From NCBI GenBank assembly GCA_938023035.1, contig CALIDI010000021.1:1-64000 (forward strand): DNA of 64,000 nucleotides, written 5' to 3'. The notes beneath the pieces were generated by a model. It had not been told where the DNA came from and did no database searches. It saw nothing but the letters and a program-made list of their open reading frames with translations. This DNA is from an uncultured Leptolyngbyaceae cyanobacterium (GTDB lineage: Bacteria > Cyanobacteriota > Cyanobacteriia > Leptolyngbyales > Leptolyngbyaceae). Of this stretch, positions 1 to 64,000 are shown in pieces. The translations under genes were made by a program, and so were the position numbers. How positions within the stretch are numbered: position 1 is the first letter of the stretch; each line of letters begins with the position of its first letter.

Positions 1-286
1 GAGGCAAGCAACACGAGCCGCGGGCATTGAAAAGCGGGTCAATTGTCATACGTTTCGCTATAGTTTTGCGACGCATTTATTGCAGAATGGCTATGATATT
101 CGCACGGTGCAAGAGTTGCTGGGCCACAAGGATGTGAAGACAACCATGATTTACACCCACGTGCTGAATCGGGGTGGATGGGGGGGCGGAGTCCGTTGGA
201 TGGGTGAGGCAAGGGGTGGGGGCGATCGCGCCTTGAAGTCACCATCGCTCAGCATCGTGACCCACCGGATGGATAGAAACCAATAG
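1..286 (+). CDS. Integron-type tyrosine recombinase, C-terminal end (partial)
   Basis: The reading frame enters from the left edge and stops at TAG 284-286, so only the C-terminal catalytic part is seen. Three active-site landmarks of tyrosine recombinases are in order: [10 protein letters not shown] (His-x-x-Arg), [10 protein letters not shown] (second His/Trp-box position) and [11 protein letters not shown] (nucleophilic Tyr in IYTH). The string from [17 protein letters not shown] to YTHVLNRGG matches the IntI/integron-integrase branch and its stand-alone relatives better than XerC/D. The tail after VLNRGG is glycine-rich and carries a HIP1 site, and it does not resemble the usual GVRSPLD ending, so the 3' end may have drifted. 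The attI site and any cassettes would lie to the left, outside the window. Whether the full protein has the extra integron-specific domain cannot be judged here. Confidence 0.85.
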
Positions 287-418
287 GCAGGCATTGTTTT
301 CAGAATGCTGCGCCAGTGCTTTCACAGATAGGGATATTGGGCAAATTATTCGGTATTAAACCTATCTCAAATTTAATTGGACAGTCTGTTAACCAGGGTT
401 TAACAGGTCGGGATTACC

Positions 419-470
419 AGAAAGTTGATTCGACTTAAATGATGGGAGCTATAACCCATCAAAACTTTCT
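419..470. terminator. Two-tier hairpin between convergent genes
   Basis: The outer stem AGAAAGTT (419-426) pairs with AACTTTCT (463-470). The inner stem TGATGGG (440-446) pairs with CCCATCA (455-461). It lies between the 3' ends of the recombinase (+) and psb32 (-), where a bidirectional terminator is expected. There is no strong T-tract on either side, so the function is inferred from position and pairing. Confidence 0.45.
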
Positions 471-481
471 TGGATGCAGCA

Positions 482-1342
482 TTATGCCTCAGGGGCATTA
501 GGAGAGCGATTAAACCCAGGAATTAGATAAGCCACTAACGCCCCGGCCAGAAAGCCACTGATATTGCGGAAGAGTGGAAGCCAGTCGCTAGTGCGTGTAA
601 TCACCGGGGCAACGCCAAAGGCAACAAATAGAATGCCCCACAGCGGCGAGAAGATCAGTGCCCATTGCCAGGCGAATGCCTGCCCCGGCTTGCGCGGATG
701 GGCCGCAAAGCCGCAGATTACACCGCCCAATACCGATGTGACCAAGGTTAAAATCCACTGCTCCTGGGGTAATCCTGGAACAACCTGACACCCTCCCTGG
801 CGGAGGCAGGTTTTTACCGCTTCTAGCGCGCCGAGAATTGCGCCCTCTTCGCCGTTTTCGCGTACATAGTACTGATTGCCGTAGCGCGTCTGCAACTCAA
901 TCCAGAAGGTACGTGGCATTAAGGGGTAAAAGGCGTCGCCCACACTGAAGTTGAGCAGGTTGCCGCCTCGCTGGTCGGCCACTAGCAGCAGGCTATGGTC
1001 ATCTAGCCCCCAGTAGTTTTTTACGGCGATGCCAGGAGTCCGGTCAAATTGGGTGAGTACTCGTAGTTTCCAACCAGTTTCTTGTTCAAAGGCCTCTAAA
1101 TCTCTGGCCAGCGCCTCTTCTTCACCGCTGGGCAGTGCTTTGGCTAAGTCAATGACTGGGGTTTGCTTATCGGGCAAAAGGTCGGGATTGTTAAAGGCCA
1201 TTGCCATCGACGTGTGGGGTGCGATCGCCACAGGTAGCAGCCAAAACAGACAAACAGCAAGAAGCCCGACCAGGAAATACTTTGACCTAGCTAGACTAGC
1301 TAACGCTGATCGCCCACGCTCCCAAAATTTAAAGTCCGACAT
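482..1342 (-). CDS. psb32: Psb32-like TPM-domain thylakoid protein
   Basis: This 286-residue protein has an N-terminal hydrophobic segment (about residues 23-41), a lumenal TPM (TLP18.3/Psb32/MOLO-1) domain at about 58-190, and two or three C-terminal membrane segments (about 200-275). The TPM domain opens with the typical VIDLAKALPSGEEEALARDL stretch and has the HSLLLVADQRGGN core. In cyanobacteria this architecture is Psb32, which protects photosystem II and helps its repair in high light; the plant counterpart is TLP18.3. The start ATG at 1342 puts the hydrophobic segment at the usual place. It lies 101 bases downstream of the ATG of the next minus-strand gene's stop region and has its own leader (1343-1511), so it is probably transcribed separately. 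TPM domains are common, so the Psb32 name rests on the membrane layout and the host. Confidence 0.8.
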   Translation of the reverse strand: MSDFKFWERGRSALASLARSKYFLVGLLAVCLFWLLPVAIAPHTSMAMAFNNPDLLPDKQTPVIDLAKALPSGEEEALARDLEAFEQETGWKLRVLTQFDRTPGIAVKNYWGLDDHSLLLVADQRGGNLLNFSVGDAFYPLMPRTFWIELQTRYGNQYYVRENGEEGAILGALEAVKTCLRQGGCQVVPGLPQEQWILTLVTSVLGGVICGFAAHPRKPGQAFAWQWALIFSPLWGILFVAFGVAPVITRTSDWLPLFRNISGFLAGALVAYLIPGFNRSPNAPEA

Positions 1343-1511
1343 ATTAGCCTTGCCCGTAATGTGTGGAGTAGAGACTGCAATGACTGAGAAGTACGTAATG
1401 TTTCTTTACACTTTTACATCTTAGTCTAATCTTAAGAATCTATTGTTATGGGGTCAATAGTCAGGCGGCGATTTCTGGGGCTGATAACCTCAAAAGGAGC
1501 GAGTCGGAGGT

Positions 1512-2444
1512 TTAATCGCCATCTCTATGACTAAGGCAGGGAGCAAGGGTGGCAACAACGGCCTGGGCGATCGCCTCCAAATCGTAGCCGCCCTCTAAGC
1601 CAAACATAATTTTGCGAGTCACTTGTAAGCAGTAGCGACTCAGGGTTCCATAATCCTGAGGGTGCAACAAAATGCGTGAGAGCGGATCTGCTGCTGCCGC
1701 ATCATAACCCGCACTGACAATCAATAAGTCGGGGGCAACCTGGTTTAAGAAGGGTATCACCTTTTGCTCAAAGGCGTGTTGATAGTCGCTCAGGGTACTG
1801 CCCGGTGACATTGGCAAATTCAGAACGTTCTGATGGTGGCCTTGGTCGGTTGCTTTGCCTGTTCCTGGGTAGTTAGGAAACTCATGTAACGAGCAATAGG
1901 CAATCTGCGGATTAGCCTCAACCAGGTTTTGAGTACCATTGCCATGGTGCACATCCCAATCTAAAATTGCGACCCGCTGAATGCCCGGTTGTGCTAAAGC
2001 ATAATAGGCGGCGATCGCCGCATTTGAGAAAATGCAAAACCCCATACCTGCATTTTTGACCGCATGGTGCCCCGGAGGGCGTGCCAGTACAAATGCCGGT
2101 TCGCCCCGTTGCAACACGCGCTCAACCCCATCTAACCAGGCGCTAACTGCGAGCAGGGCCACCTCATAGCTGCGGGCTGAAATTGGTGTATCCCTATCTA
2201 AGTAACCGCCGCCTCGATTGGCAAGTAAGCGCACCCCGTTGACATAAGCAGGGTCATGAACCTTTTGGATGGTACTCAAAATGGGCCGTTGCTCAGGAGG
2301 GGTAGGCCGTTGCCAATCAATTTTTTGACTCCAGGCCACCTGCTCCAGAGCCGTCTTGATCGCCGTCAGACGTTCTGGCCGCTCCGGATGAAAAATGCCC
2401 GTATCGTGCATTAAGAACTCATCGGAGTAAATCACAGGCAACAT
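1512..2444 (-). CDS. Histone deacetylase-fold amidohydrolase
   Basis: Class II histone-deacetylase superfamily, the group that includes AcuC and acetylpolyamine amidohydrolases; a Zn-dependent deacylase of about 310 residues. Seen: the N-terminal HPERPERL motif, RPPGHHA with the tandem active-site histidines, DWDVHHGNGTQ with the Asp and His metal ligands, SAGYDAAAADP with the third ligand Asp, and a C-terminal GLEGGYDL that supplies the catalytic Tyr. All catalytic residues are present, so the enzyme should be active. Substrate is unknown; cyanobacteria lack histones, and acetylated lysines or polyamines are the usual guesses. Start: a longer frame begins at TTG 2453, but ATG 2444 has GAGGA ten bases upstream, while the same GAGGA is too close to the TTG. 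The chosen product is 310 residues. Confidence 0.88.
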   Translation of the reverse strand: MLPVIYSDEFLMHDTGIFHPERPERLTAIKTALEQVAWSQKIDWQRPTPPEQRPILSTIQKVHDPAYVNGVRLLANRGGGYLDRDTPISARSYEVALLAVSAWLDGVERVLQRGEPAFVLARPPGHHAVKNAGMGFCIFSNAAIAAYYALAQPGIQRVAILDWDVHHGNGTQNLVEANPQIAYCSLHEFPNYPGTGKATDQGHHQNVLNLPMSPGSTLSDYQHAFEQKVIPFLNQVAPDLLIVSAGYDAAAADPLSRILLHPQDYGTLSRYCLQVTRKIMFGLEGGYDLEAIAQAVVATLAPCLSHRDGD

Positions 2445-2583
2445 AGGGCACAATTCCTCAACCAGGTTTGGGGTTTCCTATCCTAATGATGATTTCCGGC
2501 TAACCACGACGCAACTTGAATTCACCCGATATTCACGTCAGAATAGTCTTATCACAAATCTTTGTAGAACTTGACCTTCAGTA

Positions 2584-3843
2584 ATGTCTACTGTGCTTCA
2601 TTACCCCCAATCTCAGCTCCAACCCCGCGATCCGGTTGGCCTTGACTATGACCTTGTAATCGTCGGTGGAGGGCTGGTGGGGTTAACGTTGGCGGCGGCG
2701 CTTCGGCACTCCCAACTAAAGGTGCTGGTGGTTGAGGCCCAGCCCACTTCTGTGGCCGCAATGAAGGGTCAAGCTTACCATATCAATTTGCTTTCCAGCC
2801 ATATTTTTGCGGAGATTGGGGTGTGGCCAGCAATGCGACCGGGGGTTAATCCGATTCGGGAGATTCACCTTTCTGATGGTGATTATGCCGGCAAGGTGCA
2901 ATTTACCCTAGCGGATTTGCAATCCGACGTTTTAGGCTATGTGGCCGAGCATCGAGTTTTGCTGGCAGCACTGCAACAGTTTATCCAGAACTGCGCCAGT
3001 GTGACCTATCTTTGCCCAGCGGAGTTGGTGAATACGAACTATAGTGCTGACGAGGTTGAGCTGACCCTGAAAACTCAGGAGCAGACTCAGATTGTGAGAA
3101 CTCAGTTGCTCGTTGCGGCTGATGGGGCGCGCTCGCCGATTCGCCAGAGTGCTGGAATTGTCACAGCCGGCTGGCAGTATGGGCAAGCCTGCGTGGTGGC
3201 CTTTATCAAGCCAGAAAAATCCCACCAGGACATTGCCTATGAGCGGTTTCAGACCGAGGGTCCCTTTGCGATTTTGCCCCTACCCGATAATCTTTGCCGG
3301 ATTGTGTGGACGGCCCCTAAAGAGGAAGCAGTTGCGATCGCCCAATTGGATGAGACTGCTTTTCTCAGCCGTCTAAAGCAGCGCTATGGCGATCAAATGG
3401 GTGAACTAGAAATGGTGGGACAGCGGTTTGTCTTTCCGGTGCAGTTGAAACACAGCCTCCGGTACACCCAGCCACGGCTGGCTTTGATTGGGGATGCCGC
3501 CCACTGTTGCCACCCGGTTGGGGGCCAGGGAATTAATCTGGGCTTTCGGGATGCGGCGGCCCTAGCAGAGGTGGTGCTCTCAGCCCATCGTCAGGGAGAA
3601 GACTTGGGCGCTCCGCAGGTGCTGCGGCGGTACGAACAATGGCGCAAATTGGAGAATCTGACGATTCTTGGATTTACAGATTTATTGAATCGTCTCTTTT
3701 CCAATTCCTGGGTGCCTTTAGTGTGGTTCCGCCGCCTTGGGTTGCAGGCTCTCCGCCACATCCCCCTGGCCCGCAGCATTGCGCTTCGGCTGATGGTTGG
3801 TTTGCTAGGGAGACGCCCCCGATTGAGCGAGATCGAAGTCTAA
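2584..3843 (+). CDS. UbiH/COQ6-family FAD-dependent hydroxylase
   Basis: A 419-residue flavoprotein monooxygenase. The Rossmann motif VIVGGGLVGLTLAAAL is at about residues 23-38, the NAD(P)H/FAD motif ADGARSPIRQ at about 179-188, and the second FAD motif IGDAAHCCHPVGGQGINLG at about 301-319. The GGQGINLG signature and length place it in the UbiH/UbiF/COQ6 group that hydroxylates ubiquinone rings. Cyanobacteria make plastoquinone and not ubiquinone, so the substrate is probably another prenylated quinone or an aromatic compound; this is inference. The ATG at 2584 is chosen because the next ATG is past the FAD motif. It is divergent from the deacetylase gene over a 139-base space (2445-2583). 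Confidence 0.87.
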   Translation: MSTVLHYPQSQLQPRDPVGLDYDLVIVGGGLVGLTLAAALRHSQLKVLVVEAQPTSVAAMKGQAYHINLLSSHIFAEIGVWPAMRPGVNPIREIHLSDGDYAGKVQFTLADLQSDVLGYVAEHRVLLAALQQFIQNCASVTYLCPAELVNTNYSADEVELTLKTQEQTQIVRTQLLVAADGARSPIRQSAGIVTAGWQYGQACVVAFIKPEKSHQDIAYERFQTEGPFAILPLPDNLCRIVWTAPKEEAVAIAQLDETAFLSRLKQRYGDQMGELEMVGQRFVFPVQLKHSLRYTQPRLALIGDAAHCCHPVGGQGINLGFRDAAALAEVVLSAHRQGEDLGAPQVLRRYEQWRKLENLTILGFTDLLNRLFSNSWVPLVWFRRLGLQALRHIPLARSIALRLMVGLLGRRPRLSEIEV

Positions 3844-3945
3844 CACCAATAGCGACTGCGCTAGGCGACAAGAAGGCTGTAGTTCCTGTCGTTGCAATTT
3901 TGACTGCCGAGTCCTTTTGAAACGCCCTCTCAAAGGCTACAACAA

Positions 3946-4018
<73 letters not shown>

Positions 4019-4307
4019 CTGTCATTATAATCGTAGGTGCGTTTAGAACCTTTGGTTATCAGATTAACGCATTCCCAAAGGGATTGTAAGCTAGGAATGC
4101 GGCGATTGCCCTGACCAGTTCTTAGCAGGACGTACGCTAAAAACAGCGTTGGGGATGTACACTGACAGTCAATCCCATTGATTGGAATTGACTCAGGTTT
4201 GAATCATCCCCTAGAGGTTGGCTCTTGCTCTTATCCCCGAGCGATCGCGCCCCTGACTTTACTTGGCAAAATTGCAGTTGTCTGTTCTAGCGAATCTCAT
4301 CAGTCCC

Positions 4308-4973
4308 ATGTTTATATTAAAGCGGCAGGATGTTGAAATATCGAGTGTTCAGCACCCCAAACGGGATCAGCAGATTCCGATCCTGACGTATCAGGGGCAA
4401 ACATTTCGCTTGATTAACGTTTTCAATGCTAGCCAGGAAGAAGAAGCTAAAGCTTTTTGGCGCGACTTGACCGATAATCAGGGCAAAGCCTGCGTTCTGC
4501 TAGAAGAACCGGAACGCTATAGCGTTTGGGGTAAAATTCGGCTAGATCAGATCGCCAACGAGCCAGATGCAGGGGGAGCCTCAGTGCCACCGGCCTACGT
4601 GCGGTCGAGTTTGCTCATGTTGCAGGGTGTATTTATTGATATTGAAGATTTGCTTGGCGGGCGGCAAGCGGGGCTGTTTCAAAAAGACATTGCAGAAGTG
4701 TTTAAGCAATGGCATTTTCCCCAGGCTGAATCGGCGGAGGCGGTTAAGTCATTGCTAGAACTCGATCCAATCAATACGGCGCAGTTGCCCCATTGGGAAG
4801 AGCACCACCTCAATACGCTGCTGCAAGAGTTGCATCGCCTGGGTAAGGCTTACTTCGGCAATACCTCCTTTGTTGAGCGGGCAGTGGATATGTTGCAAGA
4901 TCTGTCGGATAGCGATCGCAGCCAATTTCAAAGCTGGTTAAACCGCTCTCCCCTGGGAAAGTTATGGCGTTAA
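4308..4973 (+). CDS. Conserved cyanobacterial protein of unknown function
   Basis: A soluble protein of 221 residues with no signal peptide or membrane segment. The N-terminal FILKRQDVEISSVQHPKRDQ stretch, followed by a QTFRLI strand, a central KACVLLEEPERYSVWGKI segment and an all-helical C-terminal half, looks like a conserved family restricted to cyanobacteria (I associate it with proteins labelled Npun_F0813, from memory). The open frame extends to TTG 4263, but the 15 extra residues begin mid-sequence, and ATG 4308 opens the recognisable N-terminus, so that start is preferred. No good ribosome-binding site precedes either. The next gene follows after about 150 bases. No catalytic motif is visible and no function is proposed. 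Confidence 0.8.
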   Translation: MFILKRQDVEISSVQHPKRDQQIPILTYQGQTFRLINVFNASQEEEAKAFWRDLTDNQGKACVLLEEPERYSVWGKIRLDQIANEPDAGGASVPPAYVRSSLLMLQGVFIDIEDLLGGRQAGLFQKDIAEVFKQWHFPQAESAEAVKSLLELDPINTAQLPHWEEHHLNTLLQELHRLGKAYFGNTSFVERAVDMLQDLSDSDRSQFQSWLNRSPLGKLWR

Positions 4974-5122
4974 CTCCTGGGCATAAAGAAATGTTTGGTT
5001 TTAGCGGAATTCCTGTTTAATTCCGATAGGTTTTGGTTAGGATTCGTTGTTGCTCGGGGCTTCAATCCCGATCTGATACCTGGCTCAACCCTATTGCCCT
5101 GCTGTACGATGGGAGGCATCCC

Positions 5123-6154
5123 TTGGATAAATCGACAAACTCTAAACCAGCGCTTTCTGTTCAAACCATTGTTCTGTTAGCCGTCACTTGGGCAGTGCTG
5201 GCCCTACTCTTCTTTTTGCTGTTTAGCGCCACCCCTCCTGGCCAGGATCGCCCCTTCTGGTACTCTCTTGGCACCTGGATTTTTGAGCAAGTCTCCTATT
5301 TTACTGCCTTCTTGCTATGCTTACGGAACTGGCTCAGTCGGCAAATTGTTAGCGGTCGTAACGTTTGGACTTGCATTGGCTTGGGGATGTTGTCCTACTT
5401 TATCGGTAATCTATTTTTCTTTCTTTGGGAAGATATTTTTGGACTACAACCTGATGTCTCGCCAGGGGATATCTTCTATGTGCTGACCTATGCGCTACTC
5501 ATTGTCGGGATGTTGCTAGCAGTGACCGCCCGCCGCCTCAACCTGGAGATTTGGCAATGGGGTATCGTTACCTTGATTGCAGCCCTAGGGATTGTGCTCG
5601 CCTGGTTTATCTCTTCTCGCACAGCTTCCGAGGTGCAACGGCCATCTCTGACCGGGGGTTACTCTGGGGCTTCGCCTGTGGTCTTGCTAGCTCAGGCACC
5701 ACCCAGCCAGCAGCATCCAGCTATCTTGCTCAACGCTGTAGCGCAGCAACCGGTTCCCGCGCTGCCAGCCCCCAAGCCAGAACCCGAAGTGTCAAAGGCC
5801 CCTGAGTGGGCACAGCAGGCGGTTGAGTTCCTTGCACCCGCCAAGCCTTTTTTTGATTGGTTTTATATCATCAGCGACATTCTCCTGTTGATCTTAGCGG
5901 CTACTCTGCTCCTTGCTTTTTGGGGAGGGCGGTTTGCCCAATCCTGGCGAATGATTGCGGCGGCAGCGGCCTGTCTCTATGTGGCGGATATCTGGTTTAA
6001 GTACGCTACTAACACCTCGAGCGAATATCAGAGCGGTAGCCTGCCGGAAGTCTTTTGGATTTTTAGTGGGGTGTTGTTTGGTATTGGGGCTGCCCTAGAA
6101 TATGACGTGTCTAGCCGCTCACGGCGGTCAGCCGGTCGAAGACGAGCAACCTAA
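5123..6154 (+). CDS. Polytopic membrane protein, unknown function
   Basis: About eight hydrophobic segments are visible: five in the first half (near residues 16-37, 55-70, 83-103, 116-135 and 143-161). A proline/alanine-rich linker of about 90 residues follows, then three more segments near the C-terminus, ending in a basic tail. The segment pattern, with Trp and aromatic residues at membrane edges, resembles the membrane sensor modules that precede signalling domains, but no kinase or cyclase domain follows here. Start: the open frame begins at TTG 5033, giving an odd cysteine- and arginine-rich leader. TTG 5123 has GGGAGG six bases upstream (5111-5116) and gives a normal short N-tail of 343 residues, so it is preferred. 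It may share a transcript with the HTH gene that follows after 68 bases. Confidence 0.7.
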   Translation: MDKSTNSKPALSVQTIVLLAVTWAVLALLFFLLFSATPPGQDRPFWYSLGTWIFEQVSYFTAFLLCLRNWLSRQIVSGRNVWTCIGLGMLSYFIGNLFFFLWEDIFGLQPDVSPGDIFYVLTYALLIVGMLLAVTARRLNLEIWQWGIVTLIAALGIVLAWFISSRTASEVQRPSLTGGYSGASPVVLLAQAPPSQQHPAILLNAVAQQPVPALPAPKPEPEVSKAPEWAQQAVEFLAPAKPFFDWFYIISDILLLILAATLLLAFWGGRFAQSWRMIAAAAACLYVADIWFKYATNTSSEYQSGSLPEVFWIFSGVLFGIGAALEYDVSSRSRRSAGRRRAT

Positions 6155-6222
6155 TTGGCTCAATGCGGTGTGATCCCTGGAGATTCGACTTAGAATAGAG
6201 CAGGTTGACTGGGGGTAAGGGC

Positions 6223-7173
6223 ATGGGTATACGCAGGTTATCGGATGCAGAGAAGCAGGAGATTTTGGAAATTTACCGATTGCCCGGTGAAACAACTTCA
6301 ACCCTGGCGAGTCGCTTTGGCGTCAGCACTAGCACGATTAATCGAATTCTTAAGACTGGGTTTAGTGAAGCGGAATATGAAGTCTTGATTCAGCAGAAAA
6401 AACGGGGCGCGAGTGTGGCAAATGCGGTTAGCTCTGCTGAGTCAGCGGTGAGTCCGAAGGCTCCAGTCGTATCCCAGGAGCCGGATGTGCCGGTAGGATT
6501 TGTGACTCCTGCGAATGCAGTGACCCCGACGGTTAAGCGGTCGCGCAAACGCTCGTCGGCAGTGCAAGCAACTGAGGCAGAAACCGTCGTCCAGGAATCT
6601 TTATTTGGCCAAGAAGCGGCTAGCCCTTCCCTGCGAGTAGCATCTGAGAACACCTCCGAATCCTATTTGCCGACGCAGCCGGTTGAAGCATTGCAGGAAA
6701 TTGAAGCAGACCTGTTTGATCCAACTGACGAAGCCAATGAGTTGGAAGACGATCTGGATGATGACCTAGATGAGGACGACGGGGATGAGGACGACGATTT
6801 TGAAGACGATGGCTTGCCGGAATCTCCTATCTTGGTTGGACATCGCGATCGGCAGGCAACTGTGCATGTTTTACCCTTAGAGGAGGCACTCATCCCCCGG
6901 ATTTGTTACCTTGTGGTTGATCGCTTTGCTGAGTTGGTGGCCCGCCCCCTAGGTGAGTTTGGGGAACTGGGGCAAATTCCTGATGCGGAAACCATGGAAA
7001 AAACCCTGCCAGTGTTTGATAATCACCGGGTCGCCAAGCGCTTTTCTAACCCCCGTACCCAACGGGTGATTAAGTTACCCGATGGCAAGATTTTGCAAAA
7101 AGCGGCAATTCATTTACAAGCGAAGGGGATTACCCGCCTATTGATTGATGGTCAGGTTTATACCCTCAATTAA
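6223..7173 (+). CDS. HTH protein with long acidic linker
   Basis: 316 residues in three parts. Residues 1-55 form a helix-turn-helix of the transposase/Hin type (LASRFGVSTSTINRIL). Residues about 60-210 are low-complexity, first Ser/Ala/Val-rich with a basic KRSRKRSS patch, then a run of about 20 Asp/Glu near 180-205. Residues about 215-316 form a compact C-terminal domain containing VHVLPLEEALIPRICYLVVD and ending LLIDGQVYTLN. No catalytic transposase domain is present, so a DNA-binding or chromatin-like role is inferred and transposition is unlikely. Start: ATG 6223 has GGGGGTAAGG just upstream and begins right before the HTH; TTG 6205 is less likely. The acidic run explains the spurious serine-rich frame on the opposite strand. 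Confidence 0.75.
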   Translation: MGIRRLSDAEKQEILEIYRLPGETTSTLASRFGVSTSTINRILKTGFSEAEYEVLIQQKKRGASVANAVSSAESAVSPKAPVVSQEPDVPVGFVTPANAVTPTVKRSRKRSSAVQATEAETVVQESLFGQEAASPSLRVASENTSESYLPTQPVEALQEIEADLFDPTDEANELEDDLDDDLDEDDGDEDDDFEDDGLPESPILVGHRDRQATVHVLPLEEALIPRICYLVVDRFAELVARPLGEFGELGQIPDAETMEKTLPVFDNHRVAKRFSNPRTQRVIKLPDGKILQKAAIHLQAKGITRLLIDGQVYTLN

Positions 7174-7354
7174 GCGGGCTTGAGGGCCGGTTAAAAAGGC
7201 GAAGAGCTTGAAATCTGTACTGGTTGTTGATGTCTTTTGGTACTTCTACGGCCAGCAGAACTCTGGAAAGAAGAGCAATGCTGCGAAACGCGATCGCTGA
7301 TTCCGTATCCTCAGCTTGAGCTTGCAGCCTATCGTTTTTTTGGGGTTGGCTCAT
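7166..7354 (-). CDS. Possible small protein (62 residues)
   Basis: ATG at 7354 is preceded by a GGGATGGA sequence. The product has a polar N-terminus and a central hydrophobic/helical segment (AIAFRSIALLSRVLLAVEVP), and no family is recognised. It overlaps the stop of the HTH gene by 8 bases in convergent orientation. The composition is protein-like but the evidence is only an open frame with a start. Confidence 0.35.
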   Translation of the reverse strand: MSQPQKNDRLQAQAEDTESAIAFRSIALLSRVLLAVEVPKDINNQYRFQALRLFNRPSSPLN

Positions 7355-8023
7355 TCCATCCCTAGGTTAGCCCATGCTACCTTACCTATCTTTCTAGTGA
7401 TCTAGGGTTGCTGATTTTGCTGCTCGGGGGCGTCATTGCCTGCCCAGACAACTGGGATGATGCCAAATTCAAAAGCCATCCTTCTGCGATGGCAACTTTT
7501 AGCTTTTTCTATGTCTACGAGTTGCGGATCTGGCGGCTTCTGCCAGATAAAAACAGCTATGGAAGCATAGACTTAGCAACCGGGCAATAGCCACATCAGC
7601 AAGCCTACCCAGCATTGGTGATTGAGCACTGGGTTGTGTCCTAGGCTTTCTGGCTAACGCCATATCATTGCTGAGCATGAGGTTTCAATTTGTTAAGGGT
7701 TTTAGGCGAATGTAAAAACTTTCGTGATCCCCGTAATGATGAGAAATTCTACGGCGATTCTGCGATTGAATTAGAACGCACCACTCTAATTGACCGATGG
7801 ATCGTTTTTCCAGGGTTTGTGCAATGTCCTGGTTTGCAGTGAGTGTTTGGGTATTTAGCTGGGGAGATGGAACCCCTGGATGCCCTGGAGGTCGGGTGGT
7901 AGAGCAGATGCCCCGCTGACGGTCTGTGTTGCCTTTAGAAGCCTGATGTGTGATTGATGACGTGCCTGTTTGTCTGCCATTCACGGCAACAGTGCTGTTT
8001 AGCAAAGTTTCAAACCAAGTTCT
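7355..8023. other. Intergenic stretch before the GH57 gene
   Basis: No convincing gene is seen. Short open frames exist on both strands but show no family features, and their composition is not protein-like. No strong terminator or repeat copy is visible. Confidence 0.5.
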
Positions 8024-10714
8024 ATGACTTTTCCTTCTGACGTTCAGATGTCGAATGCTGCGATCGCCCCTTCAGGGCACTCATCCGCCCATATTCCAGC
8101 TCTACACACAGCCCAGGGGGTCTACGTCACCATTCATGGGCATTTTTACCAGCCCCCACGGGAAAACCCCTACCTAGATGCCATTGAGCGCCAGCCCAGT
8201 GCTAGCCCCGCCCATGACTGGAATGAGCGTATCTGTCAGGAGTGCTACCGCCCCAATGCCTTTGCTCGGGTGCTCAATGATCGGGAAGAAGTGATTGGGA
8301 TTGTTAACAACTACGAATATCTCAGCTTTAACATTGGCCCAACCCTGATGAGCTGGTTAGAGCGGCATGATGTTGAAACTTATCAACGTATTCTGGAGGC
8401 CGATCGCAAAAGCTGTGAACGGCTGAATGGGCACGGGAACGCGATCGCTCAGGTTTACAACCACATCATCATGCCACTCGCTAATGAGCGAGACAAACGC
8501 ACTCAAATTCGCTGGGGTAAGGCCGACTTTCGTTCCCATTTTGGCCGTGATCCCGAAGGCATGTGGCTGGCAGAAACAGCGGTTGATGCTGCGACCCTGG
8601 AGGCTCTTGTGGCAGAGGGCATTCGCTTTATCATCCTGGCTCCTTCCCAGGCCCAACGTTGTCGGCCCCAGCCTAGTGCAGACTGTCCCCATCCAGAGTG
8701 GCATGAGGTCGGGGGGAGTCAGATTGATCCTACCCGTCCCTATCGTTGTTATCTGCACTCCCACAAAAACTCAGAAAACCCTGCGTTTATTGATATTTTC
8801 TTCTACGATGGCCCTATCTCGCGGGATATGGGCTTTGACGATGCCCTCAGCAATGCTCATTATTTGGCAGGACGGTTGGGCCAGGCTATCAAAGGGGATC
8901 ATCGGCCCAGTCAGTTGATTGCCGTTGCGACCGATGGCGAAACCTTTGGGCATCACAAGGGTGGGACTGAGAAGTGCCTTGCCTACGCCTTTACCCATGA
9001 GTTTCCCAGTCGCGGCTGGACAGTAACCAACTTTGCCCATTACCTGGCGCTTAGCCCCCCAACCTGGGAGGTCGAGCTGAAACCGGTTACCGCTTGGAGT
9101 TGTAGCCATGGCGTTGATCGCTGGCAAGATGATTGTGGCTGTGGTGGTGGTGGTGAATGGCATCAGCGATGGCGCAGACCCCTGCGCGATGCCTTAAATT
9201 GGCTGCGAGATCAGCTGATTCAAGTTTATGAGGAGGCCGGATGTAAGTTGTTGCGCGACCCCTGGCGGGTCAGAGACGAGTACATCCAGGTTCTCCGCGA
9301 TCGCTCCACGGCAAATGTCACTGCATTTCTCACCCGACATCAGGCTCATGAGTTAACTGCGGCTGAACGGGTCGATGCTCTACGCCTGCTGGAAATGCAA
9401 CGGCACGCGTTGCTGATGTTCACGAGCTGTGGTTGGTTTTTTGAAGAGCTTTCTCGCCCTGAGGGCACTCAGATTCTCCGCTACGCGGCTCGCGCCTTAG
9501 AATTGGCAGGCGAGGTAACCGGCATTCAACTAGAGTGGGGGTTTATTCGCCGGCTAGAGCAAGCTCCCAGTAATGTCGATTTATTTGGCAATGGTGCGGG
9601 TGTCTACCAACAACTGGTAAAACCAGCGCAAATTAGTTTAGAGCAGGTGGCCGCTCACTATGCCATTAGTTCTCTGTTTTGCCCCTACGCCCGGGAGCAA
9701 ATGGTTTACTGCTATCACACGCGCCAGCTCGATTATCAGGTGCAGCATCTGGGCAGTCTCAGCCTGGCGATTGGGCAGGTGCAACTGACCTCAGAAATTA
9801 CCTGGGAAAGTCGGCACCTAGTATTTGCGGTTTTACACCTGGGTGGGTGGGATTTTCACTGCTGTATTCAGCCCTTTAATGGCCGCTTAGATTACGCTCA
9901 GCTCAAGGAGCGGCTATTTGCCGCCCTGCAACTAGCCAGTGCCGCCCAGGTTATCCTGGCAATGAATCAATTGTTTGGTGGGCAATCTTATAGTTTGCAG
10001 AGTCTCTTTGCCGAAGAGCGTCACCGCATTATGCGGCTGTTAACCCAGGAAACCCTAACCCGGCTCGACCAGCTCTATACCCAGGTCTACCGCGATAACT
10101 ACGGGGTCTTGTTAGCTTTTCACCGAGATGAAGTACCGGTGCCGCAAGAACTACAGGTGGCTGCTCAGGTGGCCTTGAGTCAACGCGCCCTGATGGCCTT
10201 GCGATCGCTCGAACAGGAGAGCAGCGATTTGTCGCCGGAGTCTCTCCAGGCCAGTTTTATCTGGTTAAATGAACTACGAGCGATCGCCACCGAGGCCAGT
10301 TACATGCGGTGCGGATTTGATTTGCCAGAGGCGAAGCAGTTGCTAGAGCGCTTATTAGTGCAGAGTCTCTGGTTTTTGCTCTATCACTTTGACGCTGAAA
10401 CCGCTGAACGCCAGGTCGAACGAGTGCAGCGATTAGTGCAATTAGGGGAAAAAATGGAGTTGGGCTTGTCTCTGGCCCAAGCGCAAGAAACTTACTTCCG
10501 CCAGTTGCACGCCTGGATTGTGCCAGAATGGCAACGCTGGAGCCAATTTCAGGAAGAATCAGCGGATGCACACACAGCGCGATCGCTGAACTTGGCCGAC
10601 TTGCATTTGCTGCTAAAACTCGGAGCTTTCCTCAAAGTCGATGTTTCCTACTGGCTGATGCATTTACCTGCCCCCTATCAAGTCCACACCAGCCTGCCCT
10701 GCTCCAGCTTATAG
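8024..10714 (+). CDS. GH57-type glucanotransferase/amylase-like protein with DUF3536
   Basis: An 896-residue glycoside hydrolase family 57 protein with a DUF3536 C-terminal region. It opens with VYVTIHGHFYQPPRENPYL (near 33-51), the family start motif HxHxxQP-like. The catalytic Glu sits in GMWLAETAVD (about residue 186) and the acid/base Asp in VATDGETFGHHKGG (about 303-316). A cysteine cluster DDCGCGGGGEWH lies near 366-377. GH57 enzymes act on alpha-1,4 glucans; this long form is common in cyanobacteria but its substrate is not established. The ATG at 8024 is in frame with a second Met at residue 9. The gene has no close same-strand neighbour. A repeat copy follows the stop. Confidence 0.88.
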   Translation: MTFPSDVQMSNAAIAPSGHSSAHIPALHTAQGVYVTIHGHFYQPPRENPYLDAIERQPSASPAHDWNERICQECYRPNAFARVLNDREEVIGIVNNYEYLSFNIGPTLMSWLERHDVETYQRILEADRKSCERLNGHGNAIAQVYNHIIMPLANERDKRTQIRWGKADFRSHFGRDPEGMWLAETAVDAATLEALVAEGIRFIILAPSQAQRCRPQPSADCPHPEWHEVGGSQIDPTRPYRCYLHSHKNSENPAFIDIFFYDGPISRDMGFDDALSNAHYLAGRLGQAIKGDHRPSQLIAVATDGETFGHHKGGTEKCLAYAFTHEFPSRGWTVTNFAHYLALSPPTWEVELKPVTAWSCSHGVDRWQDDCGCGGGGEWHQRWRRPLRDALNWLRDQLIQVYEEAGCKLLRDPWRVRDEYIQVLRDRSTANVTAFLTRHQAHELTAAERVDALRLLEMQRHALLMFTSCGWFFEELSRPEGTQILRYAARALELAGEVTGIQLEWGFIRRLEQAPSNVDLFGNGAGVYQQLVKPAQISLEQVAAHYAISSLFCPYAREQMVYCYHTRQLDYQVQHLGSLSLAIGQVQLTSEITWESRHLVFAVLHLGGWDFHCCIQPFNGRLDYAQLKERLFAALQLASAAQVILAMNQLFGGQSYSLQSLFAEERHRIMRLLTQETLTRLDQLYTQVYRDNYGVLLAFHRDEVPVPQELQVAAQVALSQRALMALRSLEQESSDLSPESLQASFIWLNELRAIATEASYMRCGFDLPEAKQLLERLLVQSLWFLLYHFDAETAERQVERVQRLVQLGEKMELGLSLAQAQETYFRQLHAWIVPEWQRWSQFQEESADAHTARSLNLADLHLLLKLGAFLKVDVSYWLMHLPAPYQVHTSLPCSSL

Positions 10715-10748
10715 CGGCTCTCCTGATCGAGAGCATGCCACCTTTCGG

Positions 10749-10850
10749 CCCTCATCTCCCGGGTCGGGAGAAGGGAAGCCGAGCCAACCTCAGAGTTTCT
10801 CTCCCAAGTTGGGAAAGGGCTTTAGGGTGAGGGCAAAAGTAACGCATACC
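10749..10850 (-). repeat. Dispersed palindromic repeat, copy 1 (inverted)
   Basis: Contains CTCTCCCAAGTTGGGAAAGGG and GGGTGAGGGC. Read on the minus strand, the order TGCGTTACTTTTGCCCTCACCC matches TGCATGTCACTTTTACCCTCACCC at 28410, so it is the same element in opposite orientation. Confidence 0.7.
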
Positions 10851-11079
10851 CATCCCTATCGTTGTCTGAGTGGTGTCGTTGTCAATTTTCAATGGTTTTC
10901 AAAGGGGCCGACTCTGCCAACCTCGTTGATTTCTCAACAGGCGCGAGTGAGAAGCCAGAGCCACCTGATTGGAGCTGGGGTTAAGGGGGGAGAACCCTTG
11001 GCTAGGGTGTTGCCCCTCTACCCCCTTAACCCCCAATGGACGCCGCAACCTCGCGATGGCCATAAAGCCAACAGAATCG
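10851..11079. other. Intergenic GC-rich stretch
   Basis: No gene is seen. It contains a second, unrelated inverted segment around 10977-11036: GGGGTTAAGGGGG and CCCCCTTAACCCC can pair into a long imperfect hairpin. This lies just downstream of the ndk stop on the minus strand and could end that transcript. Confidence 0.4.
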
Positions 11080-11529
11080 TTATTCGTGAATCCAGCTCAT
11101 CAACGTTGGTTGCCAACTGACCAATTCTTCCTCTGTAAACCAGAGGGCAATTTCCGTTTGGGCTGTTTCAGGTGCATCAGAACCATGAATAATATTGCGC
11201 CCAATGTTGGCCCCAAAATCGCCTCGGATCGTCCCAGGCTCCGCATTGAGGGGGTTTGTCGCTCCAATCAACTTGCGGGCCGCTGCAATCACACCCTCCC
11301 CCTCCCAAACCATCGCCACAACTGGGCCAGAGGTAATAAACTCAACCAGGCCAGGGAAAAAGGGCCTTTCTTTGTGCACTCCATAGTGCTCCTCGGCCAG
11401 GGCCTTGCTCACACTCATCAGCTTTAAGCCAACCAGGGTAAAGCCCTTTGCCTCAAAACGACGGATGATTTCACCCACAAGCTTACGCTGCACACCGTCG
11501 GGCTTGATTGCCAGAAATGTCCGTTCCAA
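11080..11529 (-). CDS. ndk: Nucleoside diphosphate kinase
   Basis: A 149-residue enzyme that passes the gamma-phosphate from ATP to other NDPs through a phospho-histidine. The signature NIIHGSDA carries the catalytic His at about residue 115, and the N-terminus [14 protein letters not shown] is the family start. Start: the open frame runs to TTG 11553, but family members begin with (M/V)ERTF, and TTG 11529 has GAGGAG about six bases upstream, so the TTG at 11529 is chosen. Length and all nucleotide-binding residues look normal. It is a single gene, convergent with the GH57 gene and divergent from the 12-kb cluster. Confidence 0.95.
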
Positions 11530-11870
11530 GGTTGACTCCTCAATAGTGATCAATTGTTACCGAATCCAGATTACTGCAATTTTTCCACCGACCCGCGTAA
11601 CCCACCCAAAATTTACGGGAATCTAACCCTGAGCGCGGGTTGCTGATTGGCTAGAAATCGTCTGAGCCAGGTCTCCTAGAGACTTCTTCCCCATAGCCCG
11701 ACGATCTTACAGATGATCTCGAATAGGGGCATCCGTTCTTACTTTACAACTCGCAGTGAAAAAACGTCCTGATCCTTCCGGAGTTGCGCCGAATTTGCTA
11801 ATACGGCAGCTTAGACCGGAGCCTTCCTTCCTGATGTTTCCGATCGGTTGTTCCTTTCCCCTGGCTGTTG
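11530..11870. other. Intergenic leader region between ndk and the DUF4159 cluster
   Basis: No gene is seen on either strand. The stretch separates two divergent transcription units, so promoters for both should lie here. Because a terminator-like hairpin follows at 11871, a short plus-strand transcript could start in this interval. Confidence 0.4.
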
Positions 11871-11925
11871 CTGTTCCTTTGTTTAGTGCGCTGCTGTGCC
11901 TCAGCAAAGGAACAGGGGGTTTTTT
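11871..11925 (+). terminator. Intrinsic terminator-like hairpin upstream of the cluster
   Basis: CTGTTCCTTTG (11871-11881) pairs perfectly over 11 bp with CAAAGGAACAG (11905-11915), followed by GGGG and six T (11920-11925). On the plus strand this is a good intrinsic terminator, but no plus-strand gene lies upstream, since ndk is on the other strand. It may therefore end a small RNA or act as an attenuator for the gene starting at 11992. Confidence 0.6.
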
Positions 11926-11967
11926 GGACAGGGCACCCCATCGTGGGGGTATCCCCCCTCTCTTCTA

Positions 11968-11973
11968 TATAAT
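11968..11973 (+). promoter_or_regulatory. Possible -10 box (TATAAT)
   Basis: A consensus TATAAT lies 18 bases before ATG 11992. A tight GGGGG-TAT-CCCCC inverted repeat (11945-11957) occupies the -35 region. Use as a promoter would give a leader of only about a dozen bases, downstream of the hairpin at 11871-11925. Confidence 0.4.
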
Positions 11974-11991
11974 GCACCATTGCCCTCTACC

Positions 11992-13344
11992 ATGACTCAA
12001 TCGTTTCCCTTTCCTTCGATTCAGGTGTTTGAGCGGTTGCAGGTTACGGATGGCTTGCGCATCACGGCTGAGCGCTGGCGACGTGCCCATGATTACCACC
12101 GGCAACGCCAAAATTTGCACTATCAAGCGTTGCATCAGCCGGGCCTTGTTTCTGGCTTAGGGGTGCATCCTAGCCTGCCGCCGTCGGAGGTGCCCAGTAA
12201 ATATCGCGATGGCTGTTGGCTACAGATTCAGCCAGGGATTGCGATCGATTGGGCTGGCAACCCGATTGTGGTGCCAGAGGTGATTGATTTCCACATTACG
12301 ACGAAACCGAGTTTGCATCCGGTGATGGTGTATGTGGTGCTGAGTTATGTAGACCCGCAGGATTTGAAGGGCTTAGAGTCGCAGGAGTGGGTACGGGAAA
12401 CGTTTCGAATTGATGAGAAAAATACTCCCCCAACGCCGACAGAGGTTGAGCTGTGCCGAATTCATCTGGCTCCGAATGTCAGCCAGCTCACGCTGCCGGA
12501 GGATGTGTTTGCCCCTGGGCTAAACCAGATTGACTTGCGCGATCGCCCCTTGGCTCAGTTGCGGCCTCAACGGGTCGTGCACATGGGCGAGGTGATTCGT
12601 TCGGATGACCCCACCGCCACTCGGCGATCGCCCCAATTGGCACAGTTTGCCCAATCGGTACCAGCTCTCTACCCGGCAATGGATGTGGGGTTTGGGAGGG
12701 TCGGGTTGCTAGAGCTAGATGCGGTGGATCTGCCCTACGATGTGCTGTACCTGACGGGGGAAGCCCCCTTCTTTCCCAGCCAGGCCGAGGCGATCGCCCT
12801 GAAGCAGTATATTGATCAGGGCGGGGTGCTGTTAGTAGATGTGCCTGCCAGTGGAGCCACCCTGGCCCGGAGCATAATGGATTTTGCTCAATTTGTGGGC
12901 ACACCACTGACATATTTGGAACCACCCCCCCAGCTACGGGCAGTCGAATCGCCCAACCATCAGCATCCCCTGCGGCTAGAGCCGTTTGTGTTTGCCCAAT
13001 TCCCCCAAATTGCTAGCAAGCCGGTGCAGGTGCTGGTAGGGGGTGGCATTGTCATGGTGTTGGGTGACTTGGCGAGTGCCTGGGGCCTCACCGAGGGCTG
13101 CTTACTGCCGCGAGAAACCCTGCGATCGGCCCAGGAATTTGGCATTAACCTCTTGAACTTTGCCCATAAACGGCGGAATTGGACACAACTGCTACAGACT
13201 CCTCCAAGCTATGGGGTGCAATCACGTCAGGCAAATGCTCAGCCAGCCACGACCTCTACCCTGGGGATGGCCACCAGTTTTGCGGCTGGCCAGGCGAGCA
13301 ACTCCCGTTCTGAGCAAATCGAGCAAGTTCTTGGACAGATTTAA
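11992..13344 (+). CDS. DUF4159 protein with injection-system-like N-terminal domain
   Basis: 450 residues. Residues about 1-110 have the pattern LRITAERWRRAHDYHRQRQN, then LHQPGLVSGLGV, then PGIAIDWAGNPIVVP. In my memory this layout occurs in proteins encoded next to baseplate genes of contractile injection systems. Residues about 230-420 form a DUF4159 domain: YDVLYLTGEAPFF, a YIDQGGVLLVDVPASG strand-helix, and a closing EFGINLLNFA. No signal peptide or membrane segment is seen. The open frame extends to 11896, but ATG 11992 precedes the recognisable domain. It is first of a four-gene cluster with a 171-base gap to the next gene. Molecular function is unknown; DUF4159 domains are glutamine-amidotransferase-like in fold (established family knowledge), but no catalytic triad is evident to me. 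Confidence 0.75.
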   Translation: MTQSFPFPSIQVFERLQVTDGLRITAERWRRAHDYHRQRQNLHYQALHQPGLVSGLGVHPSLPPSEVPSKYRDGCWLQIQPGIAIDWAGNPIVVPEVIDFHITTKPSLHPVMVYVVLSYVDPQDLKGLESQEWVRETFRIDEKNTPPTPTEVELCRIHLAPNVSQLTLPEDVFAPGLNQIDLRDRPLAQLRPQRVVHMGEVIRSDDPTATRRSPQLAQFAQSVPALYPAMDVGFGRVGLLELDAVDLPYDVLYLTGEAPFFPSQAEAIALKQYIDQGGVLLVDVPASGATLARSIMDFAQFVGTPLTYLEPPPQLRAVESPNHQHPLRLEPFVFAQFPQIASKPVQVLVGGGIVMVLGDLASAWGLTEGCLLPRETLRSAQEFGINLLNFAHKRRNWTQLLQTPPSYGVQSRQANAQPATTSTLGMATSFAAGQASNSRSEQIEQVLGQI

Positions 13345-13423
13345 CCCATTTTCTAGCGCGAGCCATCGGTCAATTTTTGTTCTCCTAGTTTTGTTCTCCC
13401 AGCCAAGCCGTAATTAGCTGTTG

Positions 13424-13453
13424 GCTCATGGCAGATAGCCATTGACCATGAGC
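13424..13453 (+). other. Hairpin between DUF4159 and WD40 genes
   Basis: GCTCATGG (13424-13431) pairs with CCATGAGC (13446-13453), an 8-bp perfect stem with a 14-base loop. There is no T-tract. It could stabilise or process a polycistronic message. Confidence 0.4.
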
Positions 13454-13515
13454 AATACGCATCTATCTACTAAACGCGCCGACTCTTTTTCCTGCTTTCT
13501 TCAGGTAGCCCTACC

Positions 13516-15786
13516 ATGCCTAAGCTTTCTAAGCCGATTGAAATTAACACCCTAGAGCAAGTCCTATCCTTTAAGCCCGGCGTCGAGATCGCAGAATTTG
13601 AAGTGGAGGTGATTAACCAAAGCGATCAGTTTGCCTCGTTTCAACTAGAGTTAGAGTCTGGGGAGAGCGGTAATCACTGGTATGTGCTGTCTCCAGAGGT
13701 TTCTGCGAAAAAGCCCCCCGGTAGCAAAACCCGGTTTCGGGTAAGGATTCTGGATACCCCAGTACCCGGCTTTATCGGCAGAATGAACCTGCTGGTGTTA
13801 GTATCTTCCCCAGAATTGCGGCAACAGGAACGCCGGATTGTGCGGTTGCAGGTGGAGGCGAGTGCAACCCAAGTGCCTCTACGGGTGAACCTGCCGACTC
13901 GGAACTTTGAGCAACGCCCCTACGATCGCTTTCTGATTCCTGTCACGGTGTTTAACCCGTCGAAGGAGCCGATTATCGATGCCGTACTACGCATTAGCGG
14001 CAAAGATCAGGATAGAACCATTGAAAGCTGGCTGGAAAAGGCAGAAGAACCCCTGCCCCGGCTGACCTCTGGCACTCGCGAAATTACCTTTCGTTGCCGT
14101 GTTCCTCGGATCACAGAGGCGTCAAATCACTGGTTTACGGTGGGGATTTATCGTGGCAACGAGTGCCTAGACTCTACCGAGGGGATTGTCAATATTCTCC
14201 CCGATGGCTACGTCGATTTTATCTGTCAGCCCGTGATGCAGCATCTGGGAGGAAAAGGGTGGCTGCTGGGGAGGGCCGACCAAACCGCGACCTATCAACT
14301 GGTACTCGACAACCAGAGTAATTTGCCCCAACAGACCAGGGTGGAGTTAGAACCCGTAGAAGGGCAACCTAGTTGTCGGTGTGAGATTTATCTGGCCACC
14401 CCTGAACCAACGGCCGACCTTGAGATGGCAGCCGCCGATCGCGCCAACGACCCTGGCAATGGCCATCATCCGGTTTCGCGACTGGCGTCTTTGGCGAATG
14501 CTGCAGTGAACTTTCTAGAGGGCAATGAAGATGAAGATCCCTACACACCACTAGAGCCATTGCAACGAGTGCAGTTTAACTTGCAGGTGAGCAAACCAAG
14601 TCGGCCTTGGTTGGGTCTACCGCGTAAGTATTTGTTTTTGGTGCGGGCCCAGATGCAAGAGCAACGATTAGATGTCCGCAATGATACGCAACTGTTGCGT
14701 CTCTGGATACATCCGCGCTTGCCGCTGAGAACCCAGGCTCTGGGGGGAGTGGTGTTGCTGGGCTTGCTCTGGTTTGTGCTGCTCAATCCTTTGTTTAAGC
14801 ATAGCCGGGCAGTGAATTCGGTGCAGTTTAATGGGGTTGGCGATCGCGTGGTGAGCGCCTCGGATGATCAGAGTTTGATGAACTGGCGAGTGCCCGGCTT
14901 CTTCTCCCCTTTCCATAAACGCAACCTAGGTGTGTTGGGGCGCACGGGTAAATCAGTGCGGGTGGTGCGCTATCGCCCGGTGAGCAATGACTTGGTCGCC
15001 GCAGGTCTTGAAAATGGGGATGTGCAAATCTGGAGTGCGATCGCCCCCCAACGCAACCCGATTAAAACCCTCACCCGCCAGCGGGATGACCGGGTACTAG
15101 ATCTGGCCTTTAGCCGTGATGCCCGCTATCTGTTTAGCAGTCATGGCAGTGGCACCGTGCAACAATGGTCAGTGGATCGGCTACTCAGTGACCCTAGCAG
15201 CTTGCAACAACAAGCCCTGGGTAGTACACCCGCTCTGGGCTTTGCAGCCTATGCCCTCGCCCCCATTGGGGCTGCCGATCAGACTCTAGCGATTGGCGGC
15301 CAGTTTAACCGCCTAGTACTGTGGAACTGGCAAACGAATCGCCAAAAGCTGCTCAACTACCCCCCCGGCAGTAAAGATGACTACATCCTAAGTTTGGCAA
15401 CGGCGGAGTATCAACCCTCTCTGCTGGCGGTTTCAGATAATCGGGGCAACGTGACAGTGATGACCTGCACCCAAGATACCTGTGAAATTGTGGAAAGCTG
15501 GCAAGGGAGCGATCGCCCATTGCACTCCGTCGCCCTTAGCCCCAATGGCTGTTATCTGGCCAGTGCTGGAGATGATGGCAAAGTGCGGGTATGGTGGCTG
15601 GGAGCCGATGCTAAACGCCTGCCAGAATCACGGGTTGGCAAGGTTGTGGCCTCGCCCAACTCCCAAATTCGCAGTGTGGCCCTGATACAACAGCAAGAGG
15701 ATTTGTTGATTGCCCTGGGCAGCGAAGATACGCAAGTGCGCGTCATGCGCCAAAAAGGTTTCAACTCATCCTGTGGCAGGCGGTAA
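13516..15786 (+). CDS. Membrane-tethered WD40-repeat protein with Ig-like N-terminus
   Basis: 756 residues. The first ~400 contain beta-sandwich (Ig-like, COG1470-type) modules with phrases such as EFEVEVINQSDQFASFQLEL and WYVLSP. One transmembrane helix lies near 409-427 (GGVVLLGLLWFVLLNPLF). Residues about 430-750 are WD40-like blades, for example HSVALSPNGCYLASAGDDG followed by KVRVWWLG. There is no signal peptide, so topology is uncertain: either the Ig modules or the propeller is cytoplasmic. The last blade is short and the protein ends in a CGRR tail just 5 bases before the next ATG, which indicates tight co-transcription. WD40 and Ig modules both serve as protein-binding platforms, so a scaffold role is inferred. 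Confidence 0.78.
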   Translation: MPKLSKPIEINTLEQVLSFKPGVEIAEFEVEVINQSDQFASFQLELESGESGNHWYVLSPEVSAKKPPGSKTRFRVRILDTPVPGFIGRMNLLVLVSSPELRQQERRIVRLQVEASATQVPLRVNLPTRNFEQRPYDRFLIPVTVFNPSKEPIIDAVLRISGKDQDRTIESWLEKAEEPLPRLTSGTREITFRCRVPRITEASNHWFTVGIYRGNECLDSTEGIVNILPDGYVDFICQPVMQHLGGKGWLLGRADQTATYQLVLDNQSNLPQQTRVELEPVEGQPSCRCEIYLATPEPTADLEMAAADRANDPGNGHHPVSRLASLANAAVNFLEGNEDEDPYTPLEPLQRVQFNLQVSKPSRPWLGLPRKYLFLVRAQMQEQRLDVRNDTQLLRLWIHPRLPLRTQALGGVVLLGLLWFVLLNPLFKHSRAVNSVQFNGVGDRVVSASDDQSLMNWRVPGFFSPFHKRNLGVLGRTGKSVRVVRYRPVSNDLVAAGLENGDVQIWSAIAPQRNPIKTLTRQRDDRVLDLAFSRDARYLFSSHGSGTVQQWSVDRLLSDPSSLQQQALGSTPALGFAAYALAPIGAADQTLAIGGQFNRLVLWNWQTNRQKLLNYPPGSKDDYILSLATAEYQPSLLAVSDNRGNVTVMTCTQDTCEIVESWQGSDRPLHSVALSPNGCYLASAGDDGKVRVWWLGADAKRLPESRVGKVVASPNSQIRSVALIQQQEDLLIALGSEDTQVRVMRQKGFNSSCGRR

Positions 15787-15791
15787 ACCCT

Positions 15792-18260
15792 ATGACGAAA
15801 GAGTTACCCATTCCCGCCCTTAGTAGCACCCTTGGCCTGACGGCTGCCGATTTGCTGCTGTTACCGCTTGATCTGCAACCCCTGGCCCGGCTGTTTTTAA
15901 CCGAGACGCAACCCCTCACCCTAGAGCAGGTGGCGGCGCGACTCCAGCAAGACCCGGCTCTGACCCTAACCGGGCTACGCACCCTGATCGATAGCCAACT
16001 GGTTGAAAGTAGTACGGTGAATGGGGTGATCTGCTACCAAAAAGTCAGCGGGCAGCGACGCAGCAGCCAAATCGCCGAGCAATTGTTTCAGGCGTTAGCG
16101 CCGGGTTCGCCCCTGGCAGTGATTCGTAACCCTAGCGGAGAGCAACAGGTCGTTGCAGGGGAGGAATTTTTACTCTCCGTTACGGTGAACAATCAGGGGC
16201 AACGCAATGCCCTGGTAGATGTGTATCTGGAAGATGGCACACCCCCCTATGAATGGTGCCATGACCCCAGCGATCGCCTGGCTCTGGCACCGCCGCCCCA
16301 GCGTCGATTTGGCGAAGCCCATTCCCGTTCAGAGGCGATCGCCTCTGGTACCTCTGGAGAGGTATTGTTTCACTTTCAAGTACCCGCTTCGGCAACCCCC
16401 CAGCTTTACACCTACACGCTGGTAATTGACTCACGGGAGCATTATCCCGAAGTGACCCCCCTCTACTACCAGCAAAGTGTACGAGTGTTGCCGCCAGTGC
16501 GCGAAGTGCAGAAGACCAAAGACCCTACCTTTTTGGTACAGCCTGTTACGCGCTCTAGCCAGCCAGGGCAGGTGCCCCTAGAAGTCAAAGTAACAGTACA
16601 CAATATCTCCAACCGGGTTGATCGCTTTCGTCTGACCTGCCCAGATATTTCCCCAGAATGGTATACCATTCGCTATCCAGAAGCACTCGAAACGCCAGGA
16701 GTAGTGCTAGAAGCTAATGGACTGGCCCTCAACCCCGGTGCCAAGGGCGAGATTTTTTTGATCCTACATCCCCCAGCCACCACCCCAGCGGGCATTTATT
16801 CCCCCACCCTGCGGTTGCAATCGGCCAATAATCCCAATCTGGCCCTGCTGGATCTGGTCTACCTAGAAGTCCCCCCCCTCTATGACCTAGTTTTAGAACT
16901 GCGCACGCTTCGGGGGGCTGTGCGTGAGCGGGCTGGCCACTATGAAGTGTGCTTGCAAAACCGGGGAAATACCGAACGGACCATTCACCTGCTGGCGGTT
17001 GGCGGCGAAGATAACCCCACCTGCGACTATCGCCTGGCCGCAACCGATTTATTGCTACCGCCCTACCAGTCGGAGGTGGTACCGCTGCAGGTGCAACCTC
17101 TGAAATGGTGGCAACGGCCCCTATTCGGTAAAAGTAAGGCCATTCATTTCTACGTTGAGGCCACAGATCCGCAAGCCTTACCGATTGTCAACCCCCGCCT
17201 GCCGGGTGTGTTGCTTTGGCGTGCCCGCTCCTGGTGGCAGGTTTTATTGCTATTGGTACTAGCGGCCTTGTTGTTAGGAACTGCGGGCTATCTGCTCTGG
17301 CGCTATTTTCCCCGTCCACCAGCCCCGCCGCGTATTCTCACCCTGGAGGCTGCCGACCTCACCTACAAAGAGGCAGAAGGGGAGGCCATTCGGTTGAATT
17401 GGAGTGTGCGCAACCCCAAGGCACTACAGGAACTGCGTCTGAGTAGTTCGGCAGAAGAAACAGCAACAGCGAGCAAGCCCATTGTTTATGATCTGCGCCA
17501 GGGCATCCCAGAGGCCTTGCATCCCTTCTGTGGCAAAGAATTGCGCTCGGTTTTGATGTGTAAAGGAGTGCCAACGGCTGCCCGTAGAGCCGGTAAGTAT
17601 GCCTTTGAGCTGGCAATCGTACCGAAAGATGCCGAAGGAGAACCCAGTGATGTGAAAAAGACCGCATCGATTGAGATTGTGGCTCCCCCGGCTCAGGTGC
17701 CGGTGATTACCGAATTTAAGATTGATAACCAGGAAGCCCGTCCCAAATACTTGATTCCTATCAACCCCAATCAACCCGTGCGGCAGGTGATACTTTCCTG
17801 GAAAGTAACAGGTGGCCAGGATCTGAAAGTGGAGCTATTGCCTGCTCCTGGCAGTGTTAAACCCGAAGGTGCGATCGCCTATCGCGTGACCCAGCGCCTA
17901 GGAGCCGAGACCTATACCCTCAAAGCCACCAACGCCGCCGGACAAAGTGTCACCCGCTCAGTCGTGATTGAAACCTTTGACCCCGCTGCCCCTAGCCCAA
18001 CTCCCTCACCGATCGTGCTACCCACCCTGCCAGCCGGTGTGCCTGGGAGCGCCGGCGCGCCTTTACCCCCTGTACCGATTCCAGGAGCTGCTCCCTTACC
18101 ATTGGCAGCCCCTGGAACCGGACAAGCAGGTGCACCCGCCAGTAGCCCCGTGACCCCGCGACCGAGCACCTCCCCCGCACCATCTCCCAATCCCAATGCG
18201 CCCGCCCCCACAGATCCCGGTCGTTTATCGCCTTCAGAACTGCCGCCTCAATTTAATTAA
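15792..18260 (+). CDS. Membrane protein with winged-helix-like N-terminus and Ig-like repeats
   Basis: 822 residues. Residues about 1-90 look like a winged helix (LTLEQVAARLQQDPALTLTG, then LRTLIDSQLVESS). Residues about 100-460 hold several COG1470/NEW3-type Ig-like modules (LSVTVNNQGQRNALVDVYL; EVKVTVHNISNRVDRFRL). One transmembrane helix lies near 481-503. A second set of beta modules occupies about 510-720, and the last ~100 residues are Pro/Ala/Ser-rich. It shares the Ig-TM plan of the preceding WD40 protein, suggesting the two pair in the membrane. The gene starts 5 bases after the WD40 stop. No enzyme motif is seen; names such as hydrolytic protein that databases give to relatives are not supported by the sequence. 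Confidence 0.75.
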   Translation: MTKELPIPALSSTLGLTAADLLLLPLDLQPLARLFLTETQPLTLEQVAARLQQDPALTLTGLRTLIDSQLVESSTVNGVICYQKVSGQRRSSQIAEQLFQALAPGSPLAVIRNPSGEQQVVAGEEFLLSVTVNNQGQRNALVDVYLEDGTPPYEWCHDPSDRLALAPPPQRRFGEAHSRSEAIASGTSGEVLFHFQVPASATPQLYTYTLVIDSREHYPEVTPLYYQQSVRVLPPVREVQKTKDPTFLVQPVTRSSQPGQVPLEVKVTVHNISNRVDRFRLTCPDISPEWYTIRYPEALETPGVVLEANGLALNPGAKGEIFLILHPPATTPAGIYSPTLRLQSANNPNLALLDLVYLEVPPLYDLVLELRTLRGAVRERAGHYEVCLQNRGNTERTIHLLAVGGEDNPTCDYRLAATDLLLPPYQSEVVPLQVQPLKWWQRPLFGKSKAIHFYVEATDPQALPIVNPRLPGVLLWRARSWWQVLLLLVLAALLLGTAGYLLWRYFPRPPAPPRILTLEAADLTYKEAEGEAIRLNWSVRNPKALQELRLSSSAEETATASKPIVYDLRQGIPEALHPFCGKELRSVLMCKGVPTAARRAGKYAFELAIVPKDAEGEPSDVKKTASIEIVAPPAQVPVITEFKIDNQEARPKYLIPINPNQPVRQVILSWKVTGGQDLKVELLPAPGSVKPEGAIAYRVTQRLGAETYTLKATNAAGQSVTRSVVIETFDPAAPSPTPSPIVLPTLPAGVPGSAGAPLPPVPIPGAAPLPLAAPGTGQAGAPASSPVTPRPSTSPAPSPNPNAPAPTDPGRLSPSELPPQFN

Positions 18261-18284
18261 CACAAGTCATTTCCAGTCAGTTTT

Positions 18285-18845
18285 ATGCCACCAAATCAAC
18301 GGATCACAGAAATATCAGGCAAACCTGCTAAGGTCTGGGGTAACATACTTACCCCTTCAACCGGCACCATTAGCGTGAAGATTATGGGTGACACCCTTCA
18401 TGCAACACTCATAAGTGGGATGGAGAAAACAGAATCCTGGGTACGAATCAAAAATATCGATACTATCGAAGTCACTGAATGCCCAGAGTATTTACTGCTA
18501 GCGCTAGGGGGCTTTTTGGTGATTTTTGGGCTGGGATGCTTTGTGAATTCGTTGGTAACGGCGGGCTTATTTTTAGTGAGTTTAATTCTGCTTGCAGGTG
18601 GCATTGCGTGTATCGTGCTCTACTTGACTTACAAACGCCGTCTACTCGTCTTCTATACTGTTCGCTACACCCTGCCGGTTTTTATGACAAAAGCGCCTTC
18701 GACCTACCAACAATTTGCAGAGCAGGTAATAATGATCTCAAGACATTTAAATTCTTTTCCTGCGGTTTCTCAAAGTAACAGTAGAGCGACGAATCAGCGG
18801 ACAGTTGTACCCTCAACAAAACGACAACAGCCTGATACACCATAG
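18285..18845 (+). CDS. Small two-helix membrane protein of the cluster
   Basis: 186 residues: a polar N-terminal domain (1-65), two closely spaced membrane helices (about 69-92 and 95-117), a PH-like or beta-rich segment (KRRLLVFYTVRYTLPVFMTK), and a Ser/Thr/Gln-rich tail. ATG 18285 lies 24 bases after the previous stop, so it is probably the last gene of the operon. The membrane-hairpin-plus-beta layout resembles bacterial PH-domain membrane proteins, but this is only a similarity of form. No function is assigned. Confidence 0.6.
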   Translation: MPPNQRITEISGKPAKVWGNILTPSTGTISVKIMGDTLHATLISGMEKTESWVRIKNIDTIEVTECPEYLLLALGGFLVIFGLGCFVNSLVTAGLFLVSLILLAGGIACIVLYLTYKRRLLVFYTVRYTLPVFMTKAPSTYQQFAEQVIMISRHLNSFPAVSQSNSRATNQRTVVPSTKRQQPDTP

Positions 18846-18949
18846 CTTTGAAAAGATCACTACTTCTGAAGAGATTAAGGATCGATATTAGGATAGAGTC
18901 CCGATAGTTTTAGAGAGGTTAAGGAGATACTTTATAAAGCCAAACTTTC

Positions 18950-19002
18950 GGTAGCCTTGACGACTTAAGTCGTGGTGATACGGAAAGCCTCTGCCTCTGT
19001 AG
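18950..19002 (+). repeat. 53-bp dispersed repeat, copy A
   Basis: It aligns without gaps to 41734-41786, with 37 of 53 identical positions by my count. Shared blocks are TAGCC, ACGAC, GATACGG and CCTCTGTAG. The inner CGACTTAAGTCG is a perfect palindrome here but is not conserved as such in copy B. Confidence 0.55.
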
Positions 19003-19411
19003 ATTACAGCAGGCTCTAGTTGGGTTGAAGTCCGTGGCGGTGACGAACTTGGTCTCTTATCGTTGTCGTTTGAACCGCCAGACACTTTCCCAACACCCTC
19101 TAAGGAGTCGTGGGAGAATAGATCGTCCTATTTCTTATAGGATAGAGAATCATCAGGCGTTTCCAGCAGCTTTTCAGCAAGCGTTCGCCAGTTCGAGATT
19201 CTTTTTCTCTGCCCTTTACCTTTATGAGAGGGTGCTACCTCCTGTGCATAAGAGCACTACCTGATTTGAGATAGGGGAAGCCTAGCAGCACCCAGTGTTC
19301 AATCGAGTATCTACCAGCTAAAATCACCAATTCAACGTCAAGATGGTATCAACCAATACTTCGGACGGTTTTTGTGAGAGTGCTGAAAACCCTTGCTACG
19401 CTGTCAGCTTT

Positions 19412-19509
19412 AGCCCTCACCCGAAATCCCTCTCCCAAACAAGGAGCGGGACTTTGAATCGGTCTTCCCTACTCCCATACTTGGGCGTAGAATCTAGGGG
19501 ATGAGGGCG
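19412..19509 (+). repeat. Dispersed palindromic repeat, copy 2
   Basis: Begins GCCCTCACCCGAAATCCCTC and ends GGGGATGAGGGCGG. The inner CCCTCTCCC arm is followed by a degenerated second arm (AAGGAGCGGG). Confidence 0.65.
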
Positions 19510-19641
19510 GTTCGACGCAAACATGTCCGGTCTATTGATAAACTATCTGGCTAAAGTGAATTTTTGAGATTTGGGCGACAGATCTTAAATCTTGCAGGAT
19601 GATAAGAGAGTTGCCCTCACTCAGTTAATCAAAGCCCTGTT

Positions 19642-21156
19642 ATGTCAAGCCCTTTGCCGTTTCCAGGCTCTCTCTATGAACTGGCGGTCAATGAAACTCC
19701 TAAGGCTCCGTTTGTTTGTGTGAGTCCCGCCACATTTAAATCATTTGTGGGAGCGCTGTTGAATTTGTTGAGTGAACGTCAGCTTCCGGCCTTGGTCTGG
19801 GCCAAGCTACCACGAGGGGAGGTATGGCAAGAAGAGTTACAACACTATCGACAAAAATCTGCCCAGGCAAAAGGAGTTTACACATTTAAATCTCCCTCTG
19901 AGGAAGAGTTGGAGGAGGCTTCACTCAGTGGGTGCTCAATGGCAGCAGATGGAGATATGGTGACGGTCTGGTTGCCTGCTCATCTCCCGCTTAAACGTGA
20001 GTATTTCTTGTTGATCTGGTCGCGGGAGTTGCAAGTGGGGGTGGTGGCACGCCGATCGCGCCCACGTCGAGCAACGCTTCCCGACTCAGTGGCTGGGGAG
20101 CTTGAGTCAGGTGCCGAGTCACCCAATGAAGATGCCACCGATAAAAAGCAAACTCTAGAATTGTTGTGTCAGTTTGAGCCAACAACGGTGCGATCGCTGG
20201 TGCACTATCTGGCGTTGCTGCAATCTTCTCTGGGGGAAACGGTCACAATACCTCCGGTCGTTGATGCTAGCGCCGCTGCAGACACGCCCTGGCAAGCCCA
20301 GTTCAGCGAGTTATCTGAGGCGGTGCCCCAATCGGCATTACTAGCCGACCTGTTGATGCGCCAGCTCCAGCAGCAGGAAGAGCAGTGGCAACGGGCCAAT
20401 AGCTACCGTAAACAGGCTGAACAGGCGAAAGCTCTGCACTTGCAGAATGAGGAGTTACTCAATGCCGTGCGGTTTAAGGATGATTTTCTCAATAATGTTG
20501 GGCAGGAATTGCGTACTCCCCTGACGACGATTAAGACGGCTTTGACGCTGTTGAATTCGTCTAGCTTACGGCCTCCTCAGCGTCAGCGTTATATGGATTT
20601 GATTGCGAAGGAGTGCGATCGCCAGAGTTCCCTGATCACTAGTGTGCTCGAACTGGTTCAAATTGATCGAAGTGCTAGTAAGGTGGTGATCGAACCTTTG
20701 CTTTTGGCCGATATTGTACCAGGGGTTGTCAGTACCTACCAACCCCTGGCGGAAGAAAAGGGGGTAATGCTGGCCTATACGATCCCCGATGATTTGCCGG
20801 CGATCGCCAGCATCAGTAGTTGGGTGAAGCAAATTGTGATTAACCTGATTCACAATGGCATCAAATTTACCCCCAGGGGCGGGCAGGTCTGGGTGCGCGC
20901 CCGCTGCCACGATGCTACGACCGTTCATCTAGAAGTGAAAGATACAGGAATTGGGATTCCGGCTCAGGAAATCCCCAAAATTTTTGATCACTTCTATCGT
21001 GTGCGCCAGGCCTCTGCCGAAGATACGGGTGGGGCGGGGTTGGGGCTAACAATCGTACAACAATTGCTGATTCATTCGGGTGGCTCTATTCAGGTCAAGA
21101 GTCGCCTAGGGGAAGGCTCAACATTTACAGTGGCGTTGCCAATTTATCAAGAGTAG
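19642..21156 (+). CDS. DICT-domain sensor kinase with Gln in place of H-box His
   Basis: 504 residues. Residues about 1-200 resemble the DICT sensory domain found in cyanobacterial signalling proteins (GSLYELAVNE opening; FLLIWSRELQVGVVARR). A coiled-coil stretch (about 240-275) leads to the dimerisation helix. The H-box reads NNVGQELRTPLTTIKTAL where SHELRTPLT is normal: codon CAG at 20503-20505 encodes Gln288 at the phospho-acceptor position. The ATP-binding domain is intact, with an N box (VINLIHNGIKFT), G1 (VKDTGIGIPAQE), F box (IFDHFYRV) and G2 (GGAGLGLTIVQQ). It could bind ATP but not autophosphorylate at the usual site. No response regulator gene is adjacent. The start ATG 19642 lacks a strong ribosome-binding site. 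Confidence 0.82.
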   Translation: MSSPLPFPGSLYELAVNETPKAPFVCVSPATFKSFVGALLNLLSERQLPALVWAKLPRGEVWQEELQHYRQKSAQAKGVYTFKSPSEEELEEASLSGCSMAADGDMVTVWLPAHLPLKREYFLLIWSRELQVGVVARRSRPRRATLPDSVAGELESGAESPNEDATDKKQTLELLCQFEPTTVRSLVHYLALLQSSLGETVTIPPVVDASAAADTPWQAQFSELSEAVPQSALLADLLMRQLQQQEEQWQRANSYRKQAEQAKALHLQNEELLNAVRFKDDFLNNVGQELRTPLTTIKTALTLLNSSSLRPPQRQRYMDLIAKECDRQSSLITSVLELVQIDRSASKVVIEPLLLADIVPGVVSTYQPLAEEKGVMLAYTIPDDLPAIASISSWVKQIVINLIHNGIKFTPRGGQVWVRARCHDATTVHLEVKDTGIGIPAQEIPKIFDHFYRVRQASAEDTGGAGLGLTIVQQLLIHSGGSIQVKSRLGEGSTFTVALPIYQE

Positions 21157-21606
21157 CCCACTCAAAACTGGCTTTGTCGGCGCTAGGAGATGCCTCATTG
21201 AAATTGAGTATAGAGGGCTACCTGTCAGCTTCGCAGGGTTATACCTATTTTGACGTTGCTGAATTTAGCTAGGAATGACCCAATTCGCCCTCGCCCTCTT
21301 CCTTTGGGAGAGGGAACCGGATCTTTAGCACCCTGATGCCAATGGGAGAAGGGTTAGGGGATGCGGGCAAGAGATGCCTGGGTTAAGCAACGCCCTAATT
21401 TCACCCAAGAATGCGGCGATACTCGATTGAACGTTCCGCGCTGTGAGGTTTCTACCATCCAAAATCGCCAATCCAAAATTCAAAATGAACCAAAATTCAA
21501 AATAAAGATGAGGACTTAAAACTGAAAATTCAAAACGGCCCAAAGCCGCATAGAATAATCTCTGGGTTATGATTTGATTCTTGATACAGATGTTTAGGAG
21601 CAGTCT
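21157..21606. other. Intergenic region before ccmK3
   Basis: No gene is seen. It holds copy 3 of the palindromic element and an A-rich segment with CCAAAAT/CAAAATTC reiterations (about 21459-21535), a low-complexity type common in cyanobacterial intergenic DNA. TTAGGAGCAG directly before ATG 21607 supplies the ribosome-binding site of ccmK3. Confidence 0.5.
21287..21369 (+). repeat. Dispersed palindromic repeat, copy 3
   Basis: GCCCTCGCCCTCTTCC, then TTTGGGAGAGGG, then GGGAGAAGGGTTAGGGGATG and CGGGC. Same order of arms as copies 2 and 5. Confidence 0.65.
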
Positions 21607-21918
21607 ATGCCGCTTGCAGTAGGCGTTATTCAGACAGATGGGTTTCCTCCTGTGCTGGCGGCAGCGGATGCAATGGTCAAGTCAGGGCGGGTGACGCTGG
21701 TTTATTTTGGTCTAGCGGAGCGGGCAGAGTTTTTGGTGGCTGTGCGGGGGCCAACGGCAGAAGTGCGACAGGCGATCGCGGCAGGAATTATTGCCGCGAA
21801 CGAAACGCCTCCCGGCGAGCGCTTAGTTTCCCACTACATCGTGCCGAACCCACCCGAAAATGTAGAGGCGGTGATGCCCATTGACTTTACTCCCCTAGTG
21901 GAGGCTTTTCGAGTATAA
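21607..21918 (+). CDS. ccmK3: Carboxysome shell protein CcmK3
   Basis: A single bacterial-microcompartment (Pfam00936) domain of 103 residues. The N-terminus [20 protein letters not shown] is the family signature. The pore-loop position reads FGLAERAEF instead of the KIGSG of CcmK1/K2, and the C-terminal helix is short. Divergent pore residues and the position directly ahead of a CcmK4-type gene identify CcmK3. In other cyanobacteria CcmK3 does not form homohexamers and assembles with CcmK4 into mixed hexamers that tune shell permeability (established). It is followed 136 bases later by ccmK4. The pair lies apart from the main ccm operon, as usual. Confidence 0.88.
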   Translation: MPLAVGVIQTDGFPPVLAAADAMVKSGRVTLVYFGLAERAEFLVAVRGPTAEVRQAIAAGIIAANETPPGERLVSHYIVPNPPENVEAVMPIDFTPLVEAFRV

Positions 21919-22054
21919 CTTCTAGATTTCACCTTAGGTTTATTGTCATTTCAACCAAGTCCAGCTTGAAACCGGTCGTTTTCCCATCGATACCCCTTTC
22001 GTTCTGGACTGGGACAAGGTTTATGATTTCCAATAGGTTCACGAGGAGACAGGA

Positions 22055-22402
22055 ATGCCGAAGGCGGTTGGTTCAATTGAAACAAAGGGATTTCCGGCGG
22101 TACTGGCGGCAGCAGATGCCATGGTAAAAGCTGGGCGCATTACCCTGGTGGGCTATATCCGGGCAGGGAGTGCCCGCTTTACCGTGAATATTCGGGGGGA
22201 TGTCTCAGAGGTGAAGCGGGCGGTTGAAGCCGGTGTGGATGCGGCTAGCCGGGTTGAAGGGGGCACTGTGGAGACCTGGGTGATTATCCCTAACCCCCAC
22301 GAGAATGTGGAGGTTGTTTTGCCCATTGGTTATACCGATCAAGTTGAACCATTCCGCAGTGCGGTTGAAGGGCGTGCTCTGGGGCCAGCGGGTGGAGTGT
22401 AA
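22055..22402 (+). CDS. ccmK4: Carboxysome shell protein CcmK4
   Basis: 115 residues with one BMC domain. The start [20 protein letters not shown] and the pore motif [11 protein letters not shown] are typical of CcmK4 (Arg-Ala-Gly-Ser pore). The C-terminal extension ([13 protein letters not shown]) is longer than in the preceding paralogue. Seven bases upstream of the ATG there is GAGGAGACAGG, a strong ribosome-binding site. With CcmK3 it forms facets of the carboxysome shell around RuBisCO and carbonic anhydrase. Both genes share orientation, and the 136-base gap allows either co-transcription or separate promoters. Confidence 0.9.
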
Positions 22403-22452
22403 GCGGTTGCTGCTGATGCTAAGAAGACGGACGAGTCAATAGGGTTCATTTT

Positions 22453-23355
22453 TCATGGCTTTTGGTCTGTGTCTTCTTCATAGATAGCGGCGTAGGTTAT
22501 CACGCAAACATTCTGATAAACCCGGTGAGGGGCACAGGCGACGCCAGTAAACCGGTAAGCATCTCCCAATAGGGCGTGGCGGTGACTGCGGCTCGGCACG
22601 CCATCGTCAATGATCAGTTGCATAACATGCCAGTGGGCGGTGTGGATCGGGCTGTAGCTGATGGTTTCTCCGGCTAAGCCCTGCCATTGGCCATAGCGGC
22701 TGATGCGCGTAAAGGGGTCGCTGCGATCGCGGCCATAATGCCCAACGGCTCCGTGCTTTCCCAAGTCTTTAGCATGATCTCGTGCTCCTTGGGATAACCC
22801 CCGCGAGGGGGCTAAGGGGAGGCGTGGCTTCAAGCGGCGTAGGGTTGCGATCGCAGAGTCAATTGCCACAGGGCCTTCCTGAGTTTTAATGGCGGCTTTT
22901 CCTGAAAGCTTTAGCAGATTCCCTTGATAAAACATGCGGATCTTCTTTAACTCTGCGGCATAGGCGGCAGGGTTTTGGCGAATTCGGTTGATTTCGGTAA
23001 TGATTTGCTGCTCTACAGGAGAAAGGTGGGCGAGCGATTGCCTAAATGGAGCGGAAGGTCGCGCCGATTGATTTTCCAGCGGTCTGCGATCGGCCATTAG
23101 ATGCAAACCCATCACCGCCCCACCATGGGCCATTTGCTGGGTTTGCATTTGGCTCTTGGCCACACTCATTTGACGATTGAGGGCAACGCTTGCCTGAGTC
23201 AACTGGTGTGACTGGTTGAGGAGAACCTGAATCATCTCAGAAGCTGCTTTTACTTTGAGAAATGAGCCGTAGATCATTGACCAGCTCATTGCTAGGGTTA
23301 GGGGCAGCAAACAAAAAGACTGAATTGGGTGTTGGAGTTTGTTTTTATAACGCAT
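22453..23355 (-). CDS. CAP-domain secreted or membrane-anchored protein
   Basis: 300 residues with an N-terminal hydrophobic segment (about 14-34, FCLLPLTLAMSWSMIYGSFL) that acts as a signal or anchor, a helical linker rich in Gln/Met, and a C-terminal CAP (SCP/PR-1) domain from about 115. CAP landmarks: EINRIRQNPAAYAAEL, AKDLGKHGAVGHYGRD and the late GLAGETISYSP and HWHVMQLIIDDGVPSRSHRH segments. Bacterial CAP proteins of this short type are exported and mostly uncharacterised. The gene is convergent with ccmK4, separated by 50 bases. ATG 23355 is the first Met before the hydrophobic segment. Confidence 0.85.
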   Translation of the reverse strand: MRYKNKLQHPIQSFCLLPLTLAMSWSMIYGSFLKVKAASEMIQVLLNQSHQLTQASVALNRQMSVAKSQMQTQQMAHGGAVMGLHLMADRRPLENQSARPSAPFRQSLAHLSPVEQQIITEINRIRQNPAAYAAELKKIRMFYQGNLLKLSGKAAIKTQEGPVAIDSAIATLRRLKPRLPLAPSRGLSQGARDHAKDLGKHGAVGHYGRDRSDPFTRISRYGQWQGLAGETISYSPIHTAHWHVMQLIIDDGVPSRSHRHALLGDAYRFTGVACAPHRVYQNVCVITYAAIYEEDTDQKP

Positions 23356-23922
23356 AGAGACGCAGATAGCTGATTGAATGCTTGGTGCGGCTGGCTTCGG
23401 CTACTCACAATTCAAAATTAAAGTTCAATGGTGTGATGACTGCTTTGTTGTGATTTCGATGCCAATGAATTGGTTCTTCTAACCTGTCGATGAAAGATGT
23501 GTACAAGTGGTTTTTCCACTCCTGATAAACTCTTTGAGATGCTTAATCTAACAAGTGATAATGTTTGGCTGTGGGTGCATGTCACTCTTACCCTCACCCT
23601 TTTTGGGTACGCCCGGATTGCTCTAATCCCTCTCCCAGCCCCCTTATGAATAGGGGGGCGGAGAAAAGGTCTTTGAGATGAGGGCCTGCAAAGGTAATAT
23701 GCTCTCTCTAATTGCTATCTAATCTCAGGAGAGCTACTGATTGGAAGTTGCACGGAATTTCTTGGTCTTAGGAACACTTTTTTAGTCTATAAATTCTGTG
23801 ATCAGTCGTCGATACAGACTAGTGCAGAAGAATTTTGATAAACCTCAGGAAAATTCAGGTTGATGAGTTTGGATTGAATGTCTCTAAACTATTTAGATGC
23901 CAAGCATTGGTCTTGTGTCCTA
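23356..23922. other. Intergenic region with repeat copy 4
   Basis: No gene is seen. Copy 4 of the palindromic element takes up 23573-23700. The remainder is AT-rich and should hold the promoter of the CAP gene near its left end. Confidence 0.5.
23573..23700 (+). repeat. Dispersed palindromic repeat, copy 4
   Basis: It starts GGGTGCATGTCACTCTTACC and ends GAGGGCCTGCAAAGGTAATA. Both ends match copy 5 (28404-28535) nearly base for base, while the middle differs. This pair defines the full element as about 130 bp. Confidence 0.75.
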
Positions 23923-26900
23923 CTATTCTGTTTCATCGGGTTCTGTGGCGTCTTCTGCCTGATTCAACAGGTCGTCATCTTCTGAAATGGAGGCGGCCAG
24001 TTGGGCGTTGACCCAGGTAAAAATTCTCAGCAATTCGGCGATGCCCCGCCATTCCGCCATTTCTTCGGAGGTTAGGGCATTAGCTTTTTGTTTTTCGAGT
24101 AATTCTTCTAACCGCTGTTGAATGGGTTCTGACAGGCGAAAGCGGTAAATATCATCCAGAGGATCAGTTTGGAGGGCTGCGGGCAAAAAGGTGGAGGGCT
24201 TGATCAGCCAGTCAGCATTTTTCAAAGATGGCGGCAAGTGAAGGGGGTGACTACTCTGGCTCCTGTTTTCGATGTCTGCCGGTTGGCAATGCTGGCGAAT
24301 AAAGCTGACCAAATAGTCATGGACAAGCTGATAGCAATTGTCAGGGTTTTCGGGAACCAGAAAGACTAGGCCAGAACCCACTAAAATCTCTAACACTAGG
24401 TCAAGTTTGTCGATTTCATGGGTGAGGCCCAGATCCACAAGGTCAGTTTCTAGGTCGTCCCGGGTTTTGAGGGGGCGGGTATTGCGGTCGTTGGTGAGAG
24501 CGTAGAGAACGGTACGAGCCACTAATTCGTTTTCGTTGCCGCAGTCATCAATCACTGTTTCGAGCGATCGCTGTACCAGTCGCTCCTTAGGCCCTTTGTG
24601 GCGATACTCTTCCAGGGTATCGATGTTTTCTGCCTGTAGCTCGGCCCCAACAACCTGCAACTCAATCGGGCGCACTTCTCCGGTCTCTCTTGCTAAGTCA
24701 CGGACTAATTCGTCGATGAGATCGGGTTCTAAATAAAACTGAGATTGGTTCGTGAGACTGGTAATAACGGCTTTGGCATCTTCTGGGGAAAAGTCTCCTA
24801 GGGGGTAGCGTACATTTTTTCCTAAAATATCGGCGATCGCATCCAGTTCGATGGTACTGGTGCGGGGCAGTCGCTGGATTTCTAGCAGGTAGTGGAGGTA
24901 GTCTTCTCGGAGAGCCAGGATGACCTTTACCCGATCTAAGTTGAGACAGGCCCGCAAAAACTCATAAAACGGGCGGCGGCGGGTAGAGGTTTCCTGTTCA
25001 AAGAAAAATTCTTCAAACTGGTCAAAAATTAAAATCGGCAGATAGTTTTGATGGGCGAAGTCCTGCAGGGTTGTGATCAAAGGCTGCCAGGAGGGGCTGG
25101 TGCTCTGTGCTGAAGAAGCATCGGGTAATGGCGGTCCTAGTTCGGGTGCAAGGGGGAGGGATAGAGCTTCGGCCTCAGACTGTAGTTGCCGCCGGAGTCG
25201 CGTTTGCCAATCGCGGTAGCGATCGCAATGAATCGGTAGGGCAACTTGTTCGCCAATGAGTCGATCCTGTAAGGCGGGAATGAGACCGGCGGTGATAATT
25301 GAACTTTTGCCAACACCCGAATGCCCATGGAGCACGGTGAGTTTTAGGTCGTCGCGCCCTAACCGCGAAATCAAGCGTTCAACATCTTGCTGCCGACCGG
25401 AAGCGGCAATTTCTTGGGCAAGCAGGGCTTGGGCATCAAAGACGAGGGGCAGCCCTGCGATCGCAGGCGGTTGAAGCCGCAGAGCACCCACAAAGGCTCG
25501 ATAACCAAACTGGCGTTCGATAGTGCGTTGATATTGCTTGATTTGAAAGGCCTCTCGATAACGACCCTGATCGTAATAAAAGCGCCGTAGGGTATCTAAA
25601 ATGCGGATGTAGAGGGTGGGGTCTGCCTGGGGGGTGGCCTGGTGGCTGGCCGTTTCCAGATGGGCGATCGCCGTTTCAAGATGGCCCAAACCTTGTTCGG
25701 CCTTGGCTAACAGCAGTAGATACCAACTGCGATGGTAGGTATTTGCTATCTCTAAACTATTTTCTAAATTAGGGTGCAGCACATCATACTCATCCGCATC
25801 AGATTCTACCCTGTGCAGAATTCGCAGAGCTGCATCGGCATGGTAGCGGGCATGACGATACTCTCCGCGCACCAGCATGACTTCGGCTAAAAAGCCATGA
25901 TCCCGCGCCTGCCGAATCGGGTCACTGTAAAGGTGATGGAGTTTCAGCGCATTGGCTGCCAAATTTTCAAGCGCTTGCCACCAATCCACCTGGGGAATTT
26001 TGATCGCGTGGGCTAGCTTTTGCATCACTTCTAAGCGGGCAATGACAAAGCGGGCGACCAGATCCTGCCGATGTTCCTGCTCGAATAACTCCAGGCTTTG
26101 ACGAAAGTAGGTTTCGGCTTGCTGGTAGGAAAATAACCGATGCGCCCGTTCTAAGACGGCATTGGCTCGCCAGGCCATGCCCAGATAAAAACAAACGCAG
26201 GCAGCCCGATCTAGCGGAGTTGGATGCAGCAGTAACGCTGAAGAGAATAGGGGCTGGGCGTTAGCGGGGAGGGGAAAATGCACCCCATTTTTATTCGGGC
26301 CTTCGATTTCCTGGGGCGGCGGCGATTCCCTGGCGGTCGTCTCAGTCTTTGCAACCTGTAACCAGTAGCGCAAGCTATTTTCGTAGGCTGTATGGGCATT
26401 GGGCAGTTGCCCCTGGGAGTGGGCTAGTTGCCCTTGCAAAAAGTCGATGTTGGCAATCAACTCTGGTGTCAAAACGGTTGTGCCACTTTGGATATCTTTG
26501 ATGGCAAACTCTAATTCGGGCACACGCAGTAAGTTAGGGGTTTGTGTGGTCCAATTGGCTGGGGTTTGCTCATCACCAGCATCTAAAATCGAGGCGAATA
26601 AGCGATCGGTATGGTTTTTGAGAAAGCGCAGCAAGTCTGCTGGGGGCAGCTCAAACCGAACGGAAACGGAGGCCCAGTTCTTAAAGTCGGGCGCTTTTTG
26701 AATCAGTTTGGCCAGAACGTGATCGTTGACCCACAAGGCTACGGGAAAGGGAAACCGTTTACGAAATTCTTCGCGTACTTGGTTGGTGGAAGTAAGCAGG
26801 GCATCGATCGCCTGCACGGCTTCTAACCCAAACACCATCAGGGCTTCTGGAGTCCGTTCGCCCATCTCATCTTCTGTTTCAGAGTAATGGCAGAGGGTAC

Positions 26901-27174
26901 TGAGGGTAATGCCTTTGGCGGCTCCTTCGCCCTTCAGTGCCATGCGGATGCTGGTCAGGAGGGTCTTTGCCTGCTCGGGGAGGGTAATGGTCGTAATCGG
27001 AAACGGGCATTGATCGCGTAATTGCTGAACGATGCGCGATCGCAGATGGGTATAGTTACATCGCACCAAAATCAGGGAAAACTCCCCACGAGAATACTGC
27101 AATGCTCGCACCAGGGTAATGAGCGACTGTTGATTGAGAACGGCAATAGCATCTGAGCTGGAGGAGCTGGTCAT
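23923..27174 (-). CDS. STAND-type (nSTAND1-like) ATPase with TPR-like region
   Basis: 1083 residues. Residues about 1-230 form an N-terminal alpha/beta domain I do not recognise. Residues about 240-560 are helical repeats of TPR type (HPNLENSLEIANTYHRSWYL; GLGHLETAIAHLETASHQAT). From about 570 runs a STAND NTPase: an SRLGRDDLKLTVLHG strand, Walker A GHSGVGKSS with Lys623, Walker B PILIFDQFEEFF with Asp718, then a VILALREDYL sensor strand and a winged-helix-like segment (QLVHDYLVSFIRQH). The C-terminus is acidic. In most STAND proteins the sensor repeats follow the ATPase; here they precede it. Relatives act as signalling or anti-phage switches, so that role is possible but unproven. Start: ATG 27174 is preferred over in-frame TTG 27192. 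No partner gene is adjacent. Confidence 0.8.
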   Translation of the reverse strand: MTSSSSSDAIAVLNQQSLITLVRALQYSRGEFSLILVRCNYTHLRSRIVQQLRDQCPFPITTITLPEQAKTLLTSIRMALKGEGAAKGITLSTLCHYSETEDEMGERTPEALMVFGLEAVQAIDALLTSTNQVREEFRKRFPFPVALWVNDHVLAKLIQKAPDFKNWASVSVRFELPPADLLRFLKNHTDRLFASILDAGDEQTPANWTTQTPNLLRVPELEFAIKDIQSGTTVLTPELIANIDFLQGQLAHSQGQLPNAHTAYENSLRYWLQVAKTETTARESPPPQEIEGPNKNGVHFPLPANAQPLFSSALLLHPTPLDRAACVCFYLGMAWRANAVLERAHRLFSYQQAETYFRQSLELFEQEHRQDLVARFVIARLEVMQKLAHAIKIPQVDWWQALENLAANALKLHHLYSDPIRQARDHGFLAEVMLVRGEYRHARYHADAALRILHRVESDADEYDVLHPNLENSLEIANTYHRSWYLLLLAKAEQGLGHLETAIAHLETASHQATPQADPTLYIRILDTLRRFYYDQGRYREAFQIKQYQRTIERQFGYRAFVGALRLQPPAIAGLPLVFDAQALLAQEIAASGRQQDVERLISRLGRDDLKLTVLHGHSGVGKSSIITAGLIPALQDRLIGEQVALPIHCDRYRDWQTRLRRQLQSEAEALSLPLAPELGPPLPDASSAQSTSPSWQPLITTLQDFAHQNYLPILIFDQFEEFFFEQETSTRRRPFYEFLRACLNLDRVKVILALREDYLHYLLEIQRLPRTSTIELDAIADILGKNVRYPLGDFSPEDAKAVITSLTNQSQFYLEPDLIDELVRDLARETGEVRPIELQVVGAELQAENIDTLEEYRHKGPKERLVQRSLETVIDDCGNENELVARTVLYALTNDRNTRPLKTRDDLETDLVDLGLTHEIDKLDLVLEILVGSGLVFLVPENPDNCYQLVHDYLVSFIRQHCQPADIENRSQSSHPLHLPPSLKNADWLIKPSTFLPAALQTDPLDDIYRFRLSEPIQQRLEELLEKQKANALTSEEMAEWRGIAELLRIFTWVNAQLAASISEDDDLLNQAEDATEPDETE

Positions 27175-27458
27175 GTAGGGAGAAAGAGGCAAGGGGGCAA
27201 ATGGCAGCGCACTACAGGGAAGCTCATACCATTAAAAATCGACGACCCTGTCGGGCATTTTAGAAAAGATTGGGTGTGGATTGGGAAGACACCCTGCATC
27301 TAAGCGACCCAAGGGAACTAAAAAATGTGCACTTAGGGCTAAGCCCAACTTCAGCAAAGACGCTACCCGGATCTTGCGGCTTGCCGGTGCGAGAGGCGCA
27401 TAGGGTACTCTTCGTGCTTGGGGGGCGTTTGAAAAGTGTCCAGTAGTTAGAACTGCAA

Positions 27459-27528
27459 CGGTAGGAGTCTAAATCCGCCGCAGAATCAACCTACCGATGC
27501 CTTTCGTAACCTGCGGAGGTAGGGTTTT
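27459..27528 (+). ncRNA. Candidate structured RNA (interleaved stems)
   Basis: CGGTAGG (27459-27465) can pair with CCTACCG (27490-27496), while CCGCAG (27478-27483) can pair with CTGCGG (27511-27516), a pseudoknot arrangement. The second arm can instead pair with GGTAGG (27518-27523), which is followed by TTTT like a terminator. The pattern is visible but expression and conservation are unknown. Confidence 0.3.
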
Positions 27529-27597
27529 GTTCGTATCACCGCGAGAATGCGCTTTTAAGCACCCTCTTAACTAAACCTCTTAGCCGTCGAGTTTGCT

Positions 27598-27684
27598 TCA
27601 GCGATAACGTTTGTGGATCACCTTAATCTCAGGAATGCCCTCTGCCCAATGTTTGATGAGGGTACTTGGTAAGACTGTTGAGAT
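27598..27684 (-). pseudogene. Short C-terminal protein fragment
   Basis: A 28-codon frame, open to a stop at 27598-27600, encodes LIKHWAEGIPEIKVIHKRYR at its end. The composition is like the tail of a real protein, but no start or upstream continuation exists in frame. I do not recognise the parent family. Confidence 0.25.
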
Positions 27685-27758
27685 TCAAAGTAGGTTTCTG
27701 CCACGTGGCAGATTCCGACTCTTCTAGTCTAGCGAGTCTAGTTTAGCGAGGGGGCTTT

Positions 27759-28304
27759 CTAGGGCGAAGTGGCGGGGGTAGAGTCAACGGTGCTAAGGGC
27801 ACGCCCCAACGTGTAATTGACCGCTGGAGTGGCACCGGCTCGAATGGCTTTGGCCACCTGACGGTAAACATGCCGATCGGTGTTGAGCCGGCCATCGGCA
27901 CATTCCAGGCTGTAGTTGATGGTTGTTAGCAACTCTGGGGGGTCTTGCATTTCGCCAGGACGACGGCGGCCATCCATTTCATCTGGGGTCGGTCGCGGTG
28001 GCAGCTTAGGATACCAAACTTCATTATCATCTGGCCCTGTAACCGCTCCAGCGGGCTTTACACCATTTTGGGTCAGCAGTTGGGTGCGGCTAAATTCTTC
28101 CCAGCGCTGGCCAGCGGCGCTGGTACGACTCGTCCAGTAGTTAACCCGCCAGGTGTAGATGGCTTCGGCAATGGCGGTGGTGCAGGTGGTTTGGGCAATC
28201 GGGTCGCCGCTGGGGGTACAACTGCTGAGTAGGGCGATCGCAAAGCTAGCCACCAGGGAGGCCAGGCGATTGCATCGAGGAGATAAACAGACCGTTTGAG
28301 ACAT
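27759..28304 (-). CDS. Putative lipoprotein, unknown function
   Basis: 181 residues with a lipoprotein signal: a basic N-region, a hydrophobic stretch ASLVASFAIALLSS and lipobox Cys29. The mature part has two or more further Cys (TTCTTAIAEA and SLECADGR) that could form a disulfide, a Pro-rich loop and a Thr/Ser-rich tail. It is likely to be anchored to a membrane facing the periplasm or lumen. The family appears cyanobacterial but I do not recognise it. The gene is monocistronic and divergent from the large macroglobulin gene, across a region with a repeat copy. Confidence 0.7.
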   Translation of the reverse strand: MSQTVCLSPRCNRLASLVASFAIALLSSCTPSGDPIAQTTCTTAIAEAIYTWRVNYWTSRTSAAGQRWEEFSRTQLLTQNGVKPAGAVTGPDDNEVWYPKLPPRPTPDEMDGRRRPGEMQDPPELLTTINYSLECADGRLNTDRHVYRQVAKAIRAGATPAVNYTLGRALSTVDSTPATSP

Positions 28305-28403
28305 AGGGAGTCATTGAAACTCTGAAAGAAAAAGTATAGCTCTGGTCAGAATGCTGAGGATAAAACCCAGTGCTCAACTGTCAATGCTGAGTAGACTTTG
28401 TAA

Positions 28404-28535
28404 GGGTGCATGTCACTTTTACCCTCACCCTAAATCCCTCTCCCAATTTGGGAGAGGGCCTTTGAGATGGCTCGGTGCTCCTTCGCCCAAGTGTAGGAGC
28501 AGGGGCTAGGGGATGAGGGCCTGCAAAGGTGATAG
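28404..28535 (+). repeat. Dispersed palindromic repeat, copy 5
   Basis: The cleanest copy: GGGTGCATGTCACTTTTACC, CCTCACCCTAAATCC, a near-perfect CCCTCTCCCAATTTGGGAGAGGG hairpin split by the loop AATT, and the end GAGGGCCTGCAAAGGTGATA. Confidence 0.78.
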
Positions 28536-28673
28536 GCTCTGTTTTGTGACTTGCTGTCGCCATGAAAAAGGTGACGCCGACCCTGGGCTGGCGCACACAG
28601 TTGAAAGTTTCTGCGGCGAAAGTGTTGAATGGCTCAGAAAGCAATGACGTAACGATATATCAGGATTAATCGT

Positions 28674-28708
28674 ATAAAGATTTATCGCAACATAAAGATT
28701 TATCGCAA
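28674..28708 (+). repeat. Tandem 17-bp direct repeats upstream of the macroglobulin gene
   Basis: ATAAAGATTTATCGCAA occurs at 28674-28690 and again at 28692-28708, an 18-bp period. It ends 73 bases before ATG 28782. The spacing, close to two helical turns, would suit paired binding of a regulator. Confidence 0.6.
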
Positions 28709-28781
28709 TCTCCAGGAACGCCAGCTATCGCCGCAGTAGCGAGAGAAGATAGACCGTATAGGCATAGGTTGAAAAGCAGGT

Positions 28782-31700
28782 ATGCGCTCGCAGCGTCGTT
28801 GGCAGCAAAAAATCTGGCAGTGGTTGGGTTTGAGTGTGGTAAGTTTGGGACTGGTTGTGGCGATCGGCAGTTGCGGAACGACCCAAATTGGTCGAGAGCA
28901 GACTCCCCTTCCTGCGGTCACACCAGTGCAAGTTGGTAAGCTACCAGATTGGATTGAGTCAATTAGCCCTATAGAAACGGCTAATACAACCGCTCAAATT
29001 CGCATCCGGTTCAAGCAACCCCTGATTCCAATTGAAAGCCTAGAAAGCGAAACGCAAAGCGATTTACTTAAAAAATTTGAGCTAGTGCCACCGCTACCAG
29101 GGCAATTTCGCCTGCTAACCCCGCGGATGGTAGGTTTTCAGGCAGAGCAGGCGATTCCCAAAGCGACACGGGTTAAAGTCACCCTTAAAGCCGGTTTAGC
29201 CGATTTAGCCAACCATCGCCTCGACCAAGATTTTGCCTGGACGTTTCAGACGGAGCCGATTCAGTTTACCAATTTGCCCTCATCTCCCCCGCCTGGATCG
29301 CCTGAGGCCGAGTATGCTCAGCCCTTTGTGCTTCAGCCTGTGCTGAAGCTGACAGCAAATACAGAGCTTGATCTGACGTCCCTACGGCAGCATGTGCAAT
29401 TGATTCCAGCCGGTCAATCGGCTAGTGTAGGTCTTAAAGTGGCGCAAGAAGAGCGCAATCCCAATAATCTGACGGAAGAAGAGCGGTTTGATCCGTCTCT
29501 CCGGGAGTGGATCTATACGCTGGAACCCCGGCAGAAGTTGCAAAAGGGCACCCGCTACCAGCTTCAGATCACACCAGGGGTGCGTCCCGTGCGGGGAAAT
29601 TTGCCTAGTGAAGGTCAATTTGTTAGCCAGATTCAAACCTATGGGGCACTAGCTTTCGACAAAATGCAACTGGTTGGCAAGCCCGATAGCGGCGGCACCT
29701 TTGGCCGCTTTGAATCGGGTATTCCTCAACTGTTGTTTAGCAATGGCCTCAAGGAAGAAAGCATAGAATCAAATCTGAAGCTGACCCCTGCCCCGAAGCC
29801 AGAAACTAAGCTGGTGCAGCTCTATGAGGGCGATCGCTATTTTCGACTGAATCCTTGGGCGTTGGAACCTAATACACGCTACCAGCTCACCCTGGGAGAA
29901 AAAATCACCGATGTCTTTGGTCAGACTCTAGGTAAACCTACAACGGTCACCTTCACAACCGGGAATGTAGCTCCGGATTTGTGGGCACCCTCTGGTTTCA
30001 ATATCTTTCCAGCTGGTAAAGGGTTGCAGTTGAATGTCTCAACGGTCAACCTATCAGAGTTTAAATCTACGGTGCGGGTGCTCCAGCCCAAAGATATGGT
30101 CTATCGTGATTCGGCCTATCCCGATGAAGCCGGTGATAGCTGGTTCCCCCGGTTTAACCGCTGGGAAACAAATAAAGTGGCCATGCGACCAAATCAAGCG
30201 GTTGAGACAGCGATTCCCCTAAGCCAGAAACTGGGCGGCAATACGGGGATGTTGGCCTATGGTATCCAAGGTCGGACGAACCCCTATTTGGAAGATGGCA
30301 AGCAAAAGTGGCGCGAACCTACGATTTACGGCATGGTGCAGGTAACAAACCTGGGGATATTTGCTCAATGGTTTCCCCAGGGGGGGCTAGTGCGGGTGCA
30401 TCGACTGGCCGATGGAGCACCTGTGGCCAGGGCAGATGTGCAAATTTACCTGTCACGGCTTGACGCCAAATCTCGACCAGATCCAGCGCCTTGTGCCAGA
30501 GGCAAGACGGACAGCAGCGGTAATTTAGCCCTAACGGCTGCCGATTTACGCACCTGCGCTGGTTCGGAGCAGGGCTTTAAGGAACCTCCCAAGTTGCTGA
30601 CGATCGCTCAGGTTGGCCAAGATTGGGCGTTTACACGTACGTTGGAGTACAGCGGTTCCTATGAATATGGTGTGAGTGCCGGCTGGCAGGGAATGACTCC
30701 CCTATCGCGGGGGGTGATTGTGCCCGATCGCGACCTCTACCAGCCAGGGGAAACGGCCCACTTTACCGGCTTTGCTCATTCCGTTCAAGGAGGGGTACTG
30801 ACAACGGATCGGGAAGTGCCCTATCAACTCACGATTGAAGGGCCGAATGGGCAGCGGTTGGAATTGCCCGAGCAAAAGACCAATGTCTACGGTACCTTCT
30901 CGACCGATTGGACAATCAACAATAATCAACCCCTGGGCTTTTACACGCTCCGAGCAAAAAGTGCCCGTGGCGTTGAAATGGTAGGCCAATTTCGGATTGC
31001 CGAGTTTAAGCCGCCCAATTTTCAGGTGGCGTTAACGTTAGAGGGAATCTCTACAGAACCAGGGGCGATCGCCCTAGCAGGGAAAGAGCTAAAGGCGAAG
31101 GTTCAAAGTCGCTATCTGTTTGGTGCACCGTTAGAAAATGGCCGGATGCGACTGACGGTGACCCGTCAGCAAACGGAGTTTACGCCACCTAATTGGTCTG
31201 ACTTCAGTTTTGGGCGCCAGTGGTTTTACCCCCAAGAGGCTCCCGAAATTGCGGCTGATGTGCTGCAAGTGACCCGCGCTCTAGATGCCCAGGGCAACAG
31301 TCAAGAGAAGGTAAAACTGGAAGCGGTTTTACCTTACCCGATGACCTATCGCGTCGATGCCGAGGTGACCGATGTTTCTAACCTGGCCGTAACAGATTCT
31401 GCAAGTTTTGTGGTGCTACCGAGTGAGCGCTTAATTGGGGTGAAGAGTGATTTTGTCGGGCAGGCCGGGCAGGCTTTGCCCGTGGAGGTGGTGGTGACCG
31501 ATGCTAAGGGCCAGGCGATCGCTAACCAACAGGTGCGAATTGAGCTGCAACAGATGGAATACAGTCGAATTGCTCGCCTAGTCGAAGGGAGTCGCACCGA
31601 TCAAAACCAGGTGGAATTTAAGACTGTAGCAACGGCCACTGTGACTTCTAAAGAGACGGCTCAGACCGTCACGCTCACTCCAACCAGTGCGGGATCCTAC

Positions 31701-34559
31701 CGGATTCGCGCGAGTTTTCCAGGAGCGCCAGAAGCCACTGCCACAGACAGCCAAATCTGGGTGACGGGAGCCGATCCAGTGGGTTGGCTTGACCGTTACA
31801 CAAACAACCGCCTCGAACTGAAGCTAGATAAAGAAACCTACCAACCCGGCGAAACCGCCACCGTTCTGGTTCAGTCACCCTATCCAGAAGCCGAGCTTTA
31901 CCTCTCGGTGGTGCGTCATAATATCCTGCACCAGAGCGTTACCAAAGTAACAGGGAATGCGCCACAGGTGCAATTTACAGTAACTCCTGACATGTTGCCC
32001 AACGCCGCGGTGGAAGTGGTGCTAGTGCGGCAGGGTAAACCCTTGGCCAGCATTGAACCCGGTAGTCTAGATAAACTGGTACGGATTGGCTTTGCCCCGT
32101 TTCAAACTCAGTTAGATGGACAATACCTGAAGCTCGCAACCCAACTCACTTCGACTCTGGAACCTGGTGCCACCCAGACTCTGCAATTGAGTCTGACGGA
32201 TCGGGAAGACAAACCGATCCGTGGCCAGTTCACAGTAGCGGTGGTGAATGAAGCGGTGCTGCAACTGACGGGTTATCGCCCGCCTGACTTAGTAAAGACC
32301 GTGTTTGCAGAGCAACCGATTTCGACGCGGCTGAGCGATAATCGCCCGGATGTTGTCCTCCAACCCCAGGCGTCGCCGCTTGCTAAAGGCTGGGGCTATG
32401 GTGGTGGTCTCTCTAGTGGCGCTGGCAGTACCCGCACCCGCCGAGATTTTCGCGCTTTGGCCTACTACAACGGCACTATAACAACGGATGCGAATGGAAA
32501 GGCGACGGTGCAGTTTTCCTTACCTGATGACCTGACAACCTGGCGGGTACTGGCTCTGGCAACGGATGGGCAGTTGCATTTTGGTCAAACAGATGCCACC
32601 TTCACGACCACCCAACCCCTCATTGCCGAACCCCTGCTGCCCCAGTTTGCCCGCCCCGGCGATCGCCCAGAAATTGGGCTAGCTGTGATTAACAACACTG
32701 GGCAAGAAGGCGAGGTGCAAGTCAATGGCACAGTGACTGAACCCCTGAAACTGGAGCAAACAGCCGAACAGCAGGCGGCGCTCAAGTCCGGTTCTCGTGC
32801 CTTTCGATTTCCTGCAACGGTGGAGCAACTCGGAGCCGGTAAGGTCACGTTTACGGCTGCGCTCAACAACGCCAGCGACAGTTTTGAGGTGCCTCTGGAA
32901 ATTCGGGAGCACAGCGTGATAGAGCAGGTGATTGAAGCCGGGAGTACTGATCGCGGCACCCAAGTGGCCCTAAATGTGGCGAATAACGTGGATCCCAAAG
33001 TGGGAGGATTAGACCTGACCCTGGCGCGCACCCTGATGCCGCAAATCCTTGCTCCGGCCCAGCAGGTCTTTAACCAGACGGATTTACCCTTTCTGGAACC
33101 TGCCGCCAGTCAGTTAGCAATCGCCGCCCAACTGCAAACCCTGGCCCAGCGAGAAAACCAGACCCTGGGCCAATTTGACCCAACCCAGCAGGCAAGCCAG
33201 GCAATTGAGCGCCTGCAAAAGCTCCAGCGGGCCGATGGGGGGTTTGCCGCCTTCCCAGGGCAAAACCGCTCTGACCCCTTTGTGACTCCCTATGCAGCTC
33301 AGGCAATCGCCCAGGCCAAAGCGGCCTTTCCGGTAGAGTCTGCTCCAGCCCAGGCCCTCCAGAGCCTCCAGAATGGTTTAACCGATTACCTCAATCGGAT
33401 TTTGGCAAATCCAGGGCAGTACGATTTCTGTAAAGAAGCCCTCTGCAAAAACCAGGTACGGTTAGAGGCCCTGCTGGCCTTGGCTGAATTGGGCGATCGC
33501 CGCAACGACTTTGTGGCCGATTTGTATGCCCAGCGCAACCAGTTTGACCGCGTTAGCCAGATCAAGTTAGCCCGCCTCCTCTCCCAGACGCCTGGCTGGC
33601 AAGGGGAAGGCGCACAAATGACGGAACAGATTCGTCAAACTCTGGCAGAAACCGGTCGGAGTGCGACGGTCAACCTGCCCTCTGAATGGCGCTGGTACCA
33701 CTCCCCCACAACGATTCAAGCGCAGACACTACGACTGTTTGCGGCCCAGGATGCAAACCCCGAAACTCTGGCGCGGCTGTTGCAAGGACTTCTCGACCAA
33801 CGTCGTAACGGTACTTGGCAAAGCACCTACGACAATGCGGAGGCGCTAGCAGCCTTGATAGCCTATAGTCAGGCCCAACCCACCGACCCCAGCTTTGAAG
33901 CCACAGTTGAGTTGGCGGGCAAACCCTTACTGAAAGAGCAGTTTCAGCGCGACCGCCCCGCCAGTGTATCGACTCAAATCCCAATGAGTGGATTACCCCG
34001 GGGCAATCAGGAGTTGAAACTGACGAAATCGGGACGAGGGCTGTTGCATTATCTGGTGGCCTACCGCTATCGCCTACAGGGTGACCAACCAGGACGGTTT
34101 AATGGTCTGCGGGTTACTCGCCTGCTGCGCCCGGCCAATCAGGATCAGGTGCTTTATCGCAATGGTCTTTATTCTCCTGAACCGCTGACCGTGACCACAG
34201 GGCAGGTGTTTGAAATTGAGTTAGAAATCATCACCGATCACCCCGTCGATCACGTCGTGATTACGGATCCGATCCCCGCTGGCTTTGAAGCTGTAGATAA
34301 TAGCTTCCAAACGACCAGCGCAGCCTATCGCATGCAGAGCGATAGCTGGCAGTTGGGCTATCGTACCCTCTATAAAGACAAGATGGTTGCCTTTGGCGAT
34401 CGCCTCGGCCCTGGAGTCTATACCCTGCATTATCTAGTTCGTTCGGTGACTCCGGGTACCTTTGCCTACCCCGGTGCCGAAGCCCGGTTACAGTACGCCC
34501 CTGAGGAATTTGGGCGATCTGCGGCCTTCACCGTTACAGTAAAGCAACCACCCCAATAG
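28782..34559 (+). CDS. Bacterial alpha-2-macroglobulin-like lipoprotein, thioester-less
   Basis: 1925 residues. The N-terminus is a lipoprotein signal (GLSVVSLGLVVAIGSC, Cys31). Then come macroglobulin (MG) beta domains, with the MG2 region around RGVIVPDRDLYQPGETAHFT (about 645-665), a bait-like region, an A2M domain (WRVLALATDGQLHFGQTD; near 1250-1270) and a helical thioester-type domain. At the place of the CxEQ thioester the sequence reads LPFLEPAASQLA (1435-1446), with no Cys and no Gln. So it cannot trap proteases covalently; the E. coli YfaS class lost the motif in the same way. The end has a conserved DPIPAGFEAVDN domain. Macroglobulins usually guard the periplasm with a penicillin-binding protein PBP1C, but no pbpC gene is seen here. 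Confidence 0.87.
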   Translation: MRSQRRWQQKIWQWLGLSVVSLGLVVAIGSCGTTQIGREQTPLPAVTPVQVGKLPDWIESISPIETANTTAQIRIRFKQPLIPIESLESETQSDLLKKFELVPPLPGQFRLLTPRMVGFQAEQAIPKATRVKVTLKAGLADLANHRLDQDFAWTFQTEPIQFTNLPSSPPPGSPEAEYAQPFVLQPVLKLTANTELDLTSLRQHVQLIPAGQSASVGLKVAQEERNPNNLTEEERFDPSLREWIYTLEPRQKLQKGTRYQLQITPGVRPVRGNLPSEGQFVSQIQTYGALAFDKMQLVGKPDSGGTFGRFESGIPQLLFSNGLKEESIESNLKLTPAPKPETKLVQLYEGDRYFRLNPWALEPNTRYQLTLGEKITDVFGQTLGKPTTVTFTTGNVAPDLWAPSGFNIFPAGKGLQLNVSTVNLSEFKSTVRVLQPKDMVYRDSAYPDEAGDSWFPRFNRWETNKVAMRPNQAVETAIPLSQKLGGNTGMLAYGIQGRTNPYLEDGKQKWREPTIYGMVQVTNLGIFAQWFPQGGLVRVHRLADGAPVARADVQIYLSRLDAKSRPDPAPCARGKTDSSGNLALTAADLRTCAGSEQGFKEPPKLLTIAQVGQDWAFTRTLEYSGSYEYGVSAGWQGMTPLSRGVIVPDRDLYQPGETAHFTGFAHSVQGGVLTTDREVPYQLTIEGPNGQRLELPEQKTNVYGTFSTDWTINNNQPLGFYTLRAKSARGVEMVGQFRIAEFKPPNFQVALTLEGISTEPGAIALAGKELKAKVQSRYLFGAPLENGRMRLTVTRQQTEFTPPNWSDFSFGRQWFYPQEAPEIAADVLQVTRALDAQGNSQEKVKLEAVLPYPMTYRVDAEVTDVSNLAVTDSASFVVLPSERLIGVKSDFVGQAGQALPVEVVVTDAKGQAIANQQVRIELQQMEYSRIARLVEGSRTDQNQVEFKTVATATVTSKETAQTVTLTPTSAGSYRIRASFPGAPEATATDSQIWVTGADPVGWLDRYTNNRLELKLDKETYQPGETATVLVQSPYPEAELYLSVVRHNILHQSVTKVTGNAPQVQFTVTPDMLPNAAVEVVLVRQGKPLASIEPGSLDKLVRIGFAPFQTQLDGQYLKLATQLTSTLEPGATQTLQLSLTDREDKPIRGQFTVAVVNEAVLQLTGYRPPDLVKTVFAEQPISTRLSDNRPDVVLQPQASPLAKGWGYGGGLSSGAGSTRTRRDFRALAYYNGTITTDANGKATVQFSLPDDLTTWRVLALATDGQLHFGQTDATFTTTQPLIAEPLLPQFARPGDRPEIGLAVINNTGQEGEVQVNGTVTEPLKLEQTAEQQAALKSGSRAFRFPATVEQLGAGKVTFTAALNNASDSFEVPLEIREHSVIEQVIEAGSTDRGTQVALNVANNVDPKVGGLDLTLARTLMPQILAPAQQVFNQTDLPFLEPAASQLAIAAQLQTLAQRENQTLGQFDPTQQASQAIERLQKLQRADGGFAAFPGQNRSDPFVTPYAAQAIAQAKAAFPVESAPAQALQSLQNGLTDYLNRILANPGQYDFCKEALCKNQVRLEALLALAELGDRRNDFVADLYAQRNQFDRVSQIKLARLLSQTPGWQGEGAQMTEQIRQTLAETGRSATVNLPSEWRWYHSPTTIQAQTLRLFAAQDANPETLARLLQGLLDQRRNGTWQSTYDNAEALAALIAYSQAQPTDPSFEATVELAGKPLLKEQFQRDRPASVSTQIPMSGLPRGNQELKLTKSGRGLLHYLVAYRYRLQGDQPGRFNGLRVTRLLRPANQDQVLYRNGLYSPEPLTVTTGQVFEIELEIITDHPVDHVVITDPIPAGFEAVDNSFQTTSAAYRMQSDSWQLGYRTLYKDKMVAFGDRLGPGVYTLHYLVRSVTPGTFAYPGAEARLQYAPEEFGRSAAFTVTVKQPPQ

Positions 34560-35038
34560 GGAAGAAACCCATCAGGAGCGGAGATTTTACCAACAGAAAT
34601 GCCCCAACCCTGACAATAAAGGCCAGAGACTCAGAGACTTCCGACCCATTTCTCCGTGGCCTCTGGCGCGCTCTGGTGAGCTAGTAGACTCAGTCATCTC
34701 AGGCATCAGTCTGTCTGCCCTCACGCTCACCCCTCTCCCTGTCCCCTTGCCTCCCATTCATGGGGGCCCGAGGAGAGGAGAGTCGATTCGGTTCCCCTTC
34801 TTCCGCGATGAGTGCAGGGGCACAGCCCTGGCGGGCATTCAAGAAGGCGGCCATTCAATAAAAGGGGATGAGGGTAGCTTAGACGAGTCCATAAACTTCC
34901 GCCGGGCGGTACTAGCGCGATCGCCCGGTTACTGAACGGGTTGGGGGTGAAGCGATTGTTAGGAGTGTTGCCCCTAGCCAGGGGTGCCATTCTGCGCTCT
35001 GTCTTAACCCTAGCTCTGACTGCGGTGAACCTCTATCC
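34560..35038. other. Intergenic region with repeat copy 6
   Basis: No gene is seen. Copy 6 of the repeat is present, with the phrase TAGTAGACTCAGTCATC beside it; a related TAGACTCAGTCACC occurs at 56819. Confidence 0.5.
34716..34876 (+). repeat. Dispersed palindromic repeat, copy 6
   Basis: GCCCTCACGCTCACCCCTCT, CCATTCATGGGGGCCCGAGG, and a closing GGGGATGAGGG. It is longer and more diverged than copy 5. Confidence 0.5.
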
Positions 35039-36091
35039 CTAACGCAAAAAGGCTACCAGTTGTTCGACTTTATCCCAGGCGGCACCGCTTTTGAGAATCG
35101 CCTTTGCCATCTCTACCCCCGCCCTGTAGGGATCTTCCTCCTGAGGAATAGCTCTCCCCACCCAGAGGGCCAGAGCCGCGTTGAGAGCCACAACCTCTTG
35201 CTGTGCTAAAGTGCCTCCCCCCTGGAGCACTGCCGTCAAAATAGCGGCATTGGTGGCTGCATTTCCGCCCGCAATCGCCGTCAGCGGTGCTGGAGTCAGA
35301 CCCAATTCTTCTGGATTCAGCACAACGGCGTGTATCTGCCCCTCTGCCAGCACCATTAGATCCGTCGGTGCCCCTAGCCCAGCTTCATCTAGTTTTTCTC
35401 GCCCATGTAAAACAATTGCTCGCTGGGTACCCAACTGAGCCATGGCGGCAGCGATCGGCTGAATCAGAGCCGCATCATAAACCCCCATCACCTGTCCGGT
35501 TGGCCGCAGAGGATTGACAAGCGGCCCCAACAGGTTAAACACCGTCCGAACTTTCAGGGTTTTGCGCAGGGGAGCCACTGCCTTCATTGCTGGGTGCCAG
35601 CCCGGTGCAAACAAAAAGGTGATGCCGACTTCGCTCAAAGCGGCTTCTATTTTTTCGGCGGGTGCCGCCAGGTTCACGCCTAAAAACTCCAGGACATCCG
35701 CAGATCCCACTTTGCTGGAGGCGGAGCGATTCCCGTGCTTGGCGACTGGAATGCCAGCGGCGGCAGCCACAAAGGCGACTGCTGTGGAGATATTGAAGGT
35801 GCCCGCCCCATCGCCACCGGTGCCACAGGTATCGATCGCCCCTACTGGAACCGCGTGATTTGCCGGCTGGGCCTGGGCTTGCAATACCTGGGCCATGCCT
35901 GTCAACTCAGAAGCCGAAACGCCTTTAGCCTGAAGCGCAGCCAGAATGGCTCCCGACAGCACCGGGGGAATCTCTGCATGCAGCCAACCCTGCATCAAAG
36001 CGTTGGCTTGCTCTACCGATAGGGATTCCTGGTTTAGGAGTTGTTGCAAAACATCCGACCAAAGGGTGGATTCCAGGGATGCTGAAGACAT
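35039..36091 (-). CDS. trpD: Anthranilate phosphoribosyltransferase
   Basis: A 350-residue enzyme of tryptophan synthesis joining anthranilate to PRPP. Motifs: [17 protein letters not shown] (PRPP binding, about 87-103), [18 protein letters not shown] (metal and anthranilate site, about 118-135) and a late [16 protein letters not shown]. The N-terminal helical domain (about 10-75) is of glycosyltransferase family 3 type. All the expected residues are present. The start ATG 36091 lies 19 bases downstream of the alpha/beta hydrolase stop, so the two are probably co-transcribed. No other trp gene is nearby, as is common in cyanobacteria, where trp genes are scattered. Confidence 0.95.
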
Positions 36092-36110
36092 GGCGATCGC
36101 GCAGTAGAAG

Positions 36111-37037
36111 CTAGAAAGGATTAGGGTTGATTCTACCCCGTCCTGTCTCAGCGAATGACGAAAGCTGCTGCAACCATTCTAGAATTTGCTGATTTACGGC
36201 CTGGGGACGCTCATCATGGGGGCAATGGCCCGTATCGGGTAGACTGACAAAGGTCACTGGATGAGACTGAGCCAAGTTTTGATAAATCTTCGCGGCGCTG
36301 ATGGGCGTCCAAGGGTCGGCTTCGCCCCAAATCACCAGCAGAGGTGCCTGCACTTTTGGCAATAATTCCACCGGCGACGGGCCAGCCGGAGCCGTCAAAA
36401 TGCTGGCAAAAACTTTTGCTGCCCCAGGGTCACAGGCCGGTTCATAAATTAAATCGACTAGCTCATCGGTAATGGCCGTAGCGTCATAGTACACCTGCTT
36501 TAAGCTGCGCCGAATGCTAGCCTTACTGCGAACCTGGTTAAACACTAACGTTCCCAAGGGCGATCGCACCACCTGGCTAAAAGCCCCCATCATCAGGCGT
36601 AGAGGTAGATTTAACTCCTCTGGCCGATGATTTAACCCACCTGCCGCATTAAGTAACACCCCACCCCGAGCAGTCCCCGGATAATCAGCCAGCATCGCCA
36701 GGGATAGCAACCCGCCGATGGAGTTCCCCACCCAGACACTAGGAGCCTGGATATGAGTCTGCCAAAAGTCGTGCAATAGGCCCTGCCACAGCTCAATCGA
36801 GTAGGCAATCGCCGGCTTAGCAGAGGCACCCAAACCTAACAGATCCAGAGCAAACACGCGATATCCCGCCGCTGCCAAGACAGGAATATTTTTCCGCCAG
36901 TGGCCAATCGACGCTCCAAACCCGTGAATCAAAACCAAGGGTGCTCCGCTACCCATCACGGTGTAACAAATGCGATGCCCGTTCCAATCCCAATAATGCT
37001 TCTCGAAGGTCGTTAGTGTAGGAGTTTCGGTAATCAC
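36111..37037 (-). CDS. Alpha/beta hydrolase
   Basis: 308 residues with a classical fold: oxyanion turn [14 protein letters not shown], nucleophile elbow [12 protein letters not shown] with Ser106, Asp in [10 protein letters not shown] and His in [11 protein letters not shown]. The cap domain lies at about 135-220. The GNSIGG elbow with a C-terminal GHCPHDE is shared with plant pheophytinase-like and related cyanobacterial esterases; the substrate cannot be read from the sequence. The start is GTG 37037. It is first of a two-gene unit with trpD, and it is divergent from clpP over 145 bases. Confidence 0.87.
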
Positions 37038-37182
37038 AAACGTCGGCTCAATTGTTGAATCGTTTCTCTCCTAATATGAAGCGTCTAGCCAGGGAGGGCA
37101 AGCCGTAAAACCGAACTTTGCCTGCCTCCCCGGCAGAGAATCAACCCATTACAATAGAATCTAACTTTAGGAAGAGAAACCC

Positions 37183-37779
37183 ATGATCCCCACCGTTATC
37201 GAACAGTCTGGACGCGGCGAGCGGGCGTTTGACATCTATTCCCGGCTTTTGCGCGAGCGCATTGTGTTTTTAGGGCAGGAGATCGATTCGGATATTGCCA
37301 ATACGATTGTGGCCCAGTTGCTTTTTCTGGATGCAGAAGACCCAGAAAAGGATATCTATCTCTACATCAATTCTCCTGGTGGCTCTGTCCACGCGGGGAT
37401 GGGTATTTTTGACACCATGAAGCATATTCGCCCAGATGTTTCTACGGTGTGTATGGGTTTGGCAGCTAGCATGGGCGCCTTTCTTTTGAGTGCGGGTACG
37501 AAGGGAAAGCGCACGAGCCTGCCCCATTCGCGCATTATGATTCACCAGCCTCTAGGGGGTGCCCAAGGGCAAGCAACAGATATTGAAATTCAAGCACGGG
37601 AAATTCTTTACCATAAGCGCCGCCTAAATGAGCTGCTGGCGGAGCACACAGGGCAACCCCTAGAGCGCATTACTGAAGACACCGAGCGGGATTTCTTTAT
37701 GTCTGCGGAAGAAGCCAAAAACTATGGCTTGATTGACCGGGTCATTGATCGCCGCCCTTCGGCTTTGTCTGTGGCCTAA
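37183..37779 (+). CDS. clpP: ATP-dependent Clp protease proteolytic subunit
   Basis: 198 residues. The serine-protease triad is visible: Ser96 in [12 protein letters not shown], His121 in [13 protein letters not shown] and Asp170 in [11 protein letters not shown]. The N-terminus [20 protein letters not shown] is typical of mature ClpP with little propeptide. The subunits form a double-heptamer chamber with a ClpX or ClpC ATPase. Cyanobacteria carry several clpP genes; this one has a full catalytic triad, so it is not the inactive ClpR type. AGGAAGAGAAACCC before the ATG gives a good ribosome-binding site. No clpX follows directly. Confidence 0.95.
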
Positions 37780-38063
37780 ATAAATCCGACAAAATCAGGA
37801 TTTGCTCACCTGCTCCTGAAGTTCAAAGACCCAGGGCGCACGGAAGCATGGTTTTGGATTCTCTGGGGCTTTTGTAAGGGGGTACCTTCCATTTTGCCGT
37901 TGAGTTGGAGTCGCATTCCTTATCGCTATAGCCACCTGGCTTCAGACGAGGTGCAGCGGTGGAATGCTGGGCTAGGGGTAGTGCTCCCACTCCCGCTCAA
38001 TTCCCAATGAACCCAGCAACCGGGCGATCGCGATTAAAGCTTATTCCAATACCCTCTACGTTT

Positions 38064-39614
38064 ATGCCTCCAGCCGACGAAACGGTTGATGTGATTGTAA
38101 TCGGGAGTGGTGTCGGCGGTCTCTGCTGTGCTGCTCTGCTGGCCCACTATGGGTTTTCGGTGGTCGTCTGCGAAAGCCACGCGATCGCCGGTGGTGCCGC
38201 CCACGCCTTTGAGCGTCAAGGCTTTATCTTCGATTCAGGGCCATCGCTCTATTCGGGCTTATCGGTGTCGCCCTCGCCCAACCCCCTGCGTCAGGTGCTG
38301 GATGCAATTGGGGAAGATTTGCCCTGGGTGCACTACGATACCTGGGGCTGCTGCCTGCCCGAGGGAAATTTTGCCACCCAGGTCGGGGCTGAGCAATTCT
38401 GCGATGTTTTGCAGCAATTGGGTGGAGCAACTGCTGTCGAAGAGTGGCGACGATTGCAACAGGTCATGGCGCCCCTGGCAGCGGCAGCGATTGCCCTTCC
38501 CCCAGCGGCGCTCAGGCTCGATTTAGGTGCTTTGTTGACAATTGGGCGCTTTAGCCCGGCGCTATTGCCCCAAATTGGCTTGATCCCACGCCTGACTGGC
38601 AACTTCGCCAAGATTATCGAGGGAGTCGTCCAGGATCCCTTCATTCTTCACTGGCTGAATCTCCTCTGCTTTTTGTTATCGGGCTTACCGGCCAGCGGCA
38701 CCAGTGCCGCTGAAGTGGCTTTTATGTTTGCCGACTGGTATCGCCCCAATAGTCAGCTTGACTATCCCCTGGGGGGGAGTGGGGCGATCGTCACAGCCCT
38801 AGTTCGAGGGCTGCAAAAACAGGGAGGGCAACTCTGGCTCAATGCCCATGTTGAGCAAATTCTGGTGGCAGATCATCGGGCTGTAGGCGTGCGACTACGC
38901 CAGGGGAAAACGCTGCGAGCACGCCGGGCGGTGGTTTCAAATGCGTCAATTTGGGATACCTTACCCCTATTTCCGGCAGGGGCAGTGCCCTCCCGATGGA
39001 GCGCTCAACAACAAGCAATACCCGTCTGTGATAGCTTTATGCATTTGCATCTAGGGATTAAGGCAGACGGGCTACCCGCTGATCTGGCTTGTCACTACAT
39101 CTCGGTGAAGAATTGGGATGCACTCACAGCCCCTCAAAACGTAGTGCTGATTTCAATCCCGTCCTTGTTGGATCCTAGCCTTGCGCCCGCGGGTTACCAC
39201 ACAATCCATGTTTATACTCCGGCCAATGAACCCTATGCCCTATGGGAGGGGCTAGAGCGGGATCGTCGGGCCTATGAGCAGCAAAAGCAGCAACGGGCGG
39301 AGGTAATGTGGCAAGCACTAGAACAGGTCATTCCCGATATTCGCGATCGCTGCGAAGTGACGCTAGTGGGCACCCCCCTGACCCATGCCCGGTTTCTGCG
39401 CCGCTATCGCGGCTCCTATGGGCCAGCACTCCGAGCCGGCCAAGGTTTGTTTCCCAGCAGTCGAACCCCTCTGGCTGGGCTGCTGTGTTGCGGTGATTCG
39501 ACCTTTCCAGGCATTGGCCTGCCAGCAGTAGCCGCCAGCGGCATGATTGCAGCCAACACCCTGGCCCCTCTTTCTCAACACTGGCAGATGCTGCGGCAAA
39601 TTGGCTTGGCCTAG
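38064..39614 (+). CDS. CrtISO-like / phytoene desaturase-family oxidoreductase
   Basis: 516 residues from ATG 38064. The FAD-binding motif VIVIGSGVGGLCCAALLA is near the N-terminus (about 10-27) and is followed by GGAAHAFERQGFIFDSGPS. The C-terminal FAD motif is LCCGDSTFPGIGLPAVAASG. This is the carotenoid isomerase/desaturase superfamily; the overall layout is closer to CrtISO-like and plant chloroplast relatives than to CrtI desaturases. The substrate may be a carotenoid but need not be. The frame is open up to 37959; ATG 38010 is another candidate, but ATG 38064 sits nine residues before the conserved domain. It ends 70 bases before tRNA-Leu. Confidence 0.8.
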   Translation: MPPADETVDVIVIGSGVGGLCCAALLAHYGFSVVVCESHAIAGGAAHAFERQGFIFDSGPSLYSGLSVSPSPNPLRQVLDAIGEDLPWVHYDTWGCCLPEGNFATQVGAEQFCDVLQQLGGATAVEEWRRLQQVMAPLAAAAIALPPAALRLDLGALLTIGRFSPALLPQIGLIPRLTGNFAKIIEGVVQDPFILHWLNLLCFLLSGLPASGTSAAEVAFMFADWYRPNSQLDYPLGGSGAIVTALVRGLQKQGGQLWLNAHVEQILVADHRAVGVRLRQGKTLRARRAVVSNASIWDTLPLFPAGAVPSRWSAQQQAIPVCDSFMHLHLGIKADGLPADLACHYISVKNWDALTAPQNVVLISIPSLLDPSLAPAGYHTIHVYTPANEPYALWEGLERDRRAYEQQKQQRAEVMWQALEQVIPDIRDRCEVTLVGTPLTHARFLRRYRGSYGPALRAGQGLFPSSRTPLAGLLCCGDSTFPGIGLPAVAASGMIAANTLAPLSQHWQMLRQIGLA

Positions 39615-39684
39615 ACTTCTGCCAAGCGGTGAGAGATTATTCGCCCACCGTTCAACAGCTCTGCTATGATAGAAAAGCCAAATT

Positions 39685-39766
<82 letters not shown>

Positions 39767-40540
39767 TTAAAATTGATCCTTCATCCCCCGCAAACGCGTA
39801 AAGGTCTGGATTGGGTTGCTGGCCTTCACAGCCCTCTGGAGGGTCGGTTCATCCCATCGCAAAAACGGGTTGATGCGTTTTTCGCGACCTAGGAGTGCTG
39901 GAATCGTCGCTGCTCCTCGCTTGCGGCTCTCTTCGACTTCGGTATAGTACTGCTGCAAAGCAACATTTTCGCGATCGACCGTCAGGTCAAACTGTAGGTT
40001 TTTGAGGGTGTACTCATGGGCGCACCAAATGCGGGTATGGTCGGGTAACGCTCGCAGTTTGCTCAGGGAAGCCACCATCTGGCTGGGGGTTCCTTCAAAC
40101 AACCTGCCACAGCCACCGGAGAAGAGCGTATCGCCACAAAATAACTCTGCTGGCTCGCCCGGTTGAGGGGCCGCAAAAAAGTAGGCAATGTGAGCACGGG
40201 TATGCCCAGGGACGAAGAGAACCTCAGCGGTGCGATCGGCAAAGATGACGCGATCGCCCTCCTGCAAAAACACCTGTTGCCCTGGAATCCGCCCTCGGTC
40301 CTCTGCACCCCCATAGACAATTGCTTCTGGGAAAGCTGCTAACAGTGCCTGATTCCCCCCGACATGGTCATGGTGATGATGGGTATTCAAAATCGCCACT
40401 AACCGACTATTTAGAGCTTGCAATTGCCGGAGTACATCGGTCGATTCTGCTGGGTCAACAACGGCGGCAGTAGATGTGGTGGGATCATGCAACAAAAAAA
40501 TGTAGTTATCCACCCGTGCGGGCAGGCGATAGATGTGCAT
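39767..40540 (-). CDS. gloB: Hydroxyacylglutathione hydrolase (glyoxalase II)
   Basis: 257 residues, metallo-beta-lactamase fold. It has the metal-binding motif [10 protein letters not shown] (about 53-62), VPGHTRAH (third-strand His), the bridging Asp in [18 protein letters not shown] (about 134-150) and [12 protein letters not shown]. The C-terminal helical domain ends [12 protein letters not shown]. The binuclear metal site is complete. It hydrolyses S-lactoylglutathione in methylglyoxal detoxification. The stop TAA (39767-39769) abuts the tRNA-Leu 3' end with no gap, so the two convergent transcripts must overlap or end very near. Confidence 0.95.
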
Positions 40541-41081
40541 GGGTTGATTTCATCGACTCTTTACCTATTTACCCTAACCGTTTGCACAACTATTATCAAA
40601 ATCTTGATAAAAGGGTAATAAGTGTAGAAGCTGCCGAAAACCTGGCTTTCTGGGCGTTACTCCACGATCGCTCTGTTTGCCAAGCTTGGTGATGTTGTGA
40701 TCGCTCATTTACGGGCAGCATGGCCGGAAAAAATAACTTGGGTTTGCCCCCATCTTAACCAAGCTGTTTCCTGCGCATAGCAGCGGTCTGAATCATCAAC
40801 CTTTTGTTAACCAGCCAGGTATAGGCCTCCATTGGCTGGTGCGATGGCCCAATCCCCCCTACCTTGGTGGATTCAGCAACCTAGCGTCGCTATATTGCTG
40901 AAGTCAACTCAACGGCTGAGGGGTCGTATTTGGAATGAAAGAATTGGCGACGCTACTCTTGCACCTGCAAGCTAGAAGCATCAAGGCTAGCTCCCTGTTG
41001 ATTCAAGTGCTGAGTGATTTCGGCCCTCGGTCAATTGGGCAAGCTAATAGAAAGTAAAGAAAATCTAAAATCAGGGAAGTC
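40541..41081. other. Intergenic region, gloB to small-protein gene
   Basis: No gene or strong hairpin was found. It should hold the gloB promoter near 40560-40620 (AT-rich, with AAAATCTTGATAAAAG) and that of the small protein. Confidence 0.4.
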
Positions 41082-41285
41082 ATGCAGATGGTATCGGGTC
41101 GGAGAAATTCTACGGTTCAACAACTTGTGGAACAAATCGCACGTCAGGGGCACCTTACCCGGCGGGATTACCTTCAACTGACAACCCTGCTGCTGGCAAC
41201 CCATAAACTGGGTTTAGAAGAGCGGGTGCAGATCAACCGGGTGTTTGATTCGCTTCAAGCGGGACGACTAAAGTTGATAGATTAA
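41082..41285 (+). CDS. Small conserved cyanobacterial protein
   Basis: 67 residues. The pattern RQGHLTRRDYLQLTTLLLAT followed by EERVQINRVFDSLQAGRLKLID is of a kind I recall as widespread in cyanobacteria under hypothetical names. It predicts two or three helices and a conserved QINR(V/I)FD..GRL.L.D end. There is no signal peptide or membrane segment. ATG 41082 has GGGAAG about eight bases before it; a second ATG two codons later is possible. Function unknown. Confidence 0.75.
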   Translation: MQMVSGRRNSTVQQLVEQIARQGHLTRRDYLQLTTLLLATHKLGLEERVQINRVFDSLQAGRLKLID

Positions 41286-41633
41286 GTAATTGATAGATTA
41301 AGCAACGAGTCAATCGGGCTAGGGGCAGCTCAAAGCAGGTAATGCCCTCTAAGAAACAAGGACTTTATCACTTAAAACTTGACCACAGAGAACATAGCTC
41401 TAGATCTCGGTGCCCTTTACGTCTCTGTGGTAAAGCACTCAAGTTTTCGGCCCTTTGCATGTATGAGGGACACAAAACACTGAGGGACTCCCCATGAGCC
41501 TGATGCCCGGTGAGCCTGATGCTGAGTGCGCTTGCATCTGTTTTACTGCTTGATTCACCGGTAGCCCCTAGTGGAATACTGTCGTGACGTATTCTCGGTC
41601 TGACCTCATCTGTATTGATCAGAGCCGTAGTAA
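41286..41633. other. Intergenic region between convergent genes
   Basis: No gene was found. The right end has the terminator described next. Confidence 0.4.
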
Positions 41634-41664
41634 AACCCCCTAGACTTTTAGGAAATCTAGGGGG
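41632..41664 (-). terminator. Terminator hairpin for the cpcG transcript
   Basis: CCCCCTAGA (41636-41644) pairs with TCTAGGGGG (41656-41664) over 9 bp. On the minus strand the stem is followed by TTTT (41635-41632), so the T-tract fits a minus-strand transcript coming from cpcG. Confidence 0.7.
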
Positions 41665-41733
41665 CTTCTAACAGGTTTTATCCTTCAATCAAGGTTCTCA
41701 ACTTAAACCGGGTGCCTCAAAAGTCAATGCCTT

Positions 41734-41786
41734 GCTAGCCCTAACGACGCAGGTCGCAGCGATACGGGCAAAACCGGCCTCTGTAG
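41734..41786 (+). repeat. 53-bp dispersed repeat, copy B
   Basis: It lies between the cpcG stop and its terminator. It aligns gaplessly to copy A at 18950-19002, 37 of 53 identical. On the minus strand it would be in the 3' untranslated part of the cpcG message. Confidence 0.55.
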
Positions 41787-41808
41787 GCGGTCGATTGTAG
41801 GCGATCGC

Positions 41809-42558
41809 CTAACGTCGAGGAACGCAACGCTCAATGTCGATATTGAGTGCCGAAAACCGTTGAGGTGTACCCGCACGCGGGCTAATGCTACGGGCCATAT
41901 CAAGAAACAGAGCAGGACTTCCGGCGCGGGGCTTTTGATCTTGAGGCACATATCGGCGCACCGTTGTTTGCCAAATCACTTGCGGGAAGCCAAACTTGCC
42001 GCGATAGTATTCGTCGTAGCGAGGCGACTGAATGTTAAAAGGACGCTCTCCTTCAGCTCGGCCTGGTAAGATTCGACGCCGCTGATAGGGAAGAGTGTCA
42101 TACCCAAAATTACTAAGATATTCGTCGCTGTTGAGCAGTTGGTCTACAAACCCAACAATCCCCTTTGTTGCTACAACAATTGACCAGGCAATTTTCTCGC
42201 GCTCGCTGTAAACATCTCTGCCAAGCACCTTCTGGACAGTATGCTCAACAAAACGATAGTTACTGTTGAGATCGTAGAAACTACGTTTGTAGGTATCAGA
42301 AAGAAGCAAGCCACGGACAAAGTCACGAACGGTGATTTGGCCACTGCGAAGCTGAGACTCTAGAAAACGTTCTCGATCTGACGCAAAGGCATGGAAAAAG
42401 ATCTGACGATAGGCCGCTTCAATCAGATTATCCATATCGGTAGGAGACAGCAGATTATCGGTGGAATAAATCCTGGGCTGCTCATCTCCGCCGACTTCAT
42501 AGCTCGCTACTCGTTGATTTTGACTAACTGGGGAATATTCTAAAAGAGGAAGTGCCAC
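41809..42558 (-). CDS. cpcG: Phycobilisome rod-core linker polypeptide
   Basis: 249 residues. The N-terminus [20 protein letters not shown] is the signature of CpcG, followed by one PBS-linker (Pfam00427) domain at about 25-160 with [19 protein letters not shown] and [20 protein letters not shown]. The Arg/Pro-rich C-terminal region carries [20 protein letters not shown] and lacks the hydrophobic C-terminal segment typical of the membrane-bound CpcL type, so it should be the conventional CpcG. It joins phycocyanin rods to the allophycocyanin core. It is third in a minus-strand run with cpcS and a metallopeptidase-like gene, after a 119-base gap. Confidence 0.93.
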
Positions 42559-42677
42559 GCCTAAAAAATCTCCCTTTTCTTGCGAAACCTTACAAATTTA
42601 TTCCTGATCATATAGGGAGTGGGGAAGCACTATTCGATTTAGTCTAATAAAAATTACATAACTTAATTTGCCTTGGG

Positions 42678-43328
42678 TCACGCGATCGCCCTCCTACCAC
42701 TACTGTTTGGGATGGGGGCTGGTAGGGTGAGGGCTTGACTGCGCCCCGGTTCTCCTTGACCCTGCCAAAAGGCCAATGGGTCTTGGGTCGAGCGACAGTA
42801 TGGATAAAAGGGTAACCAGGTTTGTGGATCGCCCTGATCAGGGGGAAGGGGAATTTCCAACCCCAGACACAGGTGCGCCAGCGATCGCGCAAACTGTTGA
42901 TGATGTCCAGGCGAGCGGGCATGGGCATGAGCATATTCATGCACGACCAACAACAGCCAATCCTCTGGCACTACTCGACCCACGTCAATGAGGAGAGTGA
43001 TAGGCTGCGTGTCCAAATTACAGAGGGCATCAATCCCCGCCTGTCTGGCAAGGGGAGCAGCAAAGATTTGCACCGAGGGCGCTTCCCCAGCATAAAAGCA
43101 CTGATGACAGGCTTCTAAGTACCGGTTGAGCTGGGTATTAACTGCATCAATGTTTTGTCCAATCCAGGTACAAATCGGGATGTGCCATTCTTCTTGCCGC
43201 TGGTCAATTAAGTCAACTAGGTCAGGGGTCAGCGCCAAGCTACGAACCCCATAGAGATAATCAAGACCGCGCGTGAAGGGATCCGCACTGGTAGTGAGGA
43301 TCACCCTACCAGCCGAAAAAGGAGGCAT
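42678..43328 (-). CDS. HExxH metallopeptidase-like protein
   Basis: 216 residues from ATG 43328. A zinc-protease motif is visible: LVVHEYAHAHARSPGHHQQF (HEYAH), with a downstream helix RSLAHLCLGLEIP. The N-terminal domain (PFTRGLDYLYGVRSLALTP) is helical, and there is a CHQCFYAG segment in the middle. It has no signal peptide, so it is cytoplasmic. The open frame extends to 43526, but the first ~66 residues lie inside cpcS in another frame and are unlikely. The chosen start overlaps the cpcS stop by 23 bases, implying translational coupling. The zinc motif could be catalytic; target unknown. The link to bilin attachment is by position only. Confidence 0.78.
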   Translation of the reverse strand: MPPFSAGRVILTTSADPFTRGLDYLYGVRSLALTPDLVDLIDQRQEEWHIPICTWIGQNIDAVNTQLNRYLEACHQCFYAGEAPSVQIFAAPLARQAGIDALCNLDTQPITLLIDVGRVVPEDWLLLVVHEYAHAHARSPGHHQQFARSLAHLCLGLEIPLPPDQGDPQTWLPFYPYCRSTQDPLAFWQGQGEPGRSQALTLPAPIPNSSGRRAIA

Positions 43329-43938
43329 ATTTCGTGGGTGCGACGGCGTTGCGCATTTGATCAGGGGTGAGGTCAGGGTTAGGAATGGCATCTGCTTCAG
43401 CAGTGGTTTCGCCAGCATCGGCGAGACGAAACTCAGTGCAAAAAGTAGCCGTGCTGAAGCCACCAAACCGCTTGACTGTGCTGGTACGCAGACGCAGGCT
43501 GGGGTTAGCAAACCAAAAGCGCTCAATGGAACTCATGGTTTCGTACTCGGTAATCAGCACTAAGGCATCATCTTCATCCATGTGGTATTGACCCGCCACA
43601 GGGACAACTTCAGCGTAGCCTCGTTCGCGCAGCAAAATGCCCTGACGCAGTTGTTCGTCATCTGGAATTAGGGCAAACACGGTTGAACCCTGGTGATTTT
43701 CATCGCTGCGATCCCACCCCATGGACCCCTGCCAGGAAACGAACGCACCTCCTACGGCCCTAGAGGGATCGATCTGGTGGAGCTGACAAATCTCAATCAC
43801 CTTAGGATGGTTGGCGGCTAACGCTTCAACTTGAATCTCAGACTCCCCCCCTTCTGCCCGTCGAAAGGCCAGGTGATGGGTGGTGCGCTGCGATCTCCAC
43901 CGTCCTGCACTGAGTTCAAAAAACTCCATGACATTCAT
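43306..43938 (-). CDS. cpcS: Phycobiliprotein bilin lyase, CpcS/CpeS type
   Basis: 211 residues. The N-terminus NVMEFFELSAGRWRSQRTTHHLAF and the C-terminal RLRTSTVKRFGGFSTATFCTE are hallmarks of the S-type lyases, which attach phycocyanobilin to Cys-82-type sites in phycobiliproteins. The lipocalin-like beta barrel runs through residues 10-180. The last ~25 residues (DLTPDQMRNAVAPTKYASFF) form an extension. Start: ATG 43938 is preferred over the 19-residue longer frame, because members begin MN(I/V)MEFF. It overlaps the next gene by 23 bases. Confidence 0.9.
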   Translation of the reverse strand: MNVMEFFELSAGRWRSQRTTHHLAFRRAEGGESEIQVEALAANHPKVIEICQLHQIDPSRAVGGAFVSWQGSMGWDRSDENHQGSTVFALIPDDEQLRQGILLRERGYAEVVPVAGQYHMDEDDALVLITEYETMSSIERFWFANPSLRLRTSTVKRFGGFSTATFCTEFRLADAGETTAEADAIPNPDLTPDQMRNAVAPTKYASFFGW

Positions 43939-44491
43939 GCTTCCACTCAACCTGTAAGTAACGACCCGTAAAGAATGGCAACGCTCTATCCGCACCAGCG
44001 ACCTTACCTAAAGATGCGCTCGTGTCGGCCATGAAACCAATGCGGCTCAAAGTTCGCCCTTTTCTTATAGATAGACTAACCTGTTTGACTCTTTGGAAAC
44101 GAGGGTTATAAGTAAACGTTATCACGTGAGCCGGTCTGTTTTTCCCGCAACTTGGCTGGAACTTTAGAGGGCTAGCAGCTTGAAGAACCGAACCCGGCCT
44201 TACCACCGGATTGCAGCCAGATTCCCCAAAGCCAATCAGTAAAAAGGTTTATCCGATACCGTCTAAAACATTCTTGTTGTCAAGTAAGCGTAATTTTTGT
44301 TAACATTCAACTACTTAGTTACGAGTTATTAACATTGGTGGCTACTGTGACCAACTGGAGGATCGTGGCTCAGAAAGCCTACCCAGTACTAACGTCTGAG
44401 TACCGGATGTTATCCGAAGCCTTTTGATCAAAGCTGTATTCTGACCCATTTGTCATCTTTTGTAGAATGCCGGAGAGCAGGTAAACCTTTT
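43939..44491. other. Divergent intergenic region between cpcS and nblA
   Basis: No gene is seen. It should hold the promoters of both phycobilisome-linked transcripts. A perfect 10-bp palindrome TTTGATCAAA (44423-44432) and a TAGAAT box (44463-44468) precede nblA. I found no convincing NtcA box of form GTA-N8-TAC. Confidence 0.5.
44423..44468 (+). promoter_or_regulatory. Possible nblA promoter
   Basis: TAGAAT (44463-44468) is a good -10 candidate 23 bases before the ATG. TTCTGA lies 18 bases upstream as a weak -35. The palindrome TTTGATCAAA lies near -45 and could be an operator. No regulator can be named from it. Confidence 0.35.
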
Positions 44492-44653
44492 ATGGATATC
44501 CCAACCGATCTGAGTCTAGAGCAGAAATTTAACCTCAAAGTCTATGAAGAGCAGGTTAAAAATTTGAGTCTGGAAGAGTCTCACAAATATCTTCTGGAGG
44601 TGATTCGGCAGTTGATGATGAAAGACAACATGATTAAGCATTTGCTGAGATAG
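44492..44653 (+). CDS. nblA: Phycobilisome degradation protein NblA
   Basis: 53 residues from ATG 44492. The sequence from DIPTDLSLEQKFNLKVYEEQ to LLEVIRQLMMKDNMIKHLLR is the NblA family: two helices forming a dimer that binds phycobilisomes and recruits ClpC-type proteases under starvation. The longer frame from 44450 adds 14 unrelated residues and is rejected. GGAGAGCAGG lies 11-20 bases before the ATG. It is divergent from the cpcS-cpcG gene run. The length is slightly under the usual 55-65 but complete. Confidence 0.93.
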   Translation: MDIPTDLSLEQKFNLKVYEEQVKNLSLEESHKYLLEVIRQLMMKDNMIKHLLR

Positions 44654-44672
44654 GTTTAGGAAATTTCAGCCC

Positions 44673-44835
44673 TATGAGGCGGCGAGCGCCAGTAGTAGCC
44701 AGGCGATTGCGCTCAACCCCAATTGGCCCGCAGCGCGGCCCAGCCGGGGTACGACCTTGATTAATCAGGTCGCCTTCGGGAAATCCTACCTAGGGTAGAG
44801 CGGGCACTGCAAGTCAACCCTAATTTCCAACGGGT
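44673..44835 (+). pseudogene. Remnant of a TPR-protein gene
   Basis: Frame one encodes SSSQAIALNPNWPAARPSRG followed by TTLINQVAFGK, then a stop. A shifted frame continues ERALQVNPNFQRV and stops. Both segments match TPR consensus turns (A..NP...A, GTTL). Frame breaks and the lack of a start mean it is a decayed fragment. Confidence 0.45.
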
Positions 44836-44922
44836 GTAAGCGCTGTCTGACGTGTCGGCGCTTGCAAGCTGACCCAAGGCTTAGCCCGCACCCGCGCCCA
44901 AGTCTCGGCCCAGAAGCCAATC

Positions 44923-45156
44923 TTACTCTGCCGAGTCACCTGTGATCGCTCCTCCTGATGACAGTGCCAGAGTGTTTATTTTCTCCAAGCCCAACGCCTG
45001 ATCCCCAATCTGCTCAAAGCGCTGACCGCATTGCTTGCCTAGTGATGCGGTTTCTCTTTTTGGGTACACTAACCCCTGGATGACAGATAATCCGATGCTG
45101 GACGGGTGCTGTGGGTGGGCAAAAGTGCCCCACTGCCGAATGAGCCAATCGGGCAC
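44923..45156 (-). CDS. Possible small protein or gene fragment
   Basis: A 77-residue frame from GTG 45156 with protein-like composition (DWLIRQWGTFAHPQHPSSIG; QRFEQIGDQALGLEKIN). No family is recognised. There is no clear ribosome-binding site, and an in-frame stop lies only 12 codons upstream. It may be the tail of a decayed gene. Confidence 0.3.
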   Translation of the reverse strand: MPDWLIRQWGTFAHPQHPSSIGLSVIQGLVYPKRETASLGKQCGQRFEQIGDQALGLEKINTLALSSGGAITGDSAE

Positions 45157-45254
45157 CTGCTGTGCGACTTTCCTGCCAGCGGAACTTTAGCGACGAATTA
45201 TCTTTCTGAAGGTTAGGATGATTCAGGCTTTGCAGTTTTCTTGAAGGAGTCAGA

Positions 45255-45542
45255 ATGGTACGCAAACCCAACCGAGTACGCTCAATTTCTCGCTATCGGC
45301 CTGCGGCTCGGCATCAGCTTACCGGGCGAGAGGTAGATTTATTGGTGTTAGCGGGTTGCTCTTGCCTGATGGCTCTTCTCCATCATCCGGTAGCAGAGGC
45401 TTTGCGGAGTCATTCAACGGGTCTTTCGGTTCAGTCGGTGCCTGCCCAAACTCAACGAACAGGTATGGTGACCGTGCATCTAGCGCTGACAATGCCCCCA
45501 GAGCGGCCAACGCTTCAGGGGGAAGAAGAGGACGGGGACTAA
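45255..45542 (+). CDS. Small hypothetical protein
   Basis: 95 residues: a basic N-terminus (VRKPNRVRSISRYRPAARHQ), one moderately hydrophobic stretch near 27-43 (VDLLVLAGCSCLMALLHH), and an acidic end. GAAGGAGTC lies about eight bases before the ATG, a good ribosome-binding site, which is the main support. No family is recognised. Confidence 0.45.
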   Translation: MVRKPNRVRSISRYRPAARHQLTGREVDLLVLAGCSCLMALLHHPVAEALRSHSTGLSVQSVPAQTQRTGMVTVHLALTMPPERPTLQGEEEDGD

Positions 45543-45726
45543 TGGTTTTGATCGGCAGTGAGAGCCAGCACGGCCAGAGAGCAAATGCCGCATCATCGGG
45601 TTCAAGCGGCTAGGGGCTGCCCCAGCGGATGGGCAGACGGCTTTGCTGGGCAGGTTCTTTCCTGAGAGTCACTTGAAGTCTGACCTGTAGCCCTTGCCAT
45701 ACAGGGATGGTCTGTTTCAATGCTGA

Positions 45727-47400
45727 CTACTGCTTGACAATTTCCTCAAAGGGGTCAGAGCCGAGGGGACTGGGTACCCACCCCGTCAAGTTTTGGCGCT
45801 GGGCCAGGAGTGGCTGGGAATGAACAATCGGTAAGCGCAGCACTTCTTGATGCAAAATATTGCCGACCGCGCTGTACAGGCGGGCACGCTCTGCTTTGTC
45901 GTTCACCGCACGCGCCTGATCGAGCAATTGCCAGACTCGCTCATTTTTCCAGTTGCCAATATCGCTGGTGGCTCCAGGGCCGTAGTGGGGGTAGTAAAAA
46001 CTATCGGGGTCACCGTAATCTGCTGTCCAACCCAACATAAAAGCCTGATAACCGGGGGGCTTTCGGCGATCGCTTAAATAAGCCGCCCAATCCTTGGTTT
46101 TTAGCTCAACCTGAATACCAATTGTGCCTAGATCAGCGGCAAAGGCTTCAGCAATAGGCTTCGGGTTGGGGAAATAGGGGCGCGATACAGGCATATACCA
46201 GAGTTCTAGACGAAAGCCGTTGGGATAACCGGCTGCTTGCAGTAAGGCTCTGGCTTTATCTGGGTCATAGGGGTAGGGTTCTAAGCTGGGGGATTGTGCC
46301 CAGGCCAAGGCTGGGGGAATAAAGTGAGCGTCATGTTTGCCGAGGTCGCCCCAAAACGCCTGCACAATGGCGGGGCGGTTGATGGCCAGGGCGATCGCTT
46401 GGCGTACTTTTACGTCTGCCAGTGGTGGATAGGCAGGGTTCAATGCCAAATAACCAACGTTAAAGGAGGGGCGGGTTAGTCGTTTTAGATTGGCATCGGC
46501 GGCAATTTCTTGTTGCTGATCAGGGCTAAGGTCAACGGTAAAATCAATTCTGCCCGCTCGCAACTGGGCCAGCCGGGCAGCCGGGTCGGTAATAAACCGC
46601 ACGATGACTTGGTCGCTCTTGGGCAACCCCTTAACCCAATAGTTAGGATTTTTCTTGAGTAGGATGCGATCGCCCGTGCGCCACTCTTTGAAAATAAAAG
46701 GGCCAGTACCGACTGCCAGAGAGCCAGGAGTGCCATAGGCTGGCCCCGCTTGTTTAATTGCTGTTGGACTAGCAATGCCAAAGTAACCAGCCGCAATGCC
46801 ATTGGGGAAAGCCGAAAAGGGTTGTTTTAAGGTCAGTTGCAGGGTCTCTGGGTCAACCACGTTGACTGCTTGGAGTAAAGAATTGGGGTCGCCCTTAAAC
46901 CCGCCAAAAATCTGCTGCCATGCTTCATAGGCTCTGCCAGCATCGCGATAGCCCTGGGGATGGTTGGGATCCCACCAGCGCTCAATGTTAAACCGCACAG
47001 CTTCGGCATCAAAAGGGGTGCCATCGTGAAATGTGACACCCTGTCGTAACTTAAAAGTCCAGGTTTTGCCATCGGCAGAGGCGCTCCACTCGGTGGCTAG
47101 GGCGGGTTTTAATTCACTCGTGCCTGGCTCAAACTCGATCAGGCGATTGTAGATTTGATCCTGCACGATCAAGGAGTTGCCATCGGTAATGTTGCCCGGT
47201 TCGAGATTGACGGGTTGCCCCCCTGAGCCGTACACCAGGGTGTGGGTTGCAGCGACTTCAGCCGGAAGACTGGTGGTGGCTGAGCGATCGCCACGGCCTG
47301 CACAATTCACCAACAGTGCCACTAGGAGAAACAGCAGACCCCAGCGGGCCAACCCCTTGGTTAACCGGCAGCCTGACCTCAATAGCATCGAAACGGCCAT
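45727..47400 (-). CDS. ABC-transporter peptide/nickel-type solute-binding lipoprotein
   Basis: 557 residues of the SBP family 5 (DppA/OppA/NikA). Lipoprotein signal GLLFLLVALLVNCAG with Cys33. The conserved block TWTFKLRQGVTFHDGTPFDA is near 110-129, and the C-terminal YQAFMLGWTADYGDPDSFYY is the hinge/second-lobe signature. It binds oligopeptides or a similar ligand outside the membrane. No permease or ATPase gene is adjacent, so it works with a transporter encoded elsewhere. It is the last gene in a run with the DUF2470 protein (5-base gap) and the secreted protein upstream. Confidence 0.9.
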   Translation of the reverse strand: MAVSMLLRSGCRLTKGLARWGLLFLLVALLVNCAGRGDRSATTSLPAEVAATHTLVYGSGGQPVNLEPGNITDGNSLIVQDQIYNRLIEFEPGTSELKPALATEWSASADGKTWTFKLRQGVTFHDGTPFDAEAVRFNIERWWDPNHPQGYRDAGRAYEAWQQIFGGFKGDPNSLLQAVNVVDPETLQLTLKQPFSAFPNGIAAGYFGIASPTAIKQAGPAYGTPGSLAVGTGPFIFKEWRTGDRILLKKNPNYWVKGLPKSDQVIVRFITDPAARLAQLRAGRIDFTVDLSPDQQQEIAADANLKRLTRPSFNVGYLALNPAYPPLADVKVRQAIALAINRPAIVQAFWGDLGKHDAHFIPPALAWAQSPSLEPYPYDPDKARALLQAAGYPNGFRLELWYMPVSRPYFPNPKPIAEAFAADLGTIGIQVELKTKDWAAYLSDRRKPPGYQAFMLGWTADYGDPDSFYYPHYGPGATSDIGNWKNERVWQLLDQARAVNDKAERARLYSAVGNILHQEVLRLPIVHSQPLLAQRQNLTGWVPSPLGSDPFEEIVKQ

Positions 47401-47405
47401 CCGTC

Positions 47406-47687
47406 TTAAGCCTTTTGACGCGCTGCGCGTACCATGGCAATCAAGGTTTGGTGAGCATCTTCTGAGTCTCGCAGAGGATGGTCAAAGGGAATCCGGAGAG
47501 TGGTTGTGGTGCCGTCTACCTGGGCTGCTAGATTCATGCCCTCTGGATCAATGGAGGTGAGCTGGGCTGCCGTTGCAGTTGTAGCGTTGCCATAGACTTT
47601 GGCATAAAGCAAAATGGCGTCGGCATGGTCTTCGTTCATATGCTTGCAGATGCGATCGCTAATCTGGGGCGTAATCGGGTCGGCCAT
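47406..47687 (-). CDS. DUF2470-domain protein
   Basis: 93 residues forming a single DUF2470 domain: ISDRICKHMNEDHADAILLY, then LTSIDPEGMNL, and RIPFDHPLRDSEDAHQTLI. The domain is seen in haem-utilisation (HugZ-like) and chloroplast proteins and as stand-alone cyanobacterial proteins; it may bind haem, but no function is shown for the short form. It is separated from its neighbours by 5 bases on each side, so it is co-transcribed. Confidence 0.87.
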   Translation of the reverse strand: MADPITPQISDRICKHMNEDHADAILLYAKVYGNATTATAAQLTSIDPEGMNLAAQVDGTTTTLRIPFDHPLRDSEDAHQTLIAMVRAARQKA

Positions 47688-47692
47688 AATCT

Positions 47693-48115
47693 CTATCTTG
47701 TTCGACGAATAAAGTACTGAGCCGTGTCGGCTTTGGGCGAGCGATATAGAAACAGCTCATTGCCGTTGGGCAATGCATAGATCTGGTAGACCGCCTCTAC
47801 AACCGTAAGCTGGCGTTCACGAGGAATCCCTCGATTTTCGGGAAAAAAGCCGCCCCGATTGACGACGGTGTAGTCATCTAAAATCCTAGCGGCATTGTCT
47901 ATAATTTGCTGAATTTCTCCCGTAAAGTTGGGGTCCGTTTTGAGATCCAGCAGGCTGCCCATTGATAGGGTCGATTCTCTCGCGGCTAGAGCCCGCACCT
48001 GGTTGATCAAGAGCACGCCCTTGCGCACTTGGGTCTGAGCGATCGCAGAGGGGACAACGCCACTGGCCAAAGCCATCACAATCAATATTTTGGTTATGTT
48101 TGCCAGCCACTTCAT
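47693..48115 (-). CDS. Secreted protein, unknown function
   Basis: 140 residues with a signal peptide (ITKILIVMALASGVVPSAIA, cleavage likely after AIA-Q). The mature part is helical then beta (VRKGVLLINQVRALAARE; QLTVVEAVYQIYALPNGNEL). There are no Cys in the mature chain. Family unrecognised. It heads the three-gene minus-strand run, which suggests an envelope-linked role, but nothing more can be said. Confidence 0.75.
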   Translation of the reverse strand: MKWLANITKILIVMALASGVVPSAIAQTQVRKGVLLINQVRALAARESTLSMGSLLDLKTDPNFTGEIQQIIDNAARILDDYTVVNRGGFFPENRGIPRERQLTVVEAVYQIYALPNGNELFLYRSPKADTAQYFIRRTR

Positions 48116-48387
48116 GCCAGGTTTGCCTCACAATTTTGGGAACTAAATCAGCCAGACGAACCACCGTGCCAATCAGCCAACTTGAAAACAAGCCACCCCA
48201 TCTTTAGCTTGGGGTGATTCACTGCTAGCCTTTTGGCCCATCAAGGAGTGGCAATGCCCTAGGATTGCCCTGTTGAATCGGGGATGTATTGCAGCAGATG
48301 AGCTAAGCAGGGGCAAAGTTCCCCCGATGGCGGAGGAAATAAGTCAAACTTATTCTCTCAAAAAGCAGAGTGAGGCATACTACCTAT

Positions 48388-48939
48388 ATGTCCCACTTTC
48401 TTAAATCGCCCATGACTGGTATATCCTTAGCACTGTGGCGCTGGTGTTGTGCATCGCTCCTTGTCTTAGCGATCGCCTTCGGGGGCAATGTAATCACGGC
48501 TCACGCCAACCCCATCACTCCTCAGCCTATGCTTGCCGCTCTTTTTCATTTTTCCGGTAAACGCCCGACAACCCTGGGTGTGCATAACGGCCAACTCTTG
48601 CCCTGTCCAGATTCGCCGAACTGTGTGAGTACCTCCAGCACAGACAAACAACATGCGATCGCACCGCTCAGCCTCAATGGCTCCCCTGCTGAAACCTTTC
48701 AAAAGTTGAAAGCAATTGTTGCCGCTCAGCCCCGCGCTCAAATTATTGAAGCAACGGATAACTACATCTACGCTGAGTTCACCAGTGCACTGATGGGGTA
48801 TGTCGATGATGTGGAATTCTACTTAGATGAGACCGCAGGCACCGTTCAAGTGCGCTCGGCTTCACGCCTGGGGCAATCCGACTTAGGGGTTAATCGTCAG
48901 CGCATTGAAGCGATTCGCTCTGCCTTGGCCTCTGCCTAG
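48388..48939 (+). CDS. DUF1499-domain exported protein
   Basis: 183 residues from ATG 48388. It has an N-terminal hydrophobic segment (WRWCCASLLVLAIAFGGNVI) as signal or anchor, then a DUF1499 domain: LPCPDSPNCVSTSSTDKQHA, an AEFTSALMGYVDDVEFYLDE core and a closing RSASRLGQSDLGVNRQRIEA. All four conserved blocks are intact. The family is common in cyanobacteria, algae and plastids without a firm function. A GTG start at 48370 is possible but less likely. It stands alone. Confidence 0.87.
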   Translation: MSHFLKSPMTGISLALWRWCCASLLVLAIAFGGNVITAHANPITPQPMLAALFHFSGKRPTTLGVHNGQLLPCPDSPNCVSTSSTDKQHAIAPLSLNGSPAETFQKLKAIVAAQPRAQIIEATDNYIYAEFTSALMGYVDDVEFYLDETAGTVQVRSASRLGQSDLGVNRQRIEAIRSALASA

Positions 48940-49220
48940 TAGGGCGATGCGACACCACGCACCATGCTCACTGCGTCGTACTCAAGCGGTAAACCTCTAG
49001 GGTTAAGCAGCAGATACGCTGACTCAGCCTATTCGACTTTCTGAAAGGGTGAAGTCGCTGAGTGTGGTTGATCAATTGACGCTGATTTTGGAGGTGGAGG
49101 GAGTAGAACCCCCTGCTAAGGGGGCACTGCTCTTACTATTTATTGATTACAGTGAATTAGGGCTACCAATTGATCGGCGTCACCATAGAGCCAGATGGCT
49201 GTTCATAGAGGTTCAATCTT
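48940..49220. other. Intergenic DNA after the DUF1499 gene
   Basis: An open frame at 49049-49273 is not supported by any family pattern. I see no clear gene. Confidence 0.4.
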
Positions 49221-49652
49221 ATGGCGGGCACATCGGCTCAGGTAGCAAAATCCAGAAAGAAAAATTTTTCTAGTTTTAGCTACGCCGAAGCTCTCAAACA
49301 CATCAACTTAGAGGCTCTCATCCCTTGGGAACTAGATGTGCCCCCGGTGAAGCCCACTCCCCTTTTCCCAGGGGGTGGTATCGCCTAGAGCAAACCTTTG
49401 ACTTAAAAGGCTACGAAGAATCAAAAAAAGCTGCTGATCGATGCTATTTGCGAAGAGGCGATCGCCAGTACCGAGCATCTCAAGATCTGGAAGGAGTCCC
49501 AACTTGAAGGTGAGACGACCGCGGGCTACGTTGATTATTTCATCGCTGCACAAACTATCGTGAAGCCTAGGGGCATCATTGAGCCAGCCTTACTGAAATT
49601 GCCAGAAGGGGCAATTAGGGGAGGGGATGGTTTCGCTCCACGACTTTGCTGA
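49221..49652 (+). pseudogene. Frameshifted gene of a cyanobacterial nuclease-like family
   Basis: Three frames read in series give one protein: SFSYAEALKHINLEALIPWE from ATG 49221, then WYRLEQTFDLKGYEESKK, then KLLIDAICEEAIASTEHLK and YVDYFIAAQTIVKPRG to TGA 49650-49652. The first break falls in a run of five G (about 49373), where the original frame ends at TAG 49386-49388. The second falls in seven A (about 49430). From memory, intact relatives continue with a VVEAKKDDFEQGL block that resembles restriction-type nuclease motifs; here it is missing, so the gene is also truncated. Homopolymer breaks could be sequencing errors, but the lost C-terminus favours real decay. Confidence 0.65.
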
Positions 49653-50262
49653 ATGAGTGCAAGAAACTGCGCGATCGCCTATTAGCATAACCACGGCACT
49701 TGTCATGGGAATCAGCGGGATTGCAGACCTTATCCTTCCTTTAAGCAGTTCCAGTGTTCATCAGGATTTGGCGGACATTTTCCGACTTTCCCAGAGCAAA
49801 GAATTGGAGAGATGCTTCCATTGACGATGTTCGCCATCGGCTCATCCACTTGTCAACAGAGGTTGTTGAATTGCTATGCGGCCAGTGAAGACAGCATTCC
49901 CTAGTGATCAAATCGACTGAGAAACTAGGGCGTTCTAGATGACCTTAACCAAACACTAAACAGAGATTAAATCAAATCTTCTTTGTGCTGTAAAAAACAG
50001 TGTTAGCCTAAACTTACGTGTGAGAATAAATACAAGGTTTTTCTGGGAGGGTGCTTAGATCACAGGGGTCGGCTGTCGAGCAGTGGCAAGTGAACAGGGT
50101 GACTGCCATGCAATTGCAAAAACTCCTCTAGGGTGGATCAAAACGCACATCCTTCGACCCCATATTCGGCGTGGGTTTCCAAAGGGAGTTCCTAAAGGAT
50201 ATCTGCTTCCCTTACCCAAGGCATCCGCTTAAGCAGTTTTTAGTGGAATTCTATTCAGAGTC
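49653..50262. other. Decayed coding sequence before the histidine kinase
   Basis: A frame around 49790-49900 reads KNWRDASIDDVRHRLIHLST and then VVELLCGQ, a protein-like helical stretch without a start, so it is probably another gene remnant. No other feature is seen. The leader of the kinase gene lies at the right end. Confidence 0.35.
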
Positions 50263-51675
50263 ATGGAACGACTCAATCTGGATTCAACCCTGGCAGATTT
50301 GCATCTGCATCATTTCGTTGCTGATGCAGATTGCCTAGGATTTACCATTTATCAAGCCTTTGAGGAAAACCCAGTGTTGCCAGGGGTCGTCTTGGTGAAC
50401 TGCGGGGTTTTGCAGGGTTTAGTGTCGCGGCGACGGTTTCTAGAAGCGATTAGTCGTACCTATGGGCGAGAGCTATTTTTCCACCGCCCCATGAAACTGC
50501 TGTTGAAATTTGTTGCTGCGGATGCACTAGTTTTCTGCAACACAACACCCATTGCAGTTGCTGCGCAGCAGGCGATTGCCCGTCCAGTCGATTTGCTTTA
50601 TGAACCAATCGTGGTGGAAGCGACAACCATCAGCGGCTCAGATTACTATCTGGTGGATACTCATACCATCTTGCAGGCACAGTCTACGATTCATCAACTG
50701 ACGGCAGAATTGCTGAAGGAAAAGACGCGATCGGAAATGATGCAGACGGAGAAAATGGCAAGTTTGGGCAAAATGATGGCGGGCGTTGCCCATGAGATTC
50801 GTAACCCGGTGAACTTTATCTGGGGTAATTTGAAATACATCGCGGAATATACCGCTGATTTATCTACCTTGATCCATGCTTTTGAGCAAGAGATAAAAGC
50901 CCCCAGCCCTGCCTTGAGGGAGTTGCAGGAAAGCATTGATGTACCCTTCATCCTCGATGATCTACCGAAGGTGGTGCAAAGTATGGAAACAGGTATTGAT
51001 CGCCTCCGTAATTTGGTCACCAGCCTGCGCACTTTTTCCCGCATGGACGAGGTAAAACAATATCCGACTGACTTACACCAAAGCTTGGATAGCACTCTGC
51101 TGATTTTGAACAACCGCCTTAAGGCGGGCATCACAGTGCGGAAGGAGTATGGCGATTTGCCCGAAGTGTTGTGTTGTAGCGGTCAAATAGGGCAAGTGTT
51201 CATGAACATCATCAGCAATGCGATCGATGCGTTGTTGGAGTATGATGCCACGCTGGCAAAACAGGAGGGGCTACCGCGGCATAATCAGTCGGGCTTACCT
51301 CTGACAAAAACACGCCCTTGGGAACCTTGCATCACAATCCAAACGACAATTCGCGATCGCTTGCCAGAGGACACCCCATCTCACCCCTGTTCGCGTCCTG
51401 CCATTCCGGGTACCCGCTGGGCGGCTGTGATCATCCGAGATAACGGTCCCGGTATTCCCAAAGAAATTCAAGCCAAGGTTTTTGAGGATTTCTTTACCAC
51501 TAAGGCCGCTGGGGATGGCACAGGTTTAGGACTGCCCATCACGCAGCAAATTGTTCGGGAAAAACACGACGGACACTTGATTTTGCGATCGCCCTGGTTT
51601 TTTCCAGGTGCTTCCGAACCGGGAAGAGGCACGGAATTCGAGATTTTGCTTCCTATTTTCCCAAAGCCTGTTTAG
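50263..51675 (+). CDS. Sensor histidine kinase with CBS-like N-terminus
   Basis: 470 residues with no membrane segment. Residues about 1-150 form a CBS-like sensory module (PVLPGVVLVNCGVLQGLVSR; RPVDLLYEPIVV). A short coiled coil (about 148-170) leads to the H-box AGVAHEIRNPVNFI with His177. The ATPase domain has an N box (FMNIISNAIDALLEY), G1 (IIRDNGPGIPKEIQ), F box (VFEDFFTTK) and G2 (GDGTGLGLPITQQI). All key residues are present, unlike the kinase at 19.6 kb. A poly-charged insert lies between N and G1 boxes (about 335-380). No response regulator gene lies nearby, so it is an orphan kinase. Confidence 0.9.
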   Translation: MERLNLDSTLADLHLHHFVADADCLGFTIYQAFEENPVLPGVVLVNCGVLQGLVSRRRFLEAISRTYGRELFFHRPMKLLLKFVAADALVFCNTTPIAVAAQQAIARPVDLLYEPIVVEATTISGSDYYLVDTHTILQAQSTIHQLTAELLKEKTRSEMMQTEKMASLGKMMAGVAHEIRNPVNFIWGNLKYIAEYTADLSTLIHAFEQEIKAPSPALRELQESIDVPFILDDLPKVVQSMETGIDRLRNLVTSLRTFSRMDEVKQYPTDLHQSLDSTLLILNNRLKAGITVRKEYGDLPEVLCCSGQIGQVFMNIISNAIDALLEYDATLAKQEGLPRHNQSGLPLTKTRPWEPCITIQTTIRDRLPEDTPSHPCSRPAIPGTRWAAVIIRDNGPGIPKEIQAKVFEDFFTTKAAGDGTGLGLPITQQIVREKHDGHLILRSPWFFPGASEPGRGTEFEILLPIFPKPV

Positions 51676-51834
51676 AGCCTTGTCAATGCCTGATTCACAG
51701 GTATAGCTTGCATCGAGTTAGTTAATTAAAGGGATGTGGGGGCTGTGCCCCCAGCCAAGGGTTTCTGCCCCTATACTCTGTGTCCTAACCAATTTTCTGG
51801 TTGCAGTATATCTGTTGCAATTGGGATCAGGACT
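51676..51834. other. Intergenic DNA with GC-rich hairpin
   Basis: TGGGGGCTGTGCCCCCA (about 51736-51752) is a short perfect palindrome a little after the kinase stop and may end its transcript. No gene is seen. Confidence 0.45.
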
Positions 51835-52036
51835 TACGCAAGGGACATTGAAACGGATGGGTGCTTGAGTTGCTTAATCAAGTAATCAGAGAGCATCCCA
51901 TGCTTAATCTGATCAAACGTTCTGTCGGTTTGATCGGCAATTGTTTTAAGGCGAGTACAAACGAGTCAGGCACAAGCAATATGATCGCGTTGGATGCAAG
52001 CTTTGCGACAGTGACAAGCCTCGGCTCCAGTTAACT
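51832..52036 (-). mobile_element. 3' remnant of an insertion sequence (transposase tail)
   Basis: One minus-strand frame reads QLTGAEACHCRKACIQRDHI, an internal TGA, then TIADQTDRTFDQIKHGMLSD and LIKQLKHPSVSMSLA to TAA (about 51846). This looks like the C-terminus of a DDE transposase. GGACTTACGCAAG beside it (about 51836) resembles the terminal inverted repeats of several cyanobacterial insertion sequences. The 5' part of the element is gone and begins right at the ydcF stop codon. The TGA inside confirms decay. Confidence 0.62.
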
Positions 52037-52042
52037 GCCCCC

Positions 52043-52864
52043 TTAGCCTTGGTTTAATGGGTCAACAGGTTGAGGAGATTCTCCCGAAACAGTGGGTACG
52101 ATTTGCTGGGAGGCGGTCGCTACAGTATCGGTTGATTCTCGTGGTAAAAAGCGCCCCAAAAGGCCATAACTGGCTAATCCCAGATATTCACGAAAGACCA
52201 GAAACGCCTTACGCTTGCCTACAAGATAGGGGGGCATGGGGCTGGCATGGGGAGTCACTTCAAAGCCCAAGCTCTGAAATGTGAGGGAGGAACGGAGTAA
52301 ATGGGGGGAATCTGTCACTAATACGATATTTTTGATGCCACGGGGCTGTAAGAGTGCGGCTGTGAACTGGGCATTTTCTTCTGTTGTGCGGGAGCAGGGT
52401 TCTCCGTCGATCGCAGTTTCGGGTACGCCAGCAGCCTGCAACATTTCTCCTAACTCAATGGCATCCCCCCGTCCACTGGCAAAAATTAGGGGCGAGCGGC
52501 CTTCTGCCCATAACTTTGCAGCGACCTGCACCCGCTGGGGGCGAAACGCTGGGCCGCGACCCAGAATCACAATCGCATCGGCCTTTCCACCTTGATCATT
52601 GGGGAGGGGAACCGTCAGTAACCGGCTGCCCACAGCCAAGGCCATTGGGGAAATGATCACCAGATAGAGGGCTAGCAGCCCCACTCCAATGCCACTCATC
52701 AGCCGCTTGCGTCGAATCGATTTGATAAACCAGGGGAACGCAACCCAGATGGTGAGCAGGGGAATCACACGATCAGCCCGTGTGAGCGCGTTAAAAACTC
52801 GCCACGTCAGTCGGCCCAGTTCTCCGCTTAAGTTTTCTTGCAGGCACATTCCCGGATCCAGCAT
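52043..52864 (-). CDS. YdcF/SanA-family (DUF218) membrane protein
   Basis: 273 residues. Two hydrophobic segments lie near 33-48 and 59-83. A DUF218 domain runs from about 93, with ADAIVILGRGPAFRPQRVQV, the central EENAQFTAALLQPRGIKNIV and VTDSPHLLRSSLTFQSLGF. The family takes part in envelope functions (SanA, ElyC); the exact activity is not known. The gene ends immediately where the IS remnant begins, so the natural C-terminus may be a little altered: the last ~35 residues are Thr/Ser/Pro-rich and unconserved-looking. Confidence 0.87.
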   Translation of the reverse strand: MLDPGMCLQENLSGELGRLTWRVFNALTRADRVIPLLTIWVAFPWFIKSIRRKRLMSGIGVGLLALYLVIISPMALAVGSRLLTVPLPNDQGGKADAIVILGRGPAFRPQRVQVAAKLWAEGRSPLIFASGRGDAIELGEMLQAAGVPETAIDGEPCSRTTEENAQFTAALLQPRGIKNIVLVTDSPHLLRSSLTFQSLGFEVTPHASPMPPYLVGKRKAFLVFREYLGLASYGLLGRFLPRESTDTVATASQQIVPTVSGESPQPVDPLNQG

Positions 52865-53153
52865 GGTGAAGTCTCCTATTTGCGACGCTGATTCAGGTTT
52901 TTTTTAGGGATAGCTGAGCATTTACTGAGGGTCTGGCTCAAAGTTAGGGAGTGCATTGTCGACGAAAGTATTGCCGCTGCCTAAACCCGTGCCATTCCTA
53001 CCGCTGAGCCAGCTCGGGTATCTTTTTATCTAAGTATTATGGCTGGGGTCTTGGGGAATGGCATCCTACGGATGGATGGTTTCTGCTGGCTAGATGATCA
53101 GAAGCTGGGGAATACTCTACACTGCTTGATCAGGATCATTAAAGTAGTCAACT

Positions 53154-53663
53154 ATGTCTGCTGAGGCGCTCACTTCTCTGGCACAACCGACTCTTCAGTT
53201 TCCTGGTGATCGGTTTACGATTCAATTTGCTCCGCTTTCCATTGATGAAGTATACGCTCAGGCGGATGATGCCGCGAATGGGGCGATTGTGGTAATGAGT
53301 GGAATGGTGCGTAACCAGACCGATGGTAAACCGGTGGTGGCGTTAGAGTACCAGGCCTACGAGCCAATGGCCATCCGCGTGTTTCAACAAATTGCTGCTG
53401 ATATTCGGCGAACCTGGGGTGATGTCAACCATGTCGTGATTCAGCATCGGGTAGGGCGCTTGGCGGTGGGTGAAATTAGTGTGTTGGTAGCTGTGGGTTG
53501 CCCCCATCGAGCTGAGGCCTTTGCGGCCTGTCAATATGCGATCAATACCCTGAAGCACAATGCCCCCATTTGGAAGAAAGAGTGGTATGACCAGGGGGAT
53601 GGCGCTCTTTCTGGTTGTTGGGTGAGCATTGGTGCCTGTGAGCAGTCAGAACGGCCTTGTTAG
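53154..53663 (+). CDS. moaE: Molybdopterin synthase catalytic subunit
   Basis: 169 residues. It converts precursor Z to molybdopterin together with MoaD. MoaE landmarks: GAIVVMSGMVRNQTDGKPVV, LEYQAYEPMA, HRVGRLAVGEISVLVAVG, HRAEAFAACQYAINTLK and the catalytic Lys in KHNAPIWKKEWY. It has a ~20-residue N-terminal extension over the usual 150. No moaD lies next to it. A P450 gene follows after 12 bases on the same strand. Confidence 0.94.
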   Translation: MSAEALTSLAQPTLQFPGDRFTIQFAPLSIDEVYAQADDAANGAIVVMSGMVRNQTDGKPVVALEYQAYEPMAIRVFQQIAADIRRTWGDVNHVVIQHRVGRLAVGEISVLVAVGCPHRAEAFAACQYAINTLKHNAPIWKKEWYDQGDGALSGCWVSIGACEQSERPC

Positions 53664-53675
53664 GAGAGGGTTTCT

Positions 53676-55034
53676 ATGTCATCCCTTCCCGCTGTTCCTC
53701 AACATCCCTTGCAGCAACTGCTCTGGTGGATTGCCCAACCCTTGAGTTATCTCGATACCTGGTCAAGTCGTTATGGCGATTGTTTTGTTGCTCGCCTAGG
53801 CGAGTACAACAATTTTGTGATTCTCAGCCACCCCGATGCGATCGCCCAACTCTTTGCCGCTGACCCCAGCCAGTTTGAAGTTGGCAAAGCCAACCGTCTG
53901 TTGCGGCCAACTTTGGGAGATAACTCTGTCTTGTTGTTGGATGGCGATCGCCACCGGCAACAGCGCCAACTACTGATGCCGCCCTTTCATGGCGAGCGTA
54001 TGAAAACCTACGGGCAACTTATTTGTGAAACGACCCAGCACGTTGCGCAGCAGTGGCAACTGGAGCAACCCTTCAACACTCGTGCTGCTATGCAAGCGAT
54101 TTCCCTTCAGGTGATTTTGAAGGCGGTGTTTGGGTTAACTGATAATGGCCGCTGTCAGACTCTGCAAGCCCTACTCCAGCGACTATTGACTTACACGACC
54201 TCGCGCTTGTGGTTTGGTTTGGCGTTTTTTCCTTGGCTTCATCGAGACTTGGGAGCCTGGAGTCCCTGGGGCCGATTTTTGCGAATGCGGCAACAAATTG
54301 ATGACTTGATCTATGCCGAAATTTGCGATCGCCGCCAGCAATTCTTCCAGGGCAGCGATATTTTGAGTTTGTTACTGGCCGCCCGCGATGAAAGTGGGAC
54401 AGCCATGACCGATAGAGAACTGCGGGATGAACTGATGACCCTTCTCATCGCAGGCCATGAGACTACCGCTACTGCTTTGACCTGGGCACTCTACTGGTTA
54501 CATCGCTACCCTCAAACAAAAGCTCGCCTTCAGGTAGAACTGGCTAGCTTAGGGGATTCTCCCGATCCTATTGCAATCTCCCGCCTGCCTTATCTCAATG
54601 CGGTTTGCTCTGAAACCTTGCGAATTTACCCTGTTGCCTTTATTGCGGCTCCACGAGTAACCCAGATAGCCCTCAAGATTGGCGGTCATCGCTTTGAGGC
54701 CGGCACTTACCTGATTCCTTGCATTTATCTCACGCACCATCGGGAAGACCTCTTTCCCAATTCCTTTGAGTTTCGGCCAGAGCGGTTTCTTGAACGACAA
54801 TTCACGGCGGCAGAGTTTCTTCCCTTTGGGGGCAGTAACCGCCGTTGTATTGGGGCCGCCTTTGCCCTGTTTGAAATGAAACTGGTACTGGCCACGCTGC
54901 TGCGCAACCACTCCCTTGCTCTTGTGGATTCATCCCCTGTTGCCCCCGTTCGTCGAGGGGTCACCATCGCTCCCAAAGGCGGCGTTCCTATGGTCAAGCT
55001 AAATGGTTTTTCTGGCTTGCCGGTGCCAGAGTAG
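53676..55034 (+). CDS. Cytochrome P450, CYP110-like
   Basis: 452 residues, soluble. Motifs: I-helix LLIAGHETTATALTW (about 250-264), K-helix ExxR in CSETLRIYP, and the haem loop FLPFGGSNRRCIGAAFA with Cys391 as the haem ligand. Overall similarity is to the CYP110 group common in cyanobacteria, which hydroxylates fatty acids or terpenoids. The ribosome-binding site GGAGAGG precedes the ATG by seven bases. Spacing to moaE (12 bases) implies one transcript, though no functional link is evident. Partner ferredoxin and reductase genes are not adjacent. Confidence 0.92.
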   Translation: MSSLPAVPQHPLQQLLWWIAQPLSYLDTWSSRYGDCFVARLGEYNNFVILSHPDAIAQLFAADPSQFEVGKANRLLRPTLGDNSVLLLDGDRHRQQRQLLMPPFHGERMKTYGQLICETTQHVAQQWQLEQPFNTRAAMQAISLQVILKAVFGLTDNGRCQTLQALLQRLLTYTTSRLWFGLAFFPWLHRDLGAWSPWGRFLRMRQQIDDLIYAEICDRRQQFFQGSDILSLLLAARDESGTAMTDRELRDELMTLLIAGHETTATALTWALYWLHRYPQTKARLQVELASLGDSPDPIAISRLPYLNAVCSETLRIYPVAFIAAPRVTQIALKIGGHRFEAGTYLIPCIYLTHHREDLFPNSFEFRPERFLERQFTAAEFLPFGGSNRRCIGAAFALFEMKLVLATLLRNHSLALVDSSPVAPVRRGVTIAPKGGVPMVKLNGFSGLPVPE

Positions 55035-55104
55035 GACGCTTTTTCAGAGGCGATGGGCGTTGTATTCAGGCAGCAGAGATTTTCTAGGGGCAGAGACTCA
55101 CCCT

Positions 55105-56577
55105 CTAGCGACCTCCAACTGTAATGGAGTCAACCTTGATGTGGGGTTGGCCCACTGTAACGTAGACGCTACCACTGACAGAACCACAGAAGCCTGCCGC
55201 AAGATCCAGATCATTTGAGCACATGGAAATCTTCTGCATAATTTCAGTGGCATCGCCAATCAAAGTGGCTCCCTTCAATGGCTTGGTGAGCTTGCCCTGT
55301 TCAATCAGGTAGGCTTCATCTACGGCGAAGTTAAACTGGCCGGTGGCTCCCACACTGCCGCCGCCCATTTTCTTGCAGTAAATCCCCCGATCAATTGAGG
55401 CAAAAAGATCCTCAACCGAGTAGTCACCCGGTGCAATGTAGGTATTCCGCATGCGAGAGGCGGCGGCATAGGTGTAGCCCTGGCGGCGGCCACTACCAGT
55501 ACGGGGGTGGCCCGTGCGCATCGACCCGGCGCGATCGCTAATAAAGTTTTTGAGAATCCCCTTTTCAATCAATAGGGTACGCTGGGCTGGCATGCCCTCA
55601 TCATCCATATCAATCGTGCCAAAGGCATCTTCAGTCAGGCCCTCATCCCAGGCAGTCAGTGCTTCATGGGCGATTTTCTCCCCTTTCTTATCTAGAAAAG
55701 GGGTAGTGCGCTTCTCAATCTGAGTGGTTTCAAGTAAGTGGCCGCAGGCTTCGTGGAAGATCACGCCACCAAACTTGTTGGCCATCACAATCGGATAGGT
55801 ACCCGACTCAACGTAGTCGGCATAGAGCATTTTGCCGGCTGACTCGGCAATGCCAGCCGCCGATTGTTCATAGTCCCAATGGCGCAAAAAGTTGGGATTG
55901 CTCGTATCTCCTGCGCGCTCTCCAATCGAAGTGCGGTGTGCCCCATCGGCACAAAGCAGGTTAAAGCCAACGGATTGGGTAAGGCGAATATCGCGGGCAA
56001 AGGTGCCGTCGCTTGCGGCAACCAGGACTTCTTGCCAATCGCGGAAGTATACGGCCCGGCGCGATTGCACGTGGGTTGCTAGCTGATTCAGGCGATCGCT
56101 GGCCGCTAACAGCACCTCTCCCATTTCTCGCATAGAGCTACACTCCGCCAACCAGTTATCTTTCTGCCGCAGAGTGGCATAGTCGCGGAGCGGTTCCAGG
56201 TTGATTTCTGGCACAAAAGCCCCTGGAGCCGGTAGGTGCAGGCCCATAATGGCCAGCGCCTTTTCCAGCGCTGCTTTTAAGCCCGTAAAGGTAACCTGAT
56301 TTGTACTGACATAGCAATCCGCTGCTCCACGAAACACCCGTACCCCTGCCCCTTTCGAGAGCCGGGGTGAAATGCTGGTAATCGCATCATCTTCTGCCAG
56401 GCTGCTAATGTAATTCACCCGTTCTAGGAAAAATTCAACAAAGTCGGCTCCCGCTGCCCGCCCTAACCCCAGCAACGTTGCCAAAGGGGCTGCCCAAGAT
56501 TGATCAAAGCGATCTGGAGCAGAGGAATACTGTAAGTTGGGCAATTCTTTGGTGCGCAGCAGCGGAGTGGCAAGCAT
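55105..56577 (-). CDS. tldD: TldD-type metalloprotease
   Basis: 490 residues. The zinc-binding HExxxH motif [10 protein letters not shown] lies in the middle (about 272-281), with downstream [20 protein letters not shown] and a C-terminal [18 protein letters not shown] block. TldD with TldE/PmbA forms a heterodimeric protease that trims peptides (established in E. coli). A tldE partner is not in this window. ATG 56577 gives an N-terminal extension of about 15 residues over the core. It is convergent with the P450 gene, with a 70-base gap. Confidence 0.93.
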
Positions 56578-57175
56578 AAACGTTCGAAGATAAAGGGCTA
56601 ACAGCTGAAAACAGTCGATATCCTAGGGAATGGATCCAAGGGGTGAACTGAGGAGACGGTCTCAGTCAATTCGGGATCAGCATCCATCCGGATCAAATGG
56701 ACGATAGAAAATCGGTGCCATTTTTCTACTATAGCCATAGCCACGTGATTTAGGGCGGAGTGCAGGGGTGAACCCCCCTAGCTGGGGGCGATGCCCCACA
56801 GATCCTGGCCCTTCCAATAGACTCAGTCACCTAGCCCAACAAGGCGAGAATTTCTGAACCGGCCTAAGCCCACCCTCATTCTCCTTTTTGGAATGCCTGT
56901 TTTGAAATGCCTGTCATTCAGGGCTGTGCCCATTATCCCATCGAGGGAAAAAGGAGGGCTGGAGCACAGCCCCTCTTCTGTTCTGGGCAAGGACTTGGGG
57001 TGAGGGCGGCCAGAATTATGCGTCAGTCTACTAGCCATAGCAACGTGACATGATGCCCCATTGGGCTTCTATTCTAAGCAATGGCACTCGCTTTAAGCGC
57101 CAATGGCCTGAGCCTGACTCTCTCGGTTGGCAAGAGTATCGATACAATGAGGCTGTTCCTTACTGAACCACTGCC
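56578..57175. other. Intergenic region before polA
   Basis: No gene is seen. The phrase CTACTA..GCCATAGC-ACGTGA occurs twice (about 56729 and 57029), flanking copy 7 of the repeat. The polA start codon TTG 57176 has no clear ribosome-binding site. Confidence 0.5.
56870..57010 (+). repeat. Dispersed palindromic repeat, copy 7 (diverged)
   Basis: CCCACCCTCATTCTCC at the left and GGACTTGGGGTGAGGGCGG at the right; the inner arms are replaced by another inverted pair (GGGCTGTGCCC / GGGCTGGAGCACAGCCC). Relation to copies 1-6 is looser. Confidence 0.4.
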
Positions 57176-60064
57176 TTGTCCCAGCCTGATGCTACGAAAC
57201 CCTTGCTTTTGCTCATTGATGGGCATTCCCTTGCCTTTCGTTCTTACTATGCCCATGCCAAAAATCAGGAGGGGGGGTTACGCACCAAAACGGGTATTCC
57301 CACCAGTGTTTGCTTTGGGTTCTTAAAGGCGTTGGTCGATACCCTGGAAACCGAAAAACCCCAGTATGTGGCGATCGCCTTTGATGCCGATGAAAAAACC
57401 TTTCGCCACGATTCTGATGAAACCTATAAAGCGGGGCGGCCAGAGGCTCCGCCTGATTTTTTGCCTGATTTAGAAAATTTGCAGGAATTACTCCTAGCCC
57501 TGAACTTGCAACTGCTCATTGCTCCTGGCTACGAGGCTGATGATCTGATTGGCACCCTGGCTCGACGCGCCTTAGCGGATGGCTTTCGGGTCAAAATTTT
57601 GAGCGGCGATCGCGACCTGTTTCAACTGGTTGACCCCGATGGCAACATTACAATTCTCTACATGGTTACCACTTATGGGCGTGGGAACCAACCCCCGCGA
57701 GAATTTGGTGTAGCCCAAGTGCAGGAGAAAATGGGAATTTTGCCTGCCCAGGTAGTGGACTTTAAAGCACTCTGTGGCGATTCTTCCGACAATATTCCTG
57801 GGGTGCGGGGCATTGGGGAAAAAACAGCCGTCAGCTTACTGAAGACCTATGGCTCTCTGGAAAACATCTACGCCTCCCTGGAGGAGATTAAGGGAGCTAC
57901 TCGCAAAAAGTTAGAAGAAGGGCGAGAAGCTGCGATGCGATCGCAATATCTGGCCCAAATTCATCTGAATGTTCCTCTAGAGATTGGCCCAGGCGATTGT
58001 AAACTAGGGGATTTTAACGAGGCAGATCTGCTTCCGCTGCTAGAAAAACTGGAATTTCGCTCGTTTCTAAGCCGGCTCGAGAAATTACATCGCCAATTTC
58101 AAGGGTTACCGGTGGCAACCTCCTCTGCGCCCGTTGCCACGCCGCAGAATGACGACCTCTGGTTTTTTACCGCTGCGGATACGGCTGCTGCCGAGCGCGA
58201 GAAACCCATCGCCATCACTCCTCAGATTATTGACACCCCAGAAAAACTGGCGGAACTGGTGACCTTGCTGCAAGCCCACACCGACCCCCGCATCCCCGTT
58301 GCCTGGGATACTGAAACCACCTCCCTCGAACCCCGCGATGCCCAACTGGTGGGTATTGGTTGTTGCTGGGGAAATACCACAACTGAGATTGCCTATATTC
58401 CGGTCGGGCATACAAACGGTCAGCAACTTGATCGCCAAATCGTCTTGGAGCAGTTGCGCCCGATTTTAGAATCGGCTCAGTATCCCAAAGCGCTACAAAA
58501 TGCCAAATATGACCGGCTAGTGCTGCGGGTACAGGGGATCCACATGGAAGGAGTTGTGTTTGATACAATGCTGGCCAGCTATGTGCTTAACCCCGAAGCC
58601 AGTCACAATCTAACGGAGCTGAGTCGGCATTACCTGGGTTTTGAAGCCCAGAGCTACAGTGACCTAGTGCCGAAGGGCAAGACCATCGCGGATGTGGCGA
58701 TCGCCGCTGCCGCTACCTACTGTGGGCTAGATGCCTACGCCACCTATCAGCTTGTACCCAAACTCACCGCCTGCTTACAGGAAGCGCCCACACTGCACCA
58801 ACTCTTTACCCAGGTCGAAGTGCCCCTAGAGCCAGTACTGGCGGAAATGGAGTTTTGTGGCGTGCGGATTGACCAGGAGTATCTCAAAGAGTTTTCACAC
58901 CAACTAGAGCAAGACTTAGCCGCGATCGAAACCCGTGCTTACCAGGCCGCCGGGGAAACCTTTAACCTGAGTTCGCCCAAACAACTGAGCGAATTGCTGT
59001 TTGAAAAATTGGGCCTAGACAAACGCAAATCTAAAAAACGCCAGACAGGTTACTCTACCGACGCCGCCACCCTGGAGAAACTTCAGGGGGATCACCCCGT
59101 CATTGACGACATTCTGGAATACCGCAGCCTCAGCAAGCTGAAATCAACCTATGTGGATGCCCTGCCTGCCCTGGTGCGGCCCGATACCGGACGGGTTCAT
59201 ACCGATTTTAACCAGACGGGTACTGCTACTGGGCGGCTGTCTTCCTCAAATCCCAATTTGCAAAACATCCCTATTCGTACAGCCTTTAGCCGCCAAATTC
59301 GCAAAGCCTTCATTCCCCAAGAGGGTTGGCTGCTAGTGGGGGCCGATTATTCTCAAATCGAACTGCGCATTCTGGCCCATCTGAGTCAAGAACCCGTATT
59401 GATCAATGCTTACCAAACCAATCAGGATGTCCATACCTTAACGGCAAAACTGATGCTAGAGAAGGAAGAAATTACGCCAGAGGAGCGCCGCTTAGCGAAG
59501 GTGATTAACTTTGGCATTATCTATGGCATGGGGGCGCAGCGCTTTGCCCGTGAGGCAGGTGTTTCTAATGCAGAGGGCAAAGCCTTTATTGAACGGTTTA
59601 ACGATCGCTATGCCCAGGTGTTTGATTTTCTCCAGCAAATGCAACGACAGGCACTGGCCCAGGGCTATGTTGAGACAATTCTAGGCCGTCGCCGCTACTT
59701 TAACTTTGCCAGTGAGAATCTCAAAGCGCTGCGCGGTTGCGATCCCAACGAGATAGACCTGAGTAAGTTACGGATGCGGGATCAGTACGATGCTCAATTA
59801 CTCCGGGCTGCTGCCAATGCCCCGATCCAGGGTTCCAGTGCGGATATTATTAAGCTAGCGATGATTCACTTGCATGAATTGCTCAAGGGTTACCAGGCTA
59901 GGCTGCTGCTGCAAGTGCATGATGAATTGGTGTTTGAAATTCCCCCAGAGGAGTGGGTAGAGCTAGAGCCTCAGATTAAAACCGCGATGGAATCAGCGGT
60001 TCAACTATCGGTTCCGCTTGTGGTCGAGATTCATTCGGGCAATAACTGGATGGAAGCTAAATAA
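57176..60064 (+). CDS. polA: DNA polymerase I
   Basis: 962 residues with the three classical domains. 5'-3' exonuclease (about 1-300): LLLIDGHSLAFRSYYA, LLIAPGYEADDLIGTLARR, and the GDSSDNIPGVRGIGEKTA helix-hairpin-helix. 3'-5' exonuclease (about 350-550): DTETTSLEP, NAKYDRLVLR and YCGLDAYATYQL keep the Exo I-III Asp/Glu residues, so proofreading should work. Polymerase (about 560-962): motif A GADYSQIELRILAHLS, motif B RRLAKVINFGIIYGMGAQRF and motif C LLQVHDELVFEIP. The start is TTG 57176, since the only nearby ATG is out of frame. It runs alone; a membrane-protein gene follows after 61 bases. Confidence 0.96.
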   Translation: MSQPDATKPLLLLIDGHSLAFRSYYAHAKNQEGGLRTKTGIPTSVCFGFLKALVDTLETEKPQYVAIAFDADEKTFRHDSDETYKAGRPEAPPDFLPDLENLQELLLALNLQLLIAPGYEADDLIGTLARRALADGFRVKILSGDRDLFQLVDPDGNITILYMVTTYGRGNQPPREFGVAQVQEKMGILPAQVVDFKALCGDSSDNIPGVRGIGEKTAVSLLKTYGSLENIYASLEEIKGATRKKLEEGREAAMRSQYLAQIHLNVPLEIGPGDCKLGDFNEADLLPLLEKLEFRSFLSRLEKLHRQFQGLPVATSSAPVATPQNDDLWFFTAADTAAAEREKPIAITPQIIDTPEKLAELVTLLQAHTDPRIPVAWDTETTSLEPRDAQLVGIGCCWGNTTTEIAYIPVGHTNGQQLDRQIVLEQLRPILESAQYPKALQNAKYDRLVLRVQGIHMEGVVFDTMLASYVLNPEASHNLTELSRHYLGFEAQSYSDLVPKGKTIADVAIAAAATYCGLDAYATYQLVPKLTACLQEAPTLHQLFTQVEVPLEPVLAEMEFCGVRIDQEYLKEFSHQLEQDLAAIETRAYQAAGETFNLSSPKQLSELLFEKLGLDKRKSKKRQTGYSTDAATLEKLQGDHPVIDDILEYRSLSKLKSTYVDALPALVRPDTGRVHTDFNQTGTATGRLSSSNPNLQNIPIRTAFSRQIRKAFIPQEGWLLVGADYSQIELRILAHLSQEPVLINAYQTNQDVHTLTAKLMLEKEEITPEERRLAKVINFGIIYGMGAQRFAREAGVSNAEGKAFIERFNDRYAQVFDFLQQMQRQALAQGYVETILGRRRYFNFASENLKALRGCDPNEIDLSKLRMRDQYDAQLLRAAANAPIQGSSADIIKLAMIHLHELLKGYQARLLLQVHDELVFEIPPEEWVELEPQIKTAMESAVQLSVPLVVEIHSGNNWMEAK

Positions 60065-60125
60065 CTCTTTTTTTGTGACGACCCCATTTGCCTACCCTTC
60101 GGGAAGCAAGTGACACCCTGGTTTC

Positions 60126-61903
60126 ATGCTGGGCCTAGCTTACACTTTCGTCTCAATGATGCGTCAACCCCGTTTTTTGTCGGTCTCAAAGCCTGTGCTC
60201 GCGATCGCCGCTTTGTTTTGGGTAGTCATGCTGCTTAGCATTTTGAACCGACATTTCGCAATGTATCCGTCTTTTTCAAACCACGACCAGGGAATTTTCA
60301 ACCAGGTGTTTTGGAATGGTGCCCATGGGCGCTGGTTTGAAAGCAGCCTCTCATCCGGGGAGTCGGCGGCTGTTTTGTTTGATCAACAAGTTCCAGATGT
60401 GGCCTATCGTCGCCTCGGCCAACACTTTACCCCCATCCATCTTCTCTGGCTACCGATTTATTGGGTTCTGCCCTTCTCAGCCACCCTATTGGTGTTGCAA
60501 GTGACGTTCGTCGCGATCGGGGGCCTGATGCTCTATCATCTGGCGCGGCAGCGTTTGTCAGAGCAGTTTTCCCTCTGGATTAGCCTGGGTTACTTCTGTG
60601 CTCAGGCGGTGATTGCCCCTAACTTGGCCAATTTCCATGACTTTTCTCAAATTCCGTTGTTTGTGTTTGCTCTACTGCTAGCCGTTGAACGGCAGCAATG
60701 GCTATGGGCGATCGCAGCGACAATCCTAGTATTTTTGTGTCGAGAAGATACGGGCATTATTCTGTTTAGCCTGGGTCTCTATTTTGCTGTGAGCCGCCAT
60801 TCTTTACGGTTTGGGGTGGGCTTATGCCTGGCTAGTGTGGCTCATCTACTAATCACCACAAACCTGTTGATGCCCTTGTTTTCTCCAGAGGTCGGTACCA
60901 ACTTTTTATCCACGTCCTATTCCCGTTATGTAGGGGGTGAGCACCCCTCTACGGTTGCTGTGCTGCTGGGGTTACTACAACACCCAGATCAAGTAGTCAT
61001 TGATCTGGTGACTCCGATTCTAATATCCATCCTTTTCCTGATTTTGGACAACACCCAGATCAAGTAGTCATTGATCTGGTGACCCCCTTCGATCATACGT
61101 TGAGGTTTCTGGCGGGCCACTGGCTACCGCTGCTATTTGTTCCGGTGGTGTCTCCAGCGACCTGGATCTGTGTAGCAGCCCCTTTGGCTGCACTCCTACT
61201 GCGAACAGACACCTCCATTGCCCTGTCAATGCAACTGCGCTATACGGTCATGATCGTACCGGGGTTATTTTATGGGGCCATTCTCTGGTGGTCGCACCGT
61301 TCCTTCCAGCTATCTCGGCCTATTCGTCGGCTTTGGGCTGCCTGCCTGTGTTTGAGCTTATTTTTTACGGTTACCTTAAACCCTTCCCGTACCTGGTCTT
61401 TCCTGATTCCTGACTCGGTCAGGCCCTGGGTGCACTTATCCTTACCACAGCAGTGGCAGCATGCCAGCGAGGTGCGATCGCTCCTGACCCAGATCGCCCC
61501 CGATGCCAGTGTCTCTGCCACCGATAATCTCTTACCTTACGTTTCTGGCCGACGTGCTGTTCTTAGATTTCCTGCCTTGAACGTTCAGAACGATGACCGT
61601 GTGGTTATTCAAGTAGAGGCGATTCTGGTGGATTTTTGGCAGCTTCAGCAATATCAGGCCGCCTTTGCTGATGCTCGCGAGCATTTACAAGCTTGGGTGC
61701 CGCTGGTGCAAACCATGATTACTGAGGCGCAGTATGGCTTGATCTCAGCAACCCCTGGAGTCTTCCTCCTGCAACGGGGTCAAGCTTCTAACCCAGCGGC
61801 GCTGGTGGCCTGGGCTGATTTTTTAGCCCATTTCAGGGAAGAGCACTCCAGCGAAATGCATCAAATGCATCAAAAGTTGCGGGGTGAGGGCCGCGAACCC
61901 TGA
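60126..61903 (+). pseudogene. DUF2079 membrane protein gene broken by a 71-bp insertion
   Basis: Two same-strand frames (60126-61067 and 61079-61903) are halves of one polytopic DUF2079 protein: NHDQGIFNQVFWNGAHGRWF and FTPIHLLWLPIYWVLPFSAT in the first, GHWLPLLFVPVVSPATW in the second. The first frame runs into foreign residues (TPILISILFLILDNTQIK) and stops. The cause is visible: a 36-bp sequence occurs at 60977 and again at 61048, offset 71 bases. Removing 71 bases joins the halves in frame into about 568 residues. As it stands, only a truncated 313-residue N-terminal part is made. DUF2079 proteins resemble membrane glycosyltransferases in layout, but function is unknown. Confidence 0.85.
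60977..61083 (+). repeat. 36-bp direct repeats flanking a 35-bp spacer
   Basis: Copies at 60977-61012 and 61048-61083 are identical. Each contains the inverted pair CCAGATCAA / TTGATCTGG and can fold into a hairpin. The spacer 61013-61047 shows no match to its surroundings. Confidence 0.93.
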
Positions 61904-62118
61904 ATCTTGATCACCGTTGAACCACAGATTGAACCCTTTGCTTAAACAGCTATTGCCGGGATCTCCAGTGGGTAGTGCTGACTGTGTTTGAAATTCGCTC
62001 TAGCTGAAATAGGCTGCAGAATCATTACAAATCGCGCTTTCATTAACTGATTGCGGTAAATTCAGATAGTAATATTGTTCTCTTGGCGACCAGGTAGAAA
62101 CAGGGTTAGAAACAAGCC

Positions 62119-63342
62119 ATGGCGTTGCAGCAGTCGGGGCCGTTTGAAAGCAAATTACTCAGGGGGGTTACTCGCTGGGCACAGCGCTGGCTAGATCGGG
62201 GGCGAGTGACCTGGCGATCGCTAAAAATGGTGACCGGTTGGACGGCCCAGATTTTGGTTTATCCCCTTTATGTGGCTTTTCAGACAGGGCGCTGGCTGCA
62301 CCTCCAACTCCAACAGACCACCGAAAGTCGGCGCGTGCGCTGCTACAGTTTACGGGAATCGGATCTCGATACGCGTGTGATCGCCGCACAGGAGGCCCAT
62401 CCACCTGCCGATTTTTCTCTACAGCGGGTGTTGGCGGTGGTGCGGCAGGGGGTTTTGCCCCACATTCCCGGTTGGCAAAGTACCCCTATTCTTTCGGGGG
62501 GGCACGTTTGGGTGAATCAACGCCCCCTACTATCGGCAGTCGATTGGGCGACCCGGCTCCCTACCAATTCCCTCTCCTCTGGGCTGACCTCAATCAACCG
62601 TGAGCCTAGAGTCGTTACCCGCACAGATGCTCTAGTTGGGACAATTCGTGGTCTGGCCAGTCAGATTGCCAGCCGTGCACTGGTGTTGGTAACCGATCAG
62701 AATATCGTCTTGGATATCCTGCAACCCGGACAACAGCAATTTTTGCAGCGGGTCATCGCCTGGGAAGTCGCCCATTTTTGGCGGGTGCAGCGGCTGCAAG
62801 CGACCGTTAGCCACTTAGCTTGGACTCCGCGCCTCGGGGTAGATGCCCCTTGGCTACTCCGGGTCTATCTAGATGTGATGGCCTGGATGGCCCGCACGCC
62901 TGTCGCGATCGCGGCCAATTTATTTCGTGAGGCCGAAACCTGGGGCGCTCTCGCGGATTCTACCTATCCCCGGGAGTCACCGACACTGGCTACACCCCAT
63001 GTTTACGCAAAACCATCTTTGGGGTCAATGAGTTCACTTTCCTGGGAGTCACCAACAGTAGCGGCCCCCTATGCCCTCCAATCACATCCGTCACACCAGA
63101 AACAGCCCCAACCGCTACCAGCGACTGTGCCCAATCCTTTTCCACGGGCAACCGCCCTGCTGCAAACACCACCGCAAACACCCTTGGCTCCACTGAATTT
63201 GGCCTCCTCCACCGACTACATTGATACCGCAGCAACCCTTGTCGGCTATTGGCGATCGCCCCTAGAGCGGTTTCTGCGCTGGCTTGATCGGTGCTTGGTC
63301 TGGTTAGAGCGCTGGCTATTTCGGGGCAGACAGCGAGAATGA
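62119..63342 (+). CDS. Conserved cyanobacterial protein, unknown function
   Basis: 407 residues. There is no clear signal peptide; a moderately hydrophobic segment lies near 38-56 (VTGWTAQILVYPLYVAFQTG). The N-terminal two thirds is folded-looking (VLAVVRQGVLPHIPGWQSTP; IRGLASQIASRALVLVTDQN). A Pro/Ser/Thr-rich linker (about 290-365) leads to a short Trp/Arg-rich amphipathic end (FLRWLDRCLVWLERWLFRG), which could sit on a membrane surface. No catalytic motif is recognised. It is monocistronic, starting 215 bases after the DUF2079 remnant. Confidence 0.72.
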   Translation: MALQQSGPFESKLLRGVTRWAQRWLDRGRVTWRSLKMVTGWTAQILVYPLYVAFQTGRWLHLQLQQTTESRRVRCYSLRESDLDTRVIAAQEAHPPADFSLQRVLAVVRQGVLPHIPGWQSTPILSGGHVWVNQRPLLSAVDWATRLPTNSLSSGLTSINREPRVVTRTDALVGTIRGLASQIASRALVLVTDQNIVLDILQPGQQQFLQRVIAWEVAHFWRVQRLQATVSHLAWTPRLGVDAPWLLRVYLDVMAWMARTPVAIAANLFREAETWGALADSTYPRESPTLATPHVYAKPSLGSMSSLSWESPTVAAPYALQSHPSHQKQPQPLPATVPNPFPRATALLQTPPQTPLAPLNLASSTDYIDTAATLVGYWRSPLERFLRWLDRCLVWLERWLFRGRQRE

Positions 63343-63768
63343 CGACTTTTGCTAATGCTTTTCTAATGCTATGGGAACAAATGCCCGCTTCGTTGGTCTT
63401 AAACTTCAAGTTTTTGAGGAGGTTTATCCGCAGCGAAGGAGCGTGGATTCAATCAACTGAAAAACTGACTCGTCTGACTGACCGGCAATCTGTCTACAAT
63501 TGCGCTTCTCTATCCGTGGGGCTAACCCGACGGGTTTTCCCGGCTTTAGTGCTCTACCCAGCGTAATGCAAAAAAGCAGGCATGGTTTTCTGTATGATGA
63601 GTAGGAGTTATTTAACTGGGGTTGTTAGCCTGCCTGGTTGCTGTCATCTCTGATAAGCCAGGGGCTATTAGTTTGTTGCTCTGGCCCGCTAGGCTTGACA
63701 ACTTATGTTCGTCTAACCTGACGAGCCGAGGCGACCCATCAACATCAAAATTTTTTGGAGATCCTTCT
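63343..63768. other. Intergenic region before psbI
   Basis: No gene is seen. TATGAT (63593-63598) is a possible -10 box, but there is no fitting -35. If used, the psbI leader would be about 170 nt. Confidence 0.4.
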
Positions 63769-63885
63769 ATGCTCACTCTCAAAATCGCCGTGTATATTGT
63801 GGTCAGCTTTTTTGTGTTGCTGTTTATCTTTGGCTTTCTCTCAAACGATCCTTCGCGGAATCCCAACCGTCGTGATCTAGACTAG
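63769..63885 (+). CDS. psbI: Photosystem II reaction-centre protein I
   Basis: 38 residues: [20 protein letters not shown] spans the membrane once, and the stromal tail reads [16 protein letters not shown], a near-perfect match to PsbI of cyanobacteria and chloroplasts. PsbI sits beside D1 and CP43 and stabilises photosystem II assembly. GGAG is eight bases before the ATG. The longer open frame from 63622 is unrelated to PsbI and is rejected. It is followed by a hairpin terminator, so it is transcribed alone. Confidence 0.97.
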
Positions 63886-63913
63886 GCAGCAAGTGCAGGC
63901 TTTGTCTTGCAGC

Positions 63914-63938
63914 AGGGGCAGGCAAAAAGGCTGCCCCT
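63914..63938 (+). terminator. psbI terminator hairpin
   Basis: AGGGGCAG (63914-63921) pairs with CTGCCCCT (63931-63938), loop GCAAAAAGG, followed by a T-rich but interrupted tail. It begins 29 bases after the psbI stop. Confidence 0.65.
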
Positions 63939-64000
63939 CTATTGTGGTGTGAGATTTTTCTCTCTCGTTGTAACGTATGCCCTACCCGGCTCTTCCCCCT

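Follow-up and report, generated by a model that had tools for sequence, protein, structure and literature searches.

A CRISPR-like unit within a DUF2079 gene of a Leptolyngbyaceae cyanobacterium, probably formed by off-target spacer integration, and similar isolated units in the same genome

The broken DUF2079 gene and the 71-bp unit

In an uncultured Leptolyngbyaceae cyanobacterium (assembly GCA_938023035.1), a DUF2079 gene is interrupted by 71 bp that are very probably a CRISPR unit lying outside any array and formed by off-target spacer integration by Cas1-Cas2. We further lean towards the view that the CRISPR adaptation machinery of this cyanobacterial lineage acts chronically as an insertional mutagen and has left about thirty scars of different ages genome-wide, of which nine were seen in 27% of the genome. 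The window (the whole analysed stretch of DNA, positions 1 to 64,000 of contig CALIDI010000021.1) contains the following features of the locus, the unit being denoted U1.

60977–61012, + strand: first 36-bp copy of the target duplication, belonging to the gene itself and matching the second copy exactly; genome-wide only these two occur
61048–61083, + strand: second 36-bp copy of the target duplication, identical to the first
61013–61047, + strand: 35-bp spacer, unique in the genome, presumably captured DNA
60984–61008, no strand assigned: dyad CCAGATCAA-7 nt-TTGATCTGG in the first copy
61055–61079, no strand assigned: dyad CCAGATCAA-7 nt-TTGATCTGG in the second copy
60126–61067, + strand: 5' portion of the interrupted DUF2079 gene, 313 aa (PF09852, E 9.5e-62, profile positions 9–247 of 459)
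61079–61903, + strand: 3' portion of the interrupted DUF2079 gene, read in a different frame, 274 aa (PF09852, E 9.4e-44, profile positions 239–457 of 459)

The initial annotation had described identical 36-bp copies 71 bp apart, each with an inverted repeat, as an insertion that breaks the gene, and this anatomy is confirmed. The copies are exact, with a start-to-start distance of 71 bp, and 36 bp is their maximal length (the flanking bases differ at both ends). The stop of the 313-aa frame lies within the second copy, the 274-aa frame then follows, and the two frames match opposite ends of DUF2079; when the flanks are joined, a single stop-free stretch of 572 codons runs across the site, in accordance with the approximately 568 residues that removal of the unit had been expected to restore. 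Dyad arms as long as those of U1 are found in only 0.13% of 36-mers sampled from the window, and the single-strand fold of the 36-mer has z = −3.55.

The search of the rest of the genome for the spacer, suggested in the initial annotation, found it only once: its 29-nt core has no other match with up to three mismatches in the 4.75-Mb assembly, nor does the 36-bp repeat occur there beyond the pair. There are also no other direct repeats of at least 16 nt with a period of 45–110 in the window. Simple tandem duplication by slippage, already doubted in the initial annotation for want of a local source of the spacer, is rejected, as the copies do not abut and the core of the spacer has no second occurrence in the assembly.

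Under the preferred explanation, a 36-bp stretch of the DUF2079 gene would have been attacked by Cas1-Cas2, which would have ligated a prespacer of 35 bp to its two ends, one on each strand. Gap repair would then have copied these 36 bp, so that the spacer came to be flanked by identical sequences and the reading frame was shifted.

The native CRISPR-Cas system

The only Cas1 gene found in the assembly resides on a 21-kb contig (C28), and U1 is on contig C21. At the Cas1 locus, the NCBIfam profiles of Cas10/Cmr2, Cmr4, Cas1 and Cas2 match well above their cut-offs and that of Cmr1 just above; because of these matches, we read the locus as type III-B. Cmr3, Cmr6 and Csm6-like CARF proteins score below the cut-offs. 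Four accessory frames are also seen in this locus (L033:2006–3697, 9931–11478, 11327–12982 and 16645–18375), two of them Csm6-like and the two others sharing stretches that are 78–87% alike in DNA.

Directly behind the type III-B locus there is an array with three copies of a 36-nt repeat at periods of 71 and 71, comprising two complete spacers, 35 and 35 nt; the contig ends within the array. The repeat and spacer lengths of U1 (36/35) are exactly those of this Cas1-adjoining array. Contig C6 begins with a second array (L159:13–560), which consists of nine exact copies of a 37-nt repeat with spacers of 34, 39, 35, 36, 34, 35, 36 and 34 nt; it lies on C6 although the assembly yielded only one Cas1 gene. 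Of 30 Cas1 loci, taken from this genome and from the relatives closest to it in the search, 27 have an array, mostly with repeats of 36–37 and periods of 69–89; L129 and L143 have no array, and L150 has something else.

Nivala et al. are said to have reported in 2018 that chromosomal stretches can become new repeats, to have listed a few putative natural cases, and to have named them neo-CRISPR. U1 has the corresponding features: its target duplication is of the native repeat length (36), its insert of 35 bp is of the native spacer length (35 and 35; 34–39 in the second array), both Cas1 and Cas2 are present, and the site in relatives is free of such an insertion (none of 99 loci, with protein identity of at most 69%). 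U1 differs from a canonical CRISPR array in two respects, since its repeat is the gene's own sequence, not one common to the native array, and since it is situated within the DUF2079 gene on C21, not adjoining cas genes.

The DUF2079 locus in other cyanobacteria

We compared both halves of the gene with 99 DUF2079 loci of other cyanobacteria, 19 of them from related genomes and 80 from GTDB contigs, the latter being the best of 205; the two sets overlap, with some genomes present twice. Both halves are in one frame without a stop in 87 of the 99 loci, two of these 87 having a one-codon length difference at the U1 site. The first version of the test flagged the remaining 12 loci as broken. In nine of them there is a stop only close to the protein end; L095 has a stop near the protein start, and L117 has stops near both ends. 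In the last one, L089, an assembly join, a false duplication containing an N, lies almost exactly where U1 does. Thus, a break common to all close relatives, considered in the initial annotation, is not what is observed: a CRISPR-like insertion at the U1 site is found in none of the 99 loci. Even the nearest relatives among the loci compared have at most 69% protein identity, and, as far as can be seen from these sequences, the insertion appears to be private to this genome. Matches to DUF2079 in two pieces were also noted in L119 (G009), L120 (G030) and L121 (G011).

The initial annotation had proposed a reversible switch, with recombination between the hairpin repeats toggling the DUF2079 gene. 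Exact 36-bp direct repeats are recombinable in principle, and the length of the insertion does shift the frame; however, the insertion is absent from all 99 loci of relatives, no sign of a recombinase was seen, and units of a similar kind are situated in unrelated places of the genome (see below). Nothing points to regulated or selected switching, which we regard as very unlikely; off-target spacer integration explains the origin of the unit better.

Further isolated units in the genome

To count isolated units we scanned 1,269,847 bp, or 27% of the genome, a non-random sample made up of contig starts and inner stretches. Complex direct repeats of at least 20 nt with periods of 40–400 were considered; both stretches that carry native arrays were excluded, and low-complexity pairs (score below 0.55) were dropped prior to counting. 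This yielded 15 complex isolated pairs, none with a period exceeding 84, and for 11 of the 15 the period is 70–75, compared to 0.25 pairs expected under even periods (binomial P about 3e-17, in a test that was framed post hoc and assumes evenness). Nine of these 11 pairs are similar to U1, with repeats of 33–40, spacers of 33–39 and periods of 70–74 (repeat/spacer lengths are given below).

U1, the unit in the window: 36/35
U2, L173:18858: 37/34
U3, L188:2258: 36/34
U4, L189:959: 37/35
U5, L189:14833: 33/39 (off the mode)
U6, L169:17719: 40/34
U7, L160:336: 38/33
U8, L229:5980: 39/34
U9, L237:7093: 39/33

In the repeats of 38–40 the edge bases may be chance matches. The nine units carry nine different spacers. 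There is one mismatch between the copies in U6, U7 and U8, and hence the units are probably of differing age. If the sampled density holds, the whole genome would contain approximately 30 units, presumably made by its own Cas1-Cas2.

Several pairs were not included. U10 (30/45, period 75) was left out since its spacer matches interspersed repeats, and U11 (21/49, period 70) due to its short repeat; U12 (L183, 28/35) is cut by the contig end and matches other repeats. A pair in L157 (23/19) was not counted as a unit, nor were two pairs in L189 that belong to a proline-alanine repeat.

The lengths also bear on the repair of a staggered double-strand break, where fill-in of the overhangs would duplicate the 36 bp and a 35-bp filler would be captured. 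Such repair would produce the identical anatomy with no need for an integrase, and it would agree with the failure to find a source for the U1 spacer, but it predicts no fixed lengths, whereas the nine units cluster (33–40/33–39, periods 70–74) similarly to the native arrays. We therefore consider break repair improbable and retain off-target spacer integration as the explanation.

Cas1 and the units in control genomes

The family search found one Cas1 gene in G000, three in G015, two in G023 and one in G016, and none in G001, G024 and G035. No units were found in the Cas1-less genomes G001, of the same genus (235,065 bp), and G024 (335,575 bp), that is, none in 571 kb in total, versus 4.0 expected at the rate of the genome studied here; the contrast is modest (P about 0.02–0.04). 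The 80 DUF2079 loci also contain no units in 499,807 bp. On the other hand, G023, which is a single contig with two Cas1 genes, has two units in 200,000 bp (L204:8270 and L210:18300; 37/36 and 38/36), so the phenomenon may extend beyond this genome. Having Cas1 is not enough, since no units were observed in 200,000 bp of the relative G015 with its three Cas1 genes. Taken together, a link of the units with Cas1 is suggestive.

The initial annotation had also left room for an assembly or sequencing artefact. The assembly is in 62 contigs, and in the relative L089 the false duplication that contains an N lies almost where U1 does. However, an artefact would reuse sequence of the genome, whereas the spacers of U1 and U2 occur nowhere else in the assembly; moreover, similar units recur with nine different spacers, and two are observed in the single-contig G023. 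An artefact thus has a very small probability compared to off-target integration.

Where the spacers come from

Within the scanned part of the genome, none of the nine spacers could be traced to a source, and for U2 the search of the whole assembly also gave no second copy. The U1 spacer had no match in GTDB contigs (exact 29-mer), in 387 other cyanobacterial genomes (a 26-nt part, up to three mismatches) or in IMG/VR (three exact scans with 20–22-mers); with the phage collection it gave only partial matches (E at least 0.4), and with the plasmid collection matches of E 1 or worse. For U2, U3, U4 and U9, one exact 21-mer each gave no matches in IMG/VR, and for U3 and U9 the phage collection yielded only partial matches with E of about 4. 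The mean GC content of the spacers is 0.44, as compared to 0.48 in the genome sample, and this difference is not significant (P 0.18). The U1 spacer would be of foreign origin under off-target integration.

A small mobile element that makes long target duplications, such as a MITE or an IS remnant, would likewise leave an insert flanked by a duplicated target. The insert of U1 is, however, single-copy in the genome, and the nine inserts match neither each other nor anything else in the DNA examined beyond chance, making a mobile element the least probable of the alternatives and leaving off-target integration preferred.

Five of the eight records of the weak plasmid matches to the U1 spacer fall within genes named Fic family protein, on four Fusobacterium plasmids, which match alike, and one Geminocystis plasmid. 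In one frame the spacer reads SDSNIHPFPDF, which resembles the core of Fic-family proteins, and the Fic gene of the Geminocystis plasmid (L283) reads FESIHPFPDGNGR at this place; HPF..GNG is the Fic core. Another Geminocystis plasmid matches 27 of the 35 bases of the spacer, outside the listed genes. These similarities are a weak lead, by which the U1 spacer could possibly stem from a plasmid Fic-family gene.

The only convincing viral or phage match among the six spacers searched (U1, U2, U3, U4, U8 and U9) belongs to U8. A 21-nt core of this spacer is matched in two IMG/VR contigs, the match being exact over bases 1–26 of 34 in both and covering 29/34 and 27/34 bases overall. In L277, it is situated between two same-strand open frames, with three less exact occurrences of the motif elsewhere in the examined part of the contig. 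In the phage collection, the U8 spacer gave 116 records; among the 40 listed, five match at bases 1–26 or 1–27, the best of these five with an E-value of 0.009. Most other listed records are of Klebsiella phage (bases 15–34, E 4) and were set aside. With two or three differences, the motif is present in four phage records (L279–L282), being intergenic in L279 (a Paracoccus phage) and L280 and lying within a hypothetical gene in L281, while L282 is unannotated. The presence of a phage motif in the U8 spacer is as predicted by capture of invader DNA.

The phage motif itself is approximately 26 bp long (TCCTGAGCA..GA....AAACTGCTCA), contains a 6-bp dyad and is often intergenic. Its sites are L229:6019–6044 (the U8 spacer), L277:1649, 4029, 5531 and 6723, L278, and L279–L282; thus, it is repeated in one viral contig and also occurs in phages of unrelated hosts. 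The U8 spacer starts exactly at the first base of the motif. The literature search found no paper on this motif.

Target choice

The U1 target is only weakly similar to the native repeat, matching it at 14 of 36 bases in the better orientation (P 0.044) and at 11 of 36 in the other one. The resemblance at the leader-side junction has P 0.052, in the orientation opposite to that of the 14/36 match. Over the nine sites, with all orientations tried, no common end motif was found (score 7.46 versus a null mean of 7.13 and a null maximum of 8.96). A 5'-GT at one end of four of the nine sites was noticed post hoc and carries no weight. The dyad of U1 may have aided the choice of the site; it is not shared by the other units, as the perfect dyad arms at the other measured sites (U2–U7) are only 3–5 bases long.

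Published precedents

The comparisons in this section follow those portions of the cited texts that were accessible. In vitro, Cas1-Cas2 of Streptococcus thermophilus integrates at a low level into a plasmid, at scattered sites that are not CRISPR, and a molecular ruler sets how far apart its two attacks fall (PMC6895254). The case is similar to what is proposed for U1 in being off-target integration with a ruler-set distance, and it differs in that the system is type II-A, the reaction was in vitro and the products are likely half-sites; in addition, that reaction favours guanine and a leader-like context (PMC6895254), whereas no such motif was found at the nine sites here. Ectopic acquisition in Streptococcus resembles U1 in that a spacer is gained away from the leader end, but those insertions, unlike U1, are inside existing arrays (PMC7999890).

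In Escherichia coli, Cas1-Cas2 acting alone integrates outside the array in vitro, according to a review (PMC10011333); in vivo results diverge from this, and IHF confers site specificity (PMC10011333). Overexpression leads to integration into non-array regions of the genome, a result credited to Nivala et al. 2018 (PMC11788318); the off-target integration of Nivala, Shipman and Church 2018 (Nat Microbiol 3:310) is also cited in PMC9456107 and PMC11687729. In that work, as is proposed for the present case, a spacer is integrated outside an array. The E. coli events followed overexpression (PMC11788318), whereas here nine candidates are observed in 27% of a natural type III-B genome. In the accessible portions of the open-licence literature, we recognised no description of such units from natural genomes or from those of cyanobacteria. 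Single off-target events have already been published, and many in one natural genome were not found in print.

Effects on genes and implications

The observations suggest that the machinery storing memories of viruses also mutates its host. If repeated natural integration is real, adaptive immunity would carry a mutational cost, and the fidelity of the integrase could be measured from sequence alone, by counting isolated units with native dimensions. Such integration would likewise illustrate how a CRISPR locus might originate, as well as a route for phage DNA into host proteins. Array finders probably discard one-spacer units as false calls, while taken together such units would constitute a record of both infections and integrase errors.

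If the machinery indeed acts as a mutagen, its units would knock out genes, add 24 residues in frame, or provide protein ends derived from phages. Both U1 and U2 break open frames, the latter splitting the AMIN domain from the plug domain in a TonB-receptor-like gene. The period of U4 and U9 is 72, so 24 residues are added in frame. U4 (L189:959–1067) lies in a membrane-protein-like frame, where VEADPPQEIVGG is duplicated around the spacer-encoded residues; U9 is within a repetitive proline-rich stretch, and for this unit ordinary duplication is a conceivable alternative origin. U8 falls at the extreme end of a gene for a histidine kinase, and the spacer and the second repeat now encode the final residues of this protein. 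There is no long frame across U3, U5 and U7, and U6 sits where an open frame begins.
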